DNA of 28,006 nt, from positions 1 through 28,006 of IMG/VR virus record IMGVR_UViG_3300035663_000079. The stretch is one strand, 5' to 3'. The position numbers and the translations under genes were made by a program. Below the pieces are notes generated by a model, which was not told the origin of the DNA, searched no databases, and saw nothing but the letters and a program-made list of their open reading frames with translations. The stretch's first letter is position 1; the number at the start of each line of letters is the position of its first letter. This stretch comes from a virus. Shown piece after piece: positions 1-28,006 of this stretch.

Positions 1-1
1 T

Positions 2-589
2 GAAAAACCTAAAGTAAAGGACTATCCTTTAGTCCATGCAGATGATCAAGAACCTGTTAGGGTAATATGTCCCACACCACAAGGTCCTTTTATTGCGGGT
101 GGGTCATGTTTACAATGGTATCAACATAAACCCATAGATCAAGCTGATATTGATATTTTTTGTGTTGATAGTAATCAAGTAAAAGAGTTAAAACAAAGAT
201 TACATGCTCAGGCTACTGTACAAGAAAAATATCATACAGAAAATGCTTTAACTTACGCTTATGTTTCCAAATCAAAGATTAGACGGTATTGGACTGTACA
301 AATTATCACTAAACGTTTTTATGATAGTTTACAGGATGTAGTTAATAGTTTTGATATTAGTGTGTGTCAAATAGGAACAGATGGTACAAATTGGGTTATG
401 GGTGAACATACTGCAAGTGATATTCGTCATAAAATTTTGCGAATGAATTATCCGCTACAACCACAAGCTGCAAAACGTTTAGTAAAATATTGTACCTATG
501 GGTATCGCCCTGTTGATGGGTTGATTGAAAATATTGTACAGAATGATATCAGTGCTTGGAAATTTACTTCAATGGAAGAATATGAATAG
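2..589 (+). CDS. Nucleotidyltransferase-like protein, 5' end outside the window
   Basis: The reading frame is open from base 2 to the TAG at 587-589, giving 195 residues with no start in view, so the gene begins upstream. The visible part has a GGSCLQW stretch followed about 12 residues later by DIDIFCVD. This Gly-Gly-Ser then Asp-x-Asp layout is typical of the polymerase beta/tRNA-nucleotidyltransferase fold, where the two Asp bind metal. A later stretch (FDISVCQIGTDGTNW) may supply a third acidic position. I recall similar proteins in T4-like cyanophages with no assigned substrate. The fold assignment is inference from motifs. Substrate and function are unknown. The 3' end overlaps the next ATG by 8 bases. 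Confidence 0.75.
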   Translation, partial: EKPKVKDYPLVHADDQEPVRVICPTPQGPFIAGGSCLQWYQHKPIDQADIDIFCVDSNQVKELKQRLHAQATVQEKYHTENALTYAYVSKSKIRRYWTVQIITKRFYDSLQDVVNSFDISVCQIGTDGTNWVMGEHTASDIRHKILRMNYPLQPQAAKRLVKYCTYGYRPVDGLIENIVQNDISAWKFTSMEEYE

Positions 590-974
590 ACCTGAACATA
601 GTTGGAGTATACTTGATGCTAAACCTGTTTTAGTATATCTTCCAAAATATGATGAGTATATTGTTTATTGGAATGGTTTAGTGATGACACATGCACAAGC
701 TTTGTGTTTAGCTATGGAAATATCATCAGGTGTATATTGCACTCCACAAATGAAAACATGTTTACAGCAAACGTTTGAAAAACTTTACTATTGTGGTGCA
801 TTTAATACACGTGATTGGGATGAAGCAATAAACAACCAACCTGCTTATGACTATCAAAAACATAAATTAACCTTACATATTAAAAATTTAGTTAGAGATT
901 TAGAATCAAAAGAAGTATTAGCTTGGTTTGATTTAAAAAACGCACGTATAGCAAAGGATGAAGAAAATGTTTAA
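582..974 (+). CDS. Hypothetical protein, 130 aa
   Basis: I do not recognise this protein. I chose the ATG at 582 because GGAAGAA lies just upstream and because it overlaps the previous stop by 8 bases, the usual arrangement in this genome. In-frame codons further upstream lie inside the preceding gene. The product is mixed in composition and rich in Tyr and Trp (VLVYLPKYDEYIVYWNGL near the N-terminus), with several Cys (CLAM, VYCT, YYCG) that do not form a clear zinc site. The C-terminal third is charged and probably helical. It overlaps the next gene by 8 bases, which suggests translational coupling. Confidence 0.7.
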   Translation: MNRPEHSWSILDAKPVLVYLPKYDEYIVYWNGLVMTHAQALCLAMEISSGVYCTPQMKTCLQQTFEKLYYCGAFNTRDWDEAINNQPAYDYQKHKLTLHIKNLVRDLESKEVLAWFDLKNARIAKDEENV

Positions 975-1206
975 ACTTGGTGATTTTGTTAAATATGATG
1001 TTGATGAATCTTATGGTACAGGCTATGTTATTGGCAATATGAAACTAGACTATTCTGATGATAAAATACCTGTTATTGCAAATACTAATTTTATAGGTAT
1101 GCCCATCAATCCTATTTTTCTAAAGCTTGTTGAATCAGGATTGTTTGATGTTGCTAGTCCTTTACGAAATAGATATATTACAAATTTTGGCGAGATTGAT
1201 GAGTAA
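967..1206 (+). CDS. Hypothetical protein, 79 aa
   Basis: A small protein that starts MFKLGDFVKYD and continues with a short beta-rich segment (GTGYVIGNMKLDYS). The layout suggests a small SH3-like or KOW-like barrel, but that is only an impression. Two in-frame ATGs exist, at 958 and 967. I prefer 967 because AAGGA at 954-958 is then correctly spaced, whereas it would abut the earlier ATG. The gene overlaps the previous one by 8 bases. The ATCCTAA promoter-like element begins three bases after its stop. Confidence 0.65.
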   Translation: MFKLGDFVKYDVDESYGTGYVIGNMKLDYSDDKIPVIANTNFIGMPINPIFLKLVESGLFDVASPLRNRYITNFGEIDE

Positions 1207-1209
1207 TAT

Positions 1210-1249
1210 ATCCTAAATGCTTTACAAGCGGCTATTTTTGAGATAAATT
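1210..1249 (+). promoter_or_regulatory. Promoter candidate with ATCCTAA element
   Basis: ATCCTAA (1210-1216), four bases, then TTTACA (1221-1226) as a -35-like box, 17 bases, and TAAATT (1244-1249) as a weak -10. The last part also reads as GATAAATT (1242-1249), one base off the T4 late octamer. The expected transcription start falls at or next to the ATG at 1256. Confidence 0.45.
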
Positions 1250-1255
1250 ATTTAC

Positions 1256-1702
1256 ATGATACTTAAAGCTAAACCAATTATTAAAAACCAATATTGGGTG
1301 GTTACAGATGGCAACCACAAAATAGGTAATGTTGAAGCAAGTGGTAATGGATATGATTTTAGATCAATCGATGGTACTATCACACATTTTGATGATACTA
1401 AATCTATTGAAAAAACCAAGTCCATTGAGTTTGAAAAACCACATAAAAAACATTACAACGCACATATACCATTTGCTAAATGGCCTACTGAGGGTAAAAC
1501 ATATAATAATGTATATGATGTAAAACGAAAATTACACGTTTACACAAAGACAAACAAGAGTAAATGTTACCATGCTGCAGGATATTTTAAGATTAAAATG
1601 AATGATGTATGGCAAGTTCTCTTTTGCCCAAAGTATATTTTTGTACAGCGATATCCTTATCATGGTCCTTACAATACTTTGGAAGAGGCAAATTCTGCAT
1701 AA
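1256..1702 (+). CDS. Hypothetical protein, 148 aa
   Basis: Unrecognised basic protein, Lys- and Tyr-rich. The N-terminal 60 residues look beta-stranded (YWVVTDGNHKIGNVEASGNG), followed by a Lys/His-rich linker (EKPHKKHYNAHIPFAKW). The C-terminal part has many aromatic residues (QRYPYHGPYNTLEEANSA). No catalytic motif is visible. No Shine-Dalgarno precedes the ATG. Instead a promoter-like GATAAATT ends six bases before it, so the message may be leaderless. It is separated from its neighbours by short gaps holding promoters, so it may be its own transcription unit. Confidence 0.7.
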   Translation: MILKAKPIIKNQYWVVTDGNHKIGNVEASGNGYDFRSIDGTITHFDDTKSIEKTKSIEFEKPHKKHYNAHIPFAKWPTEGKTYNNVYDVKRKLHVYTKTNKSKCYHAAGYFKIKMNDVWQVLFCPKYIFVQRYPYHGPYNTLEEANSA

Positions 1703-1705
1703 ATA
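1698..1705 (+). promoter_or_regulatory. T4-type late promoter octamer CATAAATA
   Basis: CATAAATA differs from the T4 late consensus TATAAATA only at the first base. It overlaps the stop of the upstream gene and is followed by five bases and then the ATG at 1711. In T4 the start site lies about six bases after the octamer, which would place it on this ATG. Confidence 0.55.
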
Positions 1706-1710
1706 TTGAT

Positions 1711-1902
1711 ATGATTCACATAAAAAAGTTTATTGACAGAGTTGGAGCTATTGATAATACATCAAATCGTGACTTTATAATGCCACTTAGTGAGGCAAGA
1801 TCTTTACGTGATGAGATCGCTAAATTGCTCGCTGACAAAGTAATAGAAAAGCAATCTACTACCGATGTTATTGAAGTACAAGTTAATGGAGGTAGATTTT
1901 AA
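1711..1902 (+). CDS. Hypothetical protein, 63 aa
   Basis: A small mostly helical protein. A heptad-like stretch at about residues 27-45 (SEARSLRDEIAKLLADKV) could be an amphipathic helix or short coiled coil. The ATG at 1711 is favoured over earlier in-frame codons because those lie deep inside the preceding gene and because the late octamer sits directly upstream. The stop shares one base with the next ATG (TAATG), so the two are probably coupled. A tail or baseplate accessory role is possible given the late promoter, but nothing in the sequence proves it. Confidence 0.65.
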   Translation: MIHIKKFIDRVGAIDNTSNRDFIMPLSEARSLRDEIAKLLADKVIEKQSTTDVIEVQVNGGRF

Positions 1903-2195
1903 TGTCACGTTCACAGCCTAAAATTCTTGTTGAAATGGTAGACAAGAAAACATATAAAGTTGACCAAGTGTTAGAAGCAGCAGGTATTTGGGCTATTTTT
2001 TATGATGATCAACCTATTAATTTAAAAAATAGTCATCATTATGATAGCAATGCTGTGCCCAAGTATAAAAAAACAAGCTTCAGCAACCCAGGCCACGCTC
2101 GCAATCTTTGTAAAAAACTCAATAAACAATTTATGACAGATAAATTTTCTGTTGTATTCTTGAATCAGGGAACTAAAGTTTATCCTGACGCATGA
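1902..2195 (+). CDS. Hypothetical protein, 97 aa
   Basis: Unrecognised. It contains a beta-rich N-terminal half (KTYKVDQVLEAAGIWAIFYD) and a short conserved-looking segment, FSNPGHARNLCKKLNKQF. That segment resembles the 'pass of adjacent residues then amphipathic helix' pattern common in small phage proteins of unknown role. It starts on the ATG that overlaps the upstream stop, and its own stop overlaps the next ATG by four bases (GCATGA), so it is the middle gene of a coupled trio at 1711-2614. Confidence 0.7.
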   Translation: MSRSQPKILVEMVDKKTYKVDQVLEAAGIWAIFYDDQPINLKNSHHYDSNAVPKYKKTSFSNPGHARNLCKKLNKQFMTDKFSVVFLNQGTKVYPDA

Positions 2196-2614
2196 ACCCA
2201 CTTTCTGACAGAATGGCAGTTGCAGCTAAAATTCTTCAGTTGACTGAAAACACTATTGATCTACATTTACCTGAAATGTTTTGGATGGACCAACGTCCCC
2301 AAGGTGGGTGGCGACTATCTGATTATGGTGAAAAACGATTTCAAGAAGCTAAAATAAGCAGCACTACAGTAAAAATGTGGGATATAGATAATAGAATGAA
2401 AACTTATCGCACTGCTGTAGATGCTAAAACATTGCTTGATTTAGACAAGCATATTAAAAGTCCATACTACATAGAATTTCTAAATGGTAACGGTACATTT
2501 AAAAAATTTCATATTCAAGTAAAATTATATGATGAGCGTATTGGTACCATGATGTTACTGTATGGCAGTGTGTACGATTATTTACAATCTGTTAAAGGAG
2601 AAAACAATGACTGA
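2192..2614 (+). CDS. Hypothetical protein, 140 aa
   Basis: Unrecognised. The N-terminal region is helical (SDRMAVAAKILQLTENTIDL), followed by a Trp/Gly-rich segment (MFWMDQRPQGGWRLSDYG). No enzyme motif is seen. The start is fixed by a four-base ATGA overlap with the upstream gene. The 3' end overlaps the next gene and contains that gene's Shine-Dalgarno (AAAGGAG). Confidence 0.7.
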   Translation: MNPLSDRMAVAAKILQLTENTIDLHLPEMFWMDQRPQGGWRLSDYGEKRFQEAKISSTTVKMWDIDNRMKTYRTAVDAKTLLDLDKHIKSPYYIEFLNGNGTFKKFHIQVKLYDERIGTMMLLYGSVYDYLQSVKGENND

Positions 2615-2771
2615 GCAAAAGAAATCAAAAAATCCATTTATTAATATGGCTAATGAAGCCAAGGCTAAACAGCAATTCCCACAAAAAGGTGGGTTTAAAC
2701 CACCATCACCCAAACCTAGTAAAGGATTTGGTAATGCTACAGTGGTACGTAGAAGTGGGCGTGGTGGCTAA
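2607..2771 (+). CDS. Small basic Pro/Gly-rich protein, 54 aa
   Basis: A short, strongly basic protein with few hydrophobic residues. The middle is Lys/Pro-rich (QKGGFKPPSPKPSKGFG) and the end is Arg/Gly-rich (VVRRSGRGG). It is likely disordered and could bind nucleic acid, but this is inferred from composition only. The ATG at 2607 has a very good Shine-Dalgarno, AAAGGAG, at about 2594-2600, unlike many neighbours, so it may be well expressed. In-frame codons upstream lie inside the previous gene and lack such a site. Confidence 0.65.
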   Translation: MTEQKKSKNPFINMANEAKAKQQFPQKGGFKPPSPKPSKGFGNATVVRRSGRGG

Positions 2772-2772
2772 A

Positions 2773-2780
2773 AATAAATA
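2773..2780 (+). promoter_or_regulatory. Late promoter octamer AATAAATA
   Basis: AATAAATA begins two bases after the upstream stop codon and could drive the cassette at 2789-3285. The first base differs from the T4 consensus. In such AT-rich DNA single hits are weak evidence; its intergenic position is what favours it. Confidence 0.4.
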
Positions 2781-2788
2781 ATTATTGT

Positions 2789-2805
2789 GTAAACTTTTTG
2801 TTTAC
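2789..2805 (+). other. Small hairpin in the 5' leader
   Basis: GTAAAC, a TTTTT loop, and GTTTAC form a perfect six-base-pair hairpin. It lies about ten bases downstream of the late octamer, so it would be at the very 5' end of the transcript, where stabilising hairpins are common. It could also contribute to a sigma70-like promoter (TTTACT at 2801-2806, TAGTAT at 2823-2828). Confidence 0.4.
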
Positions 2806-2830
2806 TCATGCGTTAATAGTAATAGTATAG

Positions 2831-2891
2831 TTAATATTAAGTTGCTCTGCGAGATATTAACTTAGTCCGTAAGGATAAGAGAGCATTTTTT
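2831..2891 (+). ncRNA. Candidate structured leader RNA (pseudoknot plus hairpin and U-tract)
   Basis: Three pairings fit together. TTAATAT (2831-2837) can pair with ATATTAA (2854-2860). TGCTCT (2843-2848), which lies in that loop, pairs with AGAGCA (2880-2885), making an H-type pseudoknot. Between them CTTA/TAAG and TCC/GGA (2861-2879) form a seven-base-pair hairpin with one bulged G and a GTAA loop of the GNRA class. The last stem is followed by TTTTTT (2886-2891), as in an intrinsic terminator. The ATG of the exported peptide follows 14 bases later with no clear Shine-Dalgarno. I could not match it to a known riboswitch or ribozyme family. The structure is inferred by eye only. Confidence 0.45.
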
Positions 2892-2904
2892 ATAAAGAAA
2901 TATC

Positions 2905-3048
2905 ATGAAACAATTATTCGCAACACTATTTGCTGCACTTTTCGCAGTAAGCGCATTTGCAGCAGATGCTAAGAAAGAAGAAAAGAAAGACGCTCCTAAA
3001 GCAGAAGCTAAGAAAGAAGAAAAGAAAGACGCTCCTGCAAAAAAATAA
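2905..3048 (+). CDS. Short exported Lys/Glu/Ala-rich peptide, 47 aa
   Basis: The product has a textbook Sec signal peptide: MK at the N-terminus, a hydrophobic core of Leu, Phe and Ala, and a signal peptidase I site SAFA-A at about residues 16-20. The mature part is about 28 residues, of which nearly all are Lys, Glu, Asp, Ala or Pro, with KKEEKKDAP present twice. It should be exported to the periplasm and be disordered. Similar tiny proteins occur in betaproteobacterial genomes as far as I recall, so host origin is possible; this was not checked. It ends at a TAA directly after an A7 run (see the next gene). Function is unknown. Confidence 0.7.
   Translation: MKQLFATLFAALFAVSAFAADAKKEEKKDAPKAEAKKEEKKDAPAKK
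2968..3036 (+). repeat. Direct repeat of a 30-base coding unit
   Basis: The 30 bases at 2968-2997 recur exactly at 3007-3036, with nine bases between them. Each unit encodes AKKEEKKDAP. Identity at every third codon position points to a recent tandem duplication rather than selection on the protein alone. Confidence 0.85.
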
Positions 3049-3263
3049 TTTTAGCACGTCATAAAGACGTTGTACTACAACCTAAACAAGATTTTGATGA
3101 TGATTATGAAGTTTATGTATTTGATGATAGTATAGGACGTAATCTTACTAGAATTAGAATCGTTACAGAAAATGATGATATATCACCAAGAATTAAATTT
3201 AGGTTATGGTTAGCTAGGCAGTTAGCGTTAATCAAGTTTGATGAAGTATATCAAACAGTATAA
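3045..3263 (+). CDS. Small protein without a standard start codon; possible -1 frameshift product
   Basis: The frame encodes a coherent acidic protein (VVLQPKQDFDDDYEVYVF, later RIKFRLWLARQLALIKF) ending at 3263, but it has no ATG, GTG or TTG anywhere. Its first plausible codon is ATA at 3045, which would give an N-terminus reading (M)ILARHKD. This overlaps the TAA of the upstream peptide. The frame is exactly -1 to that peptide, and the upstream frame ends with A AAA AAA (3039-3045) followed at once by TAA, the classical slippery arrangement. Options are ATA/ATT initiation by coupling, programmed -1 frameshifting onto the peptide, a mutated start codon, or a homopolymer sequencing error. I recognise no family. 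Confidence 0.5.
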   Translation: MILARHKDVVLQPKQDFDDDYEVYVFDDSIGRNLTRIRIVTENDDISPRIKFRLWLARQLALIKFDEVYQTV

Positions 3264-3285
3264 AAGGCACTTCGGTGCCTTTTTT
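3262..3285 (+). terminator. Rho-independent terminator with TTCG loop
   Basis: AAAAGGCAC, a TTCG tetraloop, and GTGCCTTTT form a nine-base-pair stem that runs into six T residues (3280-3285). It overlaps the last codon of the upstream ORF and closes the exported-peptide cassette. Confidence 0.92.
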
Positions 3286-3302
3286 ATCCTAAGTCTTTGA
3301 CG
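3286..3302 (+). promoter_or_regulatory. ATCCTAA element next to a -35-like box
   Basis: ATCCTAA (3286-3292), four bases, then TTGACG (3297-3302). The same register recurs at four other places in the window. No good sigma70 -10 lies 17 bases on; instead a perfect late octamer is found at 3313. Confidence 0.4.
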
Positions 3303-3312
3303 CACTGCAACA

Positions 3313-3320
3313 TATAAATA
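3313..3320 (+). promoter_or_regulatory. T4 late promoter octamer TATAAATA
   Basis: This is an exact match to the T4 late consensus. It lies 31 bases before the ATG of the tiny-ORF cluster at 3352, leaving room for a normal leader with GGAGA at 3341-3345. Confidence 0.75.
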
Positions 3321-3351
3321 AAATTGATACACATACACATGGAGATTGAAA

Positions 3352-3531
3352 ATGTTAATATCACAATTTATGCTCAATATCCTTGAGCGTTTAGCTGAAA
3401 TGTTTCCAAAAGATGGTTACCAACATCGTTTGGAGCGTTATTTAAGTACAAAAAGCATTACAGATGCTGCAACTCTTGATAGTTATATTAAAGAGTTTGA
3501 ATACAAATCCTACAAGGAATATAACAAATGA
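3352..3531 (+). CDS. Small protein, 59 aa, first of four tiny coupled genes
   Basis: The ATG at 3352 has GGAGA six bases upstream and a perfect late octamer before that. The protein begins with a hydrophobic amphipathic helix (LISQFMLNILERLAEMF) and continues with a Tyr/Lys-rich tail (YIKEFEYKSYKEYNK). It is not clearly membrane-spanning. The function is unknown. Its stop overlaps the next start by four bases (ATGA). Confidence 0.6.
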   Translation: MLISQFMLNILERLAEMFPKDGYQHRLERYLSTKSITDAATLDSYIKEFEYKSYKEYNK

Positions 3532-3647
3532 TTACTTTTTTAAGTAGTATCGCTTATAAAATTTTTAAAACCTTAGAAGCAAGTGGGCAAGCACGTGCTC
3601 GCAGATTTATGAGTGAATATCAACGTGGCATGGGAAAATGGCAATGA
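3528..3647 (+). CDS. Tiny protein, 39 aa
   Basis: This ORF begins on the ATG that overlaps the preceding stop and ends on a TGA that overlaps the next ATG. It has a short hydrophobic start (MITFLSSIAYKIFKTL) followed by a basic Arg-rich helix (GQARARRFM) and the end GMGKWQ. The four-base overlaps on both sides are the main evidence that it is real. The GKWQ end recurs in the next ORF, so the two may be related. Confidence 0.5.
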   Translation: MITFLSSIAYKIFKTLEASGQARARRFMSEYQRGMGKWQ

Positions 3648-3751
3648 CAATTTTAAAAATGATATACGAAATATGGTGTCAAGGGTTGTTAGCTAGTCAT
3701 TTAACACGCAGGGGTAAATGGCAAAGTGCAGTAAAATTGATGGGAAAGTAA
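3644..3751 (+). CDS. Tiny protein, 35 aa
   Basis: A 35-residue ORF that overlaps the upstream gene by four bases. It has a hydrophobic N-terminal half (MTILKMIYEIWCQGLLA) and a basic C-terminal half that contains RRGKWQSAVKLMGK. The GKWQ motif matches the end of the preceding ORF, which suggests duplication or a shared interaction motif. The function is unknown. Confidence rests on coupling and position only. Confidence 0.45.
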   Translation: MTILKMIYEIWCQGLLASHLTRRGKWQSAVKLMGK

Positions 3752-3752
3752 T

Positions 3753-3881
3753 ATGATGTTGGCTTATTTTATACTTGGTTCATTAGCACTTGTTGCCTAT
3801 ATTGATGAAAAATTGCACCATCAATATGTACTTGGTGAAGAATGGGATTTTTTAACCCCACGTCATCCTAAAAAATTGTAA
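3753..3881 (+). CDS. Tiny membrane-associated protein, 42 aa
   Basis: Starts at the first of two adjacent ATGs, with GGAAAG upstream. The N-terminal 17 residues (MMLAYFILGSLALVAYI) form a plausible membrane helix, followed by a charged/aromatic tail of about 25 residues that ends in HPKKL. Small membrane proteins of this kind in phages can act in lysis or superinfection control, but there is no direct evidence here. The end of the gene overlaps an ATCCTAA/-35-like element. Confidence 0.5.
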   Translation: MMLAYFILGSLALVAYIDEKLHHQYVLGEEWDFLTPRHPKKL

Positions 3882-3906
3882 TATACAATAGTATATAGTA
3901 TAAATA
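3865..3906 (+). promoter_or_regulatory. Composite promoter: ATCCTAA element, sigma70-like boxes and late octamer
   Basis: ATCCTAA (3865-3871), four bases, TTGTAA (3876-3881), 17 bases, then TATAAA (3899-3904), which is also the first part of a perfect late octamer TATAAATA (3899-3906). It drives the gene at 3967. Confidence 0.6.
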
Positions 3907-3910
3907 CATT

Positions 3911-3933
3911 TGAGCGCACATAGGGTGCACTCA
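3911..3933 (+). other. Leader hairpin
   Basis: TGAG-C-GCAC and GTGC-A-CTCA pair as an eight-base-pair stem with one C/A mismatch and a five-base loop. It begins about five bases after the late octamer, at the predicted 5' end of the mRNA, where it could protect the message from decay. Confidence 0.55.
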
Positions 3934-3966
3934 AGATAGACACATACACACAGAAAGGAGAGTAGC

Positions 3967-4245
3967 ATGTCTAATTTTGATCTACCAAAAACTGAAGTAA
4001 AATTCAACAAAAACGGTTATGAAATCCGTACAGAAATCCTTAAAATGGCTAAAGACCTAATCAGCGAGGAATACCATAGTAAGTTTCACGGTTGGGAAAT
4101 GAGCGTACAACGTGATGATAAAGGTGTTGTCACAACTACCGTAGGTATGCCTCAGTTCCCAGGCATTGAACAAGTCCTTAAAACTGCAGAAACTATGTAC
4201 AACTTTGTTAACCACGCTTCACAAAGCATGACCAAAACAAAGTAA
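3967..4245 (+). CDS. Conserved T4-like phage protein, 92 aa, probably abundant
   Basis: A soluble 92-residue protein with a conserved-looking core (KNGYEIRTEILKMAKDLI, then FHGWEMSVQRDDKGVVTT and FPGIEQVLKTAETMYNFV). I recall relatives in T4-like cyanophages without an assigned role. It has the strongest expression signals in the window: perfect late octamer, leader hairpin, AAAGGAG Shine-Dalgarno at 3956-3962 and its own terminator. A monocistronic late unit of this kind points to an abundant virion or assembly protein. The function itself is inference. Confidence 0.8.
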   Translation: MSNFDLPKTEVKFNKNGYEIRTEILKMAKDLISEEYHSKFHGWEMSVQRDDKGVVTTTVGMPQFPGIEQVLKTAETMYNFVNHASQSMTKTK

Positions 4246-4266
4246 TTTAGGATAATTTCAATCCTT

Positions 4267-4293
4267 AAAAGCACAGCTAGTCTGTGCTTTTTT
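4267..4293 (+). terminator. Rho-independent terminator
   Basis: AAAAGCACAG, a CTAGT loop, and CTGTGCTTTT form a ten-base-pair stem running into a six-base T tract. It follows the 92-aa late gene and separates it from the GIY-YIG-like gene. Confidence 0.92.
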
Positions 4294-4303
4294 ATTATCG
4301 TTT

Positions 4304-4312
4304 TGCTACAAT
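4304..4312 (+). promoter_or_regulatory. Extended -10 sigma70 promoter candidate
   Basis: TGCTACAAT is a TGn-extended -10 box (TACAAT, one base from consensus). It lies just after the terminator, 28 bases before the ATG at 4341, with no convincing -35. Confidence 0.5.
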
Positions 4313-4340
4313 ACCTAAAATTTACATGGAGATTACCCAT

Positions 4341-4982
4341 ATGACAGATTCAGGTTATATCTACGTTGGTGGCTATTATCACTATAGCGGTAAGGATATT
4401 AGTTCACTTACTGAGAAAAAAGTTGGCAAAAGTATTAACGTACCAAGCAGAGAAAACGCACTAAACAGCACTAAGTTTACTATTGGTTATACAATGATTA
4501 AGTATTGGCAAGTTGATAGTATGAGCAGAGTTGAAAAATTGTTACATGCTATATTGCCTGAACGTATGCAAGGTGAATGGTTTGAAGATACTGATGGTAT
4601 GTTAGTTGAACGTGTGTCTAAATTTATGGATATTTACGGTGCAAGCGAACAAAATGTTAACCCAACTGACCTTGAACCTGCTGCAGCAAAATATATTACA
4701 AGTAATAAATCACGTGATCGTGTAGCAGAATTAGCAGGACAAACATTTAGCCAATCTAAAAATGACACTAATGGTAATCCTATTAAAGTTAGTTTCACTG
4801 TAAACGCAGATGGTTCATTTATTTGCCATGAAAACGGTAAAACATATGATACTAGCCCACATAGTGCATTTTGTGAACTATGGGCTAATCGTGTAACAGG
4901 TGAAGCCAAGACTAACGTATGGACAGGACCACGTAACGAGCATGGTCGTAGTATGGATCAAGAACTTTCATTATTAAAATAG
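4341..4982 (+). CDS. T5orf172/GIY-YIG-like protein, 213 aa
   Basis: Residues 5-100 fit the T5orf172 branch of the GIY-YIG superfamily: GYIYVG at 5-10 in place of GIY, KVGKS at 27-31, R37, LNST at 41-44, a helix with E65 (RVEKLLHAIL), and the GEWFE signature at about 78-82. The remaining 110 residues form a second region ending in W-x-G-P-R; it weakly resembles the RAMA/DUF4357-type domain often attached to such proteins. I chose 4341 because GGAGAT precedes it and earlier in-frame ATGs lack a site. The family includes nucleases and phage DNA-binding regulators. Whether this one cuts DNA is not shown. Confidence 0.78.
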   Translation: MTDSGYIYVGGYYHYSGKDISSLTEKKVGKSINVPSRENALNSTKFTIGYTMIKYWQVDSMSRVEKLLHAILPERMQGEWFEDTDGMLVERVSKFMDIYGASEQNVNPTDLEPAAAKYITSNKSRDRVAELAGQTFSQSKNDTNGNPIKVSFTVNADGSFICHENGKTYDTSPHSAFCELWANRVTGEAKTNVWTGPRNEHGRSMDQELSLLK

Positions 4983-4990
4983 AGGTAATT

Positions 4991-5272
4991 ATGTCACATA
5001 TTGAATCATCAACCATTAAAAACAACTTTACACTATGGCAAGCAATAGGGTTGTCAGGTGATCAACAATTAGCAGAACATTTGTTAGATCGTGGGTTTTA
5101 TCGTATTCCAATGGACAAATTTAATACAGTGAAACAAATTTTAAAAGAAGCTGAGGTTAGTGCTAAGTATCAATACCTTGCAGACAAAGTTGTAAAAAAA
5201 CCACAAGCGACACATTTTAGTGTATCATTAAAACCACAGAAAAAGAAAGTATTGACAAGAGTATCAATTTAG
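4991..5272 (+). CDS. Hypothetical protein, 93 aa
   Basis: Follows the T5orf172-like gene by eight bases with AGAGG as Shine-Dalgarno, so it is likely in the same transcript. The N-terminal half is mixed helical (FTLWQAIGLSGDQQLAEHLL). The C-terminal third is strongly basic (VVKKPQATHFSVSLKPQKKK). This suggests a small nucleic-acid-binding protein but nothing more specific. No family recognised. Confidence 0.65.
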   Translation: MSHIESSTIKNNFTLWQAIGLSGDQQLAEHLLDRGFYRIPMDKFNTVKQILKEAEVSAKYQYLADKVVKKPQATHFSVSLKPQKKKVLTRVSI

Positions 5273-5308
5273 ATATATCATACTTGTATCTTAACAAAGG
5301 ACGCAAGT

Positions 5309-5605
5309 ATGGACCTTCAACGTATACCCCTTCAATATTGTGACTTTGATAAAACAAATAAAGTTTTAGGTTTATCTAATACGTATTTCGGTGGTAAATT
5401 CCCGCAACAGTTTTTTGTAACTAGTCATCATACAGGTAAAGAAGTACGTTTTAAGCAAGTTGATTGCTACGATGTACTTTATGATGAAGATGGACATGAT
5501 GGTGAAATCGCTTATTATCGCCCTATAGGTAATGTTCCTAATGTAGAGTATTTGTATGTTACTAACGATGGACGAGTGTTTCTTGACCCTTACAGTATTC
5601 GTTAA
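5309..5605 (+). CDS. Conserved hypothetical phage protein, 98 aa
   Basis: Has a good Shine-Dalgarno (AAAGGA) before the ATG. The core reads GGKFPQQFFVTSHHTGKEV, then YDEDGHDGEIAYYRP. The SHHTG and D-G-E motifs look like a conserved family that I recall from T4-like phages, but with no assigned function. The two His, the Asp/Glu cluster and a Cys (VDCYD) could bind metal; this is speculation. It precedes the next ORF with a late octamer between. Confidence 0.7.
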   Translation: MDLQRIPLQYCDFDKTNKVLGLSNTYFGGKFPQQFFVTSHHTGKEVRFKQVDCYDVLYDEDGHDGEIAYYRPIGNVPNVEYLYVTNDGRVFLDPYSIR

Positions 5606-5607
5606 TT

Positions 5608-5615
5608 GATAAATA
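5608..5615 (+). promoter_or_regulatory. Late promoter octamer GATAAATA abutting the ATG
   Basis: GATAAATA, then five bases, then the ATG at 5621. With T4 late spacing, transcription would begin on the start codon. Confidence 0.55.
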
Positions 5616-5620
5616 TTAAC

Positions 5621-6022
5621 ATGAAAATCGTTGAATTGTTAGAACAAAAGTCAGACGCATCGTTATATAGAAGTGGTATGTGCGATGCATTTGCGATTGC
5701 TTTACATGATTTGACTAATTATCCACTAGCTGCTTGGGGTGGGACTTATTATGACGATTTTGACGAAGAAGATGTTATTGAATACTGCCATGTTGTAGTA
5801 ACCATTCCTAATAGTAATAAATGGATTGATGTTGACGGTATTCATGATTCCCCTCCTGATAATTGCTTTTTTAACAATGATGTAAAAAAACTACAATTAT
5901 ATCCAATATCACGTGATGAAGCTACATACATATACAGTATGGAAGGTGTTAGTGAAGATGATATTGATCGTGCCATTGCATACATAAAATCTAAGCCACA
6001 ATTCGCATCATTAATTAGTTGA
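5621..6022 (+). CDS. Hypothetical protein with HD-like acidic motifs, 133 aa
   Basis: The N-terminus MKIVELLEQ resembles the short leader seen on several proteins of T4-like phages. The body has a Cys-containing helix (GMCDAFAIALHDLTNYPLAA), an acidic loop (YYDDFDEEDVIEYCHVVV) and WIDVDGIHD. The order C...H...D is compatible with a papain-like/NlpC or transglutaminase-type layout (Cys in helix, H in CHVVV, D in WIDVDG), a fold that phages often encode. That reading is a guess from the motif order. The ATG at 5621 was chosen for the late octamer immediately upstream; no Shine-Dalgarno is visible. Confidence 0.65.
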   Translation: MKIVELLEQKSDASLYRSGMCDAFAIALHDLTNYPLAAWGGTYYDDFDEEDVIEYCHVVVTIPNSNKWIDVDGIHDSPPDNCFFNNDVKKLQLYPISRDEATYIYSMEGVSEDDIDRAIAYIKSKPQFASLIS

Positions 6023-6047
6023 CATAGTTTCAACACCCTGCTATACT
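6019..6047 (+). promoter_or_regulatory. Consensus sigma70 promoter
   Basis: TTGACA (6019-6024), 17 bases, TATACT (6042-6047). The -35 overlaps the stop of the preceding gene. It drives the AAA+ ATPase gene with a leader of about 27 bases. This is one of the two strongest host-type promoters in the window. Confidence 0.88.
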
Positions 6048-6080
6048 ACTCAAATCGATTGACAAACAACGGAGCTAAAG

Positions 6081-7151
6081 ATGCCCAAGTTTATTACTGT
6101 GTTTGAAGGTCAGTATTTTGATAAGCCTATTCCTAGCGGTACTAAGTTTCAAATTCACCAACCAGGTACCCGTCCCAACGAATATGTTGTACTAAATAAA
6201 GATCGCTTGTTGGTGAAACCAAGCGGAAAAATTTCGGAGAAACCTACTATTGTGGTAACTAATTGTGAAATAACTGATAATAATACTGTTACAGTGCCTA
6301 AAAAAGCACCTGTAAAATTTACAGCAGATGAACCTGTTGCAAAGCCTGAACCCACTGATGAACAAATTAAGCAATGGTTTAGAGAAGATTTTGAAAACCT
6401 TGAGGAGCATATTGAAGATATGCTACGTGGTGAAGAAAAAGGTGGATTATTCATTTGCGGTGGGGGTGGTAGCGGTAAAACCCATATCGTAGAATCAGTG
6501 CTTGACCGTTACGCAACATTTACGAATGTTGGTGGTACACGTGAAAAGTTTCAAATCATACGTGGTTCACTAGGTGATTCACCCGTACACCTGTACAAAA
6601 TCTTGTTTGAAGGTAGTGATGCAAATTATATTACAGTGTTTGATGACTGTGATGCAATTTTCTTTAATCCTGAAATGCTAAACTTGCTCAAAGCAGCACT
6701 AGCAACCACAGGAGAACGTAGAATAAACATTCGCTCAAACAGTGCGCAACTACGTAGGGAAGATATTCCTGAAAGTTTTGTGTTCAAGGGTAACCTGATT
6801 TTTATCACTAACCTTGATTTAAACAAAATGCGTGATTCAAATTTAAAGAATCACCTACAAGCGATGGAAACACGTTGGAAATCTATTGAAGTACAGTGTT
6901 CATCAGCAAGACACATTGTGCTACGTGCTAAACAATTACATGAGGATTTGCAAAATGATGGTGGTTTCTTCGCTAACTTTGACCTAACCGCTGAACAAGT
7001 TGATGAGTTGTTTGCTTACATTGAAACCAACGCAACAAAATTTAAGTCGTTTAGTTTACGTACTTTTGTATATGTTGCTGATTATATGGTACGTAAGGGT
7101 GATCGTTGGAAACAAGTTGTTGAGCGTACCTTGATGTACAAGAATCGTTAA
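6081..7151 (+). CDS. AAA+ family ATPase, 356 aa
   Basis: The first 80 residues form a basic beta-rich N-terminal domain, followed by a Pro/Glu linker. The ATPase core has Walker A GGGGSGKT at 127-134, Walker B VFDDCD at 186-191, and a sensor-1-like strand (NLIFITNLD) near 237-245. The C-terminal 100 residues are helical and end in RWKQVVERTLMYKNR. It is not the gp44 clamp loader, which has a different C-terminus and partners. I recall similar unassigned ATPases in aquatic T4-like phages. The gene has its own sigma70 promoter and a strong terminator, so it is a separate early or middle unit. GGAGC precedes the ATG. The target is unknown. Confidence 0.88.
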   Translation: MPKFITVFEGQYFDKPIPSGTKFQIHQPGTRPNEYVVLNKDRLLVKPSGKISEKPTIVVTNCEITDNNTVTVPKKAPVKFTADEPVAKPEPTDEQIKQWFREDFENLEEHIEDMLRGEEKGGLFICGGGGSGKTHIVESVLDRYATFTNVGGTREKFQIIRGSLGDSPVHLYKILFEGSDANYITVFDDCDAIFFNPEMLNLLKAALATTGERRINIRSNSAQLRREDIPESFVFKGNLIFITNLDLNKMRDSNLKNHLQAMETRWKSIEVQCSSARHIVLRAKQLHEDLQNDGGFFANFDLTAEQVDELFAYIETNATKFKSFSLRTFVYVADYMVRKGDRWKQVVERTLMYKNR

Positions 7152-7171
7152 GATATCTCCTGTAGTAAGTT

Positions 7172-7203
7172 GGGGTAATTGGGTAACCAATTACTCCTTT
7201 TTT
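7172..7203 (+). terminator. Rho-independent terminator with GTAA loop
   Basis: GGGGTAATTGG and CCAATTACTCC pair over 11 positions (one G-U) around a GTAA loop and are followed by six T. It ends the AAA+ ATPase unit just upstream of the uvsW promoter. Confidence 0.92.
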
Positions 7204-7204
7204 A

Positions 7205-7232
7205 TTGACATACCAAGAATTTAAGTTATACT
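7205..7232 (+). promoter_or_regulatory. Consensus sigma70 promoter for the uvsW operon
   Basis: TTGACA (7205-7210), 16 bases, TATACT (7227-7232). It starts two bases after the T tract of the upstream terminator and is followed within four bases by a perfect late octamer. Confidence 0.88.
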
Positions 7233-7235
7233 GAT

Positions 7236-7243
7236 TATAAATA
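7236..7243 (+). promoter_or_regulatory. T4 late promoter octamer TATAAATA
   Basis: Exact match to the late consensus, placed between the sigma70 -10 box and the uvsW ATG at 7253. Late initiation would give a leader of only about four bases. Confidence 0.65.
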
Positions 7244-7252
7244 TATAAACAC

Positions 7253-8710
7253 ATGCCTACTGCCAAAATTATTGTAAAAGATGAAGTCAACGTAAAAATA
7301 GAAGGACTTCATCTAGATGACAGAAAAACCTTAGTAAAACGATTTGAGTACGAGATGCCAGGCGCACGATACATGCCAGCAGTCAAACTCGGTCGTTGGA
7401 GCGGGAAAGTATCCTATTTCCAACTAGGGGGTAGTACGTATATCAACCTGCTTGATCAAATTATTCCATATCTTGAAGAACGTGGATATGATATTGAGCT
7501 TGATGATATACGTGATTACAAGCAATCGTTTACATTTAACAGTGTAACTGAACAGACTTTTGCAAGTCATGTATGGCCTACAGGTCATCCTAAAGTAGGC
7601 GAACCTATTATCTTACGTGATTATCAAATTGAAATAACTAATCAATTTCTAGCCAATCCACAATGTGTGCAAGAGATTGCCACAGGTGCGGGTAAAACAT
7701 TGATTACAGCAGCATTAAGTCATAGTTGTGAGGCATTTGGTAGGACCTTGGTTATTGTCCCAAACAAGTCATTAGTAACACAAACTGAAGAAGATTATAA
7801 GAATTTAAACTTAGATGTTGGTGTATATTTTGGAGACAGAAAAGAATTAGGACGCACACATACTATTGTTACTTGGCAAAGCTTAAACAATATTATTAAA
7901 AATACTCAAGATGGTGTTGGTGACATTACGATACAAGAATTTATTGAAGATGTGGTAGCATTGATTATTGATGAATGCCATATGGCTAAAGCAGATGTGC
8001 TTAAATCAATGTTAAGTGGGTCTATGTCTAAAATAGCTATACGATGGGGATTAACAGGAACAGTACCAAAAGAAAAGTTTGCGTCAGAGGCATTGTTAAC
8101 TTGTATTGGACCTGTTATTAATAAGCTAGCTGCAACTGATTTACAAGATCGTGGGGTATTGGCAAACTGCCATGTGCACGTAGTACAATTACAAGATCAT
8201 TCACTGTTTAAGAATTATCAAAGTGAATTGAAATATTTACTAGAACAAGATAATAGGTTGGATGAAATTGCCAATATTATTGACAAAATAAAGGAAAGTG
8301 GTAATACTCTTATATTGGTAGATCGTATTACAGCAGGAAAAGAGTTAGTAAAACGTTTACCTAATTCAGTATTTGTCAGTGGTACAACTAGCAATAAAAA
8401 ACGTAAAGAAGAATATGCAGAGGTTGCGGTGCAAGATGAGAAAATTATTGTTGCAACCTATGGTGTAGCAGCAGTAGGTATTAACATACCAAGAATTTTT
8501 AATTTAGTCTTTATCGAGCCAGGTAAGAGTTTCGTACGTGTAATACAAAGTATTGGGCGTGGATTGCGCAAAGCTGAAGATAAAGATTTTGTGCAAATAT
8601 GGGATATTACTTCAAGTTGTAAATTTTCTAAACGTCATTTGACACAGCGAAAAGCATTTTACAAAGAAGCGAATTATCCTTTTACAATGGAAAAGTTGAA
8701 CTATAAATGA
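7253..8710 (+). CDS. uvsW: UvsW-type superfamily 2 helicase
   Basis: A 485-residue SF2 helicase, close to the length of T4 UvsW. The N-terminal 100 residues match the UvsW-type substrate-binding domain (GARYMPAVKLGRWSGKVSYF). Motif I is ATGAGKT at 143-149, motif II DECH at 240-243, motif III GLTGT near 273-277, and motif VI QSIGRGLRK in the C-terminal RecA-like domain. In T4 this enzyme unwinds R-loops and D-loops, reverses replication forks and helps shift replication from origin-dependent to recombination-dependent mode. It heads a six-gene run with overlapping starts and stops. The gene carries both an early-type and a late-type promoter, in line with the late timing of UvsW in T4. Confidence 0.96.
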   Translation: MPTAKIIVKDEVNVKIEGLHLDDRKTLVKRFEYEMPGARYMPAVKLGRWSGKVSYFQLGGSTYINLLDQIIPYLEERGYDIELDDIRDYKQSFTFNSVTEQTFASHVWPTGHPKVGEPIILRDYQIEITNQFLANPQCVQEIATGAGKTLITAALSHSCEAFGRTLVIVPNKSLVTQTEEDYKNLNLDVGVYFGDRKELGRTHTIVTWQSLNNIIKNTQDGVGDITIQEFIEDVVALIIDECHMAKADVLKSMLSGSMSKIAIRWGLTGTVPKEKFASEALLTCIGPVINKLAATDLQDRGVLANCHVHVVQLQDHSLFKNYQSELKYLLEQDNRLDEIANIIDKIKESGNTLILVDRITAGKELVKRLPNSVFVSGTTSNKKRKEEYAEVAVQDEKIIVATYGVAAVGINIPRIFNLVFIEPGKSFVRVIQSIGRGLRKAEDKDFVQIWDITSSCKFSKRHLTQRKAFYKEANYPFTMEKLNYK

Positions 8711-9207
8711 ACATACTATTATTGGATGATGTTAAATTTAATTTGGAAAATTTACCTGAAGAAATTGATGATCTACGGTTTGCTATACTAGACAATAGCA
8801 ATCCTACCGCAGTCGATTATTTTTTTATTCCGTTAATCTTTTTAGAATCATTCAACAGTCCTGCGCTTGTATTGCGCATTGATGATATAACAATTAAGAT
8901 GCCCTTAGATTGGCAAATATTGATTGGCGAACCTGAGTTTGGTGATCTTGAAACTGTACCACTAACAAGCATTAATGATCGTGGATTTAAAGCATTTCAA
9001 TTTAATCCTATTAGTGGGTTTAGACCAACCTTTCTTGACATTGAAATTATTGATATATATCATGATGTTACTTGGTTTGCACCAAGGTTAAAGAACGGTC
9101 AATTTCTTTGTGTACCAATAGATGATGGGGAAAAACCACGTTGTATATACTTTGTTAAAGAAATTAGTCGTAATAGTGAAATTGTAGATTATAAACAGGC
9201 ATTTTAA
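8707..9207 (+). CDS. Conserved protein of T4-like phages next to uvsW, 166 aa
   Basis: Overlaps uvsW by four bases (ATGA). The core FFIPLIFLESFNSPALVLRI, then IKMPLDWQILIGEPEFGDLE and PLTSINDRGFKAFQFNP, looks strongly conserved; I recall near-identical blocks in cyanophage proteins of unknown function. The fold appears to be all-beta with an acidic N-terminus. No catalytic motif is visible. The genomic link to uvsW suggests a role in replication, recombination or its control. Confidence 0.82.
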   Translation: MNILLLDDVKFNLENLPEEIDDLRFAILDNSNPTAVDYFFIPLIFLESFNSPALVLRIDDITIKMPLDWQILIGEPEFGDLETVPLTSINDRGFKAFQFNPISGFRPTFLDIEIIDIYHDVTWFAPRLKNGQFLCVPIDDGEKPRCIYFVKEISRNSEIVDYKQAF

Positions 9208-9458
9208 TGTTTGAACTTCCTAGACATGAATATCATAGGATTAAAAAAGACTTTGAGATAGCATGCATAGATGATCCTAACCTCATTTTAGTTTGTAAAA
9301 CTACAAGAGATTGGTATAAACAAAAAACAGGTAAAACAATCGTTACTACTTTTAGGGTGACTCAAGATATGTACTTAGAAACATTTTATTATGTGGTCAG
9401 TAACGAGGAAGAAATGACATTACTAACATTATCATTAGGCTCAAATGAAGGATTCTGA
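9207..9458 (+). CDS. Hypothetical protein, 83 aa
   Basis: The ATG overlaps the previous stop by one base (TAATG). A short protein with a basic N-terminal half (RHEYHRIKKDFEIACI, then TTRDWYKQKTGK) and a beta-strand-like C-terminal half (LETFYYVVSNEEEMTLLTL). I do not recognise it. Coupling at both ends (14-base overlap with the next gene) supports that it is real. Confidence 0.65.
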   Translation: MFELPRHEYHRIKKDFEIACIDDPNLILVCKTTRDWYKQKTGKTIVTTFRVTQDMYLETFYYVVSNEEEMTLLTLSLGSNEGF

Positions 9459-10020
9459 TTTAAAATTACAAAATGTTGACTTTGATCTATTTGCCGCACT
9501 CGACGCATTAGATCGCAAAGACTACGGATATTTTGATAGCTTAACTGAGGAACAACAAAAGAAGTTTGTACCCTACATGATGTTGCATTGGGTTAGTTCA
9601 ATCAAAAAACAGGGTGAGGTTGGTAAGTATTACGTACTAGCAACTGAAGAATTTGCCAATAAGCATGTGTTTAATGAGTATGTACAACGTCATCCAAAAT
9701 TGCAGTGGTTAATGTTATGTATAGTTAGTCCTGATATGGGTAAACAATTTCACCAATGGATACCACAATTAAGCAATAAAATTAGTGAATTAAAAACCAA
9801 TAGTAAATCAAAAGATTTTTCGGATTATTTGAGTAAAATATATAATACTGCAGATACTGTGTCTATTCGTGAGTTAAGTACACAATTATCTACTGAGCAA
9901 AATAAGAAGTATCGATTAGCACAATTATTTCCATCAATGAAATTAATTGATATTGAAATTTTATCTAAACATGTTACTGATGAGGAATTAGCAGAGTATG
10001 AGCAACAGTGTGGCAAATAA
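9445..10020 (+). CDS. Conserved hypothetical phage protein, 191 aa
   Basis: A mainly helical protein with VDFDLFAALDALDRKDYGYF near the start, a PYMMLHWVSSI segment, and an acidic C-terminal helix (TDEELAEYEQQCGK). The position in a replication operon, the length and the F-x-P-Y-M-x-x-x-W pattern vaguely recall the small clamp-loader subunit gp62, but I cannot align it convincingly. It overlaps the preceding gene by 14 bases and the next by 23 bases. The exact function is unknown. Confidence 0.72.
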   Translation: MKDSDLKLQNVDFDLFAALDALDRKDYGYFDSLTEEQQKKFVPYMMLHWVSSIKKQGEVGKYYVLATEEFANKHVFNEYVQRHPKLQWLMLCIVSPDMGKQFHQWIPQLSNKISELKTNSKSKDFSDYLSKIYNTADTVSIRELSTQLSTEQNKKYRLAQLFPSMKLIDIEILSKHVTDEELAEYEQQCGK

Positions 10021-10687
10021 TACATGTGAATTTTGTAATAAAGTTTTTGTCAGAGAAAAATTATTCATTAAGCATCTTTGTGAACCAAAACGTAGGTGGT
10101 TAGAACGTGACATGCAAGTAAATCGTTATGCGCATGGTGCGTGGAAATTTTATTTCACCAAACATCACCCATCAACTAAAAAGACAGATTATATTGATTT
10201 TACACGTAGCCCATACTATATGGCATTCATGCAGTTTGCTACCTACTGTTTAAACACTAACGTCATTAACATTCATTACTTTATTGATTATCTCATTTCA
10301 CATAAAGTGCCAATTAATTTATGGTGTAGTGATAAGGAATATTCTAAGTTTTTAATCGATTATTTAAAAACCGAAGATGTTGATGATGCCACAAATCGTA
10401 GTTTGGGCACATTAGAAGAAATGTGTCGTGATGAAAATATACAAATTAAAGACGCATTTAAGTTTTTAAATGAAAATCGTCTATGTCAAAAAATATATCA
10501 AGGTATGATCAGTCCATGGGTATTGTATAATTCTGATACTGCCATTGATTTTTTGTCACGGTTAAATGATGATCAAGTTAAGATTATCTACGATTATATT
10601 AACCCTGATATATGGAAAATAAAAGTATATCGTGAAAAAGCCACTAATAATAAAATTAAAAGCACATTAGTACAGCACCAATTATGA
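9998..10687 (+). CDS. Zinc-finger protein conserved in T4-like phages, 229 aa
   Basis: Begins with a single C2H2/C2HC-type finger at about residues 10-28: C-x2-C, then F, then H-x-C (CEFCNKVFVREKLFIKHLC). This is followed by a basic region (EPKRRWLERDMQ) and a 190-residue helical domain with the blocks FTRSPYYMAFMQFATYCL and GMISPWVLYNSDTAIDFLSR. I recall a family with the same plan in cyanophages, annotated only as hypothetical. The finger suggests binding to DNA or to the replication machinery. It overlaps the next gene by four bases, so the two are likely made together. Confidence 0.8.
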   Translation: MSNSVANNTCEFCNKVFVREKLFIKHLCEPKRRWLERDMQVNRYAHGAWKFYFTKHHPSTKKTDYIDFTRSPYYMAFMQFATYCLNTNVINIHYFIDYLISHKVPINLWCSDKEYSKFLIDYLKTEDVDDATNRSLGTLEEMCRDENIQIKDAFKFLNENRLCQKIYQGMISPWVLYNSDTAIDFLSRLNDDQVKIIYDYINPDIWKIKVYREKATNNKIKSTLVQHQL

Positions 10688-11307
10688 AATTCAAAAGTGA
10701 TATTGATATAGATTTTGCAAATCGTGATGATATATTGCAACATATTAGACACGTTTCTGCACACCTTAAATCAAACAATAAACTACGTAAGCATCCTACA
10801 GGCGTATACGTAACCGAGATACCTTATGATCCTATTAATGATTGGAGCGCACTAAATTATCATGAAGCAGAAAATCGTGGTTATGTTAAACTAGATTTTT
10901 TAAATGTATGGATTTACAAATATGTACGTGATGAAGAACATTTAACTGAATTAATGCGTGATCCACAATGGAGTAGATTAAAGGAAAAAGAATTCTTCCA
11001 AAAACTAATTCATATTGGGGATCATTATGACAGTATGCTTAAAATGCCACAAGAGATTGATTCAATCCCTAGAATGGCAATGTTTTTATCGGTGATACGG
11101 CCTGGGAAGCGGCATTTGATTGGTAAATCATGGGCAGATGTTGCGCTAACTGTATGGGACCAAGGTAATGACGGATATTCATTTAAGAAATCCCATAGTA
11201 TTGCATATGCACATTTAGTTATAGTGCATATGAATTTGCTTGATGAGTTGGGATTACATGCGCTTGACGAGAGTGATACTTCGTCGCTTGATGCGTCTTT
11301 TGGTTAA
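10684..11307 (+). CDS. Compact DnaE/PolC-like protein, 207 aa
   Basis: The protein keeps, in the right order, short signatures of bacterial replicative polymerase alpha subunits: DIDIDF at 6-11 (compare DFDVDF with the two catalytic Asp), GYVKLDFLN at 66-74 (compare GLVKFDFLG, third Asp), VIRPGK at 137-142 (compare LFRPGP) and YSFKKSHSIAYA at 165-176 (compare YGFNKSHSAAYA). All three metal-binding aspartates appear to be present (D8, D10, D71). At 207 residues it is far below the about 1,100 of DnaE, lacking the PHP, most of the fingers and the clamp- and ssDNA-binding parts. I recall close relatives in cyanophages labelled hypothetical. Whether it polymerises, ligates, or has become a structural partner is unknown. 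Its 3' end overlaps the minus-strand gene. Confidence 0.7.
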   Translation: MKFKSDIDIDFANRDDILQHIRHVSAHLKSNNKLRKHPTGVYVTEIPYDPINDWSALNYHEAENRGYVKLDFLNVWIYKYVRDEEHLTELMRDPQWSRLKEKEFFQKLIHIGDHYDSMLKMPQEIDSIPRMAMFLSVIRPGKRHLIGKSWADVALTVWDQGNDGYSFKKSHSIAYAHLVIVHMNLLDELGLHALDESDTSSLDASFG

Positions 11308-11628
11308 TTCACTTATACTAGTGGCAGGACCATGTATTATTGTTAATGATTTATTATTAAAGGTTTTAAGATAGGGTTTAAATGGCGACCATTCATCTTT
11401 AAGAAATATGTTAATGGGTATAAGTCGATTACTTTCCCACCACCATACATCACCAAGTTCTAAAAATAATTTTTTTAGTTCTTGTTCTATGATTGCTCCG
11501 TAATCATAAAAAGTAGTTACATCATCGTCACGATTTTGTATGACACCAATGTATTCTTGTCCTGCATATGCGCAAACAGTTATGAATGGATGGTTTGCAC
11601 TCAATTTTTTTAAGAAATCTGATGACAT
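11254..11628 (-). CDS. Conserved hypothetical protein, 124 aa, the only minus-strand gene
   Basis: Reads on the minus strand from the ATG at 11628-11626 to a stop at 11256-11254. The N-terminal half contains an Lsm-like or small beta-barrel pattern (FITVCAYAGQEYIGVIQNRDDDVTTFYDY). The C-terminal part has WWWESNRLIPINIFLKDEW and ends in RRIKRRSITLVKR, which I recall from a conserved family in T4-like phages, supporting that this is not a shadow ORF. It meets the DnaE-like gene tail to tail with a 54-base overlap. Its start codon coincides with the late octamer of the divergent structural gene. No Shine-Dalgarno is visible. Function is unknown; a small RNA- or DNA-binding role is plausible. Confidence 0.8.
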   Translation of the reverse strand: MSSDFLKKLSANHPFITVCAYAGQEYIGVIQNRDDDVTTFYDYGAIIEQELKKLFLELGDVWWWESNRLIPINIFLKDEWSPFKPYLKTFNNKSLTIIHGPATSISELTKRRIKRRSITLVKRM

Positions 11629-11633
11629 AAATA
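11626..11633 (+). promoter_or_regulatory. Late promoter octamer CATAAATA
   Basis: CATAAATA on the + strand, 21 bases before the GTG at 11655, with AAGGA (11641-11645) between. The first three bases are the complement of the minus-strand gene's ATG. Confidence 0.6.
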
Positions 11634-11654
11634 TACTATAAAGGAACCTTTAAC

Positions 11655-12536
11655 GTGGCTGCATATCAAACGCAAATGTATTTATATAATCAAAGACAAT
11701 ATGTAGTTTTATTAAGTTCTGCAGGATCTATTGCAACAAGGAGATATAGTACAGTGTATGCTAAACAACTAATGTTAAATCGTGGTGTTGATAATGTGCT
11801 TGAATTTGCATTTATTAATCAAGACCAAAAACCAATCAATTTGGCAGGAAAGTATTTGTATTTTCGTGTTCTAAACAATAATGGCACTGAGCTATTATTA
11901 ACCAAACAATTAACTCCTAACTTGCCCGTTACAGGTATTTTTAATTTAGAATTATCAATATCTGAAGTAAATCAAGTACCCCCACAATATTGCTACTATA
12001 CGATTGAATTAACCAATACACCGTGGGTTAATACGGATACCGCAGGATCTGCAGTATTTACTAATGCAAGTGGTATTGCACGTGGAGATTTGGTTATTAC
12101 TGATAGCATATTCCCCGCTGTTCTTCCATCATTAGATGTAACTATTCCTACCCATCCTAGACCAACACAGGGTAATGCAATGCAAGGTGGCAATAGTACA
12201 CAGCCACAACCAAAGACTTATTATAGTAGTGAAATAAAGAATGAAGATGCGCAAATGCTTACCCTTCAATATCGCATTGAAGAATTTTGTGGTAACATTA
12301 CTATAGAAGGTAGCAATATTGCAGACTTTTCACGTGCTTATAGTATTGGTAACACTGTTGTTTATGGCAATGCCAATGCCTTACCTTATCCTACAGGCGT
12401 AACTCAAACAGTTGGCGAGACTATCACAGGATATCATCCATATGTTAGACTAGCGATTCAAAATTACGGTAGTGGACCACCTGAAACAAATCAGCAGTAC
12501 TTAAAAGGTGATGTTGTTAAAATTCTTGCTAGATAA
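11655..12536 (+). CDS. Virion structural protein with BppU-like N-terminal domain, 293 aa
   Basis: Starts on GTG at 11655, chosen for AAGGA nine bases upstream and the late octamer. Residues about 38-125 resemble the N-terminal Ig-like domain found on phage baseplate/fibre adaptor proteins (BppU_N type): LEFAFINQDQKPINLAGKYL, a G-x-F-x-L-E-L strand, and YCYYTIEL. A Pro/Gln/Asn-rich linker at about 160-190 leads to a second beta domain that ends in LKGDVVKILAR. Composition is Asn/Thr/Gln-rich with few charges, as expected of a tail or fibre-associated protein. The exact position in the virion is not known. Confidence 0.75.
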   Translation: MAAYQTQMYLYNQRQYVVLLSSAGSIATRRYSTVYAKQLMLNRGVDNVLEFAFINQDQKPINLAGKYLYFRVLNNNGTELLLTKQLTPNLPVTGIFNLELSISEVNQVPPQYCYYTIELTNTPWVNTDTAGSAVFTNASGIARGDLVITDSIFPAVLPSLDVTIPTHPRPTQGNAMQGGNSTQPQPKTYYSSEIKNEDAQMLTLQYRIEEFCGNITIEGSNIADFSRAYSIGNTVVYGNANALPYPTGVTQTVGETITGYHPYVRLAIQNYGSGPPETNQQYLKGDVVKILAR

Positions 12537-12575
12537 TCCTAAGTAGTTGAATACGTAAGTGTTTTGTGTCATAAT
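12536..12575 (+). promoter_or_regulatory. Sigma70 promoter with ATCCTAA element for primase-helicase
   Basis: ATCCTAA (12536-12542), four bases, TTGAAT (12547-12552), 17 bases, CATAAT (12570-12575). The -10 ends eight bases before the primase ATG, so the leader would be only about one or two bases long. Confidence 0.7.
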
Positions 12576-12583
12576 TGTGGCGC

Positions 12584-13564
12584 ATGAATACGATCATTAA
12601 TCAGACCTTACAATTTTGGTCACAACGTAAGACCAAGCGTACATCAGGTGGATGGGTATCTGCCAATGCGGTATGCTGTCATCATCGTGGTCATCGACCT
12701 GATACAAGGATGCGTGGAGGTTTAATTCATACTGAAGAAAAGTTAACCTATTCATGCTTTAATTGTAATTTCAAATGTGGCTATGCAGCAGGTAAATTAT
12801 TTTCCTCGCATTTTAAATTATTCTTATCATGGATTGGCATGGGCGATGATGAGATACAGCATCTTGCCATAGAAGCGATGAAATTGCGTGATACAACGCA
12901 ACTTATTCAAAAACGTGAAATACGTGAGATTGTATTTAAAGATATACCTTTACCCAAAGATGCTATTCCTATAGATCCAACGATAGGTACACATCAACCA
13001 TATGTAGATTTTTTGAACAACCGTGGGTTTACACCACAAGACTATGATTTTTATATTACCCCACATGCAGAAGGTAGGGATCGTGATAGAGTAATTATAC
13101 CGTATTATCTTAATAATAGAATGGTGGGGTATACTAGTAGATATTACGATAATCGTAAACCTAAGTATATTTCTGAGCAGCAATCAGGATATGTGTTTAA
13201 TATGGACGCACAACATCCAACGTGGCAAGTATGTATTCTAGTAGAAGGGCAATTTGACGCTTTAGCTATTGGTGGATGTGCTATAATGTCCAATCAAGTA
13301 TCCGAAAAACAATCATGGTTACTTGCAAAGTTGGAACGAAGAATAATTTTTGTGCCTGATCGAGATGAAGCAGGTATGAGTGGTATTGATTCAGCATTAA
13401 AACTTGGTTATTCAGTTAGTATTCCTCCTTATTGGGATAAGACTGTTAAAGATGTAAATGATGCTGTTATTAAATATGGTCGTTTTCCAACATTATTAAG
13501 TATTATTCAACATGCAACAACAAGTGCCGCAAAGATAAAAATTTATAAAGATAAAATACTATAA
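12584..13564 (+). CDS. 61: DNA primase, T4 gp61 type
   Basis: A 326-residue DnaG-like primase, close to T4 gp61 (about 340). The N-terminal zinc-binding region has CCHH at 31-34 and CFNC at 58-61 with a further Cys at 65. The Toprim core has VEGQFDA near 220-226 and PDRDEAG near 258-264, which supply the conserved Glu and the Asp-x-Asp metal site. It makes RNA primers for lagging-strand synthesis in complex with the helicase encoded next. ATG 12584 was preferred to the in-frame TTG at 12575, which lies within the -10 box. No Shine-Dalgarno is seen. The stop overlaps the helicase start (TAATG). Confidence 0.95.
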   Translation: MNTIINQTLQFWSQRKTKRTSGGWVSANAVCCHHRGHRPDTRMRGGLIHTEEKLTYSCFNCNFKCGYAAGKLFSSHFKLFLSWIGMGDDEIQHLAIEAMKLRDTTQLIQKREIREIVFKDIPLPKDAIPIDPTIGTHQPYVDFLNNRGFTPQDYDFYITPHAEGRDRDRVIIPYYLNNRMVGYTSRYYDNRKPKYISEQQSGYVFNMDAQHPTWQVCILVEGQFDALAIGGCAIMSNQVSEKQSWLLAKLERRIIFVPDRDEAGMSGIDSALKLGYSVSIPPYWDKTVKDVNDAVIKYGRFPTLLSIIQHATTSAAKIKIYKDKIL

Positions 13565-14949
13565 TGGAATATACAACAGACGTACAGAAATTCTTCCTAT
13601 CAATGATGATCACTGAGCCTAACTTATTTGTTCGTGTTCAGAATATATTGAATCCTGAAAACTTTGACCGTAAATTAAAAGACACGGTAAAGTTTATGAT
13701 TGATTTTTCAAATAAGTATCATGTCATACCTGATGTAGAAAAGATTAAATTAACAACGTCCGTTGAGTTAACACGTATTGCAGACTTGCGTGAACAAGAT
13801 ACAGAATGGTTTTTTGATGAGTTTGAAAAGTTCACACGTAAACAAGAACTAGAACGTGCTATTTTAAAGAGCGCAGAGTTACTTGAAAAGGGTAACTATG
13901 ATCCTGTTGAGAAAATTATTAAAGATGCAGTACAGATTAGTTTAACTAAAGACTTAGGTACAGATTATTTTGATGACCCAAAAGGACGTTTATTAGCGAT
14001 TAAACAAAACAATGGACAGATGAGTACGGGATGGCCTGTGCTTGATAATAAGCTATATGGTGGGTTTAATCGTGGTGAATTACAGTTATTTTTGGGTGGA
14101 AGTGGTTCAGGTAAATCATTATTCATGCAAAATTTAGCAGTTAATTGGGTACGTGAAGGTTTAAATGGTGTATATATAACCTTAGAACTTAGTGAAAACC
14201 TATGTTCATGGCGTATAGATAGTATGATGACTGACATTGCTACCAAGGAAATATTTAAAAATATTGACGATGTAGAGTTAAAGATTAAGATGGCACAGAA
14301 AAAGTCAGGTCGCTTGTTTGTCAAATACTTACCTGCACAAAGTAATATTAATGATATTAGATCATATTGTAGAGAGTTACAGGTACAAACTGAAAAGAAA
14401 CTAGACTTTATGTGTATTGATTATATGGATTTATTAATGCCTGTATCTGTTAAAATCAGTGCAAGTGATTTGTTTACAAAGGATAAATTTGTATCTGAAG
14501 AATTGCGTAATTTTGCTAAAGAATTAAATGTATTATTTGTAACAGCTAGTCAATTAAACCGTAGTGCTGTTGAAGAAGTTGAGTTTGATCATAGTCATAT
14601 CAGTGGTGGTATTAGTAAAATTAACACTGCTGACAATGTTTTTGGTATTTTTACTAGTAGAAACATGCGTGAGCGTGGTCAATATCAAGTACAATTAATG
14701 AAAACACGTAGTAGTAGTGGGGTTGGACAAAAAGTGAACCTAAGATTTAATGTTGATACGTTGAGAATTTATGATGATGAATCAGACAATGATGTTCAAC
14801 AAACTACAACATCCAATATTTTAGATCAAATTAAGGTAGGTAGTAACGTTATTGAGAGCAAAGTTGAAGAATCTGTAAAAGTACCTACGGCAAGTATGAG
14901 TACCAATCTAAAGGCTAAGCTAGCGCAAATAAAGGGTATTTCTTCATGA
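13564..14949 (+). CDS. 41: Replicative DNA helicase, T4 gp41/DnaB type
   Basis: A 461-residue DnaB-family helicase, near the length of T4 gp41. The N-terminal helical domain spans about 150 residues. The RecA-like core has a Walker A GGSGSGKS at about 178-185, the catalytic Glu in ITLELSE, Walker B FMCIDYMDLL, the TASQLNR motif and a C-terminal arginine region (MKTRSSSGVGQ). It forms a hexamer that unwinds DNA 5' to 3' on the lagging strand and works with gp61 as the primosome. It is translationally coupled to the primase. The last 50 residues are Ser/Thr/Val-rich and probably flexible. Confidence 0.96.
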   Translation: MEYTTDVQKFFLSMMITEPNLFVRVQNILNPENFDRKLKDTVKFMIDFSNKYHVIPDVEKIKLTTSVELTRIADLREQDTEWFFDEFEKFTRKQELERAILKSAELLEKGNYDPVEKIIKDAVQISLTKDLGTDYFDDPKGRLLAIKQNNGQMSTGWPVLDNKLYGGFNRGELQLFLGGSGSGKSLFMQNLAVNWVREGLNGVYITLELSENLCSWRIDSMMTDIATKEIFKNIDDVELKIKMAQKKSGRLFVKYLPAQSNINDIRSYCRELQVQTEKKLDFMCIDYMDLLMPVSVKISASDLFTKDKFVSEELRNFAKELNVLFVTASQLNRSAVEEVEFDHSHISGGISKINTADNVFGIFTSRNMRERGQYQVQLMKTRSSSGVGQKVNLRFNVDTLRIYDDESDNDVQQTTTSNILDQIKVGSNVIESKVEESVKVPTASMSTNLKAKLAQIKGISS

Positions 14950-14964
14950 TACTGTAATATTTTA

Positions 14965-14972
14965 GATAAATA
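14965..14972 (+). promoter_or_regulatory. Late promoter octamer GATAAATA near an ATG
   Basis: GATAAATA followed by seven bases and the ATG at 14980. The predicted start site falls one or two bases before the ATG, with no room for a Shine-Dalgarno. Confidence 0.55.
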
Positions 14973-14979
14973 CTACATC

Positions 14980-15225
14980 ATGGAAAAAAAGACTCGCAGT
15001 TTATTAGAAGAATTAGAAGCGTTAAGTCGCACACGTGATACTAAGCACATTATTGAAAGTCGTGCCAACAGTATTATTACAAGTGCTATACATTTATTAG
15101 AAGTGATTGAACGCAATTACACTCCTGAACAAGCTGAAATATTAGAGCGTAAATTGCTTGTTGCCATTAAAAATCGTGATAGCGATAAATTTGCAAAGAG
15201 TTTAAAGAAGAATTCTGATGAATAA
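14980..15225 (+). CDS. Conserved small helical protein, 81 aa
   Basis: An all-helical charged protein (RSLLEELEALSRTRDTKHII, then SRANSIITSAIHLLEVI). The pattern of Leu/Ile heptads suggests a coiled coil or helical bundle. I recall a similar short protein in other T4-like phages but with no function. The late octamer upstream makes it a late gene, perhaps a head or tail accessory. It overlaps the next gene by eight bases. Confidence 0.72.
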   Translation: MEKKTRSLLEELEALSRTRDTKHIIESRANSIITSAIHLLEVIERNYTPEQAEILERKLLVAIKNRDSDKFAKSLKKNSDE

Positions 15226-16153
15226 TTTTGTACTAGAAGATTTGGATCAAGTTTTTAGTGCAATTAGACAACAACTTGATCGCAGAGATCCGTCTAAAAT
15301 TCAAACGGACAATGCAGCTATTAGTGCAAAAATCAAAGCTACACTACAAGCATATCCTACATGGGCACAACAAACACGTGAATTAGCGGGATATCAACCT
15401 CCTACTACGGTTGATCAACCAACTAGTTATCAAATGGGTGTGGGACCAAAAAAGATAGCACAAACCACTGCACAACAGCGTCAAGTCCAACAAAAAACTA
15501 AGCAGGATATGTTGCCTACACCTAATTTAAAGGCAGCACCTACATCTATAGCAGGATATGATGCTAAACGTGCTGCGGCAGCTACTAGAGCACAAGCTGA
15601 TATGAGGCGTGGTAAACCACCTGATTATACAACACCTATGCCAACCTTAGTGCGTCAACGACAAGCACGTGGTATGACTGAAGGTAAGTTTAGTGATTTA
15701 TATGCTTTATTAGAGTCTGCCATACTTGAACAACAACAAGACCCAGGTAGCTTTACTAATTACCTAAAAACCATTGTAAAATTTGATCCAAGTAAAAGTG
15801 ATCCTGTTTATAAACAACAGATTCAAATGATTGAAAAATTATACAATGAGAATAAAAAAGATGAAGCAGAAAGAGAAGCAGCACAAATATTAGAGCTAAT
15901 TTATAAGCAACAATTATTAAAAAGTAGAACAGGCTCAGCAACAAGTGATGTAGGTTCGTTTGATGACTATGATAAAACCAACGTAAATAAGTTTTTAACT
16001 AATGTACGTGCTAATTATTATAATGAAGATGAACTTACAAACATTGTTTTATATTCTTTGCTCAAGTTAAAAACAAAATATCCACAGCAGTTTAACCAAA
16101 TAACTGCGGATATTGACAGTACTTTAGCCAACTATCAAAAACAAATTACCTAA
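15218..16153 (+). CDS. Probable structural/assembly protein, 311 aa
   Basis: Three parts: a helical N-terminus (FVLEDLDQVFSAIRQQLDRR), a long low-complexity middle rich in Gln, Thr, Ala and Pro (about residues 55-145) and a helical C-terminal half that begins with MTEGKFSDLYALLESAILEQ. The low-complexity middle is probably disordered. No enzyme motif is present. Linkage to the late gene at 14980 (eight-base overlap) and the composition suggest a late virion or scaffold protein; this is inference. It is followed by a T-rich stretch without a convincing stem-loop. Confidence 0.65.
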   Translation: MNNFVLEDLDQVFSAIRQQLDRRDPSKIQTDNAAISAKIKATLQAYPTWAQQTRELAGYQPPTTVDQPTSYQMGVGPKKIAQTTAQQRQVQQKTKQDMLPTPNLKAAPTSIAGYDAKRAAAATRAQADMRRGKPPDYTTPMPTLVRQRQARGMTEGKFSDLYALLESAILEQQQDPGSFTNYLKTIVKFDPSKSDPVYKQQIQMIEKLYNENKKDEAEREAAQILELIYKQQLLKSRTGSATSDVGSFDDYDKTNVNKFLTNVRANYYNEDELTNIVLYSLLKLKTKYPQQFNQITADIDSTLANYQKQIT

Positions 16154-16175
16154 AAACCGATTTTTTTTCAACTTT

Positions 16176-16183
16176 GATAAATA
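16176..16183 (+). promoter_or_regulatory. Late promoter octamer GATAAATA
   Basis: GATAAATA 40 bases upstream of the ATG at 16224, leaving a leader with AAGGAGAT. This is a normal leadered late promoter in contrast to the abutting ones. Confidence 0.6.
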
Positions 16184-16223
16184 AATGTAGAGCTTATGGC
16201 TTTTAAAAATAAGGAGATTTAAA

Positions 16224-16622
16224 ATGGCAGGTTTTACAAGAGTTAATGGTGATTTTCTACCCGTAGCAGTATATGATGACGATACAGGTAATGCTTATAC
16301 TAATAGTGCTAACGTCAATGCAATGACAAGTGGTGTACCCGTACAGCCACAAGGTCCTGCTCTTGAGTTTTTCACAGTCACAGGTAATGGTTCACAGATT
16401 GCTGACTATGCAACAGCAGTATTTCAGTCAATCGAGCAATTAGCTACCATTCATTTGTATCAGTACACAAATGCTACAGATGACACATTAGCAATTGCTG
16501 TTTATCCTGTACGTGCATGGACAACAGCTACATTAGACACAGCTATCACCAATGGTATTCAAGCAGCTAATAGCAGCTTCACAGCAAATATCGCTGTATC
16601 AAATGGTGCAACATTTAGCTAA
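16224..16622 (+). CDS. Virion-type protein, 132 aa, strongly led
   Basis: An uncharged protein rich in Ala, Thr, Asn and Val, beginning MAGFTRVNGDFLPVAVYD. It appears to be one beta-rich domain with a helix in the middle (YATAVFQSIEQLATIHLYQY). It has a late octamer, an AAGGAG Shine-Dalgarno and its own terminator, so it is a monocistronic, probably abundant late protein. I recall T4-like relatives starting with a similar MAGFTRVNGDF segment, not assigned to a structure. A role as head decoration, tail or baseplate component fits but is not shown. Confidence 0.75.
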   Translation: MAGFTRVNGDFLPVAVYDDDTGNAYTNSANVNAMTSGVPVQPQGPALEFFTVTGNGSQIADYATAVFQSIEQLATIHLYQYTNATDDTLAIAVYPVRAWTTATLDTAITNGIQAANSSFTANIAVSNGATFS

Positions 16623-16654
16623 ACCATAATATATAATAATATATTATACATACT

Positions 16655-16680
16655 AGCCCCGATTTTTTCGGGGCTTTTTT
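16655..16680 (+). terminator. Rho-independent terminator
   Basis: AGCCCCGA and TCGGGGCT form an eight-base-pair GC-rich stem around a T5 loop, followed by a T6 tract. Directly upstream lies an AT-only inverted repeat (16627-16646, TAATATAT and ATATATTA). The two together close the 132-aa late gene. Confidence 0.93.
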
Positions 16681-16686
16681 ATTGGC

Positions 16687-16694
16687 GTTAAATA
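16687..16694 (+). promoter_or_regulatory. Variant late octamer GTTAAATA abutting the ATG
   Basis: GTTAAATA, then five bases, then the ATG at 16700. It differs from TATAAATA at two positions, but has exactly the same five-base spacing to the ATG as the octamers at 1698 and 5608. Confidence 0.4.
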
Positions 16695-16699
16695 TCCTT

Positions 16700-17131
16700 A
16701 TGAAGATAAGGTGCGTAACGCTATACGATATAACTCAAACAGGAATAAATCATCGTAGAGCAAAATTAGATAGAAAAGATGATCTTGGTATAAAAGGTAG
16801 CCAACAATCAAACTTTGAAACCATACTACAATGTATAAACATACGTGCCCAACCTGAGGAAATTTCTTCACCTATTAAAGAACACAAAAAATTATCAAAC
16901 CTTTTTGGTAACAAATATAAGAACAGTGGTATGGTACCCATGTGGTCATTTACCTTTAATGTACTACAAAATGGTGTGTTTCAAGTGGGTGAGAATGAGT
17001 TAGAAGGACTATATACTGATTGTGAAGCAGTACCTATGATTAAAGGTTTAGAAGAAATAGGTATACTTTCAGGTACATTGAACACTTCTAAAGAATATAA
17101 AAATATACACTTTGAAATAATTGATGCGTAA
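16700..17131 (+). CDS. Conserved protein of T4-like phages, 143 aa
   Basis: Begins MKIRCVTLYDITQTGINHRR and continues with a QQSNFETILQCINIRAQPE block, which I recall as conserved in T4-like cyanophages without an assigned function. The rest contains a W/F-rich segment (MVPMWSFTFNVLQNGVFQVG). ATG 16700 was chosen over the in-frame TTG at 16682 because it matches that conserved start and follows the variant octamer. The 3' end overlaps the next gene by eight bases. Confidence 0.8.
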   Translation: MKIRCVTLYDITQTGINHRRAKLDRKDDLGIKGSQQSNFETILQCINIRAQPEEISSPIKEHKKLSNLFGNKYKNSGMVPMWSFTFNVLQNGVFQVGENELEGLYTDCEAVPMIKGLEEIGILSGTLNTSKEYKNIHFEIIDA

Positions 17132-17603
17132 AATACCCTATGACAAGTTAGCAGATATTGCTGAAATCGTACTACCAAAAGTTTTAAATCGAATTATTGT
17201 TGATACGGATGGTGGCTATCTACTTTTTAATGAATACTTTATCAAAAAAAGAACTGATAATTATTACCTAATTAGGCGTGGTGATGAAAAAGAATTTGTG
17301 TTTGTTAAATTAAGACATGCAATAACTTATGCTATTTTGCATAAAAATTTTAAGATGTATGAAGCTAGTAGGGTACATGAGTTAGACAACTTACTTGATG
17401 GATTATCATTGGAACAAAAATTGTATCAAAAGTACAAGAAGAAGAAAAAGTTAGATGAATATATATTACATTGGATTAAGTTACAAAATGTGTTTGACAA
17501 ACATAGTAAATTTACAGATGAATTAGATAAATACATTATAGTTGCTAAAGACTGCCAACAAAAAGGATTTGAACATGAGATTAACAGAACTAAACGAAAG
17601 TAA
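17124..17603 (+). CDS. Hypothetical basic protein, 159 aa
   Basis: A Lys/Tyr-rich protein. The first 75 residues look like a small beta domain with an N-terminal helix (YDKLADIAEIVLPKVLNRII, then GGYLLFNEYFIKK). The second half is a charged helix with a run of Lys (QKYKKKKKLDEYILHW), probably coiled coil. The start ATG at 17124 overlaps the upstream gene. I recognise no family. A late octamer-like GATAAATA lies inside its 3' end (17526-17533) and may serve the next gene. Confidence 0.68.
   Translation: MRKIPYDKLADIAEIVLPKVLNRIIVDTDGGYLLFNEYFIKKRTDNYYLIRRGDEKEFVFVKLRHAITYAILHKNFKMYEASRVHELDNLLDGLSLEQKLYQKYKKKKKLDEYILHWIKLQNVFDKHSKFTDELDKYIIVAKDCQQKGFEHEINRTKRK
17526..17533 (+). promoter_or_regulatory. 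Possible internal late octamer GATAAATA
   Basis: GATAAATA inside the 3' part of the preceding coding region, 41 bases before the ATG at 17575, which has AAGGA upstream. Its position allows a normal leader, but it is also explained by coding sequence in AT-rich DNA. Confidence 0.3.
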
Positions 17604-18285
17604 AGCTAGCAAAGTTGCTAATCGTGCGCTTAAAGAGCACTACAACATGCAATATGATTTAGATAAGCTAGATTTTCGTACAACGAAAACAATGCTTGAC
17701 AAAGTACGTACTTTATTGCAAGGTGTTCGTTCAACAAGCAAGTTACATGAAAGTCACAAAGATAGTTCATATTTAAAACTATTGATGATGGAACAGATGT
17801 TATCTAATCATTTTTCTGACTTAAATGTTAAACCAAATATTGTTGTAGAAGATGAAACAGTTACTTCTGCAGCTAATGTTATGGCAGCAGAAAATATGAT
17901 TCAAGAGTTGCAGAAAATGGTTGAGCGTGTTAGTGATATGCGTGTAAAAGATCTTGCAGCCATTGAAGAACAAATGCGTCAAACTGAGCAAAGTGCACAA
18001 GGTGCAGATCAGTTTAGCCAAAGTGCTAGCGAAGCATTAACACAATTACAAGATGCAATTGCGCAAGCTAAGTCATCGATTGTAGGCGCACAAGATGTAT
18101 TGTTAGGACGTGCAGCATCAGCAGGGTTTGATGCAGCAGGAGCAGCAGCACCTGTTAGTGACGAACCTGCAATGGCAGCACCTGCAGCAGAATTAGGCGC
18201 AGACATGGACGCAGCAGAAGAAATTCCTGAACTTCCCGCACCTGATGAGGAAGAAGTAGGTGGAGCAGGTAGAGAGTTGCGTTAA
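17575..18285 (+). CDS. Probable prohead core/scaffold-like protein, 236 aa
   Basis: Begins MRLTELNES; L-T-E and L-N-E are sites of the form cut by the T4 prohead protease gp21 ([L/I]-x-E), as on T4 core and internal proteins. Residues 10-160 are almost entirely helical with long heptad stretches (MIQELQKMVERVSDMRVKDL). The C-terminal 60 residues are Ala/Pro/Glu-rich and acidic. An acidic coiled-coil protein with a cleavable N-terminus fits a scaffold/core role; I recall a similar family in cyanophages. That function is inference. It starts within the previous gene with AAGGA as Shine-Dalgarno. Confidence 0.7.
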   Translation: MRLTELNESKASKVANRALKEHYNMQYDLDKLDFRTTKTMLDKVRTLLQGVRSTSKLHESHKDSSYLKLLMMEQMLSNHFSDLNVKPNIVVEDETVTSAANVMAAENMIQELQKMVERVSDMRVKDLAAIEEQMRQTEQSAQGADQFSQSASEALTQLQDAIAQAKSSIVGAQDVLLGRAASAGFDAAGAAAPVSDEPAMAAPAAELGADMDAAEEIPELPAPDEEEVGGAGRELR

Positions 18286-18287
18286 TC

Positions 18288-18632
18288 GTGCGATTTCGTG
18301 AATTTGTCAAAGAAGATACTGAGCAGGATGATCCTCTACGTGTGAGGATCACCTCTATTCTTAGTCAATTACGTGCACGACAAGAAGATAGCGGTGCAAA
18401 GAAAAATTATAGCGTTGATTCAGTACTAAATATTTTGGGTAAAGATGGTATTCATATCAGTAAAGATGACCTTTATGACATAATCCAAGATGATCCTATT
18501 AAAAATATTATTTCGGACTTTGATAAAGGAGTTTCTTTTAAGGGTCTTGATAAAGGCAGTGACGCATTACCTACCGATGATAGTGCGAAAATTGTTAAAG
18601 ATAAAGCGATAAAAGCAACAAAATCAATGTAA
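18288..18632 (+). CDS. Small conserved protein with MRFREF leader, 114 aa
   Basis: Starts on GTG three bases after the previous stop; there is no ATG near, and the reading MRFREFVKED matches the short N-terminal leader common on small T4-like phage proteins. The body is helical with a winged-helix-like stretch (SVDSVLNILGKDGIHISKDD followed by LYDIIQDDP). The C-terminus is Lys/Asp-rich. It is coupled to both neighbours. The leader hints at capsid targeting (inference); no specific function is known to me. Confidence 0.7.
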   Translation: MRFREFVKEDTEQDDPLRVRITSILSQLRARQEDSGAKKNYSVDSVLNILGKDGIHISKDDLYDIIQDDPIKNIISDFDKGVSFKGLDKGSDALPTDDSAKIVKDKAIKATKSM

Positions 18633-18634
18633 GC

Positions 18635-18955
18635 ATGATTAGGTTAACTGAAGTAGCAGCAAACAAAGTTAAAACATTATTAGAAAACCGTGGGCGTGGA
18701 ATAGGAATCGCAGTCGGTGTAAAAACCACAGGCTGCAGTGGTTTAGCATATACCCTAGAATATGTTGACCAAGTTCAAATTGGTATGACTATACATGAAT
18801 CATATGGTGTACACGTTTATACAAAACCTGAGCACCATGTATATCTCAATGAATTAGAAGTAGATTATCAGAAAAAAGGATTAAACGAAGGATTTGAGTT
18901 CATCAATCCACTCGAAAAAAGTCGTTGTGGTTGTGGCGAAAGTTTTACTGTTTAG
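18635..18955 (+). CDS. A-type iron-sulfur carrier protein (IscA/ErpA/SufA family)
   Basis: At 106 residues it has the full length of the family and the three conserved cysteines: C34 in TTGCSGLAY and C98/C100 in SRCGCGESF. These bind the Fe-S cluster or iron. The family receives clusters from scaffold proteins and passes them to target enzymes in the cytoplasm. Such genes occur in several aquatic T4-like phages as auxiliary metabolic genes. It is the last gene of a coupled run and is followed by a separate promoter. Which subtype (IscA, SufA or ErpA) it most resembles cannot be told by eye. Confidence 0.95.
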   Translation: MIRLTEVAANKVKTLLENRGRGIGIAVGVKTTGCSGLAYTLEYVDQVQIGMTIHESYGVHVYTKPEHHVYLNELEVDYQKKGLNEGFEFINPLEKSRCGCGESFTV

Positions 18956-18958
18956 TTT

Positions 18959-18998
18959 ATCCTAATTGGTTGACATTCTTAATAAATTATTATAAAAT
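18959..18998 (+). promoter_or_regulatory. Consensus sigma70 promoter with ATCCTAA element
   Basis: ATCCTAA (18959-18965), four bases, TTGACA (18970-18975), 17 bases, TAAAAT (18993-18998). The nuclease ATG is ten bases downstream of the -10, so the leader is only about four bases long. Confidence 0.8.
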
Positions 18999-19008
18999 CT
19001 AAAACATA

Positions 19009-19719
19009 ATGTACAACCCAAAATTTAACTATACCACTTTTAATCGTGTCAACATTGATGGCAAAAGACACTATGATACACCTGCAGGTAAGCTACCTTC
19101 AGTAACAACCATACTTGATGCTACTAAACCTGAAGAAGAAAAACGTGCATTATTTGAATGGAAAAAACGTGTAGGTGCAGAAAAAGCACAGCAAATTACT
19201 ACGGAAGCTGCAAATCGTGGTACTAAAATGCACACTTATCTAGAACGATATATTAAAGATGGTGTACAACCACCTAAGTCATCTAATTTCATGCACCATG
19301 ATAGTTGGCACATGGCAGAACAAGTTATACATGGTGGATTAAATCATTGTCAAGAATTTTGGGGTGTAGAGGTGCCATTATATTATCCACAATTATATGC
19401 AGGTACTACTGATTGTGTTGGTGTACATAAAGGTATTCCTAGTATTATTGACTTTAAACAATCTAATAAACCTAAAAAACGTGAATATATTGATGGGTAT
19501 TTTCTTCAGTTAGTATTTTATGCTAATGCACATAATGAAGTACATGGTACTAATATTAGTCAAGGTGTTATTATGATGTGTGTTAAACCTGACAACAACC
19601 AAACACCATTATATCAGGAATTTATTTTACAAGGTGATGATTGGAAACGATTCAACAGAATGATGTGGGATCGTTTAGAACAATACTTTGAGGAAAAACA
19701 AACCCTACACGTTGCATAA
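19009..19719 (+). CDS. PD-(D/E)XK exonuclease, RecB/Cas4-like
   Basis: A 236-residue nuclease with the hallmarks of the PD-(D/E)XK family: PSVTTIL near 30-36, an upstream helix with RGTKMHTYLERYI (the H-x-x-x-E motif), AGTTDCVG containing the conserved Asp, and IIDFKQSNK as the D-x-K motif. A Q-L-x-x-Y-A helix follows (FLQLVFYANA), as in RecB-type nucleases. This kind of protein degrades or processes DNA ends during phage recombination or host DNA breakdown. It has its own sigma70 promoter, which points to early or middle expression. No Shine-Dalgarno is seen. Confidence 0.9.
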   Translation: MYNPKFNYTTFNRVNIDGKRHYDTPAGKLPSVTTILDATKPEEEKRALFEWKKRVGAEKAQQITTEAANRGTKMHTYLERYIKDGVQPPKSSNFMHHDSWHMAEQVIHGGLNHCQEFWGVEVPLYYPQLYAGTTDCVGVHKGIPSIIDFKQSNKPKKREYIDGYFLQLVFYANAHNEVHGTNISQGVIMMCVKPDNNQTPLYQEFILQGDDWKRFNRMMWDRLEQYFEEKQTLHVA

Positions 19720-19722
19720 TTG

Positions 19723-19730
19723 AATAAATA
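19723..19730 (+). promoter_or_regulatory. Late promoter octamer AATAAATA
   Basis: AATAAATA three bases after the nuclease stop and 25 bases before the tail-fibre ATG. The leader has only a weak AAAAGA as ribosome-binding signal. Confidence 0.55.
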
Positions 19731-19755
19731 AGTATATCACTATAAAAGATATACT

Positions 19756-22407
19756 ATGTCAATTATCCAAATAAGTAAAATCCAAGTAAGGACAGGTAAC
19801 TTAATTGATTTGCCTCAATTAAGTGCGGGTGAGTTCGGTTGGGCAGACGATGAGCGCAGATTGTTTATTGGAAATGATTCCAATCGTGTAGGGGACCCTG
19901 ACCCAAACAATACCGAAATTCTTACCAAATATAGCCCCATTGAGTTAAGTGGTAATGTTACCATTGCTAATGTAGAAAACTTACACGTAGGTGGGGGCAA
20001 CAACGGATACTTTTTACAAACTAATGGTAATGGTACATTGGTTTGGAGTGCCATCCCAGGTGGCTCAACAAGCAACATTGCAGGATCAACAGGACAAATA
20101 CAATTCAATACCGCAGGTGGTTTTGATGCTAGCGCAAATTTAACCTTTGATAAAGCTAATAGTACATTAGATGTTAATGGTCATATTAAGAGTGCCAATT
20201 TAACAGTCAATACTAATTCAGAATTTTCTAATGCAATATTTACAGGTAATTTACGTGTTTCTAATACAGATCAAAACACTTTTGTAGTTTTTGCTGATGC
20301 TAATAGCATTGTATCAATTGGTAGTGGACAAGTATTTGCTAATCGCTTAAATGCTAATCAAGCAAATATTGCAGGTAACATTATTTCAAATACAATTACT
20401 GCAAACTTGTTTATTCGTGCAGCTTCAACCTTACTTGTAAATGATGGTTCTAATTCAAATATCGCAGGTAATCTTATTGTTGGTAACAATAACGTATGGG
20501 CAAATTCAGATGGTATTGCTCTAACAGGTAATCTTACTGCACAAGGTTATATTTCAGGTGAAAGTGTCACCGCAAATTCTATTACAATCAACACAAGCGC
20601 AAACATTAATGGTGTCAATCTAGATAGTTCTACGGTTACAGCAGCAAACTTCACCTCTAATACAGGTGTGTTCACAGGTAATGGTAGCGGATTAAGCGCA
20701 TTAAACGCAAGTAATCTATCAAGTGGTACGATTCCATCAGCAAGATTGTCAGGATCTTATTCTATTGACGTTGATGATGCAACAACCGCAGGTACAGTAA
20801 CAACTAATGCTCAACCTAATATTACAAGTGTTGGTACATTAACATCATTAAGCGTAGGTGATATAACATCTACAGGTAATTTATCAGCACAAAATGTCAT
20901 TGCAGCTAATGGTGCCAATGTCATAGGTGCGTTAGGTGTGGTTGGATCAGGTAATATTTCAGCTAACTTAACAGTTGGTGGTAATATTACAGCATCAGGA
21001 GCAACGTTTGGAAATACAGTAACAGCTACAACCTTTGTTGGAAATGTCACTACACCGACAATTATTGAAGGTAATAGCAATGTTTTAATTTATTCAAATG
21101 GTAAGATTGGTATTACTAGTTACGGACAAGCAGATGTTTTAAGTATACAATCAGATGGAACATCAGCGAATTCAACCTTTGCAAATAATGTAACGGTAGT
21201 TGGTAATCTTACTGCAGGTTCATTACACGGTCCGTTATCAAATGGTACAAGTAATGTTACAGTAGCTAATGATGCAAACATTGTTTTAACGGTTGATGGT
21301 AATAATATTGCTAACTTTACAGCGACTACAGCTAATGTATTTGGTAATTTAGTTGTAAGTTCACATGTAATTGCACCTAATTTTGTTGGTGCATTGGCAA
21401 ATGGTAATAGTAGCGTTAATATTCCTGCAGTCAATGGTAACGTTAACATTAGCGCAATTGGTACGCCCAATGTGGTTGTAGTGGCTAATACAGGTGCTAT
21501 TATTAATGGTACGTTAACAGCCAATGGTAATATAGTAGCTAATAATGTCAATGGTGGAAACTTAGTTACAGCTAATTTCTTCAGTGGTGTTATTACAACT
21601 GCTGCCCAACCTAACATTACTTCGATTGGAACTTTAGCAGATTTAAATATCTCCAATTCAATGACAGTTGGTGCTAATATTGATGCCAATGTTGTTATTG
21701 CTGCTAATGGTTTATACGGGCAATTACAAACCGCTAATCAAACTGTAATTACTCAAGTTGGTCAACTAACCAATCTTACCGTTGGTAGTGGACTAATAGT
21801 CTCTGAATTTTTCCCTAATGGTGATTTTGTAACTTCTAATGCAGTAGTAAGTGGATCATTAACTGTTGGTGGTAATGTTCTCATTACTAATTTAAATTTA
21901 GATAGTGGATTTACCGCAAATGGAAACATTACTGCTAATTATTTCTTAGGAAATGGTTCACAATTAACAGGGCTTAATGGTCCATTGTTTAGAGCAGTTA
22001 ATAGCGTGTCACAATCGTTGACAACAGGCACTACTAATTTAATTTATGCTGCTACCACCGATAATATTGGAACATATTATAACACTGTTAATGGTAGATT
22101 TACACCACTTGTTGGGGGATATTATCAAATTAATGTTTCATTATTACCTCAGCTTGTTTCAGGCGTAGCTAGTGGATCGTTTAGTATAGCTTTATATAAG
22201 AATGGATCATTGATAGCTCAAGGACCTACTGTTGCTATCACACCAACATTGGGATTACTTGGATATAGTAATCTATCTACTTTATTATACTTAGATGGTG
22301 TAAGTGATTATATTAGTATCGGTGCAATTAGTTCTGTAATAAGTGGTACATGGCAAAGTACAGCGTCAGTGCTTAATTATTTTCAGGCAGCTTGGATAAG
22401 AGAATAA
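19756..22407 (+). CDS. Tail fibre/receptor-binding protein with C1q/TNF-like tip, 883 aa
   Basis: The first 75 residues (IQVRTGNLIDLPQLSAGEFG, then WADDERRLFIGND) form the N-terminal module found on many T4-like phage fibres and baseplate-attached proteins. Residues about 75-740 are a long Asn/Gly/Thr/Ala-rich region of short repeats such as N-L-T-V-G-G-N-I, likely a trimeric beta-helix shaft. The block QPNITSxGTL occurs near residues 352 and 616 and a variant, QTVITQVGQL, near 662. The C-terminal 139 residues (745-883) resemble a C1q/TNF-like jelly-roll (FRAVNSVSQSL, GRFTPLVGGYYQINVSL, FSIALYKNGSLIAQG). Such a trimeric tip commonly binds the receptor. Confidence 0.85.
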   Translation: MSIIQISKIQVRTGNLIDLPQLSAGEFGWADDERRLFIGNDSNRVGDPDPNNTEILTKYSPIELSGNVTIANVENLHVGGGNNGYFLQTNGNGTLVWSAIPGGSTSNIAGSTGQIQFNTAGGFDASANLTFDKANSTLDVNGHIKSANLTVNTNSEFSNAIFTGNLRVSNTDQNTFVVFADANSIVSIGSGQVFANRLNANQANIAGNIISNTITANLFIRAASTLLVNDGSNSNIAGNLIVGNNNVWANSDGIALTGNLTAQGYISGESVTANSITINTSANINGVNLDSSTVTAANFTSNTGVFTGNGSGLSALNASNLSSGTIPSARLSGSYSIDVDDATTAGTVTTNAQPNITSVGTLTSLSVGDITSTGNLSAQNVIAANGANVIGALGVVGSGNISANLTVGGNITASGATFGNTVTATTFVGNVTTPTIIEGNSNVLIYSNGKIGITSYGQADVLSIQSDGTSANSTFANNVTVVGNLTAGSLHGPLSNGTSNVTVANDANIVLTVDGNNIANFTATTANVFGNLVVSSHVIAPNFVGALANGNSSVNIPAVNGNVNISAIGTPNVVVVANTGAIINGTLTANGNIVANNVNGGNLVTANFFSGVITTAAQPNITSIGTLADLNISNSMTVGANIDANVVIAANGLYGQLQTANQTVITQVGQLTNLTVGSGLIVSEFFPNGDFVTSNAVVSGSLTVGGNVLITNLNLDSGFTANGNITANYFLGNGSQLTGLNGPLFRAVNSVSQSLTTGTTNLIYAATTDNIGTYYNTVNGRFTPLVGGYYQINVSLLPQLVSGVASGSFSIALYKNGSLIAQGPTVAITPTLGLLGYSNLSTLLYLDGVSDYISIGAISSVISGTWQSTASVLNYFQAAWIRE

Positions 22408-22419
22408 CTATTAAATGTT

Positions 22420-22857
22420 ATGAACATTTTCCAATGCTCTTTTGAACAACGTTTACGGGATTGGAAAGATTTAAGAAGTAAAATATCCGACTATTCTATT
22501 CCCGATAAATGTATTGCTATTGATGCGTGGTGGCAGATGGCACCATTAGTAACCTATCATTTACATCCATTAGATCAAGGAAGTTGGCCTGATCCTTGGA
22601 CTTTATTATCTGAAAATATGTATTGCCTATTGACTAGAGCATTGGGAATTGTATACACTTTGGAGATGAGCAAAATCAGTGATATAAGTCTTGTAATCGC
22701 AGATGATAAACAAGGTACAGAATGCCCTTTAGTCTTAGTCGATAGCGCAAAATATGTACTTAATTATTGGCCTAACACTGTGTTAAATAATTGTCTCAAA
22801 GATTTCAAGATTAAAAAACAACTTTCACTAGACTCAGCAAAAAGAAAAATAAAGTAG
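22420..22857 (+). CDS. Conserved hypothetical protein upstream of nrdA, 145 aa
   Basis: Contains a Trp/Pro/Asp-rich block, AIDAWWQMAPLVTYHLHPLD followed by GSWPDPWTLLSEN, and then YCLLTRALGIVYTLEM. I recall the same WWQ...WPDPW...RALGI pattern in T4-like phage proteins of unknown function. The protein ends in a basic helix. It starts 12 bases after the fibre stop with no clear Shine-Dalgarno and precedes nrdA by nine bases. A tail-fibre chaperone was considered because of its position after the fibre, but the sequence gives no support. Confidence 0.75.
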   Translation: MNIFQCSFEQRLRDWKDLRSKISDYSIPDKCIAIDAWWQMAPLVTYHLHPLDQGSWPDPWTLLSENMYCLLTRALGIVYTLEMSKISDISLVIADDKQGTECPLVLVDSAKYVLNYWPNTVLNNCLKDFKIKKQLSLDSAKRKIK

Positions 22858-22866
22858 GATTTATAT

Positions 22867-25191
22867 ATGACAATACACGTAATTAAGCGAGATGGATCTC
22901 GTGTTCCCTTAGATATCGCAAAAATACAGCGTCAGGTACAGAATGGATGCCGTGGTATCGATAATGTTAGCCCAAGTATGGTTGAAATTAGAGCACAAAT
23001 TCAATTTACCGATGGCATGACAACCGAAACCATTGATAAACTATTGCTCAAGGCAATGGTTGATTTGATTGATGAAACTGAAAACCCTGAAACTAACCAT
23101 GTTAACTACCAATATGTAGCAGGTCGCCAACGTGTTTCTATGTTGCGCAAAGAAGTCTATGGAAAATATGAACCACCACGTTTATACGATATTATAAAAC
23201 GTAATGTTGAGTTAAGTATGTATACCCCTGATTTGTTGGAGTGGTATAGTGAACAAGAATGGGATACGATTGAGTTATTTTTAGATCATGATAAAGATCA
23301 AAAATACACCTATAGTGCGATTGAACAGCTATGTGAAAAGTATCTTGTACAAAATCGTGCTACAGGTAAAATTTATGAAACTCCACAAATAAGATATGCT
23401 ATTGCAGCAGCTACAGCATTTCACAATGAACCAAAAGATACTAGATTAAAGTTAGTAAAGGAATATTATGAGTGCGCTTCAGATGGTCATTTCACTCTTG
23501 CCACCCCTGTGCTTGCTGGGCTTGGGACTACTACTAAACAGTTCAGTTCTTGCGTTCTTATCAGTAGTGATGATACCCTTGATAGCATATTTGCTGCAGG
23601 AGAAATGATGGCAAAGTATGCGAGTAAACGTGCAGGTATTGGGTTAGAAATCGGTAGAATTCGTCCATTAGGTGCACCTATTCGCAATGGTGAAATTAAA
23701 CATACAGGATTAGTACCATTTTTAAAGAAATGGTTTGCTGACCTTCGTTCATGCTCACAAGGTGGTATTCGTAATGCAAGTTGTACGGTTACACTTCCTA
23801 TATGGCATGCACAATTTGAAGATTTTATTGTACTAAAAAATAATCAAGGTACCGAAGAAACACGTGTACGACAAATGGATTATAGCATTGTTGTAAGTAA
23901 ACTATTTTGGCGCAGATATAAAAACAATGAAAATATCACATTGTTTGACCCACATGAAGTACCTGATTTATACGAAGCTTATTACAGAGATATAGTTGAA
24001 TTTGAGAAATTGTATGTTAAATATGAACATGCAAAGAATATCAAGAAAAAAGTTATCTCTGCTGAAGAAATATTTAAAAATGGTATATTAAAAGAAAGAA
24101 CAGATACAGGAAGAATATATTTTGTCAACATTGATAACGTTATTAAACAAAGCTCTTTTGATACTAAAACAGATCCTATATACCAAAGCAATCTTTGTCA
24201 AGAAATACTACTGCCGACTCGTCCGTTCCAAAGAATTGATGACCCTAATGGCAGGATTGCCCTATGCACATTAGGTAGTATTAATTGGGGTGCATTTAAA
24301 ACACCACAGGATATGCGCAAGGCATGTCGTGTGCTTGTACGTAGTTTAAGTAATTTACTAAGTTACCAAGATTTTCTTAGTGTACAAAGTGCACTAGCTA
24401 ATAGCGAGTTCGAACCATTAGGAGTTGGTGTTACCAATCTTGCTTATTGGCATGCACGTAGAAATTATTCTTATGGTGCACCTGATGCACTTGCTGAAGT
24501 AAAACGTTGGATGGAACATCAAGCATTTTATTTAACAGAAATGAGTGTAGAACTAGCACAAGAGCGTGGCTCATGCCACCGTAGCCAATATACTTATTAT
24601 GGCAAAGGTGTTTTTCCATGGGAGCGTAGAGCAGAAGGTGTCAATGATTTAACTGATTTTACACCAAGTATTGATTGGGAACCATTACGTGCAAAAATGA
24701 AACAATATGGCATTCGTAACGCAACGTTAATGGCTATTGCACCTGTTGAGTCTAGCTCAGTAGTACTGAATAGTACAAATGGTATTGAAATGCCTATGGA
24801 ATTGATCAGTGTTAAGGAAAGCAAAGCAGGTAGTTTTGTGCAGGTAGTTCCTGAGTACAAACGATTAAAAGGTCGTTATCAACTCATGTGGGAACAAACA
24901 GATTGTGTGGATTATTTAAAAACTGCAGCAGTTTTAGCAGCATATATTGATCAAAGCATAAGTACGAACACGTTTTACAATCCTGCACATTATGAAGGAG
25001 GTAAGGTACCTGCTACCATAGTTGCTAAAAATTTGATGTTAGGCATACATTGGGGGCTTAAGACATATTATTACTCATTGATTAATAAGATGGGCGCAAA
25101 GGCAGCATTAAAAGATGACAATGTTATTCCATTTACGCCACCCATTGAAGAAGAATTTTTAGAAGAAGATTGTGAAGCTTGCAAATTATAG
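22867..25191 (+). CDS. nrdA: Ribonucleoside-diphosphate reductase, large (alpha) subunit, class Ia
   Basis: A 774-residue class I alpha subunit. An N-terminal ATP cone is present (VIKRDGSRVPLDIAKIQRQV). Active-site residues are visible: C229 and C467, the redox pair; N442-x-C444-x-E446, the radical site in NLCQE; and the YY pair of the radical path in KTYYYSLINK. The C-terminus ends in CEACKL, the Cys pair reduced by glutaredoxin or thioredoxin. The enzyme makes dNDPs for phage DNA replication. TAGGAT precedes the ATG. It forms a near-contiguous operon with nrdB and the glutaredoxin. Length and all key residues look intact. Confidence 0.98.
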   Translation: MTIHVIKRDGSRVPLDIAKIQRQVQNGCRGIDNVSPSMVEIRAQIQFTDGMTTETIDKLLLKAMVDLIDETENPETNHVNYQYVAGRQRVSMLRKEVYGKYEPPRLYDIIKRNVELSMYTPDLLEWYSEQEWDTIELFLDHDKDQKYTYSAIEQLCEKYLVQNRATGKIYETPQIRYAIAAATAFHNEPKDTRLKLVKEYYECASDGHFTLATPVLAGLGTTTKQFSSCVLISSDDTLDSIFAAGEMMAKYASKRAGIGLEIGRIRPLGAPIRNGEIKHTGLVPFLKKWFADLRSCSQGGIRNASCTVTLPIWHAQFEDFIVLKNNQGTEETRVRQMDYSIVVSKLFWRRYKNNENITLFDPHEVPDLYEAYYRDIVEFEKLYVKYEHAKNIKKKVISAEEIFKNGILKERTDTGRIYFVNIDNVIKQSSFDTKTDPIYQSNLCQEILLPTRPFQRIDDPNGRIALCTLGSINWGAFKTPQDMRKACRVLVRSLSNLLSYQDFLSVQSALANSEFEPLGVGVTNLAYWHARRNYSYGAPDALAEVKRWMEHQAFYLTEMSVELAQERGSCHRSQYTYYGKGVFPWERRAEGVNDLTDFTPSIDWEPLRAKMKQYGIRNATLMAIAPVESSSVVLNSTNGIEMPMELISVKESKAGSFVQVVPEYKRLKGRYQLMWEQTDCVDYLKTAAVLAAYIDQSISTNTFYNPAHYEGGKVPATIVAKNLMLGIHWGLKTYYYSLINKMGAKAALKDDNVIPFTPPIEEEFLEEDCEACKL

Positions 25192-25199
25192 GATATTAA

Positions 25200-25406
25200 A
25201 TGAAAGAAAAATTAATTAGTGTGTCAATCGCACATTTTGAGTCACACATTAGAAAGCATTGTATGAATATTGAAGTTATGTTGAATAACCCAATAGCCAT
25301 ACCTGAACACACAGATATTATGGACGCAATTGAAAAAGAATTGGCATTAATTGCAGATTATGAAGATAAACTTTCCGTTCTTAAAAAATATTTTAGAGGT
25401 GAGTAA
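25200..25406 (+). CDS. Small conserved protein between nrdA and nrdB, 68 aa
   Basis: A short helical protein (SIAHFESHIRKHCMNIEVML, then EHTDIMDAIEKELALIADYE). The H-x-x-D-I-x-x-A-I-E segment looks like a family I recall in the same position in aquatic T4-like phages. Probably an alpha-helical hairpin or coiled coil. It could be a reductase accessory protein, based only on position. The stop shares one base with the next ATG. Confidence 0.75.
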   Translation: MKEKLISVSIAHFESHIRKHCMNIEVMLNNPIAIPEHTDIMDAIEKELALIADYEDKLSVLKKYFRGE

Positions 25407-25600
25407 TGAAAGAATCAGCAGTTGAAGCATTAGTAGTTACGCTAAAATCTGAGGTTGATGATATTAATGCTTTAATATCAAAATTATATGCACAATATGG
25501 TGTTGATGTGTTATTAAATTTTGATCATAACAATGGTTTAGGTATTGCACCAAAATTAAGTGTTATGAGAATTACACAAACAGTGGATTATACAAAATGA
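25406..25600 (+). CDS. Small protein between nrdA and nrdB, 64 aa
   Basis: A 64-residue protein with an N-terminal amphipathic helix (VEALVVTLKSEVDDINALIS) and a short C-terminal beta part. It overlaps the upstream stop by one base (TAATG) and nrdB by four bases (ATGA), so it is translationally linked to both. I do not recognise it. Its composition differs from that of its upstream neighbour, so it is not an obvious duplicate. Confidence 0.65.
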   Translation: MKESAVEALVVTLKSEVDDINALISKLYAQYGVDVLLNFDHNNGLGIAPKLSVMRITQTVDYTK

Positions 25601-26703
25601 GTAAAGAACAATATAACTTAAAAACAAAAGTAGATTACTTAAACCGTCATATGTTTTTGGATGGTGCAATTACTGTACAAAGATTCGAAGAAGTCAAATA
25701 TCCAAAGATTGCAAAGTTTGAAGAAACTGCACGTGGATTTTTTTGGGTACCTGAAGAAGTTACACTAACCAAAGATAAAATGGATATGAAAGATGCTAGT
25801 GAAGCCATTAAACATATCTTTACTAGTAACTTGTTACGACAAACTGCACTTGATAGTATACAAGGTCGTGCACCATCACAAGTGTTTACTCCTGTAGTAA
25901 GTTTGCCTGAACTAGAAGCACTAGTAAACAATTGGTCATTCTTTGAAACCAATATTCATAGTAAAAGCTATAGTCATATTATACGTAATATTTACGGTGT
26001 ACCAAAAGATGTATTCAATACTATTCACGATACACAAGAAATTATTGATATGGCATCTAGTGTGGGCAAATACTACGATGAGTTACATAAGCTAAATTGT
26101 TTGAAAGAAACTTCTGAAGCTCCTTATATTCCTTTCCTTGAATCAACACATATTAAAGCAATTTGGTTAGCACTTAACGCAAGTTATGCATTAGAAGCAT
26201 TTCGTTTTATGGTATCATTTGCTACAAGTTTAGCGATGGTAGAGAACAAGATCTTTATTGGTAATGGTAATATTATTAGTTTGATATTGCAAGATGAATT
26301 ATTACATACTGAATGGACAGCATGGATGATTAATCAAGTAGTCAAAGAAGATCCACGTTTTGCAAAAGCTAAGGTTGAATGTGAACAAGAAGTATACGCA
26401 CTGTATGAAGATGTTATACGTGAAGAAAAATTATGGGCAGATTATTTGTTTAAGAAGGGACCTGTTATTGGTTTAAATGCTGATATATTAAAAGATTTTG
26501 TGGATTACACTGCTTTTTCTAAGCTTAAGGATATCGGTATTAAATATCAGGGCAGTCATCCTAAGAGCAATCCTATTCCTTGGTTTAACAAGCATTTAAA
26601 CGTTAACAAGAAACAGGCAGCTTTACAAGAAACAGAAAGCACAAGTTATGTTATTGGCGTAATGAGTGATACAGTTGAAAAGGAATTACTGCCTGAACTA
26701 TAA
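25597..26703 (+). CDS. nrdB: Ribonucleoside-diphosphate reductase, small (beta) subunit, class Ia
   Basis: A 368-residue R2 protein, similar in length to E. coli NrdB (about 375). Visible landmarks: FFWVPEEVTLTKDKMDMK (the metal-ligand Asp), LDSIQGRAPSQVF, the helix with E117, H121 and the radical tyrosine Y125, the second Glu in ALEAFRF, and DELLH with Glu and His ligands. The C-terminus is acidic and ends in ELLPEL, as needed to dock on NrdA. In E. coli the first Glu and His are three apart; here they are four apart because of one extra residue (ETNIH against ETIH). The gene overlaps the upstream small ORF by four bases. Confidence 0.97.
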   Translation: MSKEQYNLKTKVDYLNRHMFLDGAITVQRFEEVKYPKIAKFEETARGFFWVPEEVTLTKDKMDMKDASEAIKHIFTSNLLRQTALDSIQGRAPSQVFTPVVSLPELEALVNNWSFFETNIHSKSYSHIIRNIYGVPKDVFNTIHDTQEIIDMASSVGKYYDELHKLNCLKETSEAPYIPFLESTHIKAIWLALNASYALEAFRFMVSFATSLAMVENKIFIGNGNIISLILQDELLHTEWTAWMINQVVKEDPRFAKAKVECEQEVYALYEDVIREEKLWADYLFKKGPVIGLNADILKDFVDYTAFSKLKDIGIKYQGSHPKSNPIPWFNKHLNVNKKQAALQETESTSYVIGVMSDTVEKELLPEL

Positions 26704-26711
26704 GGCATATA

Positions 26712-27110
26712 ATGGATTTAAAACTTGCTAAAAAGATACTTAATAGTATTAAGTGGAGCATGAATAGAAACAAAATAAGTCAAAGACCTGTCAAAGATAT
26801 TATATTAAGCCCACAAGATATTATAGAGATTTATAACAAGCAGGAAGGAAAATGTTATTGGACTAATGTCAATTTGGATACAAAGTATAATTATATTGCG
26901 TATCACCCACTTGCAATTAGTGCAGACAGAAGAGATAATACGCAACCATATGTGAAAGATAATATTGTATTAACAATGAGAATATTAAATTTAGGTAGAC
27001 GTGAGTTTCCTGAAAATGAGTTTCCCAAAGTTATTGATCATTTGATGGAAAATTTCGCAGTACAATACTTGAATAAAAAGGAAAAAAATGAAAGCAATTG
27101 TATGGAGTAA
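26712..27110 (+). CDS. HNH-like endonuclease, 132 aa
   Basis: The middle of the protein fits the HNH/endonuclease VII-like plan: EGKCYWTNVNL (the first strand with one Cys), HPLAISADRRDNT (His then S-x-D-R), and YVKDNIVLTMRILNLGR (the N-x-V-L-T helix). Compare S-x-D-R-I-D-x-x-x-G-Y-x-x-x-N in typical HNH proteins. The first catalytic His may be H65 in YHP. Insertion between nrdB and the glutaredoxin is a common place for free-standing homing endonucleases in T4-like phages. Activity is inferred from motifs. The 3' end overlaps the next gene by 23 bases. Confidence 0.72.
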   Translation: MDLKLAKKILNSIKWSMNRNKISQRPVKDIILSPQDIIEIYNKQEGKCYWTNVNLDTKYNYIAYHPLAISADRRDNTQPYVKDNIVLTMRILNLGRREFPENEFPKVIDHLMENFAVQYLNKKEKNESNCME

Positions 27111-27309
27111 GTACCATTGTCAATATTGTGAACAAGCAAAATCATTATTAAAACAAAAAGGTATTGAGTTTGAAGAACGTAAAATTGGTGATGGATGGAC
27201 TAAAGAAGATTTATTGGAAGTAGTTCCAACAGCTAGAACAGTTCCTATAATTTTTCTTAATGATGAATACGTAGGTGGATTTGAACAACTTAAACAGAGG
27301 TTAATGTGA
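27088..27309 (+). CDS. grx: Glutaredoxin
   Basis: A 73-residue glutaredoxin with the CQYC active site at residues 11-14, the conserved TVP cis-proline loop and the GG-[FY]-E-Q motif (VGGFEQLKQRL) at the end, which binds glutathione. In phages of this type it reduces the C-terminal Cys pair of NrdA. AAGGA lies just upstream of the ATG. It overlaps the HNH-like gene, so it likely gets translated from the nrd transcript. Confidence 0.95.
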   Translation: MKAIVWSKYHCQYCEQAKSLLKQKGIEFEERKIGDGWTKEDLLEVVPTARTVPIIFLNDEYVGGFEQLKQRLM

Positions 27310-27608
27310 ATATTGAATTAGATGAGATTTATACGTTTAAAATGAATAGTGGCGAGGAAATTGTCGCTAAAGTAATACAACTGCAAGACAATAAGGTTAT
27401 CGTCAAAGATCCTGTAAGTATTGCCCCAGGACCACAAGGCATGGGATTAATTCCAAGTTTATTTACTGCGGATCATGAGAAAAATATTACACTAAATACT
27501 AATAACGTTGCGTTATATGGTGAAACTGATACAGCTATACGATCAAAGTATATTGAAGCTACTACAGGTATTGCCACACCAACACAAAAGAAGGTTATTT
27601 TAGGATAA
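27306..27608 (+). CDS. Small Lsm-like beta-barrel protein, 100 aa
   Basis: Starts on GTG overlapping the glutaredoxin stop. The first 45 residues have an Sm/Lsm or small beta-barrel pattern (YTFKMNSGEEIVAKVIQLQD, then NKVIVKDPVSIAPG). The middle is Gly/Pro-rich (GPQGMGLIPSLFTAD), and the C-terminal part is probably flexible. I recall a conserved family with this plan in T4-like cyanophages. The function is unknown. It lies at the switch from nucleotide metabolism to baseplate genes. Confidence 0.75.
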   Translation: MNIELDEIYTFKMNSGEEIVAKVIQLQDNKVIVKDPVSIAPGPQGMGLIPSLFTADHEKNITLNTNNVALYGETDTAIRSKYIEATTGIATPTQKKVILG

Positions 27609-27612
27609 TATT

Positions 27613-27882
27613 ATGGCAGCATTAAGCAGAAAAGGGGACAAAAATCAAGCAGGTGGAGCAATCATGCGTGGTGCAGGTACCGTTTTCTGCAATGGAATAC
27701 CTGTAGGATTACATGTTAGTCCAATTACACCACACCCTAAAGGTTCTAAGCACAAAAAAGCTAAAACTACATCTGCTAGCCCTACAGTAATTTGTGAAGG
27801 TGCGCCTGTTTTAAAAGTTGGTAGCGGTAATAGTTGTGGTCATAGTATCGTACAAGGTAGTAATAACGTCTTTGTGCCATGA
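27613..27882 (+). CDS. PAAR-domain baseplate spike tip protein
   Basis: An 89-residue PAAR protein of about the size of T4 gp5.4. It has the typical Gly-rich repeats and His/Cys zinc-site residues: GTVFCNGIPVGLHVSPITPH, PTVICEGAPVLKVGSG, and SCGHSIVQGS. It forms a sharp cone that caps the gp5-type spike and helps pierce the host envelope. It is coupled to the next gene by a four-base overlap. Confidence 0.92.
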   Translation: MAALSRKGDKNQAGGAIMRGAGTVFCNGIPVGLHVSPITPHPKGSKHKKAKTTSASPTVICEGAPVLKVGSGNSCGHSIVQGSNNVFVP

Positions 27883-28006
27883 GTTATAATGGTAAATTTA
27901 CACCACTTCAACTAAATGCGTTAAGTGGTTTGCTTAACAGTGTGGGATTGTGTATTAATCCACTAGTACGATCATTACAAGGAACGTATGATCCTACCGT
28001 ATCTCC
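27879..28006 (+). CDS. Probable virion protein, truncated by the window end
   Basis: The ATG overlaps the PAAR stop by four bases and the frame stays open to the end of the window (42 residues seen). It begins MSYNGKFTPLQLNALSGLLN, which I recall as the start of a conserved structural protein of T4-like phages in the baseplate region. The family cannot be fixed from the part available. Confidence 0.7.
   Translation, partial: MSYNGKFTPLQLNALSGLLNSVGLCINPLVRSLQGTYDPTVS

Follow-up and report, generated by a model that had tools for sequence, protein, structure and literature searches.

To our knowledge, structured leaders in phage mRNAs have been documented for only a few phages. Folded leaders with which a new case can be compared include the preQ1-II riboswitch, an H-type pseudoknot in a leader with a hairpin inserted in its last loop, and the ompA-type stabilizing hairpins at mRNA 5′ ends. 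In the gene 32 mRNA of phages T4 and RB69, the leader has a 5′-terminal pseudoknot, behind which the A/U-rich start region is unstructured (PMC535899), and passages of two further reports describe pseudoknot riboswitches that control terminators (PMC11625349, PMC11077080).

We examined a 28,006-nt stretch of viral DNA (IMG/VR record IMGVR_UViG_3300035663_000079; hereafter, the window), in which a candidate RNA element precedes the gene of a short exported peptide. The source fragment belongs to a phage, encoding a ribonucleotide reductase and a DnaB-like helicase, and the UvsW-like helicase of the window is ∼50% identical to the versions of jumbo phages (e.g., Phosso and Atu_ph07). Carriers of the element are a small set of freshwater phage fragments, kin of giant phages. 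In our preferred reading, positions 2829–2891 form a folded leader that acts in cis, is specific to one clade, and lies close to the 5′ end of the mRNA for the exported peptide and its probable recoded extension; it would replace the simple 5′ hairpin of relatives. We put this reading at about even odds (probability ∼0.5). The leader is likely to be a genuine regulatory element, though one of narrow distribution, and it could possibly act as a riboswitch or terminator. The locus allows a before-and-after comparison, setting the plain 5′ hairpin of free sequence found in relatives against the conserved, pseudoknot-capable leader of one clade.

Among the known systems, the T4/RB69 gene 32 leader has the closest layout, sharing pseudoknot potential near the 5′ end and an A/U-rich start region, with both the 5′ end and the pseudoknot being predictions in our case. 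The leader described here differs in its extra hairpin (P4), in the U-tract after helix P2, and in the gene that follows, which encodes a Lys-rich exported peptide and not a single-strand binding protein; with a 47-aa signal-peptide peptide downstream, it falls outside the gene 32-type operators. It is unlike preQ1-II and other pseudoknot riboswitches in having no Rfam match, and in a gene content and distribution that do not fit; in those riboswitches the ribosome-binding site lies within a pseudoknot stem, whereas here six U residues (U6) follow the stem. Like ompA-type hairpins, the structures of this family lie at or near the presumed 5′ end and vary in sequence among relatives, but the version of the window's clade is nearly invariant, larger, and pseudoknot-capable.

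Predicted folding of the leader and its transcription unit

The transcription unit lies on the + strand behind a gene for a 54-aa protein of unassigned function (2607–2771), which has no PHROG match and served as the neighbor for gathering relatives. A promoter-like bipartite motif, TAAAC-N16-CGTT (2790–2814), comes next; its family consensus, T[CA]AAC-N16/17-CGTTATATAT, occupies the corresponding site ahead of the peptide gene in almost every relative that has this gene. Across eight phage contigs the motif had 12 exact matches, compared with none for the reversed pattern. Seven motif sites were fetched, of which one preceded another copy of the peptide gene, four preceded other signal-peptide or lipoprotein genes, and two preceded neither. 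From these positions the motif looks like a promoter for a set of exported-protein genes, and the genes behind it could make up a regulon served by a dedicated sigma factor or activator; the fixed spacing of the motif hints at a promoter of the ECF type. No standard sigma-70 promoter was found at the leader by scan. We also noted TCAAC-N16/17-CGTTATATA before several exported-protein genes (signal peptides and one lipoprotein) of freshwater phages (window 2790–2814; L111–L113, L116, and L117). A preliminary description of this DNA had placed the leader in a late transcript; this placement finds no support, as the leader has its own promoter-like motif and no late-type TATAAATA lies directly upstream. 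Boxes resembling TATAAATA, typical of T4-like phages, were seen by eye before other genes (3313–3320 and 3899–3907).

The interleaved helices and inner hairpin that had been described are all present where described, and helix P1 is in fact larger, with 10 bp: its 5′ strand AGUUAAUAUU (2829–2838) pairs with GAUAUUAACU (2853–2862), giving the strongest helix by RNAfold. P2 (6 bp) joins UGCUCU (2843–2848), within the P1 loop, to AGAGCA (2880–2885); it crosses P1 and, as had been proposed, directly precedes the U tract (U6; 2886–2891). The P4 hairpin, GUCC-GUAA-GGAU (2865–2876), lies between the 3′ strands of P1 and P2, in the last loop of the pseudoknot. Next come an A/U-rich ribosome-binding region with a weak Shine–Dalgarno sequence, AAAGAAA (2892–2904; AAAGGAAA in relatives lacking the element), and the peptide gene (2905–3048), whose 47-aa, Lys/Ala-rich product has a signal-peptide-like N-terminus, bearing out the earlier claim about the gene downstream. 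In PHROG the gene matches one unnamed family, and that only marginally; no Pfam match exceeds the cut-off. The unit ends in an ordinary terminator hairpin, GGCAC-UUCG-GUGCC-U6 (3262–3290), which the scan reports for the minus strand.

When the leader was dinucleotide-shuffled 2000 times, a pseudoknot of similar size arose in 243 cases (12%), and one with an adjacent U-tract in a single case, by a criterion that was chosen post hoc and with shuffling that breaks up U-tracts. The same rule was satisfied at one other site of the window, on the minus strand (about + strand 16055–16146; search windows from reverse-complement position 11861 onward). Nested folding of the leader was not significant relative to shuffles (RNAfold z of −1.0 to −1.6). 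Computed energies are close, at −9.7 kcal/mol for P1 plus P4 and −10.8 kcal/mol for a nested, terminator-like fold (CUUA/UAAG plus P2); the P2 duplex alone has −7.0 kcal/mol. Where 2877 is U instead of A, the nested stem shifts register and is still predicted. Taken as a terminator stem, P2 has G–C in three of its six pairs, an adjoining U6 and a 31-nt loop, and a standard terminator scan did not match it.

Conservation of the element and the leaders of relatives

Relatives were gathered through the upstream 54-aa gene (116 in viral contigs), and the loci inspected comprised 80 with this gene and 80 with a downstream gene. In pattern and protein searches of viral contigs, the element turned up in seven in addition to the window, amounting, within the collections searched, to eight contigs and four distinct versions, always as a single copy per contig ahead of the peptide gene. 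Six of the seven are close relatives. The most diverged carrier, L128, was the one true new homolog among the matches listed when viral and genome contigs were scanned with relaxed DNA patterns; the other inspected matches of these patterns, including those in bacterial contigs (L244 and L245), were attributed to chance. The covariance model R1 found one copy per element-bearing contig searched and no credible copy in 17 other phage contigs (up to 525 kb); across 20 whole phage contigs and 89 loci it returned no additional copy, and the element is absent at its weak match in L306. Phage and plasmid records, searched as DNA and protein, gave no match to the leader region or to ORF2, the reading frame that extends beyond the peptide gene. 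That the preliminary description had recognized no riboswitch or ribozyme pattern in the element agrees with Rfam, where no family reached its gathering score and only chance matches of snoRNA, sRNA, or lncRNA type appeared at E up to 10 (E of 0.27 or worse).

Between L128 and the window, the element differs at three of 63 sites (5%) plus one insertion, compared with 21 of 59 sites (36%) in the spacer that separates it from the upstream gene and three of 13 (23%) between U6 and the start codon. Coding neighbors have diverged on both sides; ORF2 differs at 25 of 68 residues, with dS values of 0.94 and 1.02 for L128 against two contigs closely related to the window. The low divergence of the element relative to the spacer therefore provides strong evidence that these 63 bases, loops included, are under selection, and loops are conserved as strongly as stems. 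The changes seen are 2853 G>A, which turns a U·G into a U–A pair in P1; 2877 A>U, which lengthens P4; 2879 G>U, a G·U possibly lengthening P2; an extra U in the loop of P1; and a U-tract of six or seven. The P1 5′ strand is kept in all element-bearing contigs, the P2 5′ strand is invariant, and all P1 pairs and the core pairs of P2 and P4 are intact in all four versions. No pair is altered on both sides among the four, so the structure is compatible with the data rather than proven, and the constraint could lie on the sequence (through DNA or protein binding) and not on the structure.

No other relative with the peptide gene has the element. Leaders were assessed with a hairpin test, covering the 44 in which motif and Shine–Dalgarno lie 20 nt or more apart and requiring a hairpin that starts within 6 nt of the region start; 38 had one, compared with 3.6 expected from shuffles. 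The six without it comprise the four of the window's clade (where P1 starts later and is A/U-rich) and the short L074 and L077. Outside this clade, 38 of the 40 testable leaders carry a simple hairpin at the same place behind the conserved promoter-like motif, and wherever motif and Shine–Dalgarno are at least 29 nt apart it comes right after the motif (38 of 38). Stems are varied (GUAGA/UCUAC, ACACAG/CUGUGU, UAGACAG/CUGUCUG, and CGCAGAC/GUCUGCG), and L021–L108 show the 5′ hairpin at a fixed position just after CGTTATATAT with many stem sequences. In a sequence-based alignment of the relatives' leaders the arms are put out of register by differing loop lengths, and RNAalifold accordingly gave no structure, which is why we scored hairpins one sequence at a time relative to shuffles. 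In six relatives the leader is too short to form a hairpin, and L074 and L077 have none either, so the family can evidently do without a structured leader. U-runs follow the hairpin in some relatives (L026, L031, and L068) but not in most, which means that the family as a whole is not marked by a terminator. What its members typically share is a predicted 5′ hairpin of free sequence; in the window's clade this position is taken by P1 together with the remaining parts of the element.

Possible modes of action

If the element is a cis-acting folded leader, transcription would start just upstream of P1, with a 5′ end near 2824–2829. P1 would form first and shield the mRNA 5′ end, P4 would follow, and P2, once transcribed, would close the pseudoknot as the polymerase reaches U6. 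The balance between P1-based folds and the nested stem at U6 could then set the passage of RNA polymerase or ribosomes into the peptide gene. The similar energies of the folds and the approximately −7 kcal/mol of P2 make such a switch physically plausible, and the clade's weak Shine–Dalgarno is also compatible with translational control. The data do not let us decide firmly among attenuation, protein binding, and simple 5′ protection; that the loops hardly vary points to a role beyond mere protection of the 5′ end.

The riboswitch-like reading of the preliminary description survives in part: a compact, conserved, pseudoknot-capable sequence with a terminal U-tract is there, but eight contigs with no covariation do not bear out riboswitch function. 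That description would have given up the reading if homologs kept the peptide gene and showed no compensatory changes in the stems. None are seen, and other relatives keep the gene without the element, usually with an ordinary hairpin; by this rule the riboswitch claim fails, and the element is still clearly constrained. A ligand-sensing riboswitch of a new class, with the pseudoknot as aptamer and P2 before U6 as terminator stem, is in our view unlikely. Loops conserved like stems, a U-tract that stays at 6–7, and an H-type pseudoknot with an extra hairpin in its last loop, as in preQ1-II, would all suit it. So would the pseudoknot riboswitches controlling terminators that are described in passages of earlier reports (PMC11625349, PMC11077080). 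There is, however, no Rfam match even at permissive thresholds, and the controlled gene would be that of an exported Lys-rich peptide, neither a transporter nor a biosynthetic gene. Where a riboswitch class would show a conserved aptamer with covarying helices in distant genomes, we found four versions in one small clade, with no covariation. We are similarly doubtful of a protein-bound operator of translation or decay in the manner of T4 gene 32, in which a 5′-terminal pseudoknot would nucleate the spread of a phage protein over the A/U-rich start. The layout resembles that of T4/RB69 gene 32 (PMC535899) and sequence conservation is extreme, loops included, but because the gene product is not a single-strand binding protein, autoregulation of the gp32 type would not be expected.

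The conserved sequence might also act as DNA. The two arms of P1 make up an inverted repeat, AGTTAATATT-N14-GATATTAACT, with no compensatory changes and directly behind the promoter-like motif, and could be an operator downstream of the promoter, with U6 serving only as an unstructured ribosome-landing stretch. We consider this quite improbable: the repeat is not found at the same phages' other promoters, and the pairing of P2 and P4 together with the U6 would have to be coincidence. Very unlikely, finally, is a plain conserved spacer, in which a functionless pseudoknot would owe its pairing to chance and its conservation to recent spread of the segment. It is true that 12% of shuffles give a similar pseudoknot without the U-tract and that the close clade shows little intergenic divergence in general (2%–6% differences), but in L128 the flanking noncoding sequence differs by 36% and 23% against 5% for the element, with diverged coding neighbors on both sides.

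An HDV-like ribozyme was considered and rejected. Such ribozymes are double pseudoknots with a P3 hairpin between P2 and the P1 3′ strand and a catalytic C; here only 4 nt (GCGA, 2849–2852) separate the two, leaving no room for P3.

Probable recoding of the peptide gene

Downstream from the leader, the peptide gene of the window ends in GCA AAA AAA TAA, and ORF2 (3048–3263; 71 codons), a conserved C-terminal extension with no ATG, GTG, or TTG start, continues in the −1 frame. The candidate −1 frameshift site, A_AAA_AAA (3039–3045), adjoins the peptide stop; in L128, where the gene ends in GAA AAA AAG TAA and the shift would also be −1, it is A_AAA_AAG. One or the other heptamer stands right before the stop in all nine distinct −1 members. 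In 37 other distinct relatives the C-terminal ORF, with the same end motif, lies in the +1 frame, and the last codon is always AAA or AAG before UAA or UGA. Among these 37, a single one has an ATG, GTG, or TTG within 30 nt of the stop, and in 11 the open frame lacks all three up to the C-terminal block. A TTG lies shortly past the stop in five members of the −1 group, where reinitiation is therefore possible; the window and its close clade have none. The median dN/dS of ORF2 was 0.26 for the +1 form (64 pairs) and 0.24 for the −1 form (10 pairs), with all pairs below one; the pairs are not independent, and a shifted-frame control gave no usable values. By these ratios ORF2 is under coding selection. 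A slippery heptamer in the zero frame before the stop is followed by a selected −1 ORF, the combination by which −1 frameshifting is recognized, and the peptide gene is likely recoded by programmed frameshifting. The pseudoknot itself, ∼150 nt upstream of the shift site, was rejected as a frameshift stimulator.

In Listeria phages, −1 and +1 shifts reach a comparable extension in different phages (A118/A500 and PSA) (PMC5009743). Likewise, −1 and +1 arrangements both occur in the present family, as in phage programmed frameshifting of tail chaperone and Listeria coat and tail genes; unlike in those cases, the product is a signal-peptide peptide and the candidate shift site adjoins the stop (A_AAA_AAA UAA or AAR URA). 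The putative +1 shift at Lys–stop in relatives resembles the AAA-UAA sites of Euplotes, for which passages of one report describe +1 shifting (PMC5011710). The leader's own transcription unit carries an apparent, widely conserved recoding of an exported peptide, for which the annotated phage records searched gave no counterpart. A broader proposal, to which we give a low probability, would make the leader a new RNA class of freshwater jumbo-type phages: a pseudoknot gated by ligand or protein, with P2 as terminator stem, controlling an exported peptide that gains a C-terminal domain through a frameshift at the stop codon (−1 here and +1 in relatives). The arrangement of peptide gene and start-less ORF2 was seen in the window (3039–3263), in L128 just after the peptide gene (which starts at 3948), and in many relatives (L015–L110 and L253–L311).
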